From assembly GCA_002700365.1 (NCBI GenBank), contig PADB01000010.1, positions 1-64,000 on the forward strand: a stretch of 64,000 bases of DNA. Reading direction: 5' to 3'. The position numbers and the translations under genes are program-made. This DNA comes from Kordiimonas sp. GTDB taxonomy: Bacteria; Pseudomonadota; Alphaproteobacteria; Sphingomonadales; Emcibacteraceae. The notes beneath the pieces are model-generated. The model did no database searches and had not been told where the DNA came from. It was given only the letters and a program-made list of their open reading frames with translations. Shown here one piece after another: positions 1 to 64,000 of this stretch; the first letter of the stretch is position 1, and every line of letters begins with the position of its first letter.

Positions 1-54
1 CAGAGGAACTCAACTACGGAGTCGATCTATCAACCATCTGAGGGTGGTATCAGA

Positions 55-80
55 TTGATGGGGTGAAGGTGCCCCATCAA
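55..80. repeat. perfect hairpin near the left edge
   Basis: Nine-base arms (TTGATGGGG at 55-63 and CCCCATCAA at 72-80) flank an 8-base loop. There is no T-run on either side, so it is not a standard intrinsic terminator. It lies just downstream of the AlpA-like gene (minus strand) and might still end that transcript or one arriving from the left. The octamer TCAACCAT occurs at both 30-37 and 77-84. No gene could be recognised in bases 1-110. Confidence 0.5.
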
Positions 81-114
81 CCATTAAATCCGTATACCCA
101 TAAAAGAAAGAGGC

Positions 115-309
115 TCAGTCCTCTTTCTTCTCATACTCCTCCAAATCTTCAATGTGCCACAGCTTGTTTCGTGTATTTCGGTTGATACGAGGTTGCGGCA
201 AGCTGCCATCTTTTATTCTTCGCCAGAGCGTCGTATAGCTAATGTGGTAACGAGCCATCACTTCGTAAGATGTTAGAAAAGGGGTTACCTGGTGCGCTAC
301 TGCTGTCAT
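115..309 (-). CDS. AlpA/Xis-like helix-turn-helix protein
   Basis: A 64-residue basic protein with the layout of AlpA-type regulators and small excisionases of the winged-helix MerR-like fold: 'LTSYEVMARYHIS' (about 13-25), 'TTLWRRIKDGSLPQP' (26-40), then a strand 'KLWHIEDLEEYE' (49-60). Such proteins bind direct repeats near attachment sites and act either as directionality factors or as activators of integrase genes. I chose the ATG at 309 because AGGAG (317-321, read on the minus strand) lies 7 bases upstream; a TTG start at 330 gives 71 residues but puts the ribosome site inside the gene. It is about 580 bp from the broken prfC end, which supports a role in the mobility or control of the element. 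No integrase is visible here; it would lie to the left. Family assignment is by motif, function is inference. Confidence 0.75.
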   Translation of the reverse strand: MTAVAHQVTPFLTSYEVMARYHISYTTLWRRIKDGSLPQPRINRNTRNKLWHIEDLEEYEKKED

Positions 310-429
310 CTGCATTCTCCTGAAAGTCAATGTAAAGCTATCATCGCCTGATTCATCAATTGTTGATGGTCAGAAAGATGCATGATTTGTTCAGAAGATC
401 AGCCTTATCAAAACACAAATGTTGCTATT

Positions 430-588
430 AGGTACTTTTCAGCTCAAACCTATGAATAACAAGGGCTACAAGGCGGTTTGTGTCATGAATTGCAATCAAC
501 ATGCCTAACGAGAAAAATTTGTACACACTGTTTGTACACTCGCAACGATGACACATCAAAAAACACAATAACGAACCCTTTAAATTCA
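430..588. repeat. diverged direct repeat, copy A
   Basis: This copy shares an ordered set of blocks with copy B (668-849): AGGTACTTT at the start, CAAACC, a GGCTACA/GGCCTACA block, TTTGTGTCAT-GAATT, a pair of TTTGTACAC boxes, and TTTAAATTCA at the end. Between the blocks the copies differ by substitutions and small insertions (159 versus 182 bp). The repeat lies wholly on the element side of the prfC junction. It has no convincing coding content. Confidence 0.65.
518..539. promoter_or_regulatory. paired TTTGTACAC boxes, pair 1
   Basis: TTTGTACAC occurs at 518-526 and again at 531-539, 13 bp apart and in the same orientation, so the boxes lie on roughly the same DNA face with a small offset. 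The core TGTACA is itself palindromic. The pattern resembles arm-type integrase sites or excisionase sites, or an operator for the nearby AlpA-like protein. Binding is inferred, not shown. Confidence 0.5.
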
Positions 589-667
589 TAAGCTTACAAA
601 CATAAAACTAGAGATGATCGCATATATTCCGCTTTTGTAATGTCGAAACCAAAGTACCAAAAGCAAG

Positions 668-849
668 AGGTACTTTCTTCATCAAACCCAGTAACCACAA
701 GGCCTACAGCCAGATTTGTGTCATAGAATTTTCGCCAAAGGCCTCTAAAACGGAATTTGTACTCAAGTTTGTACACACTTTCCGAGGTTACGCTTGAACA
801 TCATTGAAAAGTAAAGAAACGAGAAAAAGACAAAAAGCCTTTAAATTCA
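668..849. repeat. diverged direct repeat, copy B
   Basis: Second copy of the block set described for 430-588, ending with TTTAAATTCA at 840-849. On the minus strand a GTG within its second box opens a 60-codon frame (594-776). The matching GTG frame in copy A reads a related short stretch (HDTNRLVALVI against YDTNLAVGLVV) and stops after about 33 codons. Either the repeat once carried a tiny gene or the DNA is conserved for another reason. Confidence 0.6.
756..776. promoter_or_regulatory. paired TTTGTACAC boxes, pair 2
   Basis: TTTGTACTC (756-764) and TTTGTACAC (768-776) are spaced 12 bp apart in the same orientation, 238 bp from pair 1 and at the same relative place in repeat copy B. This conserved placement within otherwise diverged copies is the main reason to think the boxes matter. 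Confidence 0.5.
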
Positions 850-890
850 GTACGTAGAGATGTGATTGTGGTATGCAATGAAAGGTGGTT

Positions 891-977
891 TTAAGCGTTG
901 AAAGGCTGGGCGGCATCAGGGTGCGAAATAATGGCAAAGGTCCGACGGCGGTCGATCTCTTGCTGAAGTGAGGACAT
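891..977 (-). pseudogene. prfC: prfC 5' remnant cut by an insertion
   Basis: On the minus strand from the ATG at 977 the frame reads MSSLQQEID, then RRRTFAIISHPDA, then AQPFNA and a stop: 28 codons. RRTFAIISHPDAGKTT is the near-invariant start of the GTPase domain of peptide chain release factor 3, which recycles RF1/RF2 (E. coli RF3 has the same words). The match ends inside the G1 loop, at about base 911, so the remaining roughly 500 residues are missing. A GTG at 1031 would add 18 residues in frame. The chromosome lies to the right of this point and foreign DNA to the left. SXT/R391 elements insert at the 5' end of prfC and bring a replacement 5' end, so an intact gene may exist at the other end of the element, outside this window. 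Deletion or another insertion type are alternatives. Confidence 0.85.
905..940. other. probable attachment-site junction (attL/attR) in prfC
   Basis: The chromosomal prfC reading is intact down to GATGCC (912-917, read on minus) and is lost by base 910, where GGT-AAA-ACC codons would be expected. The crossover core therefore most likely lies within the codons for FAIISHPDA, about 912-938. The other copy of the core must be at the far end of the element, left of the window. Confidence 0.55.
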
Positions 978-1037
978 CTTACAGGCTTTCTTTTTATCGC
1001 TGCTGGCGTTGCGCGGACTGTAGGCAGTCACTCATTT

Positions 1038-1059
1038 TTTGTACAGATTTTTTATACAC
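1038..1059. promoter_or_regulatory. weaker TTTGTACA box pair in the prfC leader
   Basis: TTTGTACAG (1038-1046) and TTTATACAC (1051-1059) are 13 bp apart, the same spacing as pair 1, but this pair is on the chromosomal side of the junction and has two mismatches. It could be chance in T-rich leader DNA, or a host sequence that the element copies mimic. Confidence 0.3.
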
Positions 1060-1081
1060 AATCGTACCGCATCGCCGCTAA

Positions 1082-1108
1082 ATTATATTTCATTCACAAC
1101 GCTGTCAA
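1082..1108 (-). promoter_or_regulatory. candidate prfC promoter
   Basis: On the minus strand TTGACA (1103-1108) and TATAAT (1082-1087) are separated by 15 bp, an exact match to both hexamers with a short spacer. It would start transcription about 95 bases upstream of the prfC ATG and now reads into the end of the element. Confidence 0.4.
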
Positions 1109-1141
1109 AAAAACGGCCGTGCCTCAAATGAGAACACGGCC
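1105..1141 (-). terminator. intrinsic terminator of the Sel1-repeat gene
   Basis: Arms GGCCGTG (1115-1121) and CACGGCC (1135-1141) form a 7-bp GC-rich stem. On the minus strand the stem is followed by a run of T (1107-1113 is an A-run on plus). It lies 30 bp after the stop of the Sel1-repeat gene and overlaps the -35 element proposed for prfC. Confidence 0.8.
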
Positions 1142-1171
1142 CAGGATGATCAGATTCGTAAACGTCTTAAA

Positions 1172-1594
1172 TTAATTCATCGAAAAACCCGTCAGGCTCT
1201 GCAGGGCATGGCGCGCTTCTTCACTACCATTACGGGCAGCCTCTGATAGCCATTCGCGGGCGATATCCATATCCCGCATCACACCCTCACCAAATGCATA
1301 CATAAGCCCCAATGCAAATTGGGCATCACGGCTGCCAAGCCGCGCTAACGGACGGCAAAAATGTTGTGCCGCGTCAAAACGTGACTGTGAAAAGGCTGTC
1401 AGGCACTTCACTTCTGCGGCTGTTACCGCATCCATCGCCACAACATAGTTTTCTGCCGCAGGCGATGGTGCCGACGGCTGTACTGCAGCCTGTGCAGCAT
1501 CATGAAAGGATGACAATGACCCGGTCACACCCAACAGCAACACGACTGTGATAATTTTCATATTTGTCAATGCACGCGAGATTTGGTTCATCAT
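1172..1594 (-). CDS. secreted Sel1-repeat protein
   Basis: A 140-residue protein with an N-terminal signal sequence: basic start, hydrophobic stretch 'IITVVLLLGVTG' at about 14-25, and an AQA-type cleavage region near residue 36. The mature part carries a Sel1-like helical repeat, 'AQFALGLMYAFGEGVMRDMDIAREWLSEAA' (about 90-120), a fold that serves as a protein-binding scaffold. It is short for the family, with one clear repeat and one weak one ('CLTAFSQSRFDAAQHFCRPLA'), and holds two cysteines there. It was probably the upstream neighbour of prfC before the insertion, and is separated from it by a terminator. Its specific partner cannot be told. Upstream DNA (1595-1820) is AT-rich and holds no gene. 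Confidence 0.75.
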   Translation of the reverse strand: MMNQISRALTNMKIITVVLLLGVTGSLSSFHDAAQAAVQPSAPSPAAENYVVAMDAVTAAEVKCLTAFSQSRFDAAQHFCRPLARLGSRDAQFALGLMYAFGEGVMRDMDIAREWLSEAARNGSEEARHALQSLTGFSMN

Positions 1595-1820
1595 GTTAAT
1601 GCCGTATTTAAAATATTAAATTTTAGTTAATATACAGCAAAAAGCAATCTACGTGCCAATATGATTTATTCCTTTATTTTCAATATATTAACAATTTAAC
1701 CTCAAATAAAAAATCAAAGTATGTAAAAAATACTGACGCATAATTCGGCACGCGGCATGACTGGAAACCGCCTCTCAAACAACGTATAACATGCCAAACA
1801 CCACATAAAAGGAGCCCGTC

Positions 1821-2462
1821 ATGCAACTCTATTACCACCCCCTCTCTACTTATTGTCATAAGGTAATGATAGCCGTAGAGGAAAAAGGGGTAAGTTATGA
1901 GCCACGCCTTGTTAACCTGTTTGATGCAGAGGCAAAGGCAGAATTCCGCATGATCGCCCCTTTAGGCAAAGTCCCCTATTTAGTACGTGCTGATGGTGTC
2001 GGGGTCGGAGAATCAACCAATATAGTTGAATATCTGGACCATAAGTTTATTCGTGCTGGCAATCGTCTGATTCCGGATGATGCTGAGGCAGCACGACAAG
2101 TACGATATTATGACCGTATCTGCGATTTGTACCTCAATCAGGGCATCGCTAAAATCCTGATTCAGGGATTAAAGCCCGAAGACCAACGCGATGAAAATGC
2201 CATTGCCGAAGGTAAGGCAATGCTTGATATGATTTACCCCCAACTTGAACAGGCTGTGACCGACCACCAATGGCTGGCTGGCGACACTTTTTCTCTCGCC
2301 GACTGTTCTGCTGCATCGCCATTGTATTATTGCAATATGATGTATCCATTTGGCGATTATCCGGCACTCTGTGCATATTATAAGAAATTAACTGCACGCC
2401 CCTCTTTTGCAAAAATATCTGCACAGGCAGAACAAGCCTTAAAAGATCTAGGTCTCATTTAA
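1821..2462 (+). CDS. glutathione S-transferase
   Basis: 213 residues, the normal length of a soluble GST. The N-terminal thioredoxin-like domain (1-78) has the S-T-Y-C start of the glutathione site at 9-12, the cis-proline in 'GKVPYLV' (49-55), and the E-S pair at 64-65 that holds the gamma-glutamyl group. A helical C-terminal domain follows. The enzyme conjugates glutathione to electrophiles or acts as a peroxidase in the cytoplasm; the substrate cannot be read from sequence. AGGAG lies 8 bases before the ATG. It is a single gene, ended by a large palindrome shared with the converging phaZ. Confidence 0.88.
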   Translation: MQLYYHPLSTYCHKVMIAVEEKGVSYEPRLVNLFDAEAKAEFRMIAPLGKVPYLVRADGVGVGESTNIVEYLDHKFIRAGNRLIPDDAEAARQVRYYDRICDLYLNQGIAKILIQGLKPEDQRDENAIAEGKAMLDMIYPQLEQAVTDHQWLAGDTFSLADCSAASPLYYCNMMYPFGDYPALCAYYKKLTARPSFAKISAQAEQALKDLGLI

Positions 2463-2515
2463 TCAAGGCAACACCGTTTGATATAATTCAGAGCCTGCAT
2501 ATGAAAGGCGCTCAC

Positions 2516-2567
2516 ATATTACCAAGGAAAAAGGCTACCCTAGGGTAGCCTTTTTCCTTGGTAATAT
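2516..2567. terminator. 52-bp perfect palindrome, bidirectional terminator
   Basis: Bases 2516-2541 and 2542-2567 are exact reverse complements with no loop, centred on CCCTAGGG. The inner GGCTACCC/GGGTAGCC stem is flanked by AAAAA on one side and TTTTT on the other, so it reads as a terminator on both strands. It sits between the convergent GST and phaZ genes. The outer 13 bases of each arm go beyond what termination requires. Confidence 0.9.
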
Positions 2568-2585
2568 ACCTATACCCGGCGCTCC

Positions 2586-3809
2586 TTAGCCCTTGTGATG
2601 TTCTAATATGAAATCCTTGACGATAGGCCGGACCATATTGCGCCACTTACTTCCATTAAATATACCGTAGTGGCCCGCACCTTTTTGCTCATAATGCTTT
2701 TTCATATTATCCGGCAAATTGTCACATAGGCGGTGCGCAGCTTTCGTCTGCCCAATACCGGAAATGTCATCCAGTTCGCCTTCTATCGTCAATAACGCAG
2801 TATGATTTATTTTTGATGGATTAACATGTCGTCCTCTGGACATCATACGGCGACGCGGCAGCAAATGATCCTGGAAGACGGTTTTGATAGTTTGTAGATA
2901 AAATTCAGCCGGCAAGTCCATCACAGACAGATATTCTTCATAGAAGTCACGGGTCTTTTCCGCACCATCACCATCACCTTCCACAAGGTGTGTGAACATT
3001 TTCCAATGTGCTTCGATATGGTCTTCCAAATTCATATTCATAAACGCTGAAAGCTGCAAAAACCCCGGATAAACCCGTCGCATGAAACCCAGGTTAGGCA
3101 GCGGCACACGATGAATCGTATGATGTTCAAACCAGTCCATCGTACGGTCTTTACTCAGCTCATTGACCGCGGTCGGGCTTTCACGTGTATCTACCGGCCC
3201 CCCCATTAAGGTCATAGATGCAGGCACACATTCATTATTTTCCGCGCTCATGATCGACACAGCCGCCATCACTGGCACAGAAGGCTGACATACAGCCATA
3301 ACATGTACATTAGGCCCCAGCTCTTCCAGGAATTCGATCAGATAATCAATATAGTCATCCAGATCAAAACTGCCCATATAAAGAGGCACATCACGCGCAT
3401 CTTTCCAATCAGTTACATACACATCATGGTCCGGCATCAAAGCTTCGATCGTGCCACGTAACAGGGTCGCGTAATGCCCTGACATAGGGGCGACCACCAA
3501 TAACGTCGGGTCCTGGCGTTCCGTATCACGGGAAAAGTGCTTTAATTCACAAAACGGCTTATCAAAAACGACTTCTTCCGTAATAGCCACCGGCTGCCCG
3601 TCAATTATTGTTTCTTCATAACCAAATTTCGGCTTTCCGTAACGACGGGTCAGGTGTTCAAAAACATCACAGGCAGCGGCAACTTCCTTTGCCCCCGGTA
3701 GATAGGCCATAGGGCTACGTGGATCTTTGAACAAACGATGCCCAAAATCCGCCATATAGCGGGCGGGAGCGAACATCGTGTGCTGCATTTCATAGATATG
3801 ATAAAGCAT
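2586..3809 (-). CDS. phaZ: intracellular polyhydroxybutyrate depolymerase PhaZ
   Basis: A 407-residue alpha/beta-hydrolase of the intracellular PHB depolymerase family, which breaks down stored PHB granules in the cytoplasm to 3-hydroxybutyrate units. The nucleophile elbow is VCQPSVP with Cys174 in place of serine, as in Ralstonia PhaZ1. An oxyanion-hole strand 'VVAPMSGHYATLLR' lies at 105-118 and the likely catalytic His in 'GAGHYGIFNG' near the C-terminus. I start at the ATG at 3809 (MLYHIYE), which has AAGGGCAAAG upstream; the frame is open for 20 more codons, but those overlap the regulatory gap. Divergent from bdhA, whose product oxidises the 3-hydroxybutyrate released. Confidence 0.93.
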   Translation of the reverse strand: MLYHIYEMQHTMFAPARYMADFGHRLFKDPRSPMAYLPGAKEVAAACDVFEHLTRRYGKPKFGYEETIIDGQPVAITEEVVFDKPFCELKHFSRDTERQDPTLLVVAPMSGHYATLLRGTIEALMPDHDVYVTDWKDARDVPLYMGSFDLDDYIDYLIEFLEELGPNVHVMAVCQPSVPVMAAVSIMSAENNECVPASMTLMGGPVDTRESPTAVNELSKDRTMDWFEHHTIHRVPLPNLGFMRRVYPGFLQLSAFMNMNLEDHIEAHWKMFTHLVEGDGDGAEKTRDFYEEYLSVMDLPAEFYLQTIKTVFQDHLLPRRRMMSRGRHVNPSKINHTALLTIEGELDDISGIGQTKAAHRLCDNLPDNMKKHYEQKGAGHYGIFNGSKWRNMVRPIVKDFILEHHKG

Positions 3810-3912
3810 CTTTGCCCTTAAATACCGGTGCCTGTTGACTATCAGGTCAGAAAAGTCAGTTGCGCACACATTTTGCTATTTATAAATTCGTCATAGCATC
3901 GCATAATAATTA

Positions 3913-3923
3913 TTGCGGCGCAA
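3913..3923. promoter_or_regulatory. candidate PhaR-type operator between phaZ and bdhA
   Basis: TTGCGGCGCAA is a perfect 11-base palindrome around one central base, containing the TGC-N3-GCA pattern known for PhaR sites in other alphaproteobacteria. It is 104 bp upstream of phaZ and 145 bp upstream of bdhA. PhaR control of this pair is an inference. The rest of the 258-bp gap is AT-rich and has no gene. Confidence 0.35.
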
Positions 3924-4067
3924 CATATTGCCGTTATAGCAATTGTCGACCCCAGACTCAATATAACTTTTTGATATAGAACACCACGATCTTCCGGCCT
4001 CCTCACTATATTATAGCCCAGTGAAAAGTATAGCCCCGCGATCGTCACAAGAAAATAAGGACGCCCC

Positions 4068-4895
4068 ATGCCAACATCCAAAGATTTACTTGCCTCACCT
4101 GTCACACCGGGTTTTCTCGACGGTAAAGCGGCTCTAATCACAGGGTCAACCAGCGGTATTGGGCTGGCTATGGCCCGGGCACTTGCGGCTGCGGGGGCAG
4201 ATATTGTCATTAATGGTCTTGGCAACCCCGATGAAATCGAAAATCTTCGTAGTGAACTGGCGCAGGAATTTGGGGTTCAGGTTATTTATGATGGTGCGAA
4301 TATGTTAAAAGAGTCCGAAATAACCGCCATGGTTCAAAAAGCTGCGGATCAGCTGGATGGTATTGATATTCTTATCAATAATGCAGGCATTCAATATGTC
4401 TCACCTATTGACGAGTTTCCGGCCCAAAAATGGGAAGATATCATTGCGATTAACATGTCCTCTAATTTCTATACTATTCGCGCAGCTCTACCCGGAATGA
4501 AAGCACGCAACTGGGGTCGTATTATTAATCTCAGCTCTGCTCACGGCCTGGTCGCCTCCCCCTTTAAAAGTGCTTATGTCGCCGCAAAACACGGTGTTAT
4601 GGGGCTCACAAAAACAGTTGCCCTGGAAGTAGCAGAAACCAATATTACCTGTAATGCCATATGCCCCGGATATGTCCGCACCCCCCTTGTCGAAGGACAA
4701 ATTGAAGAGCAGGCCAAAGCACATAGCATGAATCATGACGACGTGATTCGTGATGTGATACTGGCCGCACAGCCGAATAAACGCTTTGTAGAGGTTGAAG
4801 AGTTAGGCCAAATTGCCGTATTCTTGTGTTCCGATGCCGCACGATCCATTAACGGCAGTGATCTCCCCGTAGAAGGCGGCTGGACAGCACGCTAA
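4068..4895 (+). CDS. bdhA: 3-hydroxybutyrate dehydrogenase
   Basis: 275-residue short-chain dehydrogenase. The NAD-binding motif TGSTSGIG is at 25-32, NNAG at 104-107, the catalytic Ser near 156, Tyr170 and Lys174 (YVAAK). The sequences around 'SAHGLVASPFKSAYVAAKHG' and 'CPGYVRTPLVE' are typical of D-3-hydroxybutyrate dehydrogenase, which interconverts 3-hydroxybutyrate and acetoacetate with NAD. The N-terminus is about 15 residues longer than usual; an internal start is possible but TAAGGA lies 7 bases before this ATG. Placed head to head with phaZ, it forms the second step of PHB mobilisation. Confidence 0.93.
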   Translation: MPTSKDLLASPVTPGFLDGKAALITGSTSGIGLAMARALAAAGADIVINGLGNPDEIENLRSELAQEFGVQVIYDGANMLKESEITAMVQKAADQLDGIDILINNAGIQYVSPIDEFPAQKWEDIIAINMSSNFYTIRAALPGMKARNWGRIINLSSAHGLVASPFKSAYVAAKHGVMGLTKTVALEVAETNITCNAICPGYVRTPLVEGQIEEQAKAHSMNHDDVIRDVILAAQPNKRFVEVEELGQIAVFLCSDAARSINGSDLPVEGGWTAR

Positions 4896-4928
4896 AGAGC
4901 TCAATATCGAATACAGGCAGGAAAACAA

Positions 4929-5045
4929 ATGACCCGCAGTCCAAACCGCAAAAAAGTAAAAGTTAAAGGCAATGAAAAGCGCACGATCGCTTTGTTAGTG
5001 CTGAGTGCTATTGCGTTGATTATCGTACTGGCCTTTGCGGGATAA
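4929..5045 (+). CDS. 38-residue single-pass membrane protein
   Basis: ATG at 4929 opens 38 codons ending in TAA at 5045. The N-terminal half is very basic (RSPNRKKVKVKGNEKR) and the second half is one hydrophobic helix of about 18 residues ending in FAG. AGGCAGGAAA lies upstream at a good distance. It begins 34 bp after bdhA on the same strand and ends 9 bp before meaB on the other, so it is probably cotranscribed with bdhA. The layout suggests an inner-membrane peptide with its basic end in the cytoplasm. I do not recognise a family. Confidence 0.55.
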   Translation: MTRSPNRKKVKVKGNEKRTIALLVLSAIALIIVLAFAG

Positions 5046-5054
5046 CCAGCGGCA

Positions 5055-6056
5055 TTAATCGCCAATATGTTGATATATGGTTTGACGTAGCTTAACGGCT
5101 TCGCCAAAAGGGGCACGCCCTGATGGCAATTTCAGCTTGTCCCCTGCTATTGCCAACCCGTGACGACCAAATTCTTCACGACAGGCATCAACAAGCCAAC
5201 GCTGTCCTTGCGCCTGCCGGGATTCCGTAAGCCGCGACGTACGATTTAACCATTGCCAATGTTGCCCCACCGCGTCTGCCAATTCGTCAATGCCCTGCCC
5301 TTTTGTCGCCGCCACGATAAGTACCGGGGGGCTCCACTGGTCATTAACGTCATACCCGCTCTTCATTTTATCTGGCTGACCCGACATTTTTGCCGAAGTG
5401 ACAGTACTCAGCCCTAATGCCCCAATAACATCAGCCTGTGCGCGTCCTGCGGTCGCGCCCATATCGCCCTTTGTAACAACAATGATATCAGGGACTTCCA
5501 TAATCCCCGCTTTCATAAATTGCAGACTGTCTCCAGACCCCGGCTGCACACAAAAGATCACGCTATCCGCGACGTAAGAGACATCTGTTTCTGATTGGCC
5601 TACCCCCACTGTTTCAACCAGAACAATATCGTACAACGCGCGCATTAATGACACTGCAGGCACGGTCAATGCGGCAAGGCCGCCTAATTTTTCACGGGCG
5701 GCCATAGAACGGACAAACACGCCCTTATCCCCCGGATCAGTATTTAAGCGCGTCCGGTCACCCAGCAGCGCCCCACCGCTACGCTTTGACGATGGATCAA
5801 CAGCAATGACACCTACTGTTTTTCCTTGCCCCCGCCATAACCGTATTAAATTATTTATCAGTGTGGACTTTCCCACACCCGGCGGACCCGTCAGGCCTAA
5901 CACATGCCCACGGGCACTGTGCCAGGTCTCGTCCAGCAACGAAATAGTGCCTTCGTCATAAGGTGACTTTTCAATAGCCGCCAATGCGGCAGCCATCGCA
6001 GCCTTACCACCAGTGCGCAGCGTCTTTATGGACAATGTCGCAACCGGTGTTCCCAA
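5055..6056 (-). CDS. meaB: methylmalonyl-CoA mutase-associated GTPase MeaB
   Basis: 333-residue G3E-family GTPase. Walker A GPPGVGKS is at 57-64, the family signature 'VDPSSKRSGGALLGDRTRL' at 86-104, the ETVGVGQSE switch region at 148-156, and the TKGD guanine motif at 195-198. MeaB guards adenosylcobalamin-dependent methylmalonyl-CoA mutase, gating cofactor loading and protecting it from inactivation. The mutase genes are not in this window. It follows ppdK by 4 bases, so the two are cotranscribed. The family includes proteins once called ArgK and, less often, chaperones of other B12 mutases. Confidence 0.93.
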   Translation of the reverse strand: MGTPVATLSIKTLRTGGKAAMAAALAAIEKSPYDEGTISLLDETWHSARGHVLGLTGPPGVGKSTLINNLIRLWRGQGKTVGVIAVDPSSKRSGGALLGDRTRLNTDPGDKGVFVRSMAAREKLGGLAALTVPAVSLMRALYDIVLVETVGVGQSETDVSYVADSVIFCVQPGSGDSLQFMKAGIMEVPDIIVVTKGDMGATAGRAQADVIGALGLSTVTSAKMSGQPDKMKSGYDVNDQWSPPVLIVAATKGQGIDELADAVGQHWQWLNRTSRLTESRQAQGQRWLVDACREEFGRHGLAIAGDKLKLPSGRAPFGEAVKLRQTIYQHIGD

Positions 6057-6060
6057 TAGC

Positions 6061-8733
6061 CTAACCTTTTTTTAAGACCGCCTGCGCAGCCGCCAAACGG
6101 GCGATCGGCACACGATACGGTGAACAGGATACATAATCCAGTCCGACCCGTTCACAAAATTCAATAGAAGATGGATCACCGCCATGTTCACCACAAATAC
6201 CCAGCTTAATATTTGCGCGTGTTTCACGGCCCCGTTCAGCAGCGACCTTTACCAGCTCCCCGACACCATTCTGATCCAATGTGACGAACGGGTCCTGTTC
6301 AAAAATACCATTACGAATATAATCTTCCAGGAAACGGGCACTATCGTCTCGACTGATCCCATAGGTTGTCTGGGTCAAATCATTGGTGCCAAAACTGAAG
6401 AATTCGGCTTCTTTTGCAATTTCACCAGCCTGCAGGGCCGCCCGCGGCAATTCAATCATCGTCCCGACAATATATTCAAGAGCCTGATCTGAATTGGAAA
6501 TAATTTCATCCGCTACAGCACATACCTTCGCTTTCAGTATTTCCAATTCTTTACCCGACCCAACCAGCGGGATCATGATTTCCGGCACAATCGCAACACC
6601 GGTATTTTTCGCTACTGTCAAGGCCGCATCAATAATTGCACGGGCCTGCATTTCATAAATTTCCGGATAAGAAATACCCAAACGACAGCCCCGGTGCCCC
6701 AACATCGGATTGAATTCATGCAATTCATCAACCCGTTGTTTAAGTGCGGTGATATCGATACCTAAAGCTTCTGCTACAGGGGCAAATTCTTCGTCTTTAT
6801 GAGGCATAAATTCATGCAACGGCGGATCCAGAAGGCGCACCGTAACAGGCAGGCCCTGCATGATTGTAAACAGGTCAATAAAGTCCTGACGCTGCATCGG
6901 CAACAGTTTTTCCAATGCGGCACGGCGACCTTTTTCATTTTCTGCCAAAATCATCTGCCGGACGGCAATAATTCGCTCTGCATCAAAGAACATATGCTCT
7001 GTCCGACACAGGCCGATACCCTCAGCACCAAAATCCCGTGCTGTTTGGGCATCCAGCGGTGTTTCTGCATTAGTACGAATTTTCAGCCGGCGCACTTTAT
7101 CAGCCCACCCCATCAGAATGCCGAAGTCACCCGCCAGTTCAGGCTGAACAGTAGGAACTTCACCTACCATCACTTCACCAGTACTCCCATCAATGGTAAT
7201 TCGTTCACCTTTTTTGACAATCCGGCCCATCACTTTCATTTCGCCGGTTTGCATATCAATATGCAATGTACCTGCACCAGACACACAAGGACGTCCCATC
7301 CCCCGGGCCACAACCGCCGCATGCGAAGTCATCCCACCACGACTGGTTAAAATACCCCGGGCAGCGTGCATCCCGTGAATATCTTCCGGGCTGGTTTCAA
7401 TACGCACCAAAATCACGTCTTTACCCAATTTGGCTTCTGCTTCGGCCTCATCGGAATCAAAAACCACATAGCCGCTTGCAGCCCCAGGTGACGCAGGTAA
7501 CCCCTTCGTCAGCACATCACGATGTGCCGCAGGGTCCAATGTTGGGTGCAATAATTGATCCAGTGCTGCCGGATCAACACGCATCAAGGCTTCTTCTTCG
7601 CTAATAACACCTTCTGCGGCCATATCTACGGCAATTTTCAATGCTGCTTTTGCCGTCCGCTTGCCAGAACGGGTTTGTAATATCCAGAGCTTTCCTCTTT
7701 GTACCGTAAATTCGATATCCTGCATATCGCGGTAGTGCGCTTCCAGTTTGCGGAAAACATCAGCCAATTCCTGATAAACCTCTGGAAGGCTTTCTTCCAT
7801 AGAAGGCATGTCAGAACCAGCATCTTCGCGTGATTTAATAGTCAGATTCTGCGGGGTACGAATACCCGCAACCACGTCTTCGCCCTGCGCGTTAATAAGA
7901 TACTCGCCATAGAATTCATTTACCCCCGTCGAAGGATCACGGGTAAAGGCCACACCGGTTGCACTATCATCGCCCATATTACCAAAAACCATGGACTGGA
8001 CGTTCACGGCTGTCCCCCAGCTTTCCGGAATATTATGCAAACGGCGATACACTTTAGCACGTTCAATCTGCCACGAACTAAAGACAGCACCGATTGCCCC
8101 CCATAACTGCTCATGTACATCTTGCGGGAAGGGATGGCCCAGAACCTCAGCGGCTTTAGACTTAAAGCCTTCGACAACGTTCTTCCAGTCATCCGCTGTC
8201 AGTTCCGTATCAAGGGTGTATCCGTTTATTTCTTTGTGTTCTTCCAAAATATCTTCGAACAGATAATGGTCCACACCCAACACAACATCGGAATACATCT
8301 GAATAAAACGACGATAGCTGTCATACGCAAAGCGTTCATCACCGCTTTGTTTCGCCAGCCCTTTTACGGTCACGTCATTCAAACCCAAATTCAGTACCGT
8401 ATCCATCATGCCAGGCATGGACACCCGTGCACCGGAACGCACGGACACCAACAGCGGGTTTTCTGCGCTGCCAAAGTCAGCACCCACCGTCTTTTCGATA
8501 TACGCGACAGCCTCTTGCACTTGGCCGGCCAATTCAGACGGATAAACGTGGTCATTCTCATAAAATGCCGTACAAACTTCAGTGGTAATGGTAAAACCAG
8601 GCGGGACCGGCAACCCTAAGTTAGACATTTCTGCCAGGTTCGCCCCTTTACCCCCCAGCAGGTTTTTCATGGTTGCATCGCCAGCCGCTTTGCCGTCACC
8701 GAATGTGTATACCCATTTGGTCATTCTGTTCAC
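6061..8733 (-). CDS. ppdK: pyruvate, phosphate dikinase
   Basis: 890 residues, full length for the family. It contains an N-terminal ATP-grasp domain ('GGKGANLAEM' at 27-36), the central phosphohistidine domain with GGMTSHAAVVARG (catalytic His471), and a C-terminal TIM-barrel PEP/pyruvate domain with the active-site Cys in 'GICGEHGGDP' near 845. The enzyme converts pyruvate, ATP and phosphate to PEP, AMP and diphosphate, reversibly, in the cytoplasm. MNRMTKW allows two starts three codons apart. It lies 1 base downstream of glyS, in one leftward run glyQ-glyS-ppdK-meaB, an arrangement known from other alphaproteobacteria. Confidence 0.96.
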   Translation of the reverse strand: MNRMTKWVYTFGDGKAAGDATMKNLLGGKGANLAEMSNLGLPVPPGFTITTEVCTAFYENDHVYPSELAGQVQEAVAYIEKTVGADFGSAENPLLVSVRSGARVSMPGMMDTVLNLGLNDVTVKGLAKQSGDERFAYDSYRRFIQMYSDVVLGVDHYLFEDILEEHKEINGYTLDTELTADDWKNVVEGFKSKAAEVLGHPFPQDVHEQLWGAIGAVFSSWQIERAKVYRRLHNIPESWGTAVNVQSMVFGNMGDDSATGVAFTRDPSTGVNEFYGEYLINAQGEDVVAGIRTPQNLTIKSREDAGSDMPSMEESLPEVYQELADVFRKLEAHYRDMQDIEFTVQRGKLWILQTRSGKRTAKAALKIAVDMAAEGVISEEEALMRVDPAALDQLLHPTLDPAAHRDVLTKGLPASPGAASGYVVFDSDEAEAEAKLGKDVILVRIETSPEDIHGMHAARGILTSRGGMTSHAAVVARGMGRPCVSGAGTLHIDMQTGEMKVMGRIVKKGERITIDGSTGEVMVGEVPTVQPELAGDFGILMGWADKVRRLKIRTNAETPLDAQTARDFGAEGIGLCRTEHMFFDAERIIAVRQMILAENEKGRRAALEKLLPMQRQDFIDLFTIMQGLPVTVRLLDPPLHEFMPHKDEEFAPVAEALGIDITALKQRVDELHEFNPMLGHRGCRLGISYPEIYEMQARAIIDAALTVAKNTGVAIVPEIMIPLVGSGKELEILKAKVCAVADEIISNSDQALEYIVGTMIELPRAALQAGEIAKEAEFFSFGTNDLTQTTYGISRDDSARFLEDYIRNGIFEQDPFVTLDQNGVGELVKVAAERGRETRANIKLGICGEHGGDPSSIEFCERVGLDYVSCSPYRVPIARLAAAQAVLKKG

Positions 8734-8734
8734 C

Positions 8735-10891
8735 TTAACCTTCTATGATAGAGAAATCTGCCACTTCATTAAGAGCAGAACGAATCTGTGAAAGAAGTAG
8801 CAATCGATTCTTTCGCAGTTCTCTATCGTCACTATTCACTGTAACCTGTTCAAAAAATGTATCAATCGGCGCCCGTAGAGTAGCAATAGATATCATGGCC
8901 TCTCCAAAAGCTTCGCGGCCAATGGCATCTTTTGCCTCTTCTACTCCAGTAAGCAACCTTTTAAAAAGCTCTTTTTCTTCATCCTGCGCAAGAAGTCCGG
9001 CATCTGCCTGCCCGATATAAGACGTATTATCCTTTTTTTCTTCTATCCGCACGATATTGCTGGCGCGTTTATAACCGGCCAACAAATTCACACCGTCATC
9101 GCTGACGATAAAACTGTTCAACGCGTCAACCCGTGCCAGCAGGCGCACCAGATCATCTTCGTCACCCAAGGCAAATACGGCCGCCACAAGATCATGGCGT
9201 ACACCTTCACCTTTTAAATGCACCTTCAGACGATCCGCAAAGAACGCCAACAACTCCGCAACGACCTTATCGGCCCCTTCCGCATTAGCCTCCCGCAGCT
9301 TTTCTTTTTCTGATGCGGGTAATGTCTGCCCCATTTCCATTTCGACACGGGCCGCCATGCTTTCTGCGCGCTGATCTTTATATTGCTGAAATGCCTCTAA
9401 AAACAACGCCCGCAATGAAAGCCGTAGTTTATTTTCGATAATCAATCGAATAACGCCCAATGCCGCACGGCGTAAAGCAAACGGATCTTTTGAACCGGTA
9501 GGTTTTTCATCAATCGCAAAGAAACCAACCAACGTGTCCAGCTTTTCTGCCATTGCCACAGCAATACTGACCGGCGCAGACGGACATGTGTCCATTGGTC
9601 CTTTGGGTGAATAATGATCTGCAATGGCTTGCGATACAGATGCATCCTCATTTTGGGCATCGGCATAATATTTACCCATCAGCCCTTGCAAATCAGGGAA
9701 TTCACCTACCATCCCCGTAACCAGATCCGCCTTACATAATTGCGCTGCCCGCACCGCAGCTGCCTCATCAGCACCGATCTTTTTGGCAATTACCGCAGCC
9801 AACGCCCTAATGCGTTGAACACGTTCGCCCATATTTCCCAATTCGGCATGAAAAACGATGTCATCCAGTTGCGCAACTCTGTCTTCCAAAAGCTGCTTTT
9901 GATCCTGGTCCCAGAAAAATTTAGTATCCGACAGGCGCGCGCGAAGTACCCGTTCGTTCCCTGCGACAATCTTTCTTCCGTCATCCCCCGTTTTCATGTT
10001 GGACACTGTGATAAAATACGGGGCTAGATTACCCGTCTTGGGATCTTTCAAGGAAAAATATTTCTGATGCGACCGCATTGCAGAAGTCAACGCTTCTTGT
10101 GGAACAGCAAGAAAGTCATCGTCAAAACGCCCTAACAAGGGTACCGGCCATTCGGCCAGCCCAACAACCTCGTTCAGTAGACCTTCGTCATCCACTAACG
10201 CCAGACCCTGGGCAGTGGCCAGTGCACGGGCTTGTTCATCAATCAGGGCCTTACGGGCATCCGCATCCAGCAGCACATAAGCGTTGCTAAGTTTTTCTTT
10301 GTAATCTGCGTAGTTGGCGATTTCCAGCACATCAGGGGCAAGGAAACGGTGACCACGTGTGGTGCGTGAAGATGTCAGGCCGTCAGCCACCTCAAACGGC
10401 ACCACTTCACCATCCAGCAGGCAGAGAACACTATGCAGTGGACGCACCCAACGCAGGCTTTTCGCACCCCATCGCTGTGACTTCGGCCATGGGAAGTTAT
10501 AGATCACCTGTGGCAGCAATTCCGCCAAAACATCAGCCGCCGCCTTACCAGACTTTTCAATCACGGCGTACAAGAATGTGCCTTTTTTCTCTTCACGTTC
10601 TTCAAGATCTTCACGCTTAAGGCCTGTGGACTTCAAGAAACCTTCAATGGCCTTCTCTGGTGCATCCACCCTTGGCCCCCGGCGCTCTTCCTTCAGGTCA
10701 GGCTGCATCAGGTCTAGGCCATCCACCATCAGCACCAGCCGACGTACCGTCACATGGGTTTCAACGGACTCGAAATTCAGACGGGCCTCTTTCAGATCAC
10801 GCGCGACCAAATCCTGTAAATCGCGCGCCGCTTGCGCCTGCATACGGGCGGGAATTTCTTCAGAGAACAGTTCCAGCAGTAACTCAGCCAT
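8735..10891 (-). CDS. glyS: glycyl-tRNA synthetase beta subunit
   Basis: 718 residues, typical of the beta chain of bacterial alpha2-beta2 glycyl-tRNA synthetase, which handles tRNA recognition. It begins [17 protein letters not shown], the family's characteristic start, and has the 'DPFALRRAALGVIRLI' block near residue 470 followed by the HD-like and anticodon-binding regions. It overlaps the end of glyQ by 1 base, so the subunits are translationally coupled. Nothing is odd in its frame. Confidence 0.97.
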   Translation of the reverse strand: MAELLLELFSEEIPARMQAQAARDLQDLVARDLKEARLNFESVETHVTVRRLVLMVDGLDLMQPDLKEERRGPRVDAPEKAIEGFLKSTGLKREDLEEREEKKGTFLYAVIEKSGKAAADVLAELLPQVIYNFPWPKSQRWGAKSLRWVRPLHSVLCLLDGEVVPFEVADGLTSSRTTRGHRFLAPDVLEIANYADYKEKLSNAYVLLDADARKALIDEQARALATAQGLALVDDEGLLNEVVGLAEWPVPLLGRFDDDFLAVPQEALTSAMRSHQKYFSLKDPKTGNLAPYFITVSNMKTGDDGRKIVAGNERVLRARLSDTKFFWDQDQKQLLEDRVAQLDDIVFHAELGNMGERVQRIRALAAVIAKKIGADEAAAVRAAQLCKADLVTGMVGEFPDLQGLMGKYYADAQNEDASVSQAIADHYSPKGPMDTCPSAPVSIAVAMAEKLDTLVGFFAIDEKPTGSKDPFALRRAALGVIRLIIENKLRLSLRALFLEAFQQYKDQRAESMAARVEMEMGQTLPASEKEKLREANAEGADKVVAELLAFFADRLKVHLKGEGVRHDLVAAVFALGDEDDLVRLLARVDALNSFIVSDDGVNLLAGYKRASNIVRIEEKKDNTSYIGQADAGLLAQDEEKELFKRLLTGVEEAKDAIGREAFGEAMISIATLRAPIDTFFEQVTVNSDDRELRKNRLLLLSQIRSALNEVADFSIIEG

Positions 10892-11808
10892 TATTCTGCC
10901 CCCTCACCCATAGATTTGAGATAAGCAGCACAGCATCGCTTGGCCAAATCACGTACCCGGCCGATATAAGCCTGCCGTTCCGTAACGCTGATAACACCAC
11001 GGGCATCCAACAAATTAAAACAATGGCTTGCTTTAATACATTGGTCATAAGCGGGAAGCGGATAATATTTCCCATCCTCTTCACCCTGCGTCAGAATAGC
11101 GTTACATTCCGCCTCCGCATCAGCGAAATGACGAAACAGCATATCTGTATTTGCCAATTCAAAATTATACGCAGAAAATTCCTGTTCATTTTGCAGATAA
11201 ACATCACCGTACCTGACGCCACGACCATTCCAGTCCAGGTCATAGACATTATCCACACCCTGAATATACATCGCCAACCGCTCAAGCCCGTATGTCAGTT
11301 CGCCGGCGACGGGGTGGCAATCAAAGCCTCCCACTTGTTGGAAATAAGTAAACTGGCTGACTTCCATGCCGTCACACCATACTTCCCAACCCAGCCCCCA
11401 GGCCCCCAGTGTCGGGCTTTCCCAATCATCTTCGACGAAGCGGATATCGTGTTCCGATGCGCTGATCCCCAATTCCGCGAGGCTATCCAGATAAAGTTGC
11501 TGAATATTATCCGGGGATGGCTTCAAAATAACTTGAAACTGATAATAATGTTGCAGACGGTTTGGGTTTTCACCATAACGACCGTCCGTTGGGCGGCGGC
11601 TCGGCTGAACATAAGCGACATTCCAGGGTTGTGACCCCAGCGCACGCAATGTGGTCGCCGGGTGAAATGTCCCCGCGCCCATTTCAACATCATAAGGCTG
11701 TAACAACACACAGCCATGCCGTGCCCAATACGCCTGTAATGTCAAAATAAGCTCTTGGAAAGACAGCACATCTGCCTTTTCTTGTGACGTCTTTGACTGA
11801 CTGGTCAT
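10891..11808 (-). CDS. glyQ: glycyl-tRNA synthetase alpha subunit
   Basis: 305 residues, class II aminoacyl-tRNA synthetase catalytic subunit that activates glycine. Signature block '[16 protein letters not shown]' is at about 42-57 and '[20 protein letters not shown]' follows. It is the first gene of the leftward run with glyS, ppdK and meaB. A longer-than-usual N-terminal tail of about 13 residues rich in S, K and T precedes the conserved part, so a start further in is possible. Confidence 0.97.
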
Positions 11809-11920
11809 TTATCCCTAACCGTCTTGCTGCAATATGGCGCGCAAGTTACCCACCTGTTATATATTGGTCAAGGTAAGAATCCTGCGCACCAGGCCTCAAT
11901 TCCCGTGTTTTTTGTCTAGG

Positions 11921-12778
11921 CTACAGGCCAAATTTCATCCACTGCGCTTTTTCGTCCAGTGACTGTATGGCTTCCGCCGCGATTCCGCCCTTCTTACCCT
12001 GCATACCCATAAGATTTCGTAAAAATCCTTTAGGTTCTTCAATAACTTTAAATTTGACCTTTTCACCAAATTTTTCACGCATCACAGTTCGCAACTCGCC
12101 GATTCCATCAATCAATCCGTTTTCGACAGCTTCTTCCCCGGTCCATATGTCCCCGGAAAACAGATTCTCCTCATCACCGGACAGCTTTTCCCCGCGGGCG
12201 TTACGAACTGTTGCTTTAAAATAATCATGTATTTTGATCTGAATTTGTTTCAGACGTTTCACATCTTCTTCTTTTTCCGGCTGAAACGGGTCCAGCAAGG
12301 ATTTTTTACCTCCCGCCGTATGGACCCGCCGGTCCACTCCGATTTTTTCAATGGCTTTATCAAAACCAAATCCGCTGGAAACCACACCGATACTCCCAAC
12401 AATCGATGCTTCATGGGCATAGATTTCTTCCCCTGCCAATGCCAGCATATAGCCTCCAGAAGCCGCTACATCTTCGCAAAAAACATAAATCGGCACGTCC
12501 TTTTCCGCGGCCAGATCCTTTAGCCGCTGCATAATAAGGGCTGACTGCACAGGTGATCCCCCGGGCGAGTTAATGCTGACGGCCACAGCAGACAGTGCCG
12601 ATACATCAAAGGCATCATTAATCAAATCTTCCAATCCAGCCAACGTCAACGATGCCTGCATCCGGCCGGACGCCCCGATCACGCCCTCTAGCGGCAAAAT
12701 CGCCACAACCTTTTTCCCGCCCCATGGTAGGCATTTCGTCATTAACGCTGTAAATTTTCCAATTCCCCAAGACATCAT
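11921..12778 (-). CDS. S49 family serine peptidase (SppA/SohB-like)
   Basis: 285 residues with the crotonase-like fold of signal peptide peptidases. Ser107 in 'VAASGGYM' and Lys159 in 'GGKKSLLDPF' match the Ser-Lys dyad of the short SppA type. There is no clear N-terminal membrane anchor; residues 1-25 are only moderately hydrophobic, so the protein may be cytoplasmic or peripheral, degrading cleaved signal peptides or membrane-protein fragments. It lies 78 bp downstream of the methyltransferase at 12857 and on the same strand. Confidence 0.88.
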   Translation of the reverse strand: MMSWGIGKFTALMTKCLPWGGKKVVAILPLEGVIGASGRMQASLTLAGLEDLINDAFDVSALSAVAVSINSPGGSPVQSALIMQRLKDLAAEKDVPIYVFCEDVAASGGYMLALAGEEIYAHEASIVGSIGVVSSGFGFDKAIEKIGVDRRVHTAGGKKSLLDPFQPEKEEDVKRLKQIQIKIHDYFKATVRNARGEKLSGDEENLFSGDIWTGEEAVENGLIDGIGELRTVMREKFGEKVKFKVIEEPKGFLRNLMGMQGKKGGIAAEAIQSLDEKAQWMKFGL

Positions 12779-12856
12779 TTTTCCTTAAATAATCCACATC
12801 TGTATCTGGCAGCATTCTGCTTCGCTACAATACAGAAACTGCACCCTTAGATTTGG

Positions 12857-13669
12857 TCACTTATTCCGTACACCCTGCTCAGTTCCCCTGCCCTTGTAGG
12901 CAGCTTTTTCTGTCAGGTCCAGCCTCTTCCCATGGCGTAGAACTTCTTCCGCCTCACGCGTATATTTTTGCGGACCTTGATGCAAAACTAATCCCGCAGA
13001 TAAATGTAATGCCCCCCGCCCCCCTTTCCGGGCCTGCACCACTACTCTTTTTGCTGCCTGTCCGGCTGTTGGCCATAACGGAAATATAATAATATCGCCG
13101 GCCTTATCGTCCAGTGCCGACAAAATATCATTTAATCGATCCGCCCGACAGACCATGGTCAAATAGCCCAGCGGACGCGTCATTCGCAGACAATATCTGG
13201 TCCAGTCCCGCAAACTGATATCGCTGTCCATATGTGATATGGCTTTACCCGCCTGTGGCGGCGGGGTCGCGTGCCCCGCAGCCAGATAAGGCGGATTTGA
13301 CAAAACATAATCATAGCTATTAGGGGCCAATGTCCGGGGTGGGGACTTTATATTGCCCTGCGTCACCTGCACATGTGCCGCCAGATTATTCAGGCCTATA
13401 TTGTCCTCAAATAATAGTTTATGTTCTTTCTGTAACTCTATGGAATCTATATTGAAATTATCTACCCCAATACCACGAAGTCGTGTTGCCAAACACAGTG
13501 AGATCCCGCCTGTTCCCCCGCCAATATCCAATATTTTAGCCCCTGCACGGGGGGTTACAGCGGCCGCTAATAAGACCGTGTCAATGCCAATACGATAACC
13601 ATCGCGCGGCTGACGCAAACGCAGCTGGCCACCGAGGAAATCGTCTTCAGTCCAGTCTACTGCGGTCAT
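12857..13669 (-). CDS. NPPY-type methyltransferase, tRNA1(Val) A37 N6 type
   Basis: 270-residue Rossmann-fold methyltransferase. 'DIGGGTGGISL' (48-58) is the SAM loop and NPPY (125-128) is the signature of N6-adenine and N5-glutamine methylation. The start 'FLGGQLRLRQPRDGYRIGIDTVLLAAAV' is typical of the YfiC/TrmN6 family that modifies A37 of tRNA1(Val). The target is inferred from family; the alternative is another adenine or protein substrate. It is divergent from the prenyl synthase gene at 13890, with 220 bp of AT-rich promoter DNA between them. Confidence 0.82.
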   Translation of the reverse strand: MTAVDWTEDDFLGGQLRLRQPRDGYRIGIDTVLLAAAVTPRAGAKILDIGGGTGGISLCLATRLRGIGVDNFNIDSIELQKEHKLLFEDNIGLNNLAAHVQVTQGNIKSPPRTLAPNSYDYVLSNPPYLAAGHATPPPQAGKAISHMDSDISLRDWTRYCLRMTRPLGYLTMVCRADRLNDILSALDDKAGDIIIFPLWPTAGQAAKRVVVQARKGGRGALHLSAGLVLHQGPQKYTREAEEVLRHGKRLDLTEKAAYKGRGTEQGVRNK

Positions 13670-13889
13670 GATATCTATTTCTTCTCATAAGGGGGCCGAT
13701 TGCGGTGACAGAAACATCAAAGAAATTCTCTCCGCTTCATGCTATAGCTTAATTACTTATAGTTTTTTAGTCTAAACTACGCAGAATTTCATTGAACTTT
13801 CTGCCAAGCCGACTATCAATAACGCATACTATATACAGGCAGATTTTGTACATCTGTATCTTTGTAGTCACTTAACCAATGAGGCAGAT

Positions 13890-14936
13890 GTGGGCAACGT
13901 TATCCCGTTTGAAAAGGAAAAATCAGCGCCGGATGGCAGTGCTGAAGAAAATAAAGCTGCAACCGCCCTGGCCCGGCTTACAGAATTGGTTGCAGATGAT
14001 CTGCTCAAAGTTAATCAAACCATCATCCAGAAAATGGACAGTCCCGTTGAACTGATTCCCCAGCTGGCTGGTCATTTGATCGCGTCAGGCGGTAAACGCC
14101 TGCGCCCGATGTTAACATTGGCGGCCACACGCCTCTGTGGTTATGAAGGTAATCGCCATATCCAACTGGCTGCCTGCGTCGAATTCATTCATTCTGCCAC
14201 CTTGCTCCATGACGATGTCGTCGATGAAAGCGATCTGCGCCGCGGTGTAGATACAGCCAACGCTGTCTGGGGCAACAAACCCAGTGTTCTGGTCGGCGAC
14301 TTTCTCTTTAGTCGCTCCTTTGAACTGATGACCGCTGACGGCTCACTAGATATTTTACGTATTTTATCAAAGGCGTCTTCCGTCATCGCTGAAGGTGAAG
14401 TGTTGCAGTTGATGACAGCAAATGACACGGAAACCACAGAAGATTCTTATATGGATGTCATCGCGGCGAAAACCGCGGCCCTTTTTGCCGCCGCTTGTGA
14501 GATCGGGGCTGTCATCGCGGACAGACCACAGGCCGAAGCCGATGCGCTGGAAAGTTACGGCAAAAATTTAGGTATCGTTTTTCAACTCATTGATGATGTT
14601 TTGGACTATTCAGCAGAACAAGGTACATTGGGAAAAAGCGTTGGTGACGATTTCCGCGAAGGCAAAATTACCTTGCCGATCGTGCTGGCCTTCCGCCGTG
14701 GCGACACCACGGAACGCCAATTTTGGCGGCGGACGATGGAAGACCTGGAACAGACCGACACTGACCTTGAACATGCCATGACTCTGCTGGAAAAACATAA
14801 TGCGCTCGCTGACACTGTTGATCGGGCGCGCCATTATGGCAAAATCGCCCGTGACGCATTAGCAATCTTTCCCAAAAGCCCGCTAAAACAGGCATTGGCA
14901 GATATCGTCGATTTTTGTATTGAGCGCGCCTATTAA
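13890..14936 (+). CDS. ispB: long-chain polyprenyl diphosphate synthase
   Basis: 348 residues, trans-isoprenyl diphosphate synthase. The first aspartate-rich motif is DDVVD (108-112) and the second DDVLD (235-239). A short first motif without the two-residue insertion of FPP synthases, with bulky residues kept away just upstream, fits a long-chain enzyme making the octa- to decaprenyl tail of ubiquinone. The start is GTG with GAGG 5 bases upstream; no in-frame ATG lies near. It differs from the FPP synthase at 31983, which would provide its allylic primer. Confidence 0.9.
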   Translation: MGNVIPFEKEKSAPDGSAEENKAATALARLTELVADDLLKVNQTIIQKMDSPVELIPQLAGHLIASGGKRLRPMLTLAATRLCGYEGNRHIQLAACVEFIHSATLLHDDVVDESDLRRGVDTANAVWGNKPSVLVGDFLFSRSFELMTADGSLDILRILSKASSVIAEGEVLQLMTANDTETTEDSYMDVIAAKTAALFAAACEIGAVIADRPQAEADALESYGKNLGIVFQLIDDVLDYSAEQGTLGKSVGDDFREGKITLPIVLAFRRGDTTERQFWRRTMEDLEQTDTDLEHAMTLLEKHNALADTVDRARHYGKIARDALAIFPKSPLKQALADIVDFCIERAY

Positions 14937-15065
14937 GCACATCTGACTGTGGTTGCCCTCTTGATCTGTAAAAGCTACACTTCATGTCATTATGGCATTT
15001 ACGTCTCTGATGTCACATGTGTACAGTGATAGATCGACACCCATCAGACAGGCCTTGTTGCTGAC

Positions 15066-15971
15066 ATGACTGGCATTCCTTTTAAAACAGAGTTTGACCC
15101 CCATTATGGCGACCCTATTCCCTTGTCTGCGCGTATTCGCCGTATCGTCGCCGATAATGCGTCTCCCTTCACCCATTGGGGTACCAACAGCTTTATCATT
15201 GGTCACGGAACAGTCGCTCTTATTGATCCTGGCCCTGCCATTCCCTCACATATACAGGCCATCAAGGATGCCATTGCTGGTGAGGCGGTCTCCCACATTC
15301 TGCTGACCCATAATCACCGCGATCATTCCCCGGCGGCCCATCCTTTAAGTGTTGTGACCGGAGCCCCCACCTATGCCTACGACATATCAGACCAACAATA
15401 TGACGCCTCACGGTCTGAAGAAGGACTGGACAAGCATTTCAAACCCGACCACCTGTTGCACCACGGCGATGTTCTTTCCGGGCCGGACTGGACCATAGAA
15501 GTGCTGCACACCCCCGGTCACCTGTCCAATCACCTGTGCTTTGCCCTGCAAGAGGAAAAGGCCGTCTTTACCGGTGACCATGTCATGGGCTGGTCCACCA
15601 GTGTGGTCTCCCCGCCTGATGGCAATATGAAAGACTATCTCGACAGTCTGCGCCTGCTGAAGGCCCGTGATGACAAAGTCTATTTCCCTGCCCATGGCCC
15701 GCGCATCGATAAACCGCAGGCTTATGTGCGTGCCATGCTGGGCCACCGCCGTGCCAGGGAAAATCAGATTTTGCAATGCGTTGCCGCCGGCACCCACACT
15801 ATCCCTCAAATGGTGAATATGATGTATGCAGATGTGGCCCCACATCTACACCCCGCAGCACAACGATCCGTTTACGCCCATATCCTGCATATGGTTGAAA
15901 CAGGCCGCCTGGCCTGTGATGGCGAGCCCGATATCGCCCAGCACTACACCCTTCCCGAACAGACCCGGTAA
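15066..15971 (+). CDS. metallo-beta-lactamase-fold hydrolase
   Basis: 301 residues. The metal site THNHRDH is at 81-87, a second ligand region is 'TPGHLSNHLCF' and a third 'GDHVMGW', with a further 'PAHGP' motif. A C-terminal winged-helix-like segment (from about 240) resembles the LACTB2/glyoxalase-II-like group, some of which are RNases and some thioester hydrolases. Cytoplasmic; substrate unknown. It lies 130 bp after the prenyl synthase and 130 bp before the polymerase gene, on the same strand. Confidence 0.85.
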   Translation: MTGIPFKTEFDPHYGDPIPLSARIRRIVADNASPFTHWGTNSFIIGHGTVALIDPGPAIPSHIQAIKDAIAGEAVSHILLTHNHRDHSPAAHPLSVVTGAPTYAYDISDQQYDASRSEEGLDKHFKPDHLLHHGDVLSGPDWTIEVLHTPGHLSNHLCFALQEEKAVFTGDHVMGWSTSVVSPPDGNMKDYLDSLRLLKARDDKVYFPAHGPRIDKPQAYVRAMLGHRRARENQILQCVAAGTHTIPQMVNMMYADVAPHLHPAAQRSVYAHILHMVETGRLACDGEPDIAQHYTLPEQTR

Positions 15972-16101
15972 TTAGTTCCTGCGACCCACACGCGTGCAGA
16001 AACACAGCACCCTTCTATCTTCACTTTTTATTTGTTCTTGTTTTGTTCTTATTTGCCTGATATCATCATTGCCCTTTCCCTTTCATGGTCACGGGCGCAT
16101 T

Positions 16102-17409
16102 ATGCTGCAACCACCACGACATTTAGGCTGGCTTTATCTGGACCTGAACAGTTATTTCGCCAGCGTTGAACAACAGGCCCAACCTCATCTGCGCGGCCAG
16201 CCCGTGGCTGTCGTCCCTGCCATGACCGATGCCACCTGCGCCATCGCCGCCAGTTATGAAGCAAAAGCCTACGGCGTCAAAACTGGCACTATGATCTATG
16301 AGGCCCGTAAGCTGTGCCCCGGCCTGCAAATCGTGCCTGCCCGCCATAACCTGTATGTGGATTACCATCATCGTATTTTAGAGGAAATTGAACGGCACTT
16401 ACCGGTGACAAAGGTCTGTTCGATTGATGAAGTCGCCTGCCGCCTTATGAAAAACGAACGCGACCCGGCTTATGCCAAGGCCCTGGGACAGCGCATCAAA
16501 GACGGCATCCAGGCAAATGTCGGTATTGCCTTACGCTCATCCGTGGGCATTGCCCCCAACCGCTTCCTCTCCAAAGTGGCTAGCAATTTACAAAAACCCG
16601 ATGGCTTGACAGTCCTGCACATCCAGGACTTACCAGATCGCCTCTTTTCTTTTCAATTGCGCGACCTGCCCGGTATTGGGGCCAATATTGCCCGGCGCCT
16701 ACAAGACGCTGGCGTCAATGATATAGAGACATTCTGGCACCTGCCCCCCAAACATGCGCGTAAAATATGGGGCAGCGTCGAAGGCGAACGCTTCTGGTAT
16801 GCGCTGCATGGTATAGAAGGCGCAACGGAAGAAACTCAACGCCGGACTATCGGCCACAGCCACGTGTTAGAACCACAAATGCGCCCCCTGCCGCGCGCGC
16901 GTCTGGTAGCCCGCCGCCTGACGGTAAAGGCAGCCAGTCGCCTGCGACGCGAAGGCTATTTTGCCACCCGTTTTACCGTCAGCCTGCGCTTTGATAAAAG
17001 CCATCTGCGTTATCGCCAGCACACCGCCATTCCCGCCGCGCAAGACAATTTTACCTTCCTGCAGGCATTGGAAGACCTGTGGCAGGATATGTTGGGGCAA
17101 TTCTCACACCCTCGTCCCGACCGGTCCCCATCTGAGCAAGTCAACCCTGGGCAAATTAAAAAAGTCTCCGTCACCCTATACGGGCTGGTACACCAGTCGG
17201 AACGCGCCCCTGACCTGTTTGATGATCAGGACAATGCCGAACAGGACCGCCAGCAAAAAGCCCGCCTGTCCTTCGCCATGGATCAGATCAACAGCCGCTT
17301 TGGGCTGGATGCGGTTGTCATGGGCTCCCTGCCCCGGCCACTGGCCAAATTCACCGGTACCAAGGTGGCCTTTACCCGGATCCCCGAAAAAGCTGAATTC
17401 CATGAATAA
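16102..17409 (+). CDS. Y-family DNA polymerase (DinB/ImpB-like)
   Basis: 435 residues from the ATG at 16102; the frame is open 36 codons further up but that part is a hydrophobic, non-conserved stretch. The metal ligands expected for translesion polymerases are present: Asp14 in 'LYLDLNSYFASVE' and Asp109-Glu110 in 'CSIDEVACRL'. The palm and finger words 'SYEAKAYGVKTG' and 'SSVGIAPNRFLSKVAS' follow, then a helix-hairpin-helix thumb 'LRDLPGIGANIARRL'. The little-finger domain is clear but the C-terminus lacks an obvious sliding-clamp peptide. The words after SIDE (VACRL rather than AYLD) set it apart from Pol IV. Databases often label this alphaproteobacterial group ImpB. It probably copies damaged DNA, error-prone. 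Confidence 0.85.
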   Translation: MLQPPRHLGWLYLDLNSYFASVEQQAQPHLRGQPVAVVPAMTDATCAIAASYEAKAYGVKTGTMIYEARKLCPGLQIVPARHNLYVDYHHRILEEIERHLPVTKVCSIDEVACRLMKNERDPAYAKALGQRIKDGIQANVGIALRSSVGIAPNRFLSKVASNLQKPDGLTVLHIQDLPDRLFSFQLRDLPGIGANIARRLQDAGVNDIETFWHLPPKHARKIWGSVEGERFWYALHGIEGATEETQRRTIGHSHVLEPQMRPLPRARLVARRLTVKAASRLRREGYFATRFTVSLRFDKSHLRYRQHTAIPAAQDNFTFLQALEDLWQDMLGQFSHPRPDRSPSEQVNPGQIKKVSVTLYGLVHQSERAPDLFDDQDNAEQDRQQKARLSFAMDQINSRFGLDAVVMGSLPRPLAKFTGTKVAFTRIPEKAEFHE

Positions 17410-17549
17410 CATCTCACATCACACCCCCTGACCGTAATGTCACACAGCACTGATTGACAGGCTTGACCCACAGGGGTAAACACCCATCTAATAACTATAG
17501 GCAACCCTTTAGAGTTAACTGTCTTTTCCATAATGATCTGGGTGTGACA

Positions 17550-18560
17550 ATGGCAACTGTATCCGTCCCGCTGGGCAACGCCGCCATCGGTGGTGTAAAC
17601 TATCTGGAAGAAATCAATCGCCTGCGCAAGGAACGCAACGCGGTTATCCTGGCCCATTATTATCAGGAGCCTGCCATTCAGGAACTGGCCGATTTTGTCG
17701 GTGACAGCCTGGACCTCTCCCGCAAGGCCGCCGCAACAGATGCAGATGTTATTGTTTTTTGCGGCGTACGTTTCATGGCAGAAGTTGCAAAAATTCTCAG
17801 CCCTGAGAAAACAGTGGTTCTCCCTGATATGGAAGCTGGCTGCTCACTGGAAGATTCTTGTCCCCCGGAACAATTCGCGGCTTTTCGAAAAAAATATCCA
17901 GACCATCTGTGCCTCACTTACATTAATTGCTCGGCCGATATCAAGGCGCTGTCTGACATCATTGTCACCTCCTCCAATGCGGAACATATCCTCAACCAAC
18001 TGCCCGCAGATCAACAGGTCATGATGGCACCGGATCAGCATTTGGGATCTTATCTGGCAAAAAAAACCGGGCGGGACATGGTACTGTGGCCCGGAAGCTG
18101 TATTGTACATGAACGCTTTTCCGAAAAAGAATTGATCCGCCTGAAAGCAGAAAACCCCAAAGCACCGGTCGCCGCCCATCCCGAATGCCCGGAAGCTATT
18201 CTAAATCATGCTGACCATGTGGGATCGACATCATCTATCCTGAAATTCGTACTGGAAGACGACGCCGATACCTTCATCATCGCCACCGAACCGCATATTA
18301 TTCACCAGATGAAGAAATCCGCGCCGCATAAAAACTTTATAGACGCCCCCGGCATGGATGACAGTTGCAGCTGTAACGAATGCCCCTATATGGGACTGAA
18401 TACGTTGGAAAAAATCTATCTGTGTCTACGCGATCTTGATCCACAAATTCATGTGGACGAGGAATTACGTGCCAAGGCACTCACGCCATTAGAAAAGATG
18501 ATGGAACTGTCCCCGCCAATGGCCCAGAACCGCCCACAGGATAATGGGCGCGCTTATTAA
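17550..18560 (+). CDS. nadA: quinolinate synthase A
   Basis: 336 residues from the ATG at 17550; a 32-codon upstream extension of the frame is not family-like. NadA condenses iminoaspartate with dihydroxyacetone phosphate to quinolinate, using a 4Fe-4S cluster. Candidate cluster cysteines are C71 ('FCGVRFMAE'), C184 ('GSCIVHE') and the CSCNECPYM block (273-278). It is followed by nadC after 33 bp. No nadB (aspartate oxidase) lies between or beside them, so iminoaspartate must come from an enzyme encoded elsewhere. Confidence 0.95.
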   Translation: MATVSVPLGNAAIGGVNYLEEINRLRKERNAVILAHYYQEPAIQELADFVGDSLDLSRKAAATDADVIVFCGVRFMAEVAKILSPEKTVVLPDMEAGCSLEDSCPPEQFAAFRKKYPDHLCLTYINCSADIKALSDIIVTSSNAEHILNQLPADQQVMMAPDQHLGSYLAKKTGRDMVLWPGSCIVHERFSEKELIRLKAENPKAPVAAHPECPEAILNHADHVGSTSSILKFVLEDDADTFIIATEPHIIHQMKKSAPHKNFIDAPGMDDSCSCNECPYMGLNTLEKIYLCLRDLDPQIHVDEELRAKALTPLEKMMELSPPMAQNRPQDNGRAY

Positions 18561-18593
18561 CGCTGGCATTTCCCCAACAAGCACAAAGGCCGG

Positions 18594-19451
18594 ATGATGA
18601 ATGACTTTCCCTTGACTGACGTTGAACAGCAGCAATGGATAGAACAGGCTCTGGCTGAAGATGTGGGGCAAGGTGATCTTACCACATTGGCCACATTGCC
18701 CGCCGATCTCATATTATCAGCGGCCATGGTCACGCGTGAAAAAATGGTTCTCGCGGGCCTACCACTTGCTGTTGCGATCCTGCGCCATGTGATTAAGGAC
18801 GCCGTCATCCATACCCCTGTCACCGATGGTGATCACATCGATGCTGGCACGACGATTCTGGCACTATCCGGTAATGCGCAACAAATCCTCACCGCGGAAC
18901 GCACCACCCTGAACCTGTTGCAGCACCTGTCCGGCATTGCCACCCTGACGCAGACTTACGTACGCGAACTGGACGGCACCGATTGCGCTCTGCTCGACAC
19001 GCGCAAGACCATTCCCGGTTATCGCAAACTCGCCAAATATGCCACCCGCATGGGCGGCGCCCGCAATCATCGCATGCGTTTAGATGATGGCGTTCTGATT
19101 AAAGATAATCATATCGCCCGCATTGGCAGCGTCACGGCCGCCATTGCCGCCGCTAAAAACTATGATACGCGGGCCAGCGTCATTGGCATCACTGTAGAAT
19201 GTGACACCCTGGAACAAGCCGCAGAAGCCATCGCCGCCGGGGCCGATAGACTATTATTAGATAACATGTCTTTGGAAATGCTCCGCGAAGCCGTCCAACT
19301 TTATAAGGGACAGGCCGAACTGGAAGCCTCTGGCGGTGTGACGTTAGAAACCATCGGGAACATTGCCCGCACCGGCGTTGATTGCATCTCTGTCGGCCGC
19401 ATCACCCAATCCGCCCCTGCTGTCGACATCGGTCTGGATTATCTTGATTAA
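18594..19451 (+). CDS. nadC: nicotinate-nucleotide pyrophosphorylase (carboxylating)
   Basis: 285 residues, quinolinate phosphoribosyltransferase. The family block 'LLDTRKTIPGYRKLAKYA' followed by 'GGARNHRMRLDDGVLIKDNH' holds the Arg, Lys and His that bind quinolinate and PRPP; the C-terminal phosphate loop is 'ASGGVTLETIGNIARTGVDCISVG'. It makes nicotinate mononucleotide, the next step after NadA. The start MMNDF has two ATG codons in a row. The last 108 bases are antisense to the 3' end of the decarboxylase gene. Confidence 0.95.
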   Translation: MMNDFPLTDVEQQQWIEQALAEDVGQGDLTTLATLPADLILSAAMVTREKMVLAGLPLAVAILRHVIKDAVIHTPVTDGDHIDAGTTILALSGNAQQILTAERTTLNLLQHLSGIATLTQTYVRELDGTDCALLDTRKTIPGYRKLAKYATRMGGARNHRMRLDDGVLIKDNHIARIGSVTAAIAAAKNYDTRASVIGITVECDTLEQAAEAIAAGADRLLLDNMSLEMLREAVQLYKGQAELEASGGVTLETIGNIARTGVDCISVGRITQSAPAVDIGLDYLD

Positions 19452-21005
19452 TTCCGGCCTTTCCTGGCCGGGCGCCCGGGCCCTTTCCGCCGCAAAACGG
19501 CCTATCCGCTCCACTGTTCGCTGAATGTCCTCAGTTGTTGTCCGCGGATTAATCGGGCAAAGCCGTAAACATTTCCGTCCAGACAGCATCGTTGTACTCA
19601 AAAAGGCATAGCCTTCCTCTTGCAGAAAGTCATGTAATTGTTGATTCAGTTGATTATCTGCGGCCTCATCTTCCTTATCACCCGTGGCGCGCAATCTGAA
19701 AACAACAATACCCATTACAGGGGGGGCCATAATCTGGCAATTTCCAATTTCTGAAAGCGCGGAAGCACCATAAACCGCGAGGTCCATACCTTTTTGCACA
19801 GCATCGCGAAATACCGCCACGCCATAAGTTTTTAAGGACATCCATAACTTCAAGGCCTTAAAATTACGGGTCAGTTGCACGCCTCTATCACGGTAATTAA
19901 TCGCCCCGTCTGCTCTTTCATTATCCAAGAGATATGCCCCTTCAATACGGAAACTTTGCCCCAACCATTCTCTCTGGCGGACAAGCAAACATCCGCACTC
20001 CATCGGTTGAAATAATCCTTTATGAGGATCAAGAGCCAGGGACTGGGCCCGCTCAATCCCCCGAAGTTGCACACGGCCCCCCGCCGTTAGCATGGCCGCA
20101 CCACCATAAGCCGCATCCACATGAAACCACAGATCCTGCTCCTCACATAAATCAGCAATCTGCTCTAACGGGTCTACCGCCCCCGTACTGGTCGTCCCTG
20201 CTGTTGCCACAACACAAAAAGGCTGACGCCCCCGGGCACGGTCCGCCATAACTTCTGCTGTCAACACATCCATACGCAAACGGTATTGACCATCGCTGGG
20301 GATAATAGACAGTTGATCTTCGCGAAAACCCAGCAGGCGCGCGGCCTTGGCCACACAACCGTGGGTCTGATCACTGCAATACAATACGGCCTTATCCCGC
20401 CTCTCCCCCAACATCTGGTCGCGGGCCACAATCAATGCGCTCATATTCGCGACCGAACCACCACTGACCAGACAACCTGCGGCCTCCGGTGGCAAGTCAA
20501 ATAACTCACATAACCAGTCCAGCACTTCGTTCTCTACTTGTGTTGGCCCTGCATTCTGTTGGGCAACACCACAGAACATATTGCCTCCAGCGGCAATTGT
20601 ATCCGCCAGCATCCCCATAAAATTCCCCGGCCCCGGAATATACGCAAAAAAACGGGGATGATTAACCGGCATGGCCCGGCGCAATACGTTATGCATCACC
20701 CCTTCGACCACCAAATCTGCGGGTAAGCCCCGCTCCCCGAAACCATCCCCTAACACCGCCCCGCTATAGTCTTCCTTTGCCGGGGTTGTCACCGCCTGCT
20801 CCGGTAGCTGCTGATAGTGATCCACCAACAAATCAACTACCTTATGACCAAGCCGCCGCATCTCTGCCCCGGACATGGAAAAAGGGTCGCCATGATCCCG
20901 ACTCGACATTGGCCTTACCCTTATGTGTGGATCCATTCCACCAGAACCGCCCTCATCTTTCAGGTCTTTGGTTCGTCTAAAGCTTAATAGTTCCACAGCC
21001 ATCAC
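19344..21005 (-). CDS. group II PLP-dependent decarboxylase
   Basis: 553-residue PLP enzyme of the aromatic amino-acid/glutamate decarboxylase family. PLP Lys329 is in 'LALDPHKGLFQP' and Asp297 in 'FHVDAAYGGAAML'; 'AYIPGPGNFMGMLADTIAAG' near 120-140 is the substrate-side block. The start at 21005 has GGAGG 7 bases upstream on the minus strand, so the unusual 45-residue N-terminal extension seems real. The last 35 codons overlap nadC in the opposite direction and encode a tail unlike the family, consistent with loss of the original stop. Substrate is uncertain: an aromatic amino acid is the usual guess, aspartate is possible. It stands alone. Confidence 0.85.
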   Translation of the reverse strand: MMAVELLSFRRTKDLKDEGGSGGMDPHIRVRPMSSRDHGDPFSMSGAEMRRLGHKVVDLLVDHYQQLPEQAVTTPAKEDYSGAVLGDGFGERGLPADLVVEGVMHNVLRRAMPVNHPRFFAYIPGPGNFMGMLADTIAAGGNMFCGVAQQNAGPTQVENEVLDWLCELFDLPPEAAGCLVSGGSVANMSALIVARDQMLGERRDKAVLYCSDQTHGCVAKAARLLGFREDQLSIIPSDGQYRLRMDVLTAEVMADRARGRQPFCVVATAGTTSTGAVDPLEQIADLCEEQDLWFHVDAAYGGAAMLTAGGRVQLRGIERAQSLALDPHKGLFQPMECGCLLVRQREWLGQSFRIEGAYLLDNERADGAINYRDRGVQLTRNFKALKLWMSLKTYGVAVFRDAVQKGMDLAVYGASALSEIGNCQIMAPPVMGIVVFRLRATGDKEDEAADNQLNQQLHDFLQEEGYAFLSTTMLSGRKCLRLCPINPRTTTEDIQRTVERIGRFAAERARAPGQERPELIKIIQTDVDSRGGLGDAADRDAINAGAGNVPDGF

Positions 21006-21264
21006 AACCTCCGATATATATTTAAGGTTGTATTTTTAGCGTATATTTAATTTTTCAACAACTTTTAATTGATTTTATACTGTATAAGCATCGCGCAATG
21101 CGTGGCCCATAGAAGGATATATCCATCAATATTGGCGCAGGGCATAGGCTTCTATATACGCCCTATGGCATGACCAAAACCTCATGGCAGGCGTCCCTGA
21201 TAGGGGGTAGGCAGAGGTAACGCACAGACAAAAAATGTGAAATATAATCGCCTGAAAACGGCTT
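21006..21264. other. gene-free AT-rich spacer
   Basis: No supported gene. It holds the promoter region of the decarboxylase (TTAAATATA occurs twice near its start) and an inverted repeat, CATAGG at 21143-21148 and CCTATG at 21162-21167, between that promoter and the end of the ArsC-like gene. Confidence 0.4.
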
Positions 21265-21618
21265 TTAAGACAGTTTAGCAGCCAGGACTTCTTGTTCTGA
21301 CTTGGCAAAACCCACTATTTTTTCATTTCCAAAATCAAATAGCGGACGTTTGATAATCGCAGGATTATCCAGCATGACCTGTAAGGCCTGCTCATTATTC
21401 ATTTCTGTTTTGATATTATCTGGCAATTGCCGCCAGGTGGTCCCACGCTTGTTGATCAGCACTTCCCAGCCCAGCTCATCCAGCCAGGCGGTAAACTGAT
21501 CCGCATCTGTGCCATCTTTACGATAATCGTGAAACCGATAGGATACGTCCTGCCCCTCCAGCCATTTCATAGCCTTTTTCATCGTATCGCAGTTCTTAAT
21601 TCCGTAAATAGTTAGCAT
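21265..21618 (-). CDS. ArsC/Spx-like protein (YffB family)
   Basis: 117-residue thioredoxin-fold protein. It starts MLTIYGIKNCDTMKKAMKWL, with a single conserved Cys10, followed by 'RKRPLFDFG'-like wording ('IIKRPLFDFGNEKIVGF', about 88-104) that is typical of the YffB branch rather than true arsenate reductases. YffB is thought to be a glutathione-dependent thiol reductase. It lies 11 bp downstream of the cation exporter gene on the same strand. No arsenic genes are near. Confidence 0.85.
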   Translation of the reverse strand: MLTIYGIKNCDTMKKAMKWLEGQDVSYRFHDYRKDGTDADQFTAWLDELGWEVLINKRGTTWRQLPDNIKTEMNNEQALQVMLDNPAIIKRPLFDFGNEKIVGFAKSEQEVLAAKLS

Positions 21619-21629
21619 CGCAGGGCTTC

Positions 21630-22568
21630 CTATATCTTTTTTTCCAGTGGTTCTGCAAAAAGATGATCTTCTTCCAGACCTTCAGGGTCGGAATGGATTA
21701 ACACATCTGAATCGGGGAATGCTTTCATAACCATGGCCTCCACCTCATCAGAAATATCATGCGCCCGCGCCAAGGTCATATCGGGGTCCAACACCAAATG
21801 AAACTGTATAAAGGTATTCAGGCCGGATTGACGGGTCCGCAGATCATGCACGCCCCGGCATTCGGGATGTTTCATCACCTCACGGACAATATCCAAACGC
21901 GTTTCCGTATCTAATTCCCGATCCATCAGCATATCCAATGAGGACTGAAAAATTTCCCATGCTCCATACGCAATATAGAGGGCAATAAAAATCCCCAACA
22001 CCGGGTCAGCAAGCCCCCAGCCCAGATAACCCGTGAGCAGCAATGCCACAATCACCCCTGCATTCATCAACAAATCGCTTTTATAATGCAAAGAGTCAGC
22101 TTCAATCGCCAACGACCCTGTTTCCTTGGCCACATAACGCTGAAAAAGTACCAGGCATAGGGTCACGCCAATGGTCAGAAGCATGATCCATATCCCCAGC
22201 TCAATCGCCTGCACTTCGACCGGGTTAAACAACCGCATTACAGATTCCGACAACAAATAAATGGCCGATAAACCGATAACGACAACCTGTAACAGACTGG
22301 CGATTGCTTCGATCTTGCCATGGCCAAAACGATGATTTTTATCTGCTGGCGTTAATGAACGATTGACGGCCATCAAGGTGAACAAAGAAGCCAGAACATC
22401 CATTGAGGAATCGATTAATGATCCCAATAACGACACCGAGCCACTTGACAGCCACGCCCATATTTTCAACCCGATCAGGCCAAGAGCCACGACCACAGAT
22501 GCCCGTGATGCCCAACGCATCAATTGTGCATGTCTCTGCCGTCTTTCTTCTTTTGCATCATCAGTCAT
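21630..22568 (-). CDS. cation diffusion facilitator (FieF-like)
   Basis: 312 residues from MTDDAKEERR; the frame extends 26 codons further but those are not family-like. Six membrane helices are visible, with the metal-site pattern 'GSLIDSSMDVLASL' in helix 2 (S-x3-D pattern) and 'ADSLHYKSDLLMNAGV' in helix 5, then the cytoplasmic ferredoxin-like domain ('GVHDLRTRQSG', 'HFVLDPD'-like word HLVLDPD). These proteins export Zn, Fe, Cd or Mn in exchange for protons. The metal cannot be settled; the D-x3-D form in helix 5 suits FieF-type transport. Confidence 0.9.
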   Translation of the reverse strand: MTDDAKEERRQRHAQLMRWASRASVVVALGLIGLKIWAWLSSGSVSLLGSLIDSSMDVLASLFTLMAVNRSLTPADKNHRFGHGKIEAIASLLQVVVIGLSAIYLLSESVMRLFNPVEVQAIELGIWIMLLTIGVTLCLVLFQRYVAKETGSLAIEADSLHYKSDLLMNAGVIVALLLTGYLGWGLADPVLGIFIALYIAYGAWEIFQSSLDMLMDRELDTETRLDIVREVMKHPECRGVHDLRTRQSGLNTFIQFHLVLDPDMTLARAHDISDEVEAMVMKAFPDSDVLIHSDPEGLEEDHLFAEPLEKKI

Positions 22569-22691
22569 ATGGTCATGCTGCCTTAATTTTATAAGCCTGG
22601 CCTTATAATTTTGCCCCAACCTAATCCGCCGCCGCACAAACATCAAGTGTCACGATCGACGAAAAAAGTCTTTCTCCAAAACTTTCACTTT

Positions 22692-22730
22692 TCCTTACTC
22701 AAAGGAAAAATATGGTCCTTACTCAAAGGA
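22692..22730 (-). repeat. two identical tandem hairpins after pdxH
   Basis: TCCTTACTCAAAGGA occurs at 22692-22706 and again at 22716-22730. Each copy folds on itself (TCCTT/AAGGA, 5-base loop). On the minus strand the first hairpin met after the pdxH stop is followed by a T-run (22706-22711 is A-rich on plus), so the set probably ends the pdxH transcript. The duplication of the whole hairpin is unusual. Confidence 0.5.
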
Positions 22731-22744
22731 TAAGGCTGGCGCTT

Positions 22745-23341
22745 TTATGGATACAGTCGACGCGTCGTCCAGCTTGACGGATCAGAAATATTCTCTCGTT
22801 GGTACTGTAAGCGATCATGCAGGCGAAAAGCCCGGTCCTGCCAAAATTCAATACAATTAGGTTGCAGCCGATAACCCGACCAGAACGGTGGACGTGGAAT
22901 CTCCCCAATACCAAACCGCGCCGCGGTCTTGGCAATTGCCGTTTCAAATTCAAAACGTCCTTGCATCGGCTGGCTTTGCGCCGATGCCCATGCCCCTATT
23001 TTGCTGTCCCTATGGCGGCTCGCGAAATACGCGTCCGCCTCCTCAGCACTCACCTTCTCTACAGGTCCTTCAATTCGCACTTGCCGCTTCAAACTCTTCC
23101 AATGGAAACACAAGGCCGCCTTGTTATTCCCCTTAAGCTCCTGACCTTTTCGACTTTCTAAATTCGTATAAAAAACAAAGCCATCCTGATCCGCAGCCTT
23201 TAACAATACCATGCGCACAGATGGCTGCCCCGCAGCGTCCACAGTCGCCAACGACATTGCCTCTGCCAGATCTTCTGCCTCCTGTGCCTCAGTATACCAC
23301 TCCGCAAAAAGAGAGAAGGGATCTTCCACAGCCTTGATCAT
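22745..23341 (-). CDS. pdxH: pyridoxamine 5'-phosphate oxidase
   Basis: 198 residues from the ATG at 23341 ([12 protein letters not shown]). FMN- and PLP-binding blocks are clear: '[22 protein letters not shown]', 'ESRKGQEL', '[12 protein letters not shown]', '[14 protein letters not shown]' and the C-terminal '[10 protein letters not shown]...RLHDR' and 'RRLYP' end. It oxidises pyridoxine or pyridoxamine phosphate to pyridoxal phosphate with FMN and oxygen. The frame runs 37 codons further upstream, but that part is not conserved. Divergent from the lipoprotein gene at 23494. Confidence 0.95.
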
Positions 23342-23493
23342 TTCTGTTTTTGCCTTTATGCCAGTTGCTAAATCATTGTTTTTGCCACCACAATGACTGT
23401 ATTCTTCATACAGAACTCTGCCGTGTGTGGAAAGCCTTAAGCCACAGAGCAACGTTGTATAGTCGTCCCAAACAATAAAGAACCATCGTTCAC

Positions 23494-24018
23494 ATGATTA
23501 TTCGACCTATTATATTTGTTCCCCCAATGGGCATGCGCCTGAACCCATCCTCCATGCTTTGGCCGGCCGTCCTCCTCATCACCGCACTGTTATTGCTGAG
23601 TGGCTGTGCCACAAAGGCACCGATTACCGGGCCTGCAGCCACAGAAACAGAACCTGCAGAACCCCCAAAACCGATAGGCTCCGGCCGCGGAAAACTTGCC
23701 CCGCTACCCCAAGGCATTCTGGCGGGCAGCCAATTGTCAGCCCCCTTAGATCAGCATCTGACGCACCGCGACCGACAGTTAATGTTGCGCATAATCCAGT
23801 CCGCTCTTGAAATAACCGCAGACGGGGAAAAACGGGCATGGCAAAATCCCAAAAGTAATTTTGAAGGCACAGTCATCCCACAGCCACCCTTTCCCGGCCC
23901 ACAGGGCAAGGTCTGCCGTGAATATCAACAAACCGTCTGGGTAAAAGGAACACGGCAAACCGCATATGAAACGGCGTGTCGCACCAATGACGGGACTTGG
24001 CGAATTCTATCGCCATAA
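23494..24018 (+). CDS. lipoprotein with 17-kDa surface-antigen domain
   Basis: 174 residues. A hydrophobic run ends in LLLLSGCA, a lipobox with the acylated Cys at 38 if this ATG is used; starts at 23527 or 23533 give a more normal signal length. After a Pro/Thr/Glu-rich linker (40-75), the C-terminal part has '[18 protein letters not shown]' and 'CREYQQTV...[12 protein letters not shown]', the two-cysteine surface-antigen (17kDa_Anti_2-like) domain found in alphaproteobacterial outer-membrane lipoproteins. Function in the envelope is not known. It heads a rightward set with the J protein. Confidence 0.78.
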
Positions 24019-24094
24019 CTACATATGCCATAACTAAATACGCAAGAATCTTGCACATCATAATCAGAATGTTTTTTAAGGAACCAAACCGCTA

Positions 24095-25021
24095 ATGAAA
24101 GACCCCTATTCCATTCTGCAGACAGACCGGACAGCGACACAGGATGAATTAAAAGCAGCATATCGCAAATTGGCTAAAAAGCTGCACCCTGACCTTCATC
24201 CTGGGGATGAAAAAATCGCAGAACAGTTCAAGGAAGTCTCCGCCGCCTATGCTTTGCTTTCTGATAAAGAGATGCGCGCCCGTTATGACCGCGGTGAAAT
24301 TAATGCCGATGGATCAGAAAAATATGGCAATTACCGTCAGCATGCTGGAAGCGGCCAGGGACAGGCTGGCTTTGGTGGCTTCGGTGATGACTTCAACCCC
24401 GAGGATTTGTTTGCGAGCATATTTGGCGAGGGCGGGCTCGGCGGTGGTGCGCGCCATCGCCAAAGGCAATCCCCTCGCCGAAAAGGGGATGACCGGAAAT
24501 ACACCATGACAGTTTCTTTTCTAGAGGCGGTTAAGGGCGGCAAAAGACAAATCACATTGGATAATGGTAAAACGTTGAATATTACCATTCCGGAAAATGT
24601 GAAGGATGGCCAACAAATTCGCCTTAAAGGTCAAGGGGAGGCTGGCAGCTTTGGCGGCCCGCAAGGTGATGCCCTCATCGAAGTAAAAGTTGCTGACCAC
24701 CCTCACTTTACCCGTAAGGGCAACGATATTTATCTGGACCTGCCGATTACACTGTCCGAAGCGATATTGGGGGGGAAAGTTCAGGTCCCGACATTGGATG
24801 GTAAAGTCACCGTTAGCATTCCCAAAGAGTCAAATACGGGCCGCAGCATGCGGCTTAAAGGCAAGGGTGCGACAGACACAAAGACAAAAGTTGCCGGCGA
24901 CCTTTACTTGCGCCTGCAAATCACATTACCTGATGATATAGACGATGACCTCATCGCGGCGATAGAAGGATGGTCAAAAGATCATCCCTATGACCCCCGC
25001 ATTAAATTGAATAAGGAATAA
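24095..25021 (+). CDS. CbpA-type J-domain co-chaperone
   Basis: 308 residues. The J domain occupies 1-68 with the HPD motif at 31-33, followed by a Gly/Phe/Gln-rich linker (about 80-125) and two DnaJ C-terminal beta domains ('DRKYTMTVSFLEAVKGGKRQI' onward). There is no CXXCXGXG zinc region, so this is a type II (CbpA-like) protein and not DnaJ. It delivers clients to DnaK and stimulates its ATPase. Its role next to a YihY membrane protein and fabI is not evident. Confidence 0.92.
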   Translation: MKDPYSILQTDRTATQDELKAAYRKLAKKLHPDLHPGDEKIAEQFKEVSAAYALLSDKEMRARYDRGEINADGSEKYGNYRQHAGSGQGQAGFGGFGDDFNPEDLFASIFGEGGLGGGARHRQRQSPRRKGDDRKYTMTVSFLEAVKGGKRQITLDNGKTLNITIPENVKDGQQIRLKGQGEAGSFGGPQGDALIEVKVADHPHFTRKGNDIYLDLPITLSEAILGGKVQVPTLDGKVTVSIPKESNTGRSMRLKGKGATDTKTKVAGDLYLRLQITLPDDIDDDLIAAIEGWSKDHPYDPRIKLNKE

Positions 25022-25045
25022 AGGCCGAATGCGCCTGCCATAACG

Positions 25046-25930
25046 ATGAAATTTACCGTTCCGGCATTTTTACAGCCACTACATTTTTTGTGGATGGCTG
25101 TTATAAACTTCATGCGCCATGATGGCATGATGATGGCAGGGCATTTGTCATTCCTGACGCTGCTGGCGTTCTTTCCTTTTTTGATTTTTCTTGTGTCTGT
25201 TGCCGGCTTTTTCGGTCAAACAAATGCGGGCACCGAAGCCTTAAACTTCATGTTTGAAAACATGCCGCCTGATGTTGTGAAAGTTCTGCGAAAACCCGTC
25301 GAAAGATTAATCACCAATACCAGCGGTGAAATCATGACCTTCAGTATTCTAGGGTCTATCTGGGTATCGGCAAATGCCATTGAAGCTGGCCGCGTTGTCA
25401 TTGCCCGCGCCTATATGGTAAGCAAAAGAGCCTCTTACTTGCGCCGCCGCGCGGAAAGCTTGGGACTCGTTGTTTTGGCGGCGTCTTCCATTCTGATGGG
25501 AATGTCCATCCTCGTTTTAGGGCCTGTGGCATGGCTCACCGTCACAAAGTTTATCCCCCTGGATGCAGACTGGTCGGCATTATGGCAATGGATCCGCGTT
25601 GGCGTCAGTACGGCTTTGATTCTGGGGGCGGTGTCTTTAATCTATTTCACTCTCAAACCCCGCCATTTAGGCACACGCCCTCCGGTACTTCCGGGGGCTA
25701 TTATCACAATTATGGTCTGGTTCGCCATAGGCAGTCTCTTTTCCGTCTACCTGAAACATTTTGGGAATTACGATGTCACCTATGGCTCATTAGCCGGGGC
25801 CATTATTGCCTTGGTCTTTTTCTACTTTATCAGTGCGGGCTTTATTCTGGGTGCAGAAGTCAACGCCGCCCTTTTCACGCAACAGCGTAAAAAACGCCAA
25901 TCAGATACAGGACACCATCAAGCAGATTGA
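25046..25930 (+). CDS. YihY/BrkB family inner-membrane protein
   Basis: 294 residues with about six membrane helices. The N-terminal 'HDGMMMAGHLSFLTLLAFFPFLIFLVS' and 'NAIEAGRVVIARAY' blocks and the C-terminal 'YGSLAGAIIALVFFYFISAGFILGAEVNA' are characteristic of YihY, formerly misnamed ribonuclease BN. Some members are proposed lipid or solute transporters; the function is not settled. It starts 24 bp after the J protein and is probably cotranscribed. Confidence 0.88.
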   Translation: MKFTVPAFLQPLHFLWMAVINFMRHDGMMMAGHLSFLTLLAFFPFLIFLVSVAGFFGQTNAGTEALNFMFENMPPDVVKVLRKPVERLITNTSGEIMTFSILGSIWVSANAIEAGRVVIARAYMVSKRASYLRRRAESLGLVVLAASSILMGMSILVLGPVAWLTVTKFIPLDADWSALWQWIRVGVSTALILGAVSLIYFTLKPRHLGTRPPVLPGAIITIMVWFAIGSLFSVYLKHFGNYDVTYGSLAGAIIALVFFYFISAGFILGAEVNAALFTQQRKKRQSDTGHHQAD

Positions 25931-26002
25931 TTATTTATATTGATTGTGTAGGATGCGCGGTTTAATTATTACTTATATTTTTTAAGACACAAAGGGATCG
26001 AA

Positions 26003-26812
26003 ATGTCAGTGAATTCAGGTCTTTTGGCGGGTAAAAAGGGCCTCATTATGGGGGTCGCCAATGATCGTTCCATCGCATGGGGGATTGCCCAAAAAGCCTC
26101 TGAGCATGGTGCTGAACTTGCCTTCTCATATCAGGGCGATGCGCTGTATAAGCGTGTCTTGCCGCTGTCAGAAAAAGTCAACTGCACCGCTGTCCTGCCG
26201 TGTGATGTCAGCGACCCTGCCTCTATTGATGCCCTGTTCTCCAGCCTGGAAGAAAAGTGGGGCAAATTGGATTTTGTCGTTCATGCCATTGCCTATTCTG
26301 ACAAACGTGAACTTAAAGGTCGTTACCTCGACACATCGCCAGAAAACTTCAATATGGCGTTGAATATTTCCTGCTATTCTCTCACTGCTATTACGCAACG
26401 CGCAGAAAAACTGATGCCTGATGGCGGCAGCATCCTGACATTGAGTTATTATGGCGCGGAAAAGGTCTTACCCCATTACAACGTTATGGGCATCGCAAAG
26501 GCGGCATTGGAAACCAGTGTTAAGTATCTTGCCCGTGACCTTGGCTCCAAAGGCATACGTGTGAATAGCATCTCTGCTGGCCCGATTAAGACTTTGGCGT
26601 CCTCCGGTATCGGTGATCTACGTTATATCCTGAAATGGACAGAACTAAATGCACCTATGGGACGTAATGTCACCATTGAAGAAGTTGGCAATTCCGCCGT
26701 TTATATGCTGAGCGACCTGTCCGCTGCTGTCACTGGTGAAAATCACCATGTTGATAATGGCTATAATATCATGGGCATGAAACGCGAAGATGCACCGGAT
26801 GTCAGCCCATAG
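26003..26812 (+). CDS. fabI: enoyl-[acyl-carrier-protein] reductase FabI
   Basis: 269 residues. An SDR-like enzyme that reduces trans-2-enoyl-ACP with NADH, the last step of each fatty-acid elongation round. The catalytic Tyr159 and Lys166 lie in 'PHYNVMGIAKA' with the second Tyr149 upstream, the Y-x6-K spacing unique to FabI. 'MGVANDRSIAWGIAQ' (16-30) is the nucleotide site. AAAGGGATCG precedes the ATG, and the 72-bp AT-rich gap upstream probably holds its own promoter. The family is the target of triclosan; resistance cannot be judged here. Confidence 0.96.
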   Translation: MSVNSGLLAGKKGLIMGVANDRSIAWGIAQKASEHGAELAFSYQGDALYKRVLPLSEKVNCTAVLPCDVSDPASIDALFSSLEEKWGKLDFVVHAIAYSDKRELKGRYLDTSPENFNMALNISCYSLTAITQRAEKLMPDGGSILTLSYYGAEKVLPHYNVMGIAKAALETSVKYLARDLGSKGIRVNSISAGPIKTLASSGIGDLRYILKWTELNAPMGRNVTIEEVGNSAVYMLSDLSAAVTGENHHVDNGYNIMGMKREDAPDVSP

Positions 26813-26851
26813 CATCCCTAACCTGCCGCTTTAGCAAGAAAGCGAACAATT

Positions 26852-27925
26852 ATGTCTGATAATAGTTTTGGTCGCCTGTTCAGGGTCACGACTTGGGGAG
26901 AAAGTCACGGTCCCGCTCTTGGCTGTGTTGTGGATGGCATCCCGCCGCGGCTTGGTATTGAAGCAGCAGAAATTCAACATTGGCTCGACCGGCGCAAACC
27001 CGGACAAAGTCGCTTTACAACCCAACGTCAGGAAGCTGATGCTGTCAAAATTCTGTCAGGCGTTTTTGAAGGACAAACAACAGGTACGCCTGTCAGTCTG
27101 ATGATAGAAAATACCGACCAGCGGTCCAAAGACTATGGTGACATCAAAGATAAGTATCGCCCCGGCCATGCCGATTTCACTTATCAAACAAAATACGGCA
27201 TCCGCGATTACCGTGGCGGCGGCAGGTCATCAGCCCGTGAAACGGCGGCACGTGTTGCCGCAGGGGCAATTGCCCGAAAAATATTAGGACCGGATATCAC
27301 TATTCGTGGGGCTATGGTGCAAATTGGCCCCCACGCCATTAATCGCGACCGATGGGACTGGGATGAGGTTGAAAAGAACGCTTTTTGGTGTCCGGATGCC
27401 GATGCGGCCCAAAAGTGGGAAGTCTATCTGGATCAACTGCGTAAAGACGGCAACTCCATAGGGGCGATTGTCGAAATTGTCGCCAGCGGCGTCCCCGCAG
27501 GTCTTGGCGCGCCTATCTATGGCAAACTGGACAGTGATCTGGCACAGGCCATGATGACTATTAATGCTGTAAAAGGCGTAGAAATAGGCGAAGGCATGCA
27601 ATCCGCAGCCCTTACCGGGGAAGAAAATGCTGATGAAATGGTGACCGATAAGAACGGCAATCCCCAGTTTCTCAGTAATCACGCTGGCGGCGTATTAGGT
27701 GGCATTTCCACAGGACAGGATATCGTTGTCAGGTTTGCGGTGAAGCCCACTTCATCTATCCTTAAGACACGCAAAACAGTTGATAAGCACGGAAAAGACA
27801 CAGAAATTATTACCAAAGGCCGTCATGACCCCTGTGTCGGCATTCGCGGTGTCCCCGTGGGGGAAGCCATGATGGCCTGCGTACTGGCTGACCATCTGCT
27901 GCGTCATCGTGCCCAATGCGGATAG
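26852..27925 (+). CDS. aroC: chorismate synthase
   Basis: 357 residues. It makes chorismate from EPSP using reduced FMN. The three signature blocks are present: '[17 protein letters not shown]' near 17-33, '[23 protein letters not shown]' near 120-142 (quoted in parts: [15 protein letters not shown]) and '[17 protein letters not shown]' near the end. It follows fabI by 39 bp on the same strand. Length and frame are normal. Confidence 0.97.
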
Positions 27926-28004
27926 ATAAGCACCTTATGACGATCATATAATTTACGACTTTTCCGCACCTTTCCCCATTACGTAGCGTCAGCCTAGAAC
28001 GTTA

Positions 28005-29267
28005 TCAGCGTGCAAATGCGGCGACGAGTTCTACATGGGGAGAGTAAACAAACTGATCGACAACCTGCACTTCACCCAGCACAAATCCACTATCAATTAA
28101 GCTGCGTGCATCACGGGCAAAAGTCGCCGGGTGGCACGACACCATGACCACTTTTGATACATGAGACTGACCGATTTGTTCTATCTGGTCTGCAGCTCCC
28201 GCGCGCGGTGGATCAATCACAACCGCATCATAAGGCGATAATTCTTTTGCCAATAACGGACGGCGAAATAAATCACGTGTTTCTGTCACTACTTCACGCA
28301 GGCCTTTATGCAGGTTGGCTGCACGCTGTAGAGCAGACATCATTTCTGCCTGCCCTTCGACTGCGTACACTCTCGCCTTAGTCGCCAAAGGAAGGCTGAA
28401 AGTGCCACAGCCCGCAAACAAATCAATAACTCTTCCCGCATCTCCAACACCATGGCGCACCGCGGAAACAAGTGCCTCTTCACCGTTTTGCGTTGCCTGT
28501 AGGAAAGCCCCAATCGGTAACGCAACCTTCACACCGCCTAATGTCACAATTGGCTGGCGGGGTTCTGCGATCATTTCGGCAACGGGCCTTTTCATTGTTG
28601 TATCCCGCCGGGAAATACGCGCAAGATCGGCCGTCTGCGCAAAATCAACCAAATCCATCCTCTGGTCCAGGCTAAGCTCACCACGCCCCTCCAGCATCAG
28701 GTCAATCCCTGTATCCGTTTGGGTCATGTGTATGGCAATAGTCTTTTCCCGTGGTGACAGGGTGGTCGCTAAAAAGTCACGTAATGGCGGTAAAAGTGCC
28801 TGTAATGATGGCTCCATGACAGGACACTCCGTGACATCAACAATGCGGTGACGTCCCCGTTCCTGAAAACCCAGCACGACCTCCCCCTTACGCCGTGCCA
28901 AAGCCGATAACCTTACGCGGCGGCGTGTGCCCAGCGGACTGGCCTGCATTGGAAGAAAGGACACATTTTCTATGCCACGGTGCTGCAAGGCTGTCTGCAC
29001 CAGGCCTTGTTTCCATTGCTGATACCATCGAAGCTCAGCATGCTGCAATGCGCAACCACCGCATGCCCCAAAGTGCGCACAAATCGCATCAACGCGATAT
29101 GGCGACGGTGTATCTATGTGGTCTATATAAACGCGCCGCCCGCCTTCATCGGCCACAACATCTAATATGTCACCGGGTAAGCTATAAGGGACATAAACAG
29201 GTTCCCCTTGAAGTGTATAACCCACCCCGTCACCTTGCGCCCCAAGGCTTTCAATCTTGATGGTCAT
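28005..29267 (-). CDS. TrmA/RlmD-type RNA uracil-C5 methyltransferase
   Basis: About 420 residues. A short TRAM-like N-terminus ('[13 protein letters not shown]') precedes an iron-sulfur site (C65, C71, C74 in 'CAHFGACGGC' and a fourth Cys in 'VTECPVM'), then the SAM-binding domain ('VIDLFAGCGTFSLPLA', 'VIDPPRAGA') and the C-terminal catalytic Cys in 'MVSCHPATFARD'. It methylates uridine in rRNA or tRNA; RlmD (23S U1939) is the likeliest equivalent, but the site is not certain. I use the ATG at 29267. The gene overlaps the 3' end of tlyA by 17-23 bases. Confidence 0.9.
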   Translation of the reverse strand: MTIKIESLGAQGDGVGYTLQGEPVYVPYSLPGDILDVVADEGGRRVYIDHIDTPSPYRVDAICAHFGACGGCALQHAELRWYQQWKQGLVQTALQHRGIENVSFLPMQASPLGTRRRVRLSALARRKGEVVLGFQERGRHRIVDVTECPVMEPSLQALLPPLRDFLATTLSPREKTIAIHMTQTDTGIDLMLEGRGELSLDQRMDLVDFAQTADLARISRRDTTMKRPVAEMIAEPRQPIVTLGGVKVALPIGAFLQATQNGEEALVSAVRHGVGDAGRVIDLFAGCGTFSLPLATKARVYAVEGQAEMMSALQRAANLHKGLREVVTETRDLFRRPLLAKELSPYDAVVIDPPRAGAADQIEQIGQSHVSKVVMVSCHPATFARDARSLIDSGFVLGEVQVVDQFVYSPHVELVAAFAR

Positions 29268-30036
29268 CTGCACCTGGTTTTTCTGGTGTATCGTTAAACT
29301 GTGCGCCGATCAGAAATTCAACATTTCCTTCCGGCCCCTTAATCGGACTGGTCGTGATACCCGCCACCTGCCAGCCCGGCTGTGCCGACAGCCAGGCGTG
29401 AATGTCATCACACACCTCACGATGTAATTCAGGATCGCGTACCACACCGCCTTTACCTACTCGCCCCTTTCCCACTTCAAACTGCGGTTTAATAAGGGCG
29501 ATCATTTTAGCCCCTGAACAGGCAAGGTTCATCGTGGCGGGCAATACCGTTTTCAAGCTGATAAAACTCGCATCACAAACGATAAAATCAATCGGGTCCG
29601 GAATTTCCGCCTGCGTTAAATAACGGGCATTCGTTTTTTCCAGCACCACGACATCATCATGTTGACGTAATTTCCATGCTAACTGGCCATGTCCGACGTC
29701 CACGGCATACACTTTTGCCGCCCCATGATGTAAACAGACATCCGTAAAACCTCCTGTGGATGCCCCAACATCCACGACAATTTTCCCTGACATTGACCAC
29801 TTAAATTCCTTCAGCCCGTGATCCAGTTTAAGCCCACCCCGGCTTACCCAGGGATGCTCCTTACTGCGAACGCTAAGGGGGGCATCAACGGCAATTTGCG
29901 TGCCCGCTTTTTGCAGCTTTGTCTCGCCACTATACACGGCCCCAGCCATGACATACGCTTGGGCACGACTGCGACTTTCTGCCAAGCCACGATCGACCAA
30001 CAATTGATCCAGGCGTTGTTTTTCCTTAGCCACCAT
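29251..30036 (-). CDS. tlyA: TlyA-family rRNA 2'-O-methyltransferase
   Basis: 261 residues from [12 protein letters not shown]; the frame runs 19 codons further into dxs. An N-terminal S4 RNA-binding domain ('[19 protein letters not shown]') is followed by an FtsJ-like methyltransferase domain ('[26 protein letters not shown]', quoted only in part as [12 protein letters not shown]). TlyA proteins methylate the 2'-OH of cytidines in 16S and 23S rRNA. The start overlaps the end of dxs by 11 bases, so translation is probably coupled. Confidence 0.92.
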
Positions 30037-31951
30037 AACCCATATCACGTAACAGGTCATTGCGGCGCAAAGAAGATAACACCTGCGCCACAATATCCCT
30101 CGCCGTCAGATGGGCTTGTTCGTACATTTTCGCGGGGCTGTCATGATCGATAAACACATCTGGCAACGCCATTGTTCTGACCTTCAGACCACCATCCAAC
30201 AAACCTTCATTACTGACATAATCCAGAACATGGCTTCCAAAACCGCCAATCGCCCCTTCTTCGATCGTCAGCAGCAGTTCATGGTTTAGCGCTAAATCAC
30301 GGATCAGCTCTTCATCCAGCGGCTTAACAAACCGCGCATCTGCAACCGTAACGGATAAACCGCGGCCCTTTAATTCCGCCGCCGCCATCAGGGCCTCTTC
30401 CAGGCGTGTGCCCAACGATAAAATGGCAACCTGATCCCCTTGCTGGAGAACACGCCCTTTACCAATATCCAGGATATCACCTGTCGTGGGCAGATCGACA
30501 CCGACGCCTTCCCCGCGTGGGAAACGTATGGCGGACGGGGCATCATCAATCGCTGCGGCTGTGGCCACCATATGCTTCAATTCGGCTTCATCCGCAGGTG
30601 CCATCATTACCATTCCCGGCAAGGAGGCCATAAAGGTTATATCAAATGCCCCGGCATGTGTGGGGCCATCGGCCCCGACCAGCCCGGCCCGATCAATTGC
30701 AAAGCGAACAGGTAACTTTTGAATCGCGACATCATGCACAACTTGATCGTACCCTCGCTGCAGAAAAGTTGAATAAATAGCCGCAAACGGCTTAAAGCCT
30801 TCGGCTGCAAGACCCGCCGCAAATGTTACCGCATGCTGTTCTGCAATGCCTACGTCAAATGTGCGCTTTGGAAATTCTTTCTGGAATTTATCCAAACCCG
30901 TGCCCGATGGCATTGCCGCTGTAATCGCAACGATAGACTCATCCTTATGCGCCTCTTCTATCAACGCATCGGCAAACACGCTTGTATAACTGGGTGCTTT
31001 GGGCTTTGGTTTTGATTGCGCCCCCGTCACAACATTAAACTTGGACACCCCATGATATTTATCCGCAGCCTGTTCCGCCGGCGGGTAGCCATGGCCCTTC
31101 TGTGTCACGATATGTAATAAGACCGGCCCATCATCCGCATCGCGAATATTTTCCAGAACCGGCAATAAATGGTTTAAATCATGGCCATCAATCGGGCCTA
31201 CATAGTAAAAACCCAACTCTTCGAACAAGGTGCCACCAGTCGCCATCCCGCGCGCATATTCTTCGGCTTTTTTAGCCGTGCGGCTGATGGTATTAGGCAT
31301 CCGGCGCACAATTTGTTTGGCAACATCACGTAACCCCAAATAAGACCGTGATGATAATAACCGTGCCAGATAAGCACTCATCGCCCCCACTGGCGGCGCA
31401 ATAGACATATCATTATCGTTCAACACGACAAGCAAACGTGAATCCAGTGCGCCCGCATTGTTCATCGCTTCATAGGCCATCCCGGCACTCATGGCACCAT
31501 CACCGATAACCGCTATTGCCTTTTCATCCGTTCCCCGCAAATCCCGGGCGACTGCCATGCCCAGTGCCGAAGAGATGGATGTTGAACTATGCCCTGCACC
31601 GAAAGGGTCATATTCACTTTCTGCCCGTTTTGTAAACCCGGACAGGCCGTTACCCTGCCGCAAACTCCGCATACGATCGCGACGTCCTGTGAGTATTTTG
31701 TGCGGGTAACATTGATGTCCCACATCCCAGATAATTTTATCTTTTGGCGTGTTAAAAACGTAGTGCAGTGCCACTGTCAACTCAACAACACCTAGCCCGG
31801 CGCCTAAATGTCCGCCGGTAACTGAAACAGCATCTATCATTTCCGCACGCAGTTCATCCGCCAATTGTGGCAGTTGATCCGGGCTTAATCCCCTCAGGTC
31901 AGCGGGATATTCCACCTGATCCAACAACGGGGTTTCAAGTCGTTTTGACAC
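30026..31951 (-). CDS. dxs: 1-deoxy-D-xylulose-5-phosphate synthase
   Basis: 641 residues, full length. This thiamine-diphosphate enzyme joins pyruvate and glyceraldehyde 3-phosphate in the first step of the MEP pathway to isoprenoids. The cofactor motif '[20 protein letters not shown]' lies near 150-170, the catalytic Glu in '[15 protein letters not shown]' near 370, and the '[18 protein letters not shown]' block follows. It is next to ispA, so the same operon encodes entry to and elongation in the isoprenoid pathway. Confidence 0.97.
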
Positions 31952-31982
31952 GTCTGTATTTACTCCACAGAGGCTATTCGTT

Positions 31983-32906
31983 TTAATGGGCGCGCGTTAT
32001 AACAAATTGTAGTACAGCACGCAAAATATCGGCCTGATCATCAAAAATATCCAGATGTTTTTCAGCCTGTTCTATTAACATATCGGTTTGCAGGCGGGCT
32101 CTTTCCACTCCTAACAAAGAGACGAGTGTTGCTTTACCCGCCACAGCATCCCGTCCGGCCGTCTTACCCAACGCGGCACTGTCCCCTTCCACATCCAATA
32201 AATCATCGACAATTTGAAACGCCAAACCTAAATCATGGGCATAACCATGTAACGCCTGACGGCTAACATCGGCAGCCTTTCCCATAATCGCTCCAGCCTC
32301 AGCCGAAAAGGCGATTAACGCCCCCGTCTTAAGACGTTGCAGGCGAATTATCTCACCTTCATTTAAGCTACGCTCTTCCGCCAACAGATCAATCATCTGC
32401 CCACCGACCATACCCTGTGCCCCCAACGCACGCGATAGGGACGCCATCAGTTCACAGCGCACCTTCGGGTCTGCGTGTGTCTCGGGGGAGGCCAGAATTT
32501 CAAAACACAGCGTTAGCAACGCATCGCCCGCAAGCACCGCTGTCGCTTCATCAAACTTTTTATGCAGGCTGGGCTTCCCTCTACGCAAATCTGCATCATC
32601 CATACAGGGAAGATCATCATGAACCAAAGAATAAGTATGGGCGCATTCCACCGCAGCAGCCACCCGCAGGGCAAAATCACGATCCACGCCAAAAAGGGAT
32701 GCGCTGCATAACACCAAGAAAGGACGTATACGCTTGCCCCCCGCCATTAAGGCATAACGCATGGCGGCCATCACCTGCTCTTCCATACCATCCGCCTGCG
32801 GCATAAGACGCAATAAAGCCCCTTCAATATCTTCGGCCGCAGCCAACATGTGCTGTTTTGCATATTCGGCCTGTTCTGCCGCGGAAAGGGTCAATATCTT
32901 ATTCAT
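31983..32906 (-). CDS. ispA: farnesyl diphosphate synthase
   Basis: 307 residues. The first aspartate-rich motif is DDLPCMD (97-103), with the two-residue insertion of bacterial short-chain synthases, and the second is DDLLD in '[13 protein letters not shown]'. It condenses IPP with DMAPP and GPP to farnesyl diphosphate. It lies between dxs (31 bp) and xseB (43 bp) in the widespread proteobacterial order. GPP or GGPP as the product cannot be excluded by eye. Confidence 0.95.
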
Positions 32907-32949
32907 TTATTTTTATTCAAACGCCAAATACAAAAAGTTTCAAAATACA

Positions 32950-33213
32950 CTAGGACACGTCAAGAGGTTGTGTCGACACACCACCATCTTCGTCTAATGT
33001 GATTTTTTCGATTTTTTCACGAGCGGCTTGTAATTTGCTCTCACAATGTTTTTTCAGCAAAGTACCCTGACTGTATATATCAATAGACTCTTCCAGGGAC
33101 ACATCGCCGCCTTCCAGCTTCTCAACAATATCATCCAGTCGTTCGAGTGCCTCTTCAAAGCTAAGCTGAGCAATTTCTGCCATCAGCTCTGTATCCTGTT
33201 TTTCGTCCGCCAT
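32950..33213 (-). CDS. xseB: exodeoxyribonuclease VII small subunit
   Basis: 87 residues. The core 'SFEEALERLDDIVEKLEGGDVSLEESIDIYSQGTLL' (quoted in parts: EEALERLDDIVEKLEGG, LEESIDIY) is the defining coiled-coil of XseB, which binds XseA and helps it degrade single-stranded DNA. The acidic N-terminal tail and the DVS end are normal. It opens the xseB-ispA-dxs-tlyA run. xseA is not in the window. Confidence 0.95.
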   Translation of the reverse strand: MADEKQDTELMAEIAQLSFEEALERLDDIVEKLEGGDVSLEESIDIYSQGTLLKKHCESKLQAAREKIEKITLDEDGGVSTQPLDVS

Positions 33214-33281
33214 TGCAAAGGTTCCTCTTACATAACGTTTGTACTATGGACTGACTACCTACCCCATTGCCAGTGCTTTTT

Positions 33282-34208
33282 CTACCCCTGCATCAGGGCT
33301 TTTACATGGCTTCCTACACTCTGACCCAGCACAGAAAGGTTATACCCCCCTTCCAATACAGAAATCACGCGACCCTCACACAAATCGCGGGCGTGTGTCA
33401 CAATATCAGTGGTGATCTGACCATAATCATCCTCCTGAACATTCAGACCCGCCAAAGGGTCCAATGCATGGGCATCAAAACCCGCAGAAATAAAAACGAA
33501 ATCAGGTTTGAATTCCCTTAAGGCTGGCAAAATAACATCTCGATAGGCATCTTGAAACTCGCGGCTACTTGCGCCCCCTGCCAATGGCACATTCACTAAA
33601 GTCCCCGCCGCCCGATCATGTGCACCGCCAGTGCCAGGATACAGTGGCGACTGGTGACTGGAACCATAAAACAAATCCGGGTCCTTGACGCAGACTGCCT
33701 GGCTTCCATTACCGTGATGCACATCAAAGTCGAGGATTGCTGGACGCTGACACCCATATTTTTCCCGTGCATACAAGGCTGCAATGGCAATGTTGTTAAA
33801 CAGACAAAACCCCATGGGTCGTGCCGGCTCCGCATGATGTCCCGGTGGCCGGGTCGCACAGAAGGCATTATCGGCCTTTCCTGTCATGACCAAATCCACA
33901 GCCAAACAAGCCGCCCCCACAGCCAGCAAAGCAGCGCGAAGTGTTCCCGATGACATCACGGTGTCCCCATCCAGGGAAAAATTTCCTTGCCCCGGAGCAT
34001 TCTGGACTATGTAATCGTAATGATTTTGGTCGTGAGCCCGCAAAATATCTTCTTTTTGTCCTAACCGCGCCTCATGCCAGTGTAAGTCGGCATATTCCTC
34101 ACGATGCAATTCTTTAAGCACGGCCTCTAACCGCCCGGGGCATTCAGGATGGTATGCGCCCGGTTCATGAGCCAGACAATCATCATGGCTAATAATGGCC
34201 GTTGTCAT
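33282..34208 (-). CDS. histone deacetylase-like amidohydrolase
   Basis: 308 residues of the arginase/deacetylase fold. Catalytic His pair and metal ligands are in 'RPPGHHAEPARPMGFCLFNN' and 'DFDVHHGNGSQ'; the second metal Asp lies in 'SAGFDAHALDPL' and the closing Tyr/Gly in 'VLEGGYNL'. Bacterial members remove acetyl groups from polyamines or proteins, or act on other amides; the substrate cannot be told. It lies 68 bp upstream of xseB, a linkage seen in many alphaproteobacteria, although no functional link is known. Confidence 0.92.
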   Translation of the reverse strand: MTTAIISHDDCLAHEPGAYHPECPGRLEAVLKELHREEYADLHWHEARLGQKEDILRAHDQNHYDYIVQNAPGQGNFSLDGDTVMSSGTLRAALLAVGAACLAVDLVMTGKADNAFCATRPPGHHAEPARPMGFCLFNNIAIAALYAREKYGCQRPAILDFDVHHGNGSQAVCVKDPDLFYGSSHQSPLYPGTGGAHDRAAGTLVNVPLAGGASSREFQDAYRDVILPALREFKPDFVFISAGFDAHALDPLAGLNVQEDDYGQITTDIVTHARDLCEGRVISVLEGGYNLSVLGQSVGSHVKALMQG

Positions 34209-34268
34209 GACAGAAGTAATACCTTTTTATATGCGAAAATAATGGGGCCTTAAAACAGAAAGACATTA

Positions 34269-35966
34269 TCACTTTGATCTTGCCTGTGCAGTAGATTTCG
34301 CCTTTTCTTCTGCTACTAATTCTTTCTTCGATAATTTTCCAATCATCGTTTTGGGCAGGTCATCGCGAAATTCTATTTGGGCCGGACGTTCATGTTTACC
34401 TAATTTGTCTTTAAGAAACATTTGTAATTCTTCTGGGGTAAGATTTTCATCCGGATGCTTCAGACTGACAAACGCCTTTGGTACTTCACCCAGATAATCA
34501 TCCGGAATGCCGATCACCGTGACCTCATGCACCGCAGGGTGCTGATATATAGCCTCTTCAATCATGCGCGGAAAAACGTTAAATCCCCCCACCAGAATTA
34601 AATCTTTGGATCGGTCGATGATGAACGTATATCCCTCTTCATCCATATAACCGATATCCCCCGTACGCAGACGGCCTGACTGCAATACGTCTTCTGTTGC
34701 TTCCGGTCTTTGCCAGTAACCGGCCATAACCTGCGGGCCTTCCACACAGATTTCCCCCTTTTCACCCTGTGCCAGAACCTGCTCGGGATTATCTGGGTTT
34801 GTAATCAAAATTTTTGTTGCTGGTAACGGTAATCCAATGGTACCAGCGCGCCCTGCCCCCCCCATCGGATTAGCACTGACCACAGGCGACGCCTCCGTCA
34901 GGCCGTAACCTTCCAACAACTGCCCACCAAAAGTCTCTTCAAATTTTTTCTTTAATTCCTGGGAAAGAGGCGCACCGCCAGATAAACATATTTTCAAACG
35001 ATCCAAACCCGCTTTTTTGGCGCGGGCATCGCCTAATAAAGCCGTATACATGGTTGGCACTCCAGCCATCAATGTCGGACGACGTCGACGGATCAACTTC
35101 AAAGCTTCTTTAATGTCAAATTTAGGCAACATGGCCATTTCCGCACCCGTCACAATGGATAATGTCATAATGGCTGTCATGGCAAATACATGAAAAAAGG
35201 GCAGAAAAGCTGCCGCGACCTCCTGCCCGTCATTCATCTCTGGAAACCAGTCTCTGGATTGCAGGGTATTTATATAGATGTTTGCATGGGTCAGCATCGC
35301 CCCCTTCGGCACCCCGGTTGTCCCCCCTGTGTACTGTAAAACCGCCACATCTTCTTCCGGATTTATCGTCACAGGACGACAGACACCATCATTCTTTAAT
35401 AACGTACGATAATCGTGGATATGTGCATCTTTCCAATCAACCACAGCCATCGTGCGTCGTTTAAATATGCGATACAGTAATCCTTTCGGAAACGGCAACG
35501 CATCATCCAGTCGCCCCACCACTAAATGTTTCAGCCGACTTTCCTGGTAGACTTTATGTATGGTCGGGAACAAAGCCTCCAGTGACAATGTCACCATGAT
35601 ATCCGTTTCAGAATCTTCAACCTGCTGAAGCAATTCAGGCTCCGCGTAAAGTGGACTGTAATTGACCACAGTCCCCCCTGCTTTCAAAATCGCAAAATAA
35701 GACACGACGAATTGCGGACAATTAGGCAAAAACAACCCTACCTTGACACCCTTTCTTACGCCTATTGCCTGCAGTCCCTTTGCCAGCTTATGCACTTCAT
35801 GATCTAAAGCCCCATAGGTCATGCGAAAACCGAAAAAGTCTATACAGGGGCGGTTATGAAAACGCGCCACTGCTTTTTCCAACATAGTCGGCAATGATTG
35901 GGCATGGTAATTCTTATGCCAGTCAATACCGGCCGGGTAGCTATGCAACCATGGATATTCCGCCAT
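34269..35966 (-). CDS. fadD: long-chain acyl-CoA synthetase
   Basis: 565-residue adenylate-forming enzyme. The P-loop 'YTGGTTGVPKGAMLTH' lies near 210-226, the second motif 'EGYGLTEASPVV' near 350, 'TGDIGYMDEEGYTFIIDRSKD' (A8 region; read as TGDIGYMDEEGY and DRSKD) near 430-450, and the catalytic Lys in 'KTMIGKLSKKEL' near the end. It activates fatty acids to acyl-CoA at the inner face of the membrane. The neighbouring acyl-CoA dehydrogenase on the same strand fits use in beta-oxidation. Confidence 0.92.
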   Translation of the reverse strand: MAEYPWLHSYPAGIDWHKNYHAQSLPTMLEKAVARFHNRPCIDFFGFRMTYGALDHEVHKLAKGLQAIGVRKGVKVGLFLPNCPQFVVSYFAILKAGGTVVNYSPLYAEPELLQQVEDSETDIMVTLSLEALFPTIHKVYQESRLKHLVVGRLDDALPFPKGLLYRIFKRRTMAVVDWKDAHIHDYRTLLKNDGVCRPVTINPEEDVAVLQYTGGTTGVPKGAMLTHANIYINTLQSRDWFPEMNDGQEVAAAFLPFFHVFAMTAIMTLSIVTGAEMAMLPKFDIKEALKLIRRRRPTLMAGVPTMYTALLGDARAKKAGLDRLKICLSGGAPLSQELKKKFEETFGGQLLEGYGLTEASPVVSANPMGGAGRAGTIGLPLPATKILITNPDNPEQVLAQGEKGEICVEGPQVMAGYWQRPEATEDVLQSGRLRTGDIGYMDEEGYTFIIDRSKDLILVGGFNVFPRMIEEAIYQHPAVHEVTVIGIPDDYLGEVPKAFVSLKHPDENLTPEELQMFLKDKLGKHERPAQIEFRDDLPKTMIGKLSKKELVAEEKAKSTAQARSK

Positions 35967-36034
35967 TAAGCGATCCCCATATTTTTCTAATTATTACAAT
36001 AGCATATCATGATAACTTTATCTTATAGAAACGA

Positions 36035-37837
36035 TCATTCATCAATCTGAACATCTGCAGCAAGGCCGAATAATAACCCCTCACCCCCCTTTATTGCATG
36101 ACTAAGGGCGGTAGCAGGCGGCAAAAGTTGTTCCGCAAAGAAACAGGCACTGGTAATTTGTTGCTGTAAAAAATCCGCATCACTTTCCGGCTGCTTCATT
36201 TGTTGCTGTGCGGCAACCGCTGCCTTCAGCGATAGCCAGCTCCCCACAGTCATGCTCATTAATCTTAAAAATGGACTCGCCCCGGCCAAAGCGGCCCGCA
36301 TATTCGTCTCGCATTGCGCGGATAAAAACTGCGCACAATCACGCGCAGTATCAACAGCCATTGCAAGCTGCCTACCCGCTTTACGAAATGCGTCCATCTC
36401 TGTATTGGCCACAATCTCGTCTGCCAGCGCTGAACATTCATCAAACAACGTCTGCCAATGACGGCCATCATCCTGTTTCAATTTGCGCACCACCAAATCG
36501 ACGGCCTGAATACCATTTGTTCCTTCATAAATAGGTGCTATACGGCTGTCGCGGTAAAGCTGCGCTATGCCAGCCTCTTCAATATACCCCATGCCCCCGA
36601 ATACCTGTATGGCGTTGGACGCCACCTCAACCCCCACATCAGAACCATAAGCCTTGCTCAGCGGTGTCAGCAGGTCAGCCAGTCCCTGTTGTGCAGCGCG
36701 CACCTCTGGGTCCGGATGATGACGGGATAAATCAATTGCCCGGCTGTTATAACTGCACAGCAACCTGCTGGCATCGATGCACGCCTTCATGGTCAAAAGT
36801 TGGCGGCGAATATCCGCATGCTCAATGATCGGCGCCCCCACCTCTGCCCCGACTGGCTGCCCTTGCACCCTTTGAAGGGCGTAGTCTAGCGCCATTTGAT
36901 AGGCGCGTTCTGCACAGCCAACGCCCTGCAAACCAACCCCTAATCGGGCCGAATTCATCATAGTGAACATACAGCGCATGCCGTGGAATTCTTCGCCTAA
37001 CAAATATCCAATACAATTACCTTTATCACCAAAGGACATCACACAGGTCGGACTGCCATGAATACCTAATTTATGCTCCAATGAGACGGCCTGCACATCA
37101 TTGCGTTCTCCTAGTCCCCCTTCGCCATCAGGCAGGAATTTCGGTACAATAAATAATGATATACCCCGGGTACCTGCTGGCGCGTCAGGTGTTCGGGCCA
37201 GCACCAGATGCACAATATTTTCCGCCATATCATGCTCACCAAAGGTGATATAAATCTTTTGCCCCTCGATCAGATAATGTCCGGCGTCTTGTCGTACGGC
37301 CTTACACCGCAAGGCACCCACATCGGATCCTGCCTGCGGCTCTGTCAGATTCATCGTAGCTGTCCAGTGCCCGGCAATAATATTATGCAGATAAACATCT
37401 TTTTGCTCTTTGCTGCCATGGCTCTGAAGGGCCTCTATTGCCCCCTGATTCAGCAAAGAACACAGCATAAAAGCCATATTGGCGCCGTTTGCCATTTCAG
37501 CCACGGCATTATGCACCACCAGTGGCAACCCCTGTCCGCCAAAGTCCGGGGTTGCGGACATTCCGTTCCAGCCACCCTCTATGTATTTTTGGTAAGCCTG
37601 TTTGAACCCCGCCGCCGTTGTCACGACGCCCTCTTTTAATGTCGCGCCTTCCATATCTCCGCGGCGGTTCAACGGGGCCAGCTCTTCCGCCACAAAACGG
37701 CCAGCTTCAGTCAATATGGCCGTAACTAAATCTTGCGTTACGTCAGTGTATGCTGGTAACGCCGTCACATCAGATAACCCAACCACATGGTTCAAAATAA
37801 AATCATGCTCTTTAACTGGCGGTTTATAGTCTGTCAT
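36035..37837 (-). CDS. long acyl-CoA dehydrogenase with C-terminal extension
   Basis: 600 residues from MTDYKPPVKEHDF, chosen because AGGAAG lies 7-8 bases upstream. The FAD-dependent dehydrogenase core has 'TMNLTEPQAGSDVGALRCKA', 'YLIEGQKIYITFGEHDM' and 'QVFGGMGYIEEAGIAQLYRDSRI'; the likely base is Glu in 'IAPIYEGTNGIQAVDL'. The last 130 or so residues form the extra helical domain of the 600-residue type that is common in alphaproteobacteria. Substrate chain length is unknown. It is divergent from tsaC and lies upstream of fadD. Confidence 0.92.
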   Translation of the reverse strand: MTDYKPPVKEHDFILNHVVGLSDVTALPAYTDVTQDLVTAILTEAGRFVAEELAPLNRRGDMEGATLKEGVVTTAAGFKQAYQKYIEGGWNGMSATPDFGGQGLPLVVHNAVAEMANGANMAFMLCSLLNQGAIEALQSHGSKEQKDVYLHNIIAGHWTATMNLTEPQAGSDVGALRCKAVRQDAGHYLIEGQKIYITFGEHDMAENIVHLVLARTPDAPAGTRGISLFIVPKFLPDGEGGLGERNDVQAVSLEHKLGIHGSPTCVMSFGDKGNCIGYLLGEEFHGMRCMFTMMNSARLGVGLQGVGCAERAYQMALDYALQRVQGQPVGAEVGAPIIEHADIRRQLLTMKACIDASRLLCSYNSRAIDLSRHHPDPEVRAAQQGLADLLTPLSKAYGSDVGVEVASNAIQVFGGMGYIEEAGIAQLYRDSRIAPIYEGTNGIQAVDLVVRKLKQDDGRHWQTLFDECSALADEIVANTEMDAFRKAGRQLAMAVDTARDCAQFLSAQCETNMRAALAGASPFLRLMSMTVGSWLSLKAAVAAQQQMKQPESDADFLQQQITSACFFAEQLLPPATALSHAIKGGEGLLFGLAADVQIDE

Positions 37838-38017
37838 TCCATTCTTCCTACTGCGGCTTATTGACCAAAAAGTCACATGACAAATGTGTTTAAACCTTTG
37901 GGCTAATCGCCTGACATGCTAAAGACAGGACTTCCACCCTATCATTGATGTCTGCTTTATCAGAGACGACCATGATAGGATAAGGCATAACCCATCATTG
38001 GTACAAGAGCCGCAAGA
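37838..38017. promoter_or_regulatory. divergent promoter region with two inverted repeats
   Basis: Between the acyl-CoA dehydrogenase and tsaC genes there are two inverted repeats: CACAT/ATGTG at 37874-37888 and an 8-base pair CCTATCAT (37938-37945) with ATGATAGG (37972-37979). Either could be an operator for a fatty-acid or other regulator, but the spacing of the second (26 bp) is long. No gene is seen in the gap. Confidence 0.3.
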
Positions 38018-39025
38018 ATGGACATTTGGCCCGCGACAACCGATAATATTTACCGTGCTGCCCAGCAGTTACGTGAGGGGAAATTGATATCCTTTCCCAC
38101 CGAAACCGTATATGGCTTGGGAGCGGATGCGGAAAACGATCAGGCTGTAGCGCAGATATTTGCCGTCAAGAACCGCCCGGATTTCAATCCGCTGATCGTT
38201 CATGTCCCTGACCTTAAGGCCGCAGAAAAATACGCCATTATAGATGACCTGTCGCGCAGGCTTGCCCGACACTTTTGGCCGGGCCCATTCACATTGGTTC
38301 TACCCCGCCGCCCCGACTGTCGTTTGTCGCCCCTTGTCAGTGCCGGGCTGGACACCGTTGCTATTCGTGTCCCTCAACATGCGACAGCCCAGGAATTGCT
38401 GCAACATTTTGGCGGCCCCATCGCCGCCCCCAGCGCGAACCCCTCAGGTGCTATCAGCCCCACCTTGGCGTCCCATGTGAAAGACAGTTTCTCCTCCATT
38501 CCTGCGGCCTCTATTGCAGGTGTTCTGGATGGCGGGGCCTGCAATGCAGGTGTTGAATCAACAATTGTCCAAATCAGTGACGGTCATATCTTTATGCTTC
38601 GGCCTGGAAGCGTAACGCCTGACGATATTTCTTCTGTCACTCATCAAACTGTCCATCGCCCCGCCGATCCCGACAGCCCCATTGCCCCGGGACAATTGAA
38701 AAGCCATTACGCCCCCCGTGCCACCGTCCGGCTTAATGCCACGGCCCCCGGGCCTACGGAAGCTTATCTTGGCTTTGGCACATACAATGCGTCCACCGCA
38801 ACCGATACGCATTACTACAACCTCAGCACAACAGGTGACCTGACCGAAGCTGCCGCCAATTTATTTTCAATGTTGCATCAGCTGGATCGCAGCGGCTGCG
38901 CTACCATTGCAGTTGCCCCTATTCCGCTACAGGGACTGGGATTGGCTATTAATGACCGCCTTTCGCGCGCCGCCGCGCCGCGCACGGCCCCTCAACCCAC
39001 GGTATCGGAGCGGCCACAAACATGA
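38018..39025 (+). CDS. tsaC: threonylcarbamoyl-AMP synthase (Sua5 type)
   Basis: 335 residues: an N-terminal YrdC domain with 'SFPTETVYGLGADAEN' (25-40) and 'KNRPDFNPLIVHV', the Lys-Arg-Ser set that binds ATP and threonine, then a C-terminal Sua5 domain from about 215 that begins 'APGQLKSHYAPRA'. It makes the threonylcarbamoyl adenylate used for t6A37 in tRNAs. The extra Sua5 domain separates it from short TsaC. It overlaps the next gene by 4 bases (ATGA). Confidence 0.94.
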   Translation: MDIWPATTDNIYRAAQQLREGKLISFPTETVYGLGADAENDQAVAQIFAVKNRPDFNPLIVHVPDLKAAEKYAIIDDLSRRLARHFWPGPFTLVLPRRPDCRLSPLVSAGLDTVAIRVPQHATAQELLQHFGGPIAAPSANPSGAISPTLASHVKDSFSSIPAASIAGVLDGGACNAGVESTIVQISDGHIFMLRPGSVTPDDISSVTHQTVHRPADPDSPIAPGQLKSHYAPRATVRLNATAPGPTEAYLGFGTYNASTATDTHYYNLSTTGDLTEAAANLFSMLHQLDRSGCATIAVAPIPLQGLGLAINDRLSRAAAPRTAPQPTVSERPQT

Positions 39026-40467
39026 CAGCGGAACGCCCAAATCAGGAAAAACTCATTGAAGAGCTGAAAGCTTTTTTAGGACCAAAAGGCTGGACCACGG
39101 ACCCAGACCGTCTGGCCCCGCATTTAAAAGAATGGCGTGACCTGTATCAGGGAAAAACGCCTATCATGCTCTTACCTCGCACTACAAAAGAGGTAAGCGG
39201 CATAGTGCAAAGATGCCATAATGCAGGCCAGCCTCTTGTACCTCAGGGGGGAAATACCGGATTGGTTGGGGGCGGCCTACCGGATGAAAGCGGACATGAA
39301 ATCCTGATTAACCTGCAGAGAATGAATAAACTGCGTCATCTGGATGAAATCAATGCCACAATGACGGTTGATGCCGGAATGGTGCTCCAACAGCTACAGG
39401 ATATTGCCAAACAAAATAATAGCTATTTTCCCTTAAGCCTTGCGTCTGAAGGGTCCTGTCAGATTGGCGGGAATATTTCCACAAATGCGGGGGGCGTTAA
39501 CGTGTTGCGCTATGGCAATTGTCGGGATCTGGTGCTGGGGCTCGAAGTGGTACTCGCGGATGGTAGTATATATCAAGACTTAAATGGCCTGCGTAAAGAC
39601 AATACAGGTTATGACCTTAAACAATTGTTTATCGGGGCAGAGGGAACCTTGGGCATTATCACGGCCGCGACGGTTAAACTCTACCCTCATATCTGCCAAC
39701 GTCAGACGGCGTTTCTCGCCGTCCCCCACCCGCAAGCCGCCATAGACTTACTGCATCACAGTCGTCACCTTGCAGCCGAAAACATTAGCAGCTTTGAACT
39801 GGTCAGTGATTTGGGTCTTCAAACTGTTTTGACACATATACCGGGCACAAAACCACCTCTCACGTCTTCATCACCTTGGTATGTTTTGTTAGAACTGACC
39901 AGTCCTTTAAAAGACGATGTTCTGTCGCTCACTTCTCTCACAGAAAAACTGTTCATCTATGCCATGGAGCATGATTTTGTCACTGACGGGGTCTTGGCAC
40001 AAAACCAGTCCCAGGCAGCTGCCCTCTGGAAACTCCGCGAAAGCCTGTCAGAGGCACAAAAATATGAAGGCGGTAGTATTAAACATGATATATCTCTGCC
40101 GATTTCACATATCCCCAAATTCCTGGAACAGGCCGGACAGGCCGTTGCCGCGGCCATGCCTGGCATACGCCCTGTCCCCTTTGGCCATTTAGGCGATGGC
40201 AATCTTCATTATAACCTCTCACAACCACCGAACATGGAACGCGAAGACTTCCTCGCGCATTGGGAAGTCATAAATCGTATCGTCCATGATATTACCGTCT
40301 CCCATGGAGGAAGCATCAGTGCAGAACACGGGATTGGCCGCCTGAAACGAAATGAATTGGCACATTACAAATCACCCGTCGACCTAAAACTTATGCGTCA
40401 AATAAAGCGTGCCCTGGATCCCCGCAACATCTTAAATCCTGATAGGGTTATCATCACAGATGATTAA
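39022..40467 (+). CDS. FAD-linked oxidase of the D-2-hydroxyacid dehydrogenase type
   Basis: 481 residues. The N-terminal PCMH-type FAD domain holds 'QGGNTGLVGGGLPDE' (about 74-88) and 'LASEGSCQIGGNISTNAGG' (143-161); the C-terminal cap domain has 'FGHLGDGNLHYNLSQP' and 'SAEHGIGRLKRNEL', whose His residues bind metal. Members oxidise D-lactate, glycolate or D-2-hydroxyglutarate and pass electrons to quinone or ETF. The D-2-hydroxyglutarate type is the closest by wording, but this is not certain. Its coupling to tsaC by overlap is probably only transcriptional. Confidence 0.88.
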   Translation: MTAERPNQEKLIEELKAFLGPKGWTTDPDRLAPHLKEWRDLYQGKTPIMLLPRTTKEVSGIVQRCHNAGQPLVPQGGNTGLVGGGLPDESGHEILINLQRMNKLRHLDEINATMTVDAGMVLQQLQDIAKQNNSYFPLSLASEGSCQIGGNISTNAGGVNVLRYGNCRDLVLGLEVVLADGSIYQDLNGLRKDNTGYDLKQLFIGAEGTLGIITAATVKLYPHICQRQTAFLAVPHPQAAIDLLHHSRHLAAENISSFELVSDLGLQTVLTHIPGTKPPLTSSSPWYVLLELTSPLKDDVLSLTSLTEKLFIYAMEHDFVTDGVLAQNQSQAAALWKLRESLSEAQKYEGGSIKHDISLPISHIPKFLEQAGQAVAAAMPGIRPVPFGHLGDGNLHYNLSQPPNMEREDFLAHWEVINRIVHDITVSHGGSISAEHGIGRLKRNELAHYKSPVDLKLMRQIKRALDPRNILNPDRVIITDD

Positions 40468-40619
40468 ACAATCACGACAAAGCCGTCCTCGTAATAGATC
40501 AATAACACCGTTGATCACTGTTCAACTTACCCTTTTTAGTGAAAAACAGCGCAGCGTTTGCATCACGGCCATGCACCGCTTATGATCGCCCGTAATTATT
40601 TTTCAGTGGGGCGTATATC

Positions 40620-41519
40620 ATGTCGGTGATGACTTCATACAAAAATTGTTATTTTCATTCACAGGACAACCTTCGCCTTTATTATCGGGATTACTACCAC
40701 GCGGATAATGCACTCACCCCGCTGTTATGTCTCCATGGACTGACACGCAATGCCGCTGATTTTAATGGGTTTTGCGAACATTTCGCCCCCTCCCGGCGTA
40801 TTATTGTGCCGGATATGCGTGGGCGGGGAAAATCGGCGTATGACCCCCATTACAAAAACTACCAAATTCCCACATATCTTAATGATGTCCTCCATCTCTT
40901 GACGCTATTGGATATGGAACGTGTGATTGTTGTGGGAACGTCAATGGGCGGATTGATGGCCATGGGGCTGGCTGTGGCCCGTCCCGGCCTTCTGGAAGCG
41001 GTCATTCTTAATGATGTTGGGCCGGAAATAGATCCTGCTGGACTGGCCCGGATTGCCTCTTACGTCGGAAAAACCCCGGTGATGGAAGATTGGGATCAGG
41101 CCATCACCGCTTTAAAAAAAGTGAATGCAGGATTTTATCCTGATTTCACAGAGACAGACTGGGCACAGATGGCCCGAAACACTTTCTATGAAAAAGATAG
41201 CCAAATCATTCCCAACTACGACCCGCTGATTGGAAAGGCAATGGCCGAAGCAGGCACAAACCTGACGGATGTAAATATGTGGGATTTATTTACCGCACTG
41301 AAGAATATTCCAACCTTAACACTGCGCGGGGAGCTCAGTGACATTCTCTCTGCAAAGACCCTTGTGGAAATGCAGCAACGCCATCCACTTATGTCGACTG
41401 CCACAATCCCTAACCGTGGCCACGTCCCGCTATTGACAGAGACAGTAAGCCTCGATGCCATAACACAATTTGTGTCAGGCTTAAATCACCTGCCCCACCC
41501 GATAAATGAGCCAAAATAA
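40620..41519 (+). CDS. alpha/beta-hydrolase
   Basis: 299 residues. The oxyanion HG is at 39-40, the nucleophile Ser108 in 'VVGTSMGGLMAMGLA', an acid residue in the 'GELSDILSA' region, and the His in 'PNRGHVPLLTE' near 274. Cytoplasmic, single domain, no signal. It could be an esterase, a C-C hydrolase or a thioesterase; sequence does not decide. The start MSVM has no strong ribosome site, although GTGGGG lies 8 bases upstream. Linked by 12 bp to the Nudix gene. Confidence 0.87.
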   Translation: MSVMTSYKNCYFHSQDNLRLYYRDYYHADNALTPLLCLHGLTRNAADFNGFCEHFAPSRRIIVPDMRGRGKSAYDPHYKNYQIPTYLNDVLHLLTLLDMERVIVVGTSMGGLMAMGLAVARPGLLEAVILNDVGPEIDPAGLARIASYVGKTPVMEDWDQAITALKKVNAGFYPDFTETDWAQMARNTFYEKDSQIIPNYDPLIGKAMAEAGTNLTDVNMWDLFTALKNIPTLTLRGELSDILSAKTLVEMQQRHPLMSTATIPNRGHVPLLTETVSLDAITQFVSGLNHLPHPINEPK

Positions 41520-41531
41520 AAGGAATATCGT

Positions 41532-41981
41532 GTGAAACGTGATTATCCAAACCGGCCTTTTGTCGCGGTCGGCGTCGTTATATGGCAGGGCGACAGGGTC
41601 TTGTTGACCCGTCGGGCAAAACCACCGCGTGCTGGCGCATGGAGTATTCCTGGCGGGGCGCAACATATCGGCGAGACAATTTTCGAAACGGCACACCGTG
41701 AAGTCATGGAAGAAACCGGCCTGCTGATTAAAAATCTGCAGCTGATTGATGTCATTGACCTCATAGACCGCGATGAAGAAAACCAAATCCGACACCACTA
41801 CACCTTGATAGACCTTCAAGCCGAATATAGTAGCGGCAGCATAAAGCCCGGCGATGATTGTACCGATGCCAGGTGGGTCAGACCTGATGAAATGGAAAAC
41901 TATGATTTATGGCATGAAACCACATCGATGATCCGTCTGGCCGCCACAAAAAGGCCAATGTCCAAATGTAAATCAGGATAA
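41532..41981 (+). CDS. Nudix hydrolase
   Basis: 149 residues with a full Nudix box: G42-x5-E48-x7-REVMEETGL, ending near residue 64. It hydrolyses a nucleoside diphosphate linked to another group; the family does not give the substrate, although the ADP-ribose pyrophosphatase-like layout fits. The start is GTG with AAAGGAAT upstream. It forms a small operon with the hydrolase before it and perhaps with the 40-residue protein after it. Confidence 0.9.
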   Translation: MKRDYPNRPFVAVGVVIWQGDRVLLTRRAKPPRAGAWSIPGGAQHIGETIFETAHREVMEETGLLIKNLQLIDVIDLIDRDEENQIRHHYTLIDLQAEYSSGSIKPGDDCTDARWVRPDEMENYDLWHETTSMIRLAATKRPMSKCKSG

Positions 41982-41991
41982 AATAAAAGAC

Positions 41992-42114
41992 ATGTGGAAA
42001 CATATATCATCCCATTTTAAAGTCTTTTTAATCGCGGTCGCTTGTGGTGCCGTTGCATATGGGGGTATTCACCTTATGATCTTGGGAATAGAAATGATCC
42101 GCAATGCCCTTTAA
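41992..42114 (+). CDS. 40-residue hydrophobic protein
   Basis: ATG at 41992, stop at 42112-42114. It reads MWKHISSHFKVFLIAVAC then a glycine-alanine patch and a second hydrophobic stretch, LMILGIEMIRNAL: one long or two short membrane segments. It starts 10 bp after the Nudix stop on the same strand. AGGA lies about 15 bases upstream, a weak fit, so expression is uncertain. No family recognised. Confidence 0.45.
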   Translation: MWKHISSHFKVFLIAVACGAVAYGGIHLMILGIEMIRNAL

Positions 42115-42208
42115 GGCCTGAATAGGCATGCGCTAAGGGGCTTATCTCGCCGCAAACAGTTCATAAATATAGGGTCTACAACACGGATAACGGCAAATTG
42201 GGATTACG

Positions 42209-42427
42209 ATGCGTTTAAAACAACTTTTTGGCATGATCGCCATTCTTATCGGCCTGACGGTATATTGCTTGCTGGCAATGCGGATAGGGGCATGGCTTTT
42301 TCCGCTGCCGCTATTGCTGGAGATCCTTTATTATATCGTTGCAGGACTTCTCTGGCTGTATCCGGTAATGTGGGCACTTAAAATTATTGAACGTAATAAC
42401 AACCCGACCGAAGGGGACAACCAATGA
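42209..42427 (+). CDS. DUF2842 membrane protein
   Basis: 72 residues with two membrane helices ('MIAILIGLTVYCLLAMRIGAW' and 'YYIVAGLLWLYPVMWALKII'; each read as a helix of about 20). The wording 'YYIVAGLLWLYPVMWAL' is characteristic of the alphaproteobacterial family DUF2842, of unknown function. It overlaps eipA by 4 bases, so the two are translated together, which hints at an envelope role for both. Confidence 0.82.
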   Translation: MRLKQLFGMIAILIGLTVYCLLAMRIGAWLFPLPLLLEILYYIVAGLLWLYPVMWALKIIERNNNPTEGDNQ

Positions 42428-43044
42428 CCAGCTATTTACGCATACTTTCTATTGCCTGTTTATCATTATTCATGGTGGCCGGCTGTAGCTCATCCGGGAC
42501 GAGCGACCCTTCCTCTGCCAGCCAGAACACAACTTCACAAAACCGCACAGCCTCTGAAGACGAAACTTACGACGAAGAAAGCATCGGTAAAATTGCATCT
42601 GATTGGCTAGGTGCCGGGGCAGAAAGTATCGGCAAAGTCATTGAAAAAGCCTTCAAAGACCATGGACGTCCCAATGGCTATATTTTAGGGACCGAAGGCA
42701 GCGGCGCATTGATTATTGGATTGCGCTATGGGGATGGTGAATTAGTGCACAAAATCGAAGGCAATCGTCCCGTCTATTGGAAAGGCCCGTCATTAGGTCC
42801 CGATATTGGCGGGAATGCCTCTAAAACATTTACATTGGTCTATAATCTTTACGATGTAGAAGAATTATTCCAACGTTTTCCCGGTGTCGAAGGTAGTATT
42901 TACTATGTTGCTGGTATTACTATGAATTACCAGCGTAAAGAGGACATCATTCTGGCCCCAATTCGCTTGGGCGCTGGTTTACGCCTTGGGGCTAATCTCG
43001 GTTATGTCCATTACACCAAAAAACGTGACTGGATACCCTTCTAG
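42424..43044 (+). CDS. eipA: EipA-like envelope protein (DUF1134)
   Basis: 206 residues. A signal sequence ends in MVAGC, a lipobox with Cys21, followed by a Ser/Thr/Asn-rich linker. The conserved DUF1134 domain has 'GYILGTEGSGALIIGLRYGDGEL' (in parts: GYILGTEGSGALI), 'GPSLGPDIGGNASKTFTLVYNL' and 'IRLGAGLRLGANLGYVHYT'. In Brucella and Caulobacter EipA is a periplasmic beta-barrel protein needed for envelope integrity. The lipobox suggests this one may be membrane-anchored, which would differ from the soluble form. Confidence 0.88.
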   Translation: MTSYLRILSIACLSLFMVAGCSSSGTSDPSSASQNTTSQNRTASEDETYDEESIGKIASDWLGAGAESIGKVIEKAFKDHGRPNGYILGTEGSGALIIGLRYGDGELVHKIEGNRPVYWKGPSLGPDIGGNASKTFTLVYNLYDVEELFQRFPGVEGSIYYVAGITMNYQRKEDIILAPIRLGAGLRLGANLGYVHYTKKRDWIPF

Positions 43045-43101
43045 ACAATTTAATAACCGTTGAGGGAAGCCAATCATGGATTATGGGGACTTACAACCTG
43101 A

Positions 43102-43872
43102 TTAGGACAACAAGGTTCCCATACCACCTTCATAAAATAATTTCACCCCGGCGATAAACAGCAAGGCATAACACACCACATAGAACGCCTTGTCAGAAAC
43201 ACGTTTATGTAACCATATCCCCGCCCAAACGCCCAATGGGGCCAAGGGCAGCAAGATCAGTGACGTTTTCAGGTTTCCTGCGGATAACTGTCCCAAAAAG
43301 AAATAAGGGACCAGTTTTACGTAATTCACAGTGGTAAAGAAAACCACTGAGGTCGCCATCATTTTCGTTTTATCCATCCGCTGCGGCAACAGATAAACAG
43401 AAAGAGGTGGCCCGCCGGCATGGGCAACGAAGCTGGTAAACCCGGCGACCATCCCCCAAAACCTTCCCGCCCAACTACGTGGTGGCTGTTGTTCATCACT
43501 TTTGCGGCGGATAAAGCGAAAGTAAAGATAATGCCCTACAAAATATAGGGCCACACTACCGACCATAAATTTAATCAGATTAGCATCCATATACCGGAAG
43601 CTCAGTGTACCGATTAAAATGCCGATCATCGCCGCCGGTAAAATTATTTTTAGGTTCACCGCATCCCACTTATTACGGTAACTCCACAAATTAAACAGAT
43701 CCATCGTACAAAGGATCGGAAGCATGATCGCCGCCGCCACCCGCGGGTCCACCATCAATGATAATACGGGCACCGCCAAAGTCCCCAGCCCCCCGGCAAA
43801 GCCCCCCTTGGAGATGCCTGTAATGAGGACAACAGGCACGGCCAGCACAAAAAACCAGTAACTTTCAATCAT
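43102..43872 (-). CDS. TauE/SafE family exporter
   Basis: 256 residues with about eight membrane helices. The family's paired glycine-rich segments are visible: 'GISKGGFAGGLGTLAVPVLSL' near 18-38 and 'GFTSFVAHAGGPPLSVYLLP' near 138-157. Members move sulfite, sulfoacetate or other small anions out of the cell. Substrate is unknown and there are no sulfur genes nearby. It converges on eipA with a 57-bp gap. Confidence 0.88.
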   Translation of the reverse strand: MIESYWFFVLAVPVVLITGISKGGFAGGLGTLAVPVLSLMVDPRVAAAIMLPILCTMDLFNLWSYRNKWDAVNLKIILPAAMIGILIGTLSFRYMDANLIKFMVGSVALYFVGHYLYFRFIRRKSDEQQPPRSWAGRFWGMVAGFTSFVAHAGGPPLSVYLLPQRMDKTKMMATSVVFFTTVNYVKLVPYFFLGQLSAGNLKTSLILLPLAPLGVWAGIWLHKRVSDKAFYVVCYALLFIAGVKLFYEGGMGTLLS

Positions 43873-43937
43873 GGCCTAACCTTCACACAATATAAAAGCC
43901 GCCCTGATAATCAGATTGCGGCTATGTTTGTGCTACG

Positions 43938-44723
43938 CTACGCCATGCGTCGGTGGAATTCCAGCACATTGTCATCGGATAGGTCTGGTTGGAACGTATA
44001 GCCGTCCAAATCAAAATCTTTTAGGCCCTCAGGGATGTCTATGCGCTGCTGAATGATATAACGCGCCATCATCCCCCGGGCTTTTTTTGCCATCATCCCC
44101 AAAACACGCGCTTGCCCATCTTTTACTTCCTTGAAAACAGGTGTAATGACCCGCCCATTAAGCGCAGATGGTTTCACCGCCTTGAAATATTCCTGTGACG
44201 CACAATTGACAAGCACCTTTTGTGCGGACGGTCCACACGCGTCTTCCAACGCTTTATTCAATGAGGTCGTAATCTGCTGGTCCCAGAATTCATATAAATT
44301 CTTGCCAGACGGATTAGCCAGCTTCGTCCCCATTTCCAGACGATAAGGTTGGATAAGATCCAAAGGCCGCAAAACACCATATAATCCTGACAGAATACGG
44401 AAATGACGTTGGGCATAGTCCATATCATCATCAGACAACGTCTCTGCGTCTAAGCCCCGGTATGTATCGCCTTTAAACGCCAAAACTGCCTGTTTCGCAT
44501 TTGCCAGTGTGAAAGGCCGGCTAAAATGGCGGTAACGCTGGTAATTTAAATCGGCAAGGTTATCACTGATTTTCATCAGAGACGCGATATCTTCCCGACT
44601 TAAGTCGCGGGCAACCTCAATCAGTTCTTCAGACTGGTCTAGAAAGTCCGGTTGGCTATGTGGCAAACTGGAAAAATTCTCTTCAAAATCCAATTTTTTT
44701 GCTGGTGACACCACAACAAGCAT
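43938..44723 (-). CDS. yaaA: peroxide stress protein YaaA
   Basis: 261 residues, the usual length of the YaaA (DUF328) family. It begins MLVVVSPAKKLDFE, the family start, and has 'RILSGLYGVLRPLDLIQPYRLEMG', 'NCASQEYFKAV' and 'KKARGMMARYII' (basic DNA-binding helix-hairpin-helix-like region). YaaA limits free iron during peroxide stress and binds DNA. It is interesting that a Fur box lies 435 bp away on the far side of the repeat. Its upstream region (44724-44805) has no other gene. Confidence 0.92.
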   Translation of the reverse strand: MLVVVSPAKKLDFEENFSSLPHSQPDFLDQSEELIEVARDLSREDIASLMKISDNLADLNYQRYRHFSRPFTLANAKQAVLAFKGDTYRGLDAETLSDDDMDYAQRHFRILSGLYGVLRPLDLIQPYRLEMGTKLANPSGKNLYEFWDQQITTSLNKALEDACGPSAQKVLVNCASQEYFKAVKPSALNGRVITPVFKEVKDGQARVLGMMAKKARGMMARYIIQQRIDIPEGLKDFDLDGYTFQPDLSDDNVLEFHRRMA

Positions 44724-44805
44724 TTCTAATTCCTTTATCCTATCCTGTCTTCGCCTGATACCCGCCGCACCATTGCCCTCACAAATAACATAGGGGGAAA
44801 TATCG

Positions 44806-45012
44806 TTACAATGCGGATATGCAGCTCTCTATATAGTCTAATTTATCGTATTTTCCAGCACCCAACGGACCACATACCGCCACATCACCGGCAATCATCA
44901 AACCTTTATTGAAATCGCGATCAAGGGCATTGCCCCCCCTCGGACCGAGACAACGGCCGTAATTTATAACGGATCCGGCATTCCGCCCAATGAAATAGTT
45001 GCTAACGGACAA
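44806..45012 (-). CDS. doubtful 68-codon ORF beside a tandem repeat
   Basis: The frame has only a TTG start (45012) and no good ribosome site. It reads on the minus strand in phase with the tandem repeat upstream, which would encode nine QLE triplets, so the full open frame is (QLE)9-PRRLSVSNYFIGRN and onward; a stop lies just before the repeat (45127-45129) and no ATG or GTG is present. The downstream part contains 'MIAGDVAVCGPLGAGKYDKLDY', glycine-rich but with no motif I recognise (split as MIAGDVAVCGPLGAGK). It may be a decayed gene or chance. Confidence 0.2.
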   Translation of the reverse strand: MSVSNYFIGRNAGSVINYGRCLGPRGGNALDRDFNKGLMIAGDVAVCGPLGAGKYDKLDYIESCISAL

Positions 45013-45021
45013 TCGCCGCGG

Positions 45022-45102
45022 CTCTAACTGCTCTAACTGCTCTAACTGCTCTAACTGCTCTAACTGCTCTAACTGCTCTAACTGCTCTAACTGCTCTAAC
45101 TG
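45022..45102. repeat. nine perfect tandem copies of CTCTAACTG
   Basis: Nine exact 9-base units in a row (81 bp), then a broken tenth. As the unit is a multiple of three it reads SNC in one plus frame and QLE in one minus frame, with stops in others. Perfect identity indicates recent expansion by slippage, so copy number probably varies among strains. It lies 55 bp from the Fur box. Confidence 0.95.
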
Positions 45103-45157
45103 CTCACAGCAGCTTTGTTTGCCTTCTTATATAATTCAAAATAAAGTTATTGCTATT

Positions 45158-45176
45158 AATAATGATTATCATTATT
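45158..45176. promoter_or_regulatory. Fur box
   Basis: AATAATGATTATCATTATT is a perfect 9-1-9 palindrome and agrees with the classic Fur box at 16 of 19 positions. It ends 47 bp before the ATG of the gene at 45224, where a repressor could block its promoter. Other members of the Fur superfamily (Mur, Irr) bind related sequences, so the regulator should be stated as Fur-like. Confidence 0.75.
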
Positions 45177-45223
45177 GTTTCTTGTGACCTTAATAACCTT
45201 GCATAAATTACCAGAGACGAGAC

Positions 45224-45724
45224 ATGACCTATTACAACCCTACCCCGCAATCGACGACTGACGATATGCTGTCTCCCCTGACAACAGACCAACTGAATGT
45301 GACCGGACAATTGATGCTGAATGCTATGCGCCACTGGCTCATAGCTCATAAATGCGGTCAAGATGCAGGCTCAGTGATCTTTAAGTCTTTATCAAAACAT
45401 GATCTTGGCCCTGCTGCGGTCCTCCTGGACGTGGCCTTAACATCTCTTACACTTCACAATGCCCAGCAAAAACATCCACGTAAATTAATTGTTCTCTGCC
45501 CCCTGCACCGCAGCATGAGCCACGATGAAGCCGCGCTGATTTTATTGCTAAGCTTTATGTGCCCTAACCGCAAACAAACTTCTGTGCTTGTCCACTCGCT
45601 CACGGCCACAGAGAATGCTGAACACATTTTAAGCCCTTTCATGATGCTAAAAGAGTATCTCCAGCAGCATCAACAGGATATCTATTTCAGCTCCACACTT
45701 AATGACCATTTGCTTGCAGGCTGA
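45224..45724 (+). CDS. unrecognised 166-residue protein under a Fur box
   Basis: A soluble-looking, mostly helical protein with no signal or membrane segment. Visible parts are 'LMLNAMRHWLIAHKCGQD' (about 30-47), 'AAVLLDVALTSLTLHN' (about 65-80), and a short Cys-His word 'CPLHRSMSHDEAALILLLSF' (about 90-109; one Cys, two His) followed by 'CPNRK'. The Cys and His residues might bind metal, but no known site pattern fits. GAGACGAG precedes the ATG. Its position directly after a perfect Fur-box palindrome suggests iron-repressed expression. It is a lone gene, and the FNR-controlled cco cluster follows on the same strand after 390 bp. I do not assign a function. Confidence 0.75.
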   Translation: MTYYNPTPQSTTDDMLSPLTTDQLNVTGQLMLNAMRHWLIAHKCGQDAGSVIFKSLSKHDLGPAAVLLDVALTSLTLHNAQQKHPRKLIVLCPLHRSMSHDEAALILLLSFMCPNRKQTSVLVHSLTATENAEHILSPFMMLKEYLQQHQQDIYFSSTLNDHLLAG

Positions 45725-46113
45725 TTCGTCAGCCTGCATCTGGCAAAACCTCTCTCTAACGCCTGCTTTTATCTTAAAACGCCATCATTCCAGCCTGTCA
45801 TGGCGATAAATATCCGATATGCAATTAATACAATGCAGCAATGTAAAATACGAGTTGCTGTATATTAAACTCCTCGCATATAAAATTTACAGCAGAAATC
45901 TGGGAAATTTGATCCCGATCCCCTTCACTGACGCAATATTGATTAGAATGCCATTAGACTTTGGGCTAATATTTTGACCCACATCAATGATGTTAATGCT
46001 GATGTTCTTTATTCGATCTTATGTTGCAGCGCAGCTTGAGGTCAGGTGACGGCGTCTTCGAACCGCTCCGCAATAGATTACGGACTAAATTAATTATATG
46101 AGATAGGTTAGAT
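45725..46113. other. regulatory spacer before ccoN
   Basis: No gene on either strand is supported. It holds the FNR/FixK box at 45974-45987 and a poorer half-match (TTGATCCCGATCCC) at 45909-45922. The leader from about 46020 to 46113 contains a GC-rich part and then AT-rich DNA before ccoN. Confidence 0.6.
45974..45987. promoter_or_regulatory. FNR/FixK (anaerobox) site for cco genes
   Basis: TTGACCCACATCAA matches the TTGAT-N4-ATCAA consensus at 9 of 10 positions. With activation at about -41.5, transcription would start near 46022, giving a 90-base leader for ccoN. Oxygen-sensitive control of cbb3 oxidase by FNR or FixK is well known in alphaproteobacteria. Confidence 0.75.
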
Positions 46114-47772
46114 ATGCAGACTGCAGCGAAACCTCCTGTCGCAAATGATCTAATGGGGTGGCTAACCTCAGGAGCATTAGCGTTAGGTGCTGTGATAGCG
46201 ATTATTGTCGCATCAAAAGCAACGACCACTCCGATGATGGTACATACCTTTATCATGGCCGCCGCCTTTATCGCCGGTATCGTCGGGATCATGAACCTGA
46301 ATATGCGCCTGAAAGCGGGCCACTACGATGCGCCATCACCCAGCGGGGTTCATTATAATGAAGGCGTTGTAAAGGCAGGCGTCATAGCGTCCATGTTCTG
46401 GGGTATCGCGGGCTTTGTCGCCGGGTTGTATATTGCTCTGGAACTGGCTTTTCCTGCGCTGAACTTTGACCTTTCCTTTCTCAACTTCGGTCGTTTGCGT
46501 CCACTGCATACATCAGCCGTGATTTTCGCTTTTGGGGGAAATGTTCTCATTGCGACCTCATTTTACGCGGTGCAGCGCACCTGTAAAACGCGACTTGCTG
46601 GCGAAGTGGCCCCATGGTTTGTCTTCTGGGGATACCAGTTATTTATTGTCCTCGCGGCCACCGGGTATCTTATGGGCATAACCCAGGGCAAAGAATATGC
46701 GGAACCGGAATGGTACACAGACTTATGGCTAACCATCGTTTGGGTCGTCTATCTGCTTACATTTCTGGCCACATTATGGAAACGCAAAGAACCGCATATC
46801 TACGTGGCCAACTGGTTCTATCTGGCGTTTATCGTCACCATCGCCATGTTGCATATTGTTAACAACTTGTCTGTACCCGTCAGTATTTATGGGGCCAAAA
46901 GCTATTCATTATTCGCTGGTGTCCAGGATGCGTTGACGCAATGGTGGTATGGCCATAATGCTGTTGGCTTCTTCCTCACCGCTGGCTTTTTGGCCATTAT
47001 GTATTATTTCGTGCCTAAACGTGCCGAACGGCCGGTTTATTCATATCGCCTGTCGATTATCCATTTCTGGGCACTGATCTTCCTCTATATCTGGGCTGGC
47101 CCGCACCATCTGCATTACACGGCACTGCCGGACTGGGCACAAACGCTGGGCATGACCTTCTCTATCATGCTTTGGATGCCGTCCTGGGGTGGTATGATTA
47201 ACGGACTGATGACACTTTCCGGGGCGTGGGACAAACTTCGTACTGACCCCGTACTGCGTATGTTGGTGGTTTCTGTCGCCTTTTACGGTATGAGCACCTT
47301 TGAAGGCCCGCTAATGTCCATTAAAGCTGTTAACTCATTAAGCCACTATACCGACTGGACTGTGGGTCATGTGCATTCCGGGGCTTTAGGTTGGGTCGGC
47401 TATGTGAGCTTCGGGGCTCTTTATTGCCTGGTGCCATGGTTATGGAAACGCGAACGTCTCTACAGCCTTAAACTTGTGGACTTGCACTTTTGGGTCTCAA
47501 CGATCGGTATCCTGCTTTATATCACAGCCATGTGGGTTTCCGGCATCATGCAGGGATTAATGTGGCGGGCATATAACGAACTGGGCTTCTTGGAAAACTC
47601 CTTTGTAGAAACCGTCGAAGCCATGCATCCCTACTATGTCATTCGTGCCGTAGGCGGCCTGCTCTTCGTCCTTGGCGCCATTATTATGGCATACAACCTG
47701 TGGCGTACCGCCAAAGGTGACCTCGCTGAACCCATATCCGTCCACAGCCCTGCTGCGACGCCAGCAGAGTAA
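46114..47772 (+). CDS. ccoN: cbb3 cytochrome c oxidase subunit I
   Basis: 552 residues and at least 12 membrane helices; the catalytic subunit with low-spin haem b and the b3-CuB site. Haem and copper ligand histidines are in '[16 protein letters not shown]' , '[16 protein letters not shown]', '[19 protein letters not shown]' and '[16 protein letters not shown]'. It reduces oxygen to water at low oxygen levels and pumps protons. GATAGG lies 7 bases before the ATG. An N-terminal two-helix extension (about 1-65) precedes the family core, as in several alphaproteobacteria. Confidence 0.97.
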
Positions 47773-47789
47773 GCGGAAGGAGAGAGATT

Positions 47790-48515
47790 ATGATTAAACA
47801 TGAAATCTTTGAAAAGAATTCCATCATTCTGGTGATTGGCGTTCTGATTGTTGTCTCCATCGGCGGGTTAGTGGAAATTGCCCCACTATTCTATCTGGAA
47901 AGCACCATTGAAAAAGTAAAAGGCATGCGCCCCTATAGCCCCTTGGAACTGGCGGGACGTAATATCTACATCCGTGAAGGATGTTATAATTGCCACTCAC
48001 AAATGGTGCGCCCCTTGCGTGATGAAGTGGAGCGTTACGGCCATTATTCATTGGCTGCGGAAAGCATGTATGACCATCCCTTTCAGTGGGGGTCAAAGCG
48101 TACCGGGCCCGATCTGGCGCGGCTTGGCGGAAAATATTCTGACGAATGGCACCGTGCGCATATGATTGATCCGCGCGCCGTCGTGCCGGAATCAGTAATG
48201 CCGGGCTATCCTTTCCTCGCCGATACTGAACTTGACTATAAGTATATAGCCGATGATCTAAAGGCCAACGCTATTGTCGGCGTGCCTTACACAGATGAAA
48301 TGATCGCCAATGCCGTCATCGATGTGCAGGCACAGGTTGACCCAGATTCAGATTATTATGATGATTTCATGGCCCGCTATCCAAAAGCACAGGTACGTGA
48401 TTTTGATGGTAATCCTGAAATAATTTCCGAACTTGATGCGTTGACCGCCTATATGCAGGTCTTGGGCACGCTTGTGGACTTCTCCGTCTACAACGCAGAA
48501 GAAAATTATCGCTAG
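47790..48515 (+). CDS. ccoO: cbb3 oxidase subunit II, monohaem cytochrome c
   Basis: 241 residues. One N-terminal membrane helix (about 10-35) anchors a periplasmic cytochrome c domain with haem motif CYNCH (65-69) and the axial Met probably in 'SVMPGYPFL'. It passes electrons from CcoP to CcoN. It starts 17 bp after ccoN, with GGAGAGAG upstream. Confidence 0.97.
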
Positions 48516-48530
48516 GAACAGGAGGTATCA

Positions 48531-48686
48531 ATGGAGCTAACACACGCAGATGTTGCCGCCTTCGCCCAAAGCTGGGGCCTGGTATATTTATTCATTCTTT
48601 TTATCGGTACAGTGGTCTATGCGCTGTGGCCATCGAATAAAAAGAAATTCAACGACGCAGCGAACCTGCCTTTGAGTGAGGATTAA
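48531..48686 (+). CDS. ccoQ: cbb3 oxidase subunit IV (CcoQ/FixQ)
   Basis: 51 residues with one membrane helix ('GLVYLFILFIGTVVYALWPS', about 16-35) and the family end 'KKKFNDAANLPLSED'. AGGAGG lies 7 bases before the ATG. It stabilises the complex, mainly the CcoP contact. It is too short for many gene finders, so it may be missing from automatic annotations. Confidence 0.93.
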   Translation: MELTHADVAAFAQSWGLVYLFILFIGTVVYALWPSNKKKFNDAANLPLSED

Positions 48687-48688
48687 TC

Positions 48689-49549
48689 ATGGCTACACCT
48701 GAAAGAGACGAAATTAGTGGTGTTGAAACGACCGGCCATGAATGGGACGGCATCAAAGAGCTAAATAATCCACTGCCACGTTGGTGGTTATGGACCCTTT
48801 ATGTCACCATTATCTGGGCTGTCATCTATATGATCTTTATGCCGGCCTGGCCGTTAATCAGCGATCATACCAAAGGCATATTAGGCTATTCACAGCGGGC
48901 CGCTGTGGAAGAGCAGCTTGATAAAGTTCGCATGGAACGCGCCGCAAAAGGTGAACAACTGGTCAATGCCAGCCTCGCCGATATTCAGTCAAATCCTGAC
49001 CTGCTGCAATTCGCCATGGCAGGGGGCAAAGCAGCTTTCGGTGATAATTGTGCCGGCTGCCACGGCTCTGGTGCTGCAGGTGCACCGGGATATCCAAACC
49101 TGAATGATGATGACTGGATCTGGGGCGGCACTTTGGAAGACATCCATGTCACACTGCTGTATGGCATTCGCGCAATGCATGATGACACCCGGTTAAGTGA
49201 TATGCCAGCCTTCCTGAAAGACGAAATTTTGGAAAAAGAACAAATTTCAACTCTGGTGACTTATGTACAGTCTCTGTCCGATCCCAGCATCGCGGCCCCG
49301 GCAGGTGGTGCTGAACTCTATGATGAAAACTGCGCCTCCTGTCATATGGATGATGGTAAGGGCAATACAGAGCTGGGCTCGCCCAACCTGACAGATGGCA
49401 TCTGGCTATATGGTGGCGACCGCGCCTCTATCGCAGAGACTATTTCCTATAGCCGCATGGGTGTTATGCCAAATTGGGATGGCCGTCTGGACCCGGCGAC
49501 TATTAAAAGTCTGGCAATTTACGTGCATTCTCTGGGGGGCGGGCAATAG
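48689..49549 (+). CDS. ccoP: cbb3 oxidase subunit III, dihaem cytochrome c
   Basis: 286 residues. An N-terminal membrane helix ('WWLWTLYVTIIWAVIYMIF', about 32-50) is followed by two cytochrome c domains with CAGCH (121-125) and CASCH (215-219). The first electron acceptor of the oxidase, taking electrons from soluble cytochrome c. It starts 2 bases after ccoQ, completing ccoNOQP in the standard order. Confidence 0.97.
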   Translation: MATPERDEISGVETTGHEWDGIKELNNPLPRWWLWTLYVTIIWAVIYMIFMPAWPLISDHTKGILGYSQRAAVEEQLDKVRMERAAKGEQLVNASLADIQSNPDLLQFAMAGGKAAFGDNCAGCHGSGAAGAPGYPNLNDDDWIWGGTLEDIHVTLLYGIRAMHDDTRLSDMPAFLKDEILEKEQISTLVTYVQSLSDPSIAAPAGGAELYDENCASCHMDDGKGNTELGSPNLTDGIWLYGGDRASIAETISYSRMGVMPNWDGRLDPATIKSLAIYVHSLGGGQ

Positions 49550-49615
49550 CCCCCCTACCGCACACTCACCCCCTTTGGTCTTTGGTAAAATTGGCCTTGA
49601 AGGTAGAAGAAAATA

Positions 49616-51127
49616 ATGTCTCATACCCAACAGGATGTTGCGGACCCCGTCGATCAGGAACAAATTATTCCTGCCCCAAATGTTGACCGGATTGAAGTCG
49701 AACCGGTCAACAAAAAGGAAGAACGGTCACTTTATAAAAAACGTGAACCAATCTATCCGAAACGGGCAAAAGGGCTAATCCGTAAAATCAAGTGGTGGGT
49801 CATGGGAATCACCCTTGGCATCTATTACATCACCCCGTGGCTAAGGTGGGAACGGGCAGGCAGCGCGCCTGATCAGGCAGTATTGATCGACTTCCCCGGC
49901 CGGCGCTTTTATTTCTTCTTTATCGAAATATGGCCGCAGGAAGTCTACTATATTACTGGCCTGCTCATACTTGCCGGAATTGGCCTGTTTCTGGTCACCA
50001 GTGTTGCCGGTCGTGTCTGGTGCGGATATACATGCCCGCAAACTGTTTGGGTCGACCTGTATATTGCCGTTGAACGGTTTTTTGAAGGGGACCGCAATGC
50101 CCGGATCAAACTGGCAAGTGCCCCTTTCAGTTTCAGTAAACTTGCAAAAAAAGTCGGAAAGCATGTTGTCTGGTTGCTTATTGCCATCGCAACAGGTGGG
50201 GCATGGGTATTTTACTTCGCAGACGCCCCCACACTGCTGACACAGATTTTCAGCTTTGATGCACCCATGGTGGCCTATACCTCGATAGGTCTTTTGGCAT
50301 TCACCACCTATTTACTGGGTGGGTTCGCCCGCGAACAGGTTTGTACCTATATGTGTCCCTGGCCGCGCATTCAGGCGGCCATGGTGGATGAAGAATCCCT
50401 CAATGTCTCATACCGTGTCGATCGCGGGGAGCCACGTGCGCCACACAAAAAAGGAGAAAGTTGGGACGGACGCGGGGATTGCGTTCAATGTCGGCAATGT
50501 GTTGCCGTATGTCCAATGGGTATTGATATCCGGGATGGGGCCCAGCTTGAATGTATACATTGTGGTCTTTGTATTGACGCCTGTAATGAGGTCATGGAAA
50601 AAGTCAATCGACCTAAATGGTTAATCGCTTACGATACTGACGGTAATATTGCCCGCCGTGCCAAAGGCTTACCTGAAAAATATCGTCCCATCCGTACGCG
50701 CACCGTCTCATACAGTCTTATTCTGTTATTAGTCGGCGCAATCATGCTCTACGCCCTGCTGAACCGTGAAAATCTGGATGTCAATGTCCTGCGGGACCGT
50801 AATCCATACTTTGTTCTGCTTTCCGATGGCAGTATACGTAATGGCTACACCGTGAAACTTCTTAATAAGCAACATAAATCCGTAGACTTTGTCTTAAGCA
50901 TAGAGGGCCTCACGGACTCTACAATTAAAGTCATTGGCATTGACCACTATGATACCAGTGGCAATCCCATTGTGAATGTCGCGGCGGATAGTTTGCGCTC
51001 ACTACGTGTTTATGTATCAACACCCCGCGTTCATGTAGGGAAAGACAGTATGGGCGTTAATTTCAAAGCAAAAGAAGTTGGCGGGCCGGCTGAAGCCATA
51101 CAGCACACGACATTCAAAGGCCCCTAA
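49616..51127 (+). CDS. ccoG: cbb3 maturation iron-sulfur protein CcoG
   Basis: 503 residues: about five membrane helices and two 4Fe-4S clusters with cysteines at 289, 292, 295, 299 and 313, 316, 319, 323, plus extra CXXXC pairs at 136-140 ('WCGYTCP') and 243-247. The C-terminal periplasmic immunoglobulin-like domain (from about 395) is typical. CcoG (also RdxA, FixG) is a cupric reductase helping copper delivery to CcoN. It opens the ccoGHIS group 66 bp after ccoP. Confidence 0.95.
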   Translation: MSHTQQDVADPVDQEQIIPAPNVDRIEVEPVNKKEERSLYKKREPIYPKRAKGLIRKIKWWVMGITLGIYYITPWLRWERAGSAPDQAVLIDFPGRRFYFFFIEIWPQEVYYITGLLILAGIGLFLVTSVAGRVWCGYTCPQTVWVDLYIAVERFFEGDRNARIKLASAPFSFSKLAKKVGKHVVWLLIAIATGGAWVFYFADAPTLLTQIFSFDAPMVAYTSIGLLAFTTYLLGGFAREQVCTYMCPWPRIQAAMVDEESLNVSYRVDRGEPRAPHKKGESWDGRGDCVQCRQCVAVCPMGIDIRDGAQLECIHCGLCIDACNEVMEKVNRPKWLIAYDTDGNIARRAKGLPEKYRPIRTRTVSYSLILLLVGAIMLYALLNRENLDVNVLRDRNPYFVLLSDGSIRNGYTVKLLNKQHKSVDFVLSIEGLTDSTIKVIGIDHYDTSGNPIVNVAADSLRSLRVYVSTPRVHVGKDSMGVNFKAKEVGGPAEAIQHTTFKGP

Positions 51128-51183
51128 GGCGACATTGAGGTAAAACTCTATCTATAACAGCCAGATTAGCCCATAGAGAAACC

Positions 51184-51741
51184 ATGACAAAGCCACCCGA
51201 AACCCCACACACAATAACGCCTGAAACGCCTGAAAAGCCTGAAAAGCCTATTAAACCGATCACTGGAAAACATGTCTTTTGGTCATTAGTGGTTTTTTTC
51301 GGGGTTATTATCATTGTCAACGGCATTATGGTCTACTTTGCCACAGATACCTTTACCGGCATTGAAACAGAGAATGCCTATAAAAAAGGCTTGAGTTATA
51401 ACGACACATTGGAAGACGCCGCACGTCAGCACGAATTAGGCTGGCAGATTACCATCACGACAACACCACATTGGCAAAATGTCGGCCAACTCACCCTGAC
51501 GGCAATCAATAAACATGGCCACCCTTTGCGCGCATTGACCGGACAGGTGACTTTTAGACGCCCCACACACGAAGGGCATGACCGCCAATTCACCCTGACC
51601 GAGATTGCACCGGGACGTTATAGCACACCAACGCCGCTGACACTGCCCGGCCAATGGGACATGACGATTAATTTAGGATATAATAAACAAGAACGCTTTA
51701 TATCAAAACAGCGCATTACGGTGAAAGCCCCACAGTCATGA
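51184..51741 (+). CDS. ccoH: cbb3 assembly protein CcoH/FixH
   Basis: 185 residues. After a Pro/Glu/Thr-rich start containing short PEKPEKP-like repeats, one membrane helix ('VFWSLVVFFGVIIIVNGIMVYF', about 34-55; 22 residues, split as VFWSLVVFFG and VIIIVNGIMVYF) precedes a periplasmic FixH domain that ends 'GQWDMTINLGYNKQERFISK'. It is needed for stable cbb3 assembly. It overlaps ccoI by 4 bases. Confidence 0.92.
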   Translation: MTKPPETPHTITPETPEKPEKPIKPITGKHVFWSLVVFFGVIIIVNGIMVYFATDTFTGIETENAYKKGLSYNDTLEDAARQHELGWQITITTTPHWQNVGQLTLTAINKHGHPLRALTGQVTFRRPTHEGHDRQFTLTEIAPGRYSTPTPLTLPGQWDMTINLGYNKQERFISKQRITVKAPQS

Positions 51742-54026
51742 ACCGTCATACTGGCACGATTACCCTCCCAAAAGACATGCCCGCCCCCTCCCCGCATGAT
51801 ACACAGCATATTGAACATTTTGTCGTGGATAATTTGCATTGTCCTTCATGTATCCGGGAGATTGAATCAACGCTGTATAAAATTCCAGATATAGAAAAAG
51901 CGCGGGTTAACTTATCAACGCACCGCCTGACTGTGGAATGGAAACCCGATAATCTCGCCGCAGCGGATAATGACCTTATCATTCAAAATCTTGATTCTCT
52001 GGGCTTTAAGGCATCGTTATTCCGCCCTGACGAATTGTTACGTGAACAGGATAAAGAAAGCCGAAAACTATTAAAAGCCATGGCGGTTGCCGGCTTTGCC
52101 ACCGCAAATATTATGTTATTGTCTGTCTCCGTATGGGCAGGGAATGCGTCCGACATGGGACAGGCAACCCGTGATTTAATGCATTGGGTTTCTGCCCTCA
52201 TTGCTTTGCCGGTCGTCACATACTCAGGGATGCCATTCTTTCGGTCCGCCATCGGATCGATCAAGGCCCGCAAACTTAATATGGATGTACCGATATCACT
52301 CGCCGTGATCCTCGCCTGTATCATGAGCCTGATCGAAACAATAAATGGCAGCGAATATGCCTATTTTGATGCCGCCGTAATGTTATTGTTTTTCCTCCTT
52401 ATTGGTCGTTATCTGGACCGGATCATGCGCAATAAAGCCCGCTCTGTTGCACAGAACCTTATGGCTCTGCGGGCCCCAACCGCACAAATTATTGATGACG
52501 ATGGCCAAACCCGGACGATGGCGGTAGAAAATATCACGCCCGGCATGGTTATTCATATCCGGCCCGGTGACCGTATCCCTGTGGATGGTCACATTATCAA
52601 CGGTCAATCAGATATAGATACCAGTCTTATCACTGGCGAGAGCCTGCCACGCACTGCGGGACCGGATGACGATGTTTTTGCTGGCACGGTAAACCTGACG
52701 GGCCGCCTTACCGTCCGCGCACGCGTTGCTGATGGTCATTCTTTACTGGATGAAATTGTCAACCTGATGGAAATTGCGGAACAGGGGCGTTCCCGCTATG
52801 TCCGCCTCGCTGACAAGGCAGCGGAAATTTACGTCCCCGCAGTGCATAGCATTGCCGCCGCTACGTTTATCGGCTGGTGGATTTTTGGTGGGGGAGGTTG
52901 GCAGCTTGCCCTGATGAATGCGATTGCCGTCCTCATTATCACCTGCCCCTGTGCCTTGGGGTTGGCTGTACCTGCCGTACAGGTCGTGGCCAGTTCCCGG
53001 CTATTCAAAGCGGGCATTCTAGTGAAAGCCGCTGATGGTTTGGAACGGTTTGCGGAAATAGATACCGTCATCTTCGATAAAACCGGAACTCTGACATTAG
53101 GACAACCTGAACTGGCAAATACGGCCGACATTGATGATGATAGCCTTCAACTGGCCGCCCAATTAGCCCGCGGGAGTACGCACCCCTTATGCAGGGCCTT
53201 AATCGTCGCGCTGCATTCCCGCGGCAAAACGGTCCCCCCTGCTGATGAAGAAATACATGAAAATGCCGGCATGGGCATAGAAGCAAATATGGGCGGGCGT
53301 CTTATTCGCCTTGGTAACAGGCAATGGTGCGATATCCCGAACGATGCAGGTATTGACCCTTCTGGTAGCGAAATCTGGCTTGTTTGCAGTGGTAAACCGC
53401 CCGTACAGTTTTTATTCCGGGACAGCTTGCGGGCGGATGCCCGGGATGTCGTGCACTGGCTGCAGCAAAAAGGAATGCATGTGGAATTATTATCCGGCGA
53501 CCGCTCGACTGTCGTCGCTGATACCGCACGCGAACTGGGGCTCACCCATGCAACGGGTGAATTAAAACCGCAGGATAAAATTCAACGTCTGGAAGAATTA
53601 AAATCCCAGGGGCGTAAAATTTTAATGGTTGGTGACGGCCTGAATGATGCACCGGCTCTTGCTGCGGCTCATGTATCTATGTCCCCCTCCTCCGCCGCAG
53701 ATATCAGCCAGACAGCCGCCGATTTTGTTTTCCAAACTCAATACCTCAGTGCCGTGATTAAAGCCTATCAGGTCTCCCATAGTAGTCGGCGTTTGGTGTT
53801 ACAAAACTTTTCGTTGGCTGCGGCCTATAACGTTATCGCCATCCCCGTTGCCGCCATAGGACTTCTAACACCCTTAATCGCCGCCATTGCCATGTCCGGG
53901 TCCTCCTTGGTGGTAACGGGTAACGCCCTGCGACTAAACTTAATGCGGCTGTTTAGCAGTACCGCGGAGCAGGAAATTGCCCAGCCCCCCACGGCGGTGG
54001 CACCATCAAAGGCGCCCCTCCCATGA
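51738..54026 (+). CDS. ccoI: copper-exporting P1B-type ATPase CcoI/FixI
   Basis: 762 residues. An N-terminal heavy-metal domain with CPSC (35-38) precedes the eight-helix membrane part, where the transport motif CPC is at 403-405 ('ITCPCALGLAVPAV'). The phosphorylated Asp is 447 in DKTGTLTLG; the actuator 'TGES' is at 299-302 and 'GDGLNDAPAL' closes the hinge. It moves copper across the inner membrane for the oxidase rather than for bulk detoxification. Overlaps by 4 bases at both ends show tight coupling to ccoH and ccoS. Confidence 0.95.
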   Translation: MNRHTGTITLPKDMPAPSPHDTQHIEHFVVDNLHCPSCIREIESTLYKIPDIEKARVNLSTHRLTVEWKPDNLAAADNDLIIQNLDSLGFKASLFRPDELLREQDKESRKLLKAMAVAGFATANIMLLSVSVWAGNASDMGQATRDLMHWVSALIALPVVTYSGMPFFRSAIGSIKARKLNMDVPISLAVILACIMSLIETINGSEYAYFDAAVMLLFFLLIGRYLDRIMRNKARSVAQNLMALRAPTAQIIDDDGQTRTMAVENITPGMVIHIRPGDRIPVDGHIINGQSDIDTSLITGESLPRTAGPDDDVFAGTVNLTGRLTVRARVADGHSLLDEIVNLMEIAEQGRSRYVRLADKAAEIYVPAVHSIAAATFIGWWIFGGGGWQLALMNAIAVLIITCPCALGLAVPAVQVVASSRLFKAGILVKAADGLERFAEIDTVIFDKTGTLTLGQPELANTADIDDDSLQLAAQLARGSTHPLCRALIVALHSRGKTVPPADEEIHENAGMGIEANMGGRLIRLGNRQWCDIPNDAGIDPSGSEIWLVCSGKPPVQFLFRDSLRADARDVVHWLQQKGMHVELLSGDRSTVVADTARELGLTHATGELKPQDKIQRLEELKSQGRKILMVGDGLNDAPALAAAHVSMSPSSAADISQTAADFVFQTQYLSAVIKAYQVSHSSRRLVLQNFSLAAAYNVIAIPVAAIGLLTPLIAAIAMSGSSLVVTGNALRLNLMRLFSSTAEQEIAQPPTAVAPSKAPLP

Positions 54027-54238
54027 GCAATCTTGTTTTTCTTATCCCTGTGGCCCTCTTACTTGGTGGCTTGGGCCTTATTGCTTTCCTCTGGACCCTC
54101 AAGACAGGCCAGTATGATGATTTAGACGGTGCTTCTTACCGCGCCTTATTCGAAGAAGACGACATTGCCGCTGAACAGCAGAAATCGTCTAAGGAATCCC
54201 CCTCTACACCGGATACCGGCACGCCTTACCAATCTTGA
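54023..54238 (+). CDS. ccoS: cbb3 maturation protein CcoS
   Basis: 71 residues with one N-terminal membrane helix ('LVFLIPVALLLGGLGLIAFLW', about 4-24; two parts LVFLIPVALLLGG and LGLIAFLW) and the family signature 'YDDLDGASYRALFEEDD'. It is needed for cofactor insertion in the oxidase. Last gene of the cco run. The 240-bp gap after it holds no supported gene; a 69-codon TTG frame there overlaps the terminator. Confidence 0.92.
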   Translation: MSNLVFLIPVALLLGGLGLIAFLWTLKTGQYDDLDGASYRALFEEDDIAAEQQKSSKESPSTPDTGTPYQS

Positions 54239-54409
54239 TTGGCCCCAAAGATACAATACATTAAAGAAGTAACGTTAGCGGACGACGCTTTCAGACGGAC
54301 ATCAGTCCGCGCCACGCTCACGACCAAAAAGATATACAGGTATGACATAATAAAAATACGTCACTGTACCTTGTTCTCATTAGTGAATGATCTTATTTAC
54401 GAAACACAA

Positions 54410-54435
54410 AGCAAGCCGCTGAGGCTTGTTTTTTT
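54410..54435 (+). terminator. intrinsic terminator after the cco cluster
   Basis: CAAGCC (54412-54417) and GGCTTG (54423-54428) form a stem with a 5-base loop, followed directly by seven T. It lies 172 bp after ccoS and 44 bp before the MATE gene, separating the two transcripts. A smaller hairpin (CGGAC/GTCCG, 54296-54309) lies upstream in the same gap. Confidence 0.88.
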
Positions 54436-54478
54436 ATTCTATAGATAACAATGTCCCATACAGGTCTGTAAAGCTTTC

Positions 54479-55873
54479 ATGATGAAAAAAACGTCTCCCC
54501 ATATGCGTACAGACCTCACCTCAGGCCCGGTTCGACGTCACCTGATAGTCATGTCACTCCCCATGATGGTTGGGTTATTTTTTACCATGGGTTTTAACTT
54601 GGTTGACACCTATTTTGTCGCGCAGTTAGGTACGGCCCAATTAGCCGCCATGAGCTTCACATTCCCTGTCGTGATGTTAATCCTTTCCGCATCCATTGGT
54701 TTAGGGGCCGGCACCTCTTCCGTCCTTTCCCGCGCCATTGGCAAAGGCGATCAGGAAGAAGTCCGTAGCCTGACCCTGAATGCACTGGCGATTTCTGCAG
54801 TCTTTTCCATTTTCCTCACCGTTCTGGGCTTACTGACAATAGAACCTCTCTTCCACCTTCTCGGTGCGGAAGACCATTTACTCCCGTTGATCCGTCAATA
54901 TATCACCCCCTATTATTTCGCTATTTTTCTGGTGATCGGCAGCATGGTGACCGGAAGTGCCATGCGGGCGGCGGGAAACACCACATTGCAAAGTCGCATC
55001 ATGATATGGACATCTCTTTTCAATGCCTGTCTTGATCCTTTTCTGATTTTCCATCATTGGATCATTCCGGGCCTCGGCATAGAGATCACTGGATTAGGTA
55101 TGGAATTGGAAGGAGCGGCCATCGCCACAGTCCTGGCTCGGGCCATTCATTTCTTTGCCTGCACTTATTACCTCATGTTTCATTTTGATATGCTCAGCAT
55201 ACGTAAGTTATCACTTACCCAGCTAAGGGCCTCATCAAAAGAGATCATGCGTATCGCCGTCCCCGCCACAGGAACAAACATGGTGATCCCTATTGCTGGT
55301 GGGGTGTTGGTGGCCTTAATCGCCCAGTACGGAGAGGCCGCCGTCGCAGGTTTTGGCGTTGCCAGTCGGATCGAAGCCATCACCCTTATTATATTTTATG
55401 CCCTTTCGTCAGTAATTGGTCCCTTCGTAGGACAAAATCTCGGGGCCAATAAGACAGATCGCATCACATCGTCACTTCATGCAATCGCATTATTTTGCAT
55501 ATTGATCGGGCTAGCTAATGCCATCTTTCTTTATATCCTATCTCCCTATATCACCCCGCTTTTCAGTGACCAGTATGAAATACAGAATATTGCCATTCTC
55601 TATCTGGCTATCGTCCCCATAAGCTATATGGGCCATGGCATTGTCATGTCGGTTAATGCCACATTCAATGCCATCGCCAAACCCCTGCCCGGCGTCATCA
55701 TTTCGATGTTACGGACCGTCATTCTGCAATTACCCCTCGCTTATATGGGAGGGCAAGTATGGGGTATATCAGGCATTTTTGCCGGGACGGCCGTTGCTAA
55801 TCTTATATCCGGTCTTTTAGCCTATTATTGGGGTCTGAAAGCCAGCCGCCGATTAAGGCCTAACTTATCATAA
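54479..55873 (+). CDS. MATE family efflux transporter
   Basis: 464 residues and 12 predicted membrane helices in two similar halves. 'MMVGLFFTMGFNLVDTYFVAQLG' at the start and 'GLGAGTSSVLSRAIGKG' near 75-91 match the DinF/NorM type. These antiporters use Na or H gradients to export drugs or metabolites. The substrate is unknown and no regulator lies beside it. It is preceded by the cco terminator, so it has its own promoter in a very short space (about 40 bp). Confidence 0.92.
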   Translation: MMKKTSPHMRTDLTSGPVRRHLIVMSLPMMVGLFFTMGFNLVDTYFVAQLGTAQLAAMSFTFPVVMLILSASIGLGAGTSSVLSRAIGKGDQEEVRSLTLNALAISAVFSIFLTVLGLLTIEPLFHLLGAEDHLLPLIRQYITPYYFAIFLVIGSMVTGSAMRAAGNTTLQSRIMIWTSLFNACLDPFLIFHHWIIPGLGIEITGLGMELEGAAIATVLARAIHFFACTYYLMFHFDMLSIRKLSLTQLRASSKEIMRIAVPATGTNMVIPIAGGVLVALIAQYGEAAVAGFGVASRIEAITLIIFYALSSVIGPFVGQNLGANKTDRITSSLHAIALFCILIGLANAIFLYILSPYITPLFSDQYEIQNIAILYLAIVPISYMGHGIVMSVNATFNAIAKPLPGVIISMLRTVILQLPLAYMGGQVWGISGIFAGTAVANLISGLLAYYWGLKASRRLRPNLS

Positions 55874-55939
55874 TCCCCCTAAGCCAATAGACCGCAAGCC
55901 ATAATCCGGCCAGGCCACTTCCATGAACATTATCAGTTT

Positions 55940-56179
55940 TCAGTCTTCTAAAGACTTCAATGCCGTATACGCCCCATATGAAGAGACACAAAATGGCACT
56001 AAATAAGTCAGCAATAGTTTAAGGTAATTTATATCCCGCCCGGAAATGAAGCCGTCACCTTGATTAATAAGATTAAGGATTGTCCCTACAATCACAGCAA
56101 CAATCAAGGAACGACGTAACACACTGCCTTTAAATACCCTCTGCAGGGCTGATGTATCATGTCGTTTTACCTCAACCAT
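55940..56179 (-). CDS. nrtS: NrtS-like small membrane protein
   Basis: 79 residues. Basic N-terminus, then 'LRRSLIVAVIVGTILNLINQGD' (about 20-41; core VGTILNLINQGD) and 'NYLKLLLTYLVPFCVSSYGAY', two membrane helices. The words VGTILNLINQ and TYLVPFCVSSYGA match my memory of NrtS, a small nitrate/nitrite transporter first described in cyanobacteria. The assignment rests on these words alone. It lies 3 bases after the TrpD2-type gene and so shares its transcript. Confidence 0.65.
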   Translation of the reverse strand: MVEVKRHDTSALQRVFKGSVLRRSLIVAVIVGTILNLINQGDGFISGRDINYLKLLLTYLVPFCVSSYGAYTALKSLED

Positions 56180-56182
56180 ATT

Positions 56183-57196
56183 TCATAACTCTAAATGTCG
56201 TTGCCAATAATCATGACTTAATGCTGCCGCCTCTTCCGGACTGTCTACATGCCCCATGAGGTAAAGAGCCATCGCTGCCGTCCCCGTAATCGTGGCCACC
56301 GCCGCTTCATTTTCCCGCTTCCCTTGCCAAACAGCTAGAAAATCTTCCGCCTCCACCGGTAAATCATCGGTACCCCGTCCTATTAATGCGGGCCAATTAT
56401 GTTTTTCCAGTTCTCCATTGCGATGTACTGTTAATTCAACCTTTTTCTGCGGATTGCGCTCCGCTTCGCCCCCACCACCTTTTATCACACCGATACGGTC
56501 CCAACCCAGTTTCTCCGCCGCACCACAATGCAATTCCAGATAAGGCGGATGGAAAATACCCTGAAAGATTGCCGAACCGTTAAGTGGGTTAATTAAACGC
56601 ACCAACGTGTTAATGACAGAACGCACACCTAAAAGATGACGTAAGTCCATTAAGTTCTGAATTTCTGGGGCATAGTTGACAAGCGGTATATAAGCAAAAT
56701 TCCTTGACGAAATTTCAGCCTCGGCCATCGTTAAGTTTTTACAAATCGGCAACCCAAGTAAGCGCACAGCTTCAGCCGTCGGTGTCCCCGCAGCCATATG
56801 GCTGTTAGAGCCATGCATTAAAATAGAATGACCGTTTTCTGCCAAGAGTAACGCGGATAAGAGAAACCACGGTAATCCACGACTACGCCCGGACGAATAA
56901 GACGGCCAATCCAGCAGGCCCGGCCGCCCAACACCCTCCAGTTCATAATAATCGCGACAGGCTTGCACAAAACCCGCAACTTCATCTGCATTTTCCGTGC
57001 GGTAACGGAGCAATAATAAAAACGCACCAAGCTGTTCGCCCTCTACCTCACCATTAAGGATCATACGAAAAGCATCACGCCCCTCGTCAAAGGTAAGGTG
57101 CCGTGAACGTGCCGGGCCACGCCCCAATGTGCGCACATAGGTTGCAAAGGAATGTTCCATATTTTCATCTAAATTAGCCATACGATTCACAACCAT
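56183..57196 (-). CDS. TrpD2/YbiB-type phosphoribosyltransferase-fold protein
   Basis: 337 residues with the fold of anthranilate phosphoribosyltransferase: 'LTFDEGRDAFRMILNGEVEGEQLGAFLLLLRYR' at the start (parts quoted: EGEQLGAFLLLLRYR), 'ILMHGSNSHMAAGTPTAEAVRLLG' near 140-163 in place of the HGNR-type loop, and 'KGGGGEAERNP' near 250. The normal TrpD signature for anthranilate and PRPP is not kept, as in the YbiB/TrpD2 group, which bind DNA in E. coli. Starts at MVVNRM (57196) or MANLDE (57181) are possible. Pairing with an NrtS-like protein suggests a tie to nitrogen metabolism, but this is inference. Confidence 0.8.
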   Translation of the reverse strand: MVVNRMANLDENMEHSFATYVRTLGRGPARSRHLTFDEGRDAFRMILNGEVEGEQLGAFLLLLRYRTENADEVAGFVQACRDYYELEGVGRPGLLDWPSYSSGRSRGLPWFLLSALLLAENGHSILMHGSNSHMAAGTPTAEAVRLLGLPICKNLTMAEAEISSRNFAYIPLVNYAPEIQNLMDLRHLLGVRSVINTLVRLINPLNGSAIFQGIFHPPYLELHCGAAEKLGWDRIGVIKGGGGEAERNPQKKVELTVHRNGELEKHNWPALIGRGTDDLPVEAEDFLAVWQGKRENEAAVATITGTAAMALYLMGHVDSPEEAAALSHDYWQRHLEL

Positions 57197-57858
57197 AAAG
57201 TATCTTCTGTAACGGGCATAAGGTTCTGCTCTTTTTTAAACGAATCAATCTTTAATCCTACCTTATTGATTTTATTGATCTTTTAAACCCATAATGACCT
57301 TTAGCTGCGGCACAAGGGTATAATAGCCCCAATCTATCTACATTTAGCATCTCACAGCAAACGACTGAAAACGAATTTTATTAGCCCCCGCATACTAAAA
57401 ATTTCGTCCCTGAAAAATAATATTACAAAAACTGCATGTTAAAGATGTTAATTCATTCAACGCGTATATATTTCGCATCTACGACTATCTATTAATCAAA
57501 CATTCACCATAGCTATGATATAGTTAATGTATAAGGGCAGCTAGCAACCCCTAACTTTATGTGCGTACCGACACACAGGCTACGCACGGGGAAGTACGGA
57601 GATTGTGCATTGCACGACACCGCGGGTCAGGTCATTTAAGGCGCCGACCAAGTAACAAGACGCCAGCTTTCTATACATAAACACCTGCCCCCTGCACAAC
57701 CAACCCCATATTTCCTCAATATGGTGATGTCCTGTTTCGGACATAAGAGTGGTGCATGATTGGCTTAACGCCCTCATAAATAAAACAAAAGTCCTTTCAC
57801 CCTCCACACCATGCCCGCAAGTGAATTGGTTATGCCTATGGCTTAAAGGAGTGAATGG
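57197..57858. other. 660-bp gap with hairpins upstream of prkA
   Basis: No convincing gene. The first 340 bp are AT-rich. From 57561 three hairpins follow: GTGCGTA/TACGCAC (57561-57587), CCATATT/AATATGG (57706-57724) and ATGTCC/GGACAT (57727-57744). A GTG-started 75-codon frame on minus (57580-57807) has no family likeness. The region could be a structured leader or a small RNA; AAAGGAG before 57859 is the prkA ribosome site. Confidence 0.5.
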
Positions 57859-59817
57859 ATGACCCCCGACGTGACTTCAGAAACAGATATTTTCGACAGT
57901 TTTTCAAAAAACTATGACGCCAGACGCGAAGAGGAAATGTCCCTGCGTGAATATCTTAAAGGCTGCATGGAAGACCCGATGATGTATGCCAATGCAGCTG
58001 AACGGATGGTCCATGCCATCGGTGAACCAAAACTAATCGACACGTCCCGTCATGAACGGCTTGGTCGCATTTTCATGAACCGCACCATCAAACATTATCA
58101 CGGTTTCGAAGACTTTTTTGGTATGGAAGAAACGCTGGAACGGATTGTCGGTTTCTTTAAACATGCGGCACAGGGACTGGAAGAACGAAAGCAGATTTTA
58201 TATCTTCTCGGCCCCGTGGGCGGCGGTAAATCCTCTATTGCAGAACAACTTAAAAAGCTTATGCAAGCATGTCCCATCTACGTCCTTAAGGCCGGAGATA
58301 AAATCAGCCCCATCTATGAATCACCTCTGGGATTGTTTGACCCAGACAGTATGGGAGACTTATTAGAAAAAGAATATGGCATTAGTAAACACCGTCTCAG
58401 CGGCCTGATGTCACCATGGGCTGTGAAGCGGTTAGATGAATTTGGCGGTGACATTTCCAAATTCTCTGTTGTCAAACTGCATCCTTCAAAATTGCGCCAG
58501 ATCTGCGTCGCAAAAACAGAACCAGGTGATGAAAATAATCAGGATATTTCATCGCTCGTCGGCAAAGTCGATATCCGGCAATTAGAATATTTCAGTCAGG
58601 ATGACCCCGATGCCTATTCCTTTAGCGGGGGGCTCAACCTTACGACCCAAGGGCTTTTAGAATTTGTTGAAATGTTCAAGGCCCCGATCAAAATGCTGCA
58701 TCCTTTACTGACAGCAACGCAGGAAGGTAACTACATCGGCACAGAAACCCTGGGGGCTATTCCTTATCAGGGAATTATTCTGGCACATTCCAATGAGTCA
58801 GAATGGCAACAGTTTAAAAACAGCAAAACCAATGAAGCCTTTATTGACCGTGTTTATGTCATCAAAGTGCCCTATTGTTTGCGGGCTGATGAAGAAACCA
58901 GCATTTATGAAAAATTGCTGAAAAATAGTGAATTGGGTGAGGCTCATTGCGCGCCCGGCACATTGGAAATGCTATCCCGCTTTAGCGTCATGAGCCGCCT
59001 GAAAGAACACGAAAATTCCAATCTGCACACAAAAATGCGTATCTATAATGGTGAAAACCTGAAGGACGTAGACCCCAAAGCAAAACCTTTACAGGAATAT
59101 AAAGATGCTGCTGGTGTGGATGAAGGCATGAACGGTATCTCTACGCGCTTTGCTTTCAAAATTCTGTCAGAAACCTTTAACTACGACACACAGGAAGTGG
59201 CCGCCGACCCGGTACATCTTATGTACGTCCTGGAACAAGCACTGCTTCGCGAACAGCTACCGGAAGACACCGAAAAAAAATACTTGGACTTTATCAAATC
59301 GGTATTGGCACCCCGTTATGCAGATTTCATTGGCAACGAAATCCAAAAAGCCTATTTGGAATCCTACTCAGATTATGGCCAAAACCTCTTTGATCGCTAC
59401 ATTGCCTATGCAGATGCCTGGATCGAAGGACAGGATTTCAAAGACCCTGATACGGGACAATTGCTGGACTCCAAAGTATTGGACCAAGAACTATCTAAGA
59501 TTGAAAAGCCTGCTGGCATTTCCAATCCCAAAGATTTCCGTAACGAGGTGGTCAAATTCGTTTTGCGAGCCCGCGCCAATAATCAAGGCCATAACCCAAA
59601 ATGGACATCCTACGAAAAACTGCGCGACATCATTGAAAAGCGGATGTTCAGCAAAGTCGAAGACTTACTGCCGGTCATCAGCTTTGGCTCAAAGAAAGAC
59701 AAAGACACAGAGTCAAAACATCATGAGTTCGTACAACGCATGACCGCACGTGGTTATAGCGAACGTCAGGTTCATCGTTTGGTTGAATGGTATATGCGCG
59801 TCAATAAAGCTGGCTAA
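57859..59817 (+). CDS. prkA: PrkA-type serine protein kinase (YeaG)
   Basis: 652 residues. AAA-like N-terminal domain with Walker A GPVGGGKSS (118-126), preceded by the family block 'HYHGFEDFFGMEETLERIV' (79-97) and followed by a C-terminal kinase-like PrkA domain. YeaG in E. coli is a cytoplasmic kinase induced in stationary phase and nitrogen starvation. AAGGAG precedes the ATG. It is the first gene of the standard three-gene stress operon with yeaH and spoVR. Confidence 0.96.
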   Translation: MTPDVTSETDIFDSFSKNYDARREEEMSLREYLKGCMEDPMMYANAAERMVHAIGEPKLIDTSRHERLGRIFMNRTIKHYHGFEDFFGMEETLERIVGFFKHAAQGLEERKQILYLLGPVGGGKSSIAEQLKKLMQACPIYVLKAGDKISPIYESPLGLFDPDSMGDLLEKEYGISKHRLSGLMSPWAVKRLDEFGGDISKFSVVKLHPSKLRQICVAKTEPGDENNQDISSLVGKVDIRQLEYFSQDDPDAYSFSGGLNLTTQGLLEFVEMFKAPIKMLHPLLTATQEGNYIGTETLGAIPYQGIILAHSNESEWQQFKNSKTNEAFIDRVYVIKVPYCLRADEETSIYEKLLKNSELGEAHCAPGTLEMLSRFSVMSRLKEHENSNLHTKMRIYNGENLKDVDPKAKPLQEYKDAAGVDEGMNGISTRFAFKILSETFNYDTQEVAADPVHLMYVLEQALLREQLPEDTEKKYLDFIKSVLAPRYADFIGNEIQKAYLESYSDYGQNLFDRYIAYADAWIEGQDFKDPDTGQLLDSKVLDQELSKIEKPAGISNPKDFRNEVVKFVLRARANNQGHNPKWTSYEKLRDIIEKRMFSKVEDLLPVISFGSKKDKDTESKHHEFVQRMTARGYSERQVHRLVEWYMRVNKAG

Positions 59818-59860
59818 ACCAACTACCATTATCCACGGGATAAGGAGCTATACGGACCGC

Positions 59861-61237
59861 ATGATCCAGAAAATGTACATCATTGACCGCCGCCTAAACC
59901 CTAAGGGTAAAAGCTTGGGCAATCGGCAGCGTTTTATCAAACGCGCTAGAAATCAAATCAAAAAAGCCGTTGATGACGCCATCAACACCCGCAAAATATC
60001 GGATTTGGAATCTTCTGAACGCATCCGTATTTCATCAGATGGCCTGCATGAACCACATTTCCGTCCCGCACAGGACAAAGGCCATCGCCAACGCATATTT
60101 CCCGGAAACAAGGACTTTACCGTTGGGGACCGCATCAAACGTCCCCCGGATGGAAAAGGACAAAACGGCCGCAATGCCAGTGACAGTGGCGATGGTGAGG
60201 ACAGTTTTCAGTTTACGCTGACAAAAGATGAATTTATGGACCTGTTCTTTGATGGGCTCAGTTTACCAGACTTCATCAAAAAATCGCTCCATAAAGACGT
60301 CAGTACAGAACAAATCCGTGCTGGTTTCAGAAAGGACGGTGCCCCCGCTAATCTTAATCTCGCTCGCACTATGCGCCAAAGCATGGCCCGGCGGATCGGC
60401 ATGCGCCGTCCGCGTAAAAAAGACATCATGGCACTGGAAGAACAAATTGATATTCTGGAACAAAAACATGCGCACTCCCCCCTATCGCCCACAGAGCATG
60501 AAGAGCTCAAATCACTGAAAGAACGTTTATCTGTTCTACGCAATCGCATGGAACGAGTGCCATTTATCGACCCCATGGATGTGCGTTATAGTAATTTTAC
60601 GCAACAGGAAATACCCACAAGCCAGGCCGTGATGTTCTGTTTAATGGACGTATCGGGTTCCATGAGCGAACGGCATAAGGACCTTGCCAAACGCTTCTTT
60701 ATGCTGCTGCATCTTTTTTTAGATCGCCAGTATAAGAAAGTCGATCTGGTCTTTATCCGCCATACACATATTGCCAGTGAAGTCGATGAGAACGCCTTTT
60801 TTTATTCCCGTGAAACAGGTGGCACCATTGTCTCTACCGCATTGGAAGAAATGCTCCGCATTATAGAAGACCGCTACCCTGCGGAAGAATGGAATATCTA
60901 TGCGGCCCAGGCCTCTGACGGAGATAACCTGAACAGTGACAATAGCCATTGTCAAACATTGCTCAGCGAACGGCTTTTGCCGCTATGCCAATATTTTACC
61001 TATATCGAAATTTGGGACCAGCATGAAATAGAGATGTTCCCCCATGACCAAAAGGCCAGCCGCTTATGGCAGGCTTACGAACAGGTCATGAAGGGACGGC
61101 AAAACTTTGTCATGAAGAATGTATCGCGACCGCAGGACATTCTACCAGTCTTCCATGAATTATTCTCCCGTACACATACTGCTGGCAGTACAGCTAAACT
61201 CGCGGAGGGTATACAGACGGGGGCGGCAACATCATGA
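59861..61237 (+). CDS. yeaH: YeaH/YhbH family protein with VWA-like domain
   Basis: 458 residues. The N-terminal 'MYIIDRRLNPKGKSLGNRQRF' (residue 5 on; family word RRLNPKGKSLGNRQRF) is the family start. A basic region and a coiled-coil stretch (190-230) lead to a von Willebrand A-like domain with a MIDAS-type DVSGS (263-267). I use ATG 59861, with AGGAG 13 bases upstream; the ATG at 59873 is a fair alternative. YeaH acts with YeaG; its molecular activity is not known. It overlaps spoVR by 4 bases. Confidence 0.92.
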   Translation: MIQKMYIIDRRLNPKGKSLGNRQRFIKRARNQIKKAVDDAINTRKISDLESSERIRISSDGLHEPHFRPAQDKGHRQRIFPGNKDFTVGDRIKRPPDGKGQNGRNASDSGDGEDSFQFTLTKDEFMDLFFDGLSLPDFIKKSLHKDVSTEQIRAGFRKDGAPANLNLARTMRQSMARRIGMRRPRKKDIMALEEQIDILEQKHAHSPLSPTEHEELKSLKERLSVLRNRMERVPFIDPMDVRYSNFTQQEIPTSQAVMFCLMDVSGSMSERHKDLAKRFFMLLHLFLDRQYKKVDLVFIRHTHIASEVDENAFFYSRETGGTIVSTALEEMLRIIEDRYPAEEWNIYAAQASDGDNLNSDNSHCQTLLSERLLPLCQYFTYIEIWDQHEIEMFPHDQKASRLWQAYEQVMKGRQNFVMKNVSRPQDILPVFHELFSRTHTAGSTAKLAEGIQTGAATS

Positions 61238-62892
61238 GTAAAAATGATAATAAATCCTCTGCCCAAACCGTAAAACAGCAGCATGATATTTCCCACCCGG
61301 AATTGCCCTTTGATCATGAGGAAGACAACCGCCAGCTCACTGAACAATCCCATGAACAGTCACCAGGGGCTCTTCTGTTTCATAATCGCGAATGGGATTA
61401 TCGCACAATACAATCCGTCTACACTGCAATTGAGGACATCGCGACAAACGAATTGGCATTGGATACATATCCCAATCAGATTGAAATTATCACTGCCGAA
61501 CAAATGTTAGACGCTTATTCTTCGGTCGGGATGCCGTTGATGTATCATCACTGGTCATTTGGCAAAAGCTTTGCCCGCGATGATGCCTTATATCGTAAGG
61601 GCTATAGTGGGTTGGCATATGAAATTGTCATCAATTCCAATCCCTGTATCAGCTACATTATGGAAGAAAACTCTATGACCATGCAGGCCTTGGTCATGGC
61701 TCATGCCGCTTTCGGTCATAATCATTTTTTTAAGAACAATCATCTGTTCCTGCAATGGACCGATGCCAATGCAATTTTGGATTATCTGCAATTTGCCAAG
61801 AATTATATTACCAAATGTGAAGAACGATTTGGTGCTCATGCGGTTGAAGCCACATTGGACGCGGCCCATGCCCTGCGGGATAATGCCGTAGACCGCTATT
61901 CCCGCCCACCGCGTCTGGAAAGTCGCAAGGCACAAGAGCGGGAATTAGAAAGGCTGGAATACGAACAATCCCAATATAACGATCTTTGGCGTACGGTGCC
62001 GAAAATCACCGCCGAAGATGAAGAACATATGGATGCAGAAACATTGGAAATTGCCCGAAAAATGGGCCTTCCTGAATCAAATCTACTGTATTTTCTGGAA
62101 AAACAAAGCCCCCGATTAGAAGGCTGGCAACGCGAAATACTCAGAATAGTACGCAATATCGCACAGTACTTTTATCCCCAAAAGCAAACAAAAGTCATGA
62201 ATGAAGGCTGCGCCTGCTTTGTCCATTATTACATTATGAATAGGCTTTATGATAAAGGGTTGATCGATGACGGCATTATGCTGGAATTTATTGATTATCA
62301 TACCCGCGTCGTCTCGCAGCCCGGATTTGACCAGCCGGGTTTCAGCGGCATAAACCCCTATGCCTTGGGCTTTGCCATAATGCAGGACATACAACGCATT
62401 TGTGAAAATCCAACAGATGAAGACCGCGAATGGTTTCCTGACATTGCAGGATCAAACAAAGCCATGGATATATTGAAGGATGCCTGGGCCAATTACCGTG
62501 ACGAAAGTTTTATTTTGCAGTTCCTCAGCCCCAAAGTCATGCGGGACTTCCGCCTGTTTGAAATTACCGACAATTCAAAGCATCCCTATCTGGAGGTCAA
62601 TGCCATCCATAACAAACGAGGCTACAAAAATATTCGCACGGCGTTAGCAGGCCAATATGCAATCGGCAATATTGATTTAGATATTCAAGTCACCCATGTT
62701 GATCTAAACGGTGACCGCACCCTGACATTAACCCACACCCGCCACAATAATATCCCCATTGCAAAGGGGGAAGCCTATATGGTTCTAGAACATATCAAGG
62801 GGCTGTGGGGCTATGATGTCCGGCTCCTTAGCATTGACCCCACCGATGATGAAATAAAACAGGAACTCACCACCTTCGACGGTGATAGTTAA
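61234..62892 (+). CDS. spoVR: SpoVR family protein (YcgB)
   Basis: 552 residues, normal for the family. Diagnostic blocks are 'YSSVGMPLMYHHWSFGKSF' (about 91-109), 'MTMQALVMAHAAFGHNHFFKNN' (149-170; core MAHAAFGHNHFFKNN) and 'NEGCACFVHYYIMNRLYDKG' (about 325-344). First described in Bacillus spore cortex formation, in proteobacteria it accompanies PrkA and YeaH in stress response; activity is unknown, though the His, Glu and Cys residues suggest a metal site. It ends the operon. Confidence 0.95.
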   Translation: MSKNDNKSSAQTVKQQHDISHPELPFDHEEDNRQLTEQSHEQSPGALLFHNREWDYRTIQSVYTAIEDIATNELALDTYPNQIEIITAEQMLDAYSSVGMPLMYHHWSFGKSFARDDALYRKGYSGLAYEIVINSNPCISYIMEENSMTMQALVMAHAAFGHNHFFKNNHLFLQWTDANAILDYLQFAKNYITKCEERFGAHAVEATLDAAHALRDNAVDRYSRPPRLESRKAQERELERLEYEQSQYNDLWRTVPKITAEDEEHMDAETLEIARKMGLPESNLLYFLEKQSPRLEGWQREILRIVRNIAQYFYPQKQTKVMNEGCACFVHYYIMNRLYDKGLIDDGIMLEFIDYHTRVVSQPGFDQPGFSGINPYALGFAIMQDIQRICENPTDEDREWFPDIAGSNKAMDILKDAWANYRDESFILQFLSPKVMRDFRLFEITDNSKHPYLEVNAIHNKRGYKNIRTALAGQYAIGNIDLDIQVTHVDLNGDRTLTLTHTRHNNIPIAKGEAYMVLEHIKGLWGYDVRLLSIDPTDDEIKQELTTFDGDS

Positions 62893-62996
62893 TCAAAACG
62901 TTATTATCCATATATCGATGATGTTAGAGGCTGGAAAAAAATCCTCTCTCTCCTTACACTCTATCAAGTATTTTTATTGTTAGGATCAATGCACAT

Positions 62997-64000
62997 ATGT
63001 CATTTCAACCCCCACAGCGCGTCCTGATGGGCCCTGGCCCCGCCGATGTCCCCAATCGCATACTTCACGCCTTAGCCAAACCCACAATAGGCCATTTAGA
63101 CCCCGCTTTTGGCGTACTCATGGAGGAAATAAAACAACTGCTCCGCTATGGGTTCCAGACCAAAAATGACCTTACTATTCCTCTCTCCGCACCCGGTTCT
63201 GCGGGCATGGAATGCTGTTTTGTCAATTTGGTTGAACCCGGCGATACCGTCATCGTGTGCCAAAATGGCGCTTTTGGCGCCCGCATGCGCGAAAACGTTG
63301 AACGGTGCGGGGCGACGCCCGTCATGGTGATGGATGACTGGGGGGCGGCCATAAACCCTCAAAAACTGGAAGATGCCCTGAAATCTCACCCAGAAGCCAA
63401 AGCCGTCGCCCTCGTACAGGCAGAAACGTCCACAGGGGTTCTGAGTGACGTTGAAACATTATGTGCCTTGGCTCACGCACATGATTGCCTGACGATCGTT
63501 GATGCGGTGACATCACTGGGTGGCTCAGAACTCCGCGTTGATGACTGGAAAATTGATGCGGTCTACAGTGGCACACAGAAGTGCCTTTCCTGCCCGCCCG
63601 GCCTATCCCCCGTGAGCTTCAGCCCCCGTGCTGTCGATGTTATTTCACGACGAAAAACCAAAGTCCAAAGCTGGTTCCTCGACCTTAATCTGGTGATGGA
63701 CTATTGGACCAGTGACGGGCCGCGTACATATCACCATACCGCCCCGATAAATGCACTATATGGCCTTCATGAAGCCCTGTTAATCCTTCAGGAAGAGGGG
63801 CTTGAGAATGCATGGCAGCGACACCAGACAGGACATGAAAAACTATGTCAGGGGTTAAATGATATTGGCCTTGAGTTACTGGTTAAACCAGAAGATCGCC
63901 TGCCCCAATTAAACAGCGTGCTAGTTCCATCCCATATCACTGATGAAGCGGCCTTGCGCCGCCGTCTGTTAGACCAGTTTAATTTGGAAATAGGCGCCGG
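62997..64000 (+). CDS. class V aminotransferase (alanine/serine-glyoxylate type), cut by window end
   Basis: 334 codons are present and the frame is open at the edge. The start MSFQPPQRVLMGPGPADVP is typical, with 'TIGHLDPAF' next. The PLP lysine is in 'YSGTQKCLSCPPGLSPVSF' near 195-213, and the cofactor Asp in 'LTIVDAVTSLGG'. It transfers an amino group from alanine or serine to glyoxylate. TTAGGATCA lies upstream. It is separate from the spoVR operon by 104 bp, which holds only a weak hairpin. Confidence 0.9.
   Translation, partial: MSFQPPQRVLMGPGPADVPNRILHALAKPTIGHLDPAFGVLMEEIKQLLRYGFQTKNDLTIPLSAPGSAGMECCFVNLVEPGDTVIVCQNGAFGARMRENVERCGATPVMVMDDWGAAINPQKLEDALKSHPEAKAVALVQAETSTGVLSDVETLCALAHAHDCLTIVDAVTSLGGSELRVDDWKIDAVYSGTQKCLSCPPGLSPVSFSPRAVDVISRRKTKVQSWFLDLNLVMDYWTSDGPRTYHHTAPINALYGLHEALLILQEEGLENAWQRHQTGHEKLCQGLNDIGLELLVKPEDRLPQLNSVLVPSHITDEAALRRRLLDQFNLEIGA

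Follow-up and report, generated by a model that had tools for sequence, protein, structure and literature searches.

Genetic organization at the start of the window

The window analyzed in this study (the whole stretch of 64,000 nucleotides, to which plain positions refer) opens with the end of an insertion sequence and passes through a small AlpA-like gene, two repeat blocks and an attachment junction into host DNA. The features are listed below, where the arm boxes, blocks and core are named by their predicted roles.

1..99, end of an ISL3/ISPpu12-family insertion sequence (IS), a 100% match to ISPpu12-type IS, with the terminal inverted repeat
115..309, minus strand, xis, encoding an AlpA/HTH_17-like excisionase of 64 aa that is identical to R997 xis at 64/64 aa
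430..588, plus strand, distal P-arm block, repeat copy 1, present in haplotype A only
518..526, plus strand, distal arm box 1, TTTGTACAC, from the box search and the SXT/R391 comparison
531..539, plus strand, distal arm box 2, TTTGTACAC, 13 bp from box 1
668..849, plus strand, proximal P-arm block, repeat copy 2, kept in all SXT/R391 P arms examined
756..764, plus strand, proximal arm box 1, TTTGTACTC (one mismatch), 157 bp before the core, the same variant in 59/59 P arms
768..776, plus strand, proximal arm box 2, TTTGTACAC, 145 bp before the core
891..977, minus strand, 5' end of the host prfC, MSSLQQEIDRRRTFAIISHPDA..., left stranded by the ICE that cuts the gene, from prfC comparison
913..943, attL core, the prfC 5'-end identity common to ICE and chromosome, from junction comparison
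1038..1059, plus strand, a weaker third pair with 13-bp spacing (TTTGTACAG at 1038, TTTATACAC at 1051), on the host side of the junction and outside the ICE

Positions 400-967 match DNA of Proteus mirabilis at 96% identity, with the ICE R997 among the matching sequences, and 911-966 matches prfC. The R997 annotation places a small DNA-binding gene and an integrase gene, convergently oriented, beside the same end. Based on the identity to R997, the match to prfC and the shared xis, positions 1 to about 930 are therefore assigned to an SXT/R391 ICE in prfC, of which they form the attL end, and the AlpA-like gene is the xis of this ICE. The DNA to the right of the core belongs to the host, since the prfC N-terminus there resembles those of relatives from the same family and order. 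The IS went in precisely where the 3' ends of int and xis face each other, and the contig breaks at the start of the window because this element sits there. Its 8-bp target duplication, ATAAAAGA, lies at 100-107, with a match where contig C1 of the same genome (G000) ends. Further into the window, a perfect 26-bp inverted repeat was found at 2516-2567, between a glutathione S-transferase gene and an opposite-strand gene at 2586-3869, and is likely a bidirectional terminator.

The other end of the element, attR, was located at position 638799 of contig C1, where ICE DNA is fused to a full alphaproteobacterial prfC whose closest named relatives are from Azospirillum (68%). Adjoining it is setR, a 215-aa LexA/CI-like ORF (427-1074 of the attR locus L006) found in the same place in R997. 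The ICE int lies at C1:713058-714296; apart from scattered N, almost every position that can be read agrees with R997. From attR the ICE covers about 76 kb to the end of the contig (C1:638799-714405), is interrupted by the IS, and resumes at position 100 of the window. Integration into the 5' end of prfC at both junctions, convergent int and xis, and setR beside attR are the features by which this ICE belongs to the SXT/R391 family. Single N, many of them at third codon positions, are scattered in int and three other ICE stretches (L144, L145, L146, L148). The probable cause is masking or the merging of two ICE variants during assembly, which makes the ICE sequence between the junctions somewhat uncertain.

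Box pairs in two diverged repeats

A first-pass annotation made from the window alone had proposed paired boxes at 518/531 and 756/768 inside two diverged repeats. Our box search confirmed both pairs, with the correction that the box at 756 reads TTTGTACTC and not TTTGTACAC; the pair at 1038/1051 was missing from the earlier list. A single box with at most one mismatch is no commoner than chance (11 in the 64-kb window, 11.75 expected). Three same-strand close pairs (spacing 10-25) were observed against 0.02 expected per 64 kb, all of them within 518-1059. The blocks at 430-588 and 668-849 are indeed diverged repeats, with a local alignment score of 43 against 11.6 ± 2.2 and a maximum of 23 in 2000 shuffles. 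Their alignment holds 127 identical columns out of 195, with 49 gap positions. Besides the boxes, both copies retain AGGTACTT, CAAGGxCTACA, TTTGTGTCAT and CCTTTAAATTCA, and the remainder has drifted, with indels. No credible regulatory RNA match was returned by an Rfam search of the box region, and no IHF consensus site was found in either att arm.

The same pair at the opposite arm

The first-pass annotation had suggested a search for the same boxes at the other end of the element, and there they are: the pair TTTGTACACGGATTTGTACAC occupies C1:638886/638898, 87 and 99 bp beyond the start of the core, and is the only box pair in the part of the ICE on C1. Repeated sites are present on both arms of attP at fixed positions relative to the core. 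In a comparison with L149-L163, the P' arm (L006 95-340) is about 70% homologous to the DNA upstream of the native Providencia prfC, and can also be aligned to the corresponding DNA of Marinomonas and Idiomarina, with the conserved stretch TGTTAATCGTAATTGGC..TATTTTCGC.GATCTTG. We considered that the boxes had been captured from host prfC promoters. No pair was found in the five native Providencia prfC regions of the P' scan, and native Providencia DNA carries TCTATATCCAGATTTGTATGG or a similar sequence at the place of the P' boxes while the surrounding promoter DNA is conserved. The boxes therefore belong to the ICE. From these alignments, a prfC promoter appears to have been taken up by the ICE, which then placed its putative arm sites on that DNA.

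Boxes at +87 and/or +99 were also seen to the right of the attL core in Idiomarina, in a Pseudomonadales genome and in Shewanella decolorationis (L066 7609-7944, L061, L063), which suggests relics of earlier or tandem integration. The pair at 1038/1051 of the window sits in the native prfC upstream region and may be due to chance or be a relic. It is not favored as a former P' arm, with its boxes at +125/+138 instead of +87/+99 and a native-like prfC N-terminus at that place.

Conservation of the box pairs in SXT/R391 elements

A total of 59 P arms and 31 ICE P' arms were collected from loci found through Int in 84,980 genomes and from further searches. The proximal pair is present in all 59 P arms, always as TTTGTACTCAAGTTTGTACAC, although P arms of this family closely resemble each other and the 59 cases thus do not count as 59 independent events. 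The P' pair is present in all 31 ICE P' arms. In the whole of R997 (85,368 bp) there are exactly three box pairs, two in the P arm and one in the P' arm of attP; a scan of this entire element turned up no pair at setR or at any of the other tra promoters. The integrase promoter, which the first-pass annotation had also named as a place to look, carries no boxes in R997.

The distal pair is variable. A total of 26 of the 59 P arms, 25 plus one with a degenerate box, have it as in the window at -395/-382 (haplotype A), and in nine it is replaced by a 22-bp-spaced pair at about -494/-472 (haplotype C). Haplotype B, the remaining 24, has no distal pair, so the earlier expectation that related elements keep the boxes held for the proximal and P' pairs and failed for the distal one. 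It follows that the distal pair is accessory and that not every box pair is needed, with at most the proximal and P' pairs being essential for recombination. By this comparison the distal block at 430-588 is an accessory duplicate, and we infer that its pair serves as an additional site, either redundant or modulatory. In one haplotype C ICE (L036 5670-7197), a HipA-like gene and an HTH gene were found between xis and the att arm.

The absence or alteration of the distal block in over half of the P arms might indicate that the pairs arose by chance or are functionless debris of a simple duplication. This is extremely improbable given the three pairs in attP, where chance predicts 0.02 per 64 kb, the invariance of the proximal and P' pairs, and a native homologue of the P' arm that lacks them. 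The boxes could instead be operators through which an ICE transcription factor, SetCD at Pxis or SetR, controls xis. SetCD binds upstream of xis in SXT, and both xis and int need SetCD (PMC4344509); the distal block likewise lies upstream of xis. Nevertheless, across R997 as a whole none of the further targets of SetCD or SetR has a box pair, haplotypes A and B have DNA in common between xis and about position 400 while only A has the distal pair, and the P' pair lies 5' of prfC and not of a SetCD gene. We consider the operator explanation very unlikely.

Box sequence and the arm-binding domain of the integrase

The Int protein contains an Arm-DNA-bind_3 domain (PF13356, E 1e-18) and a Phage_integrase domain, and its residues 14-90 match the solved integrase-domain chains 3ju0 and 3jtz. 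The IntSXT subgroup of tyrosine recombinases is defined by the arm-binding domain DUF4102, and the SXT integrase is grouped with prfC-targeting elements (PMC8138268). We further analyzed relatives with 33-39% identity to Int, taking them from genomes that belong to the order of G061, from plasmid records and from phages. Among 11 non-redundant relatives, a direct repeat at spacing 12 was found upstream of int with a mean best match of 8.45/9 against 5.66 ± 0.27 in shuffles, for an upstream window and a box that had been picked after seeing two examples; all other spacings gave at most 6.4. All six circular or phage relatives with intact attP (L135, L142, L164-L167) have another pair at a distance of 234-264 bp, a largely predictive result in that L135 had been seen beforehand and the remaining five came afterwards. 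In SXT, 244 bp separate the proximal from the P' pair. In the remaining relatives no second pair was found within 1 kb upstream of int, which is expected if the other arm is at the far end of an integrated element. Phage Mcat19 (L168), read as linear, has one pair only, and the two-arm pattern is thus not in every phage record.

The sequence of the boxes tracks the arm-binding domain of Int. Relatives with at least 0.48 identity in the N-domain (residues 1-95) have TGTACA boxes, and those with 0.40-0.47 have GTGTCCA, GTGTAAA or AAGTACA boxes. This bears on the possibility that the boxes are sites of Xis, the product of the adjacent AlpA-like gene, which would bend the P arm for excision. Xis proteins usually bind one att arm, xis adjoins the boxes, and the motifs CAAGGxCTACA and TTTGTGTCAT outside the boxes, common to both blocks, could be Xis sites; the Xis-like genes beside some Int relatives also encode HTH_17-like proteins, as would suit a co-binder. 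Against Xis as the protein that recognizes the boxes, the same pair recurs on the P' arm beside setR, far from xis, and the boxes follow the arm domain of Int. Moreover, the Xis-like proteins of relatives that keep TGTACA boxes have no detectable similarity to the Xis of this ICE (no phmmer match at E up to 1). We therefore regard the Xis explanation as unlikely.

Arm sites had been one of three options in the first-pass annotation, beside Xis sites and operators, and this option is favored by the pairs on both arms, by their conservation and by equivalents that track the arm domain of Int. The box pairs are very probably arm-type sites of the SXT/R391 integrase, as predicted from comparative sequence analysis.

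Discussion

In the proposed mechanism, the N-terminal arm-binding domain of Int would bind each direct-repeat pair, whose boxes are 12-13 bp apart, or about one helical turn. The P-arm contacts would be made at 756/768 and at the accessory 518/531, the P'-arm contacts at the pair 87 and 99 bp beyond the core, and the C-terminal domain would act at the prfC core at 913-943. With the arms folded over the core, an intasome could form for integration and, together with Xis, for excision. We infer this physical binding by Int and the bridging of the arms. A more tentative and rather doubtful idea is that 430-588 is a regulatory module. By occupying 518/531, upstream of Pxis, Int would either exert feedback on xis expression or keep the ICE locked in its integrated state, and haplotypes A, B and C would differ in the tightness of excision control because of their distal pairs (13-bp pair, none, 22-bp pair).

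The attP regions of SXT, R391 and R997 belong to the same family, with convergent xis and int and the prfC 5' end as target, and R997 is 96% identical over the att region. The ICE described here differs in its alphaproteobacterial host and in the ISL3-family IS between int and xis. For the IntSXT subgroup, the comparison was made on Int relatives, the phages Ayreon, 2H10, ABMM1 and SPN3UB, which likewise have 12-bp-spaced repeat pairs on both sides of attP, 234-264 bp apart. In the phages related through Int a pair lies just upstream of int, whereas the ICE has its att site on the side of xis, sometimes with a distal pair in addition. Lambda attP and the arm sites of KplE1 IntS (PMC2951348) also serve a heterobivalent integrase with separate arm and core sites, but the arm boxes there differ in sequence and number, and the KplE1 motif contains TAAA. 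No description of SXT/R391 arm sites was found in the searchable literature, and an earlier description in subscription papers is possible.

Antibiotic resistance travels with SXT/R391 ICEs in Vibrio, Proteus and other bacteria. The named loci bearing Int are gammaproteobacterial, the exceptions being one SAR324 MAG and some MAGs that are unclassified. A search of 385 alphaproteobacterial genomes found Int only in that of the window and in none of the other 384. An SXT/R391 ICE in the prfC of an alphaproteobacterium is unusual. The exact alphaproteobacterial prfC junctions at both ends argue against contamination. The box pairs provide exact candidate arm sites for the integrase of SXT/R391 ICEs, and for relatives of Int they offer a rule for finding attP, namely direct repeats 12 bp apart, in two pairs 234-264 bp apart around the core. 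An ICE with precise junctions at both ends in an alphaproteobacterium extends the natural host range beyond the Gammaproteobacteria named in the literature.
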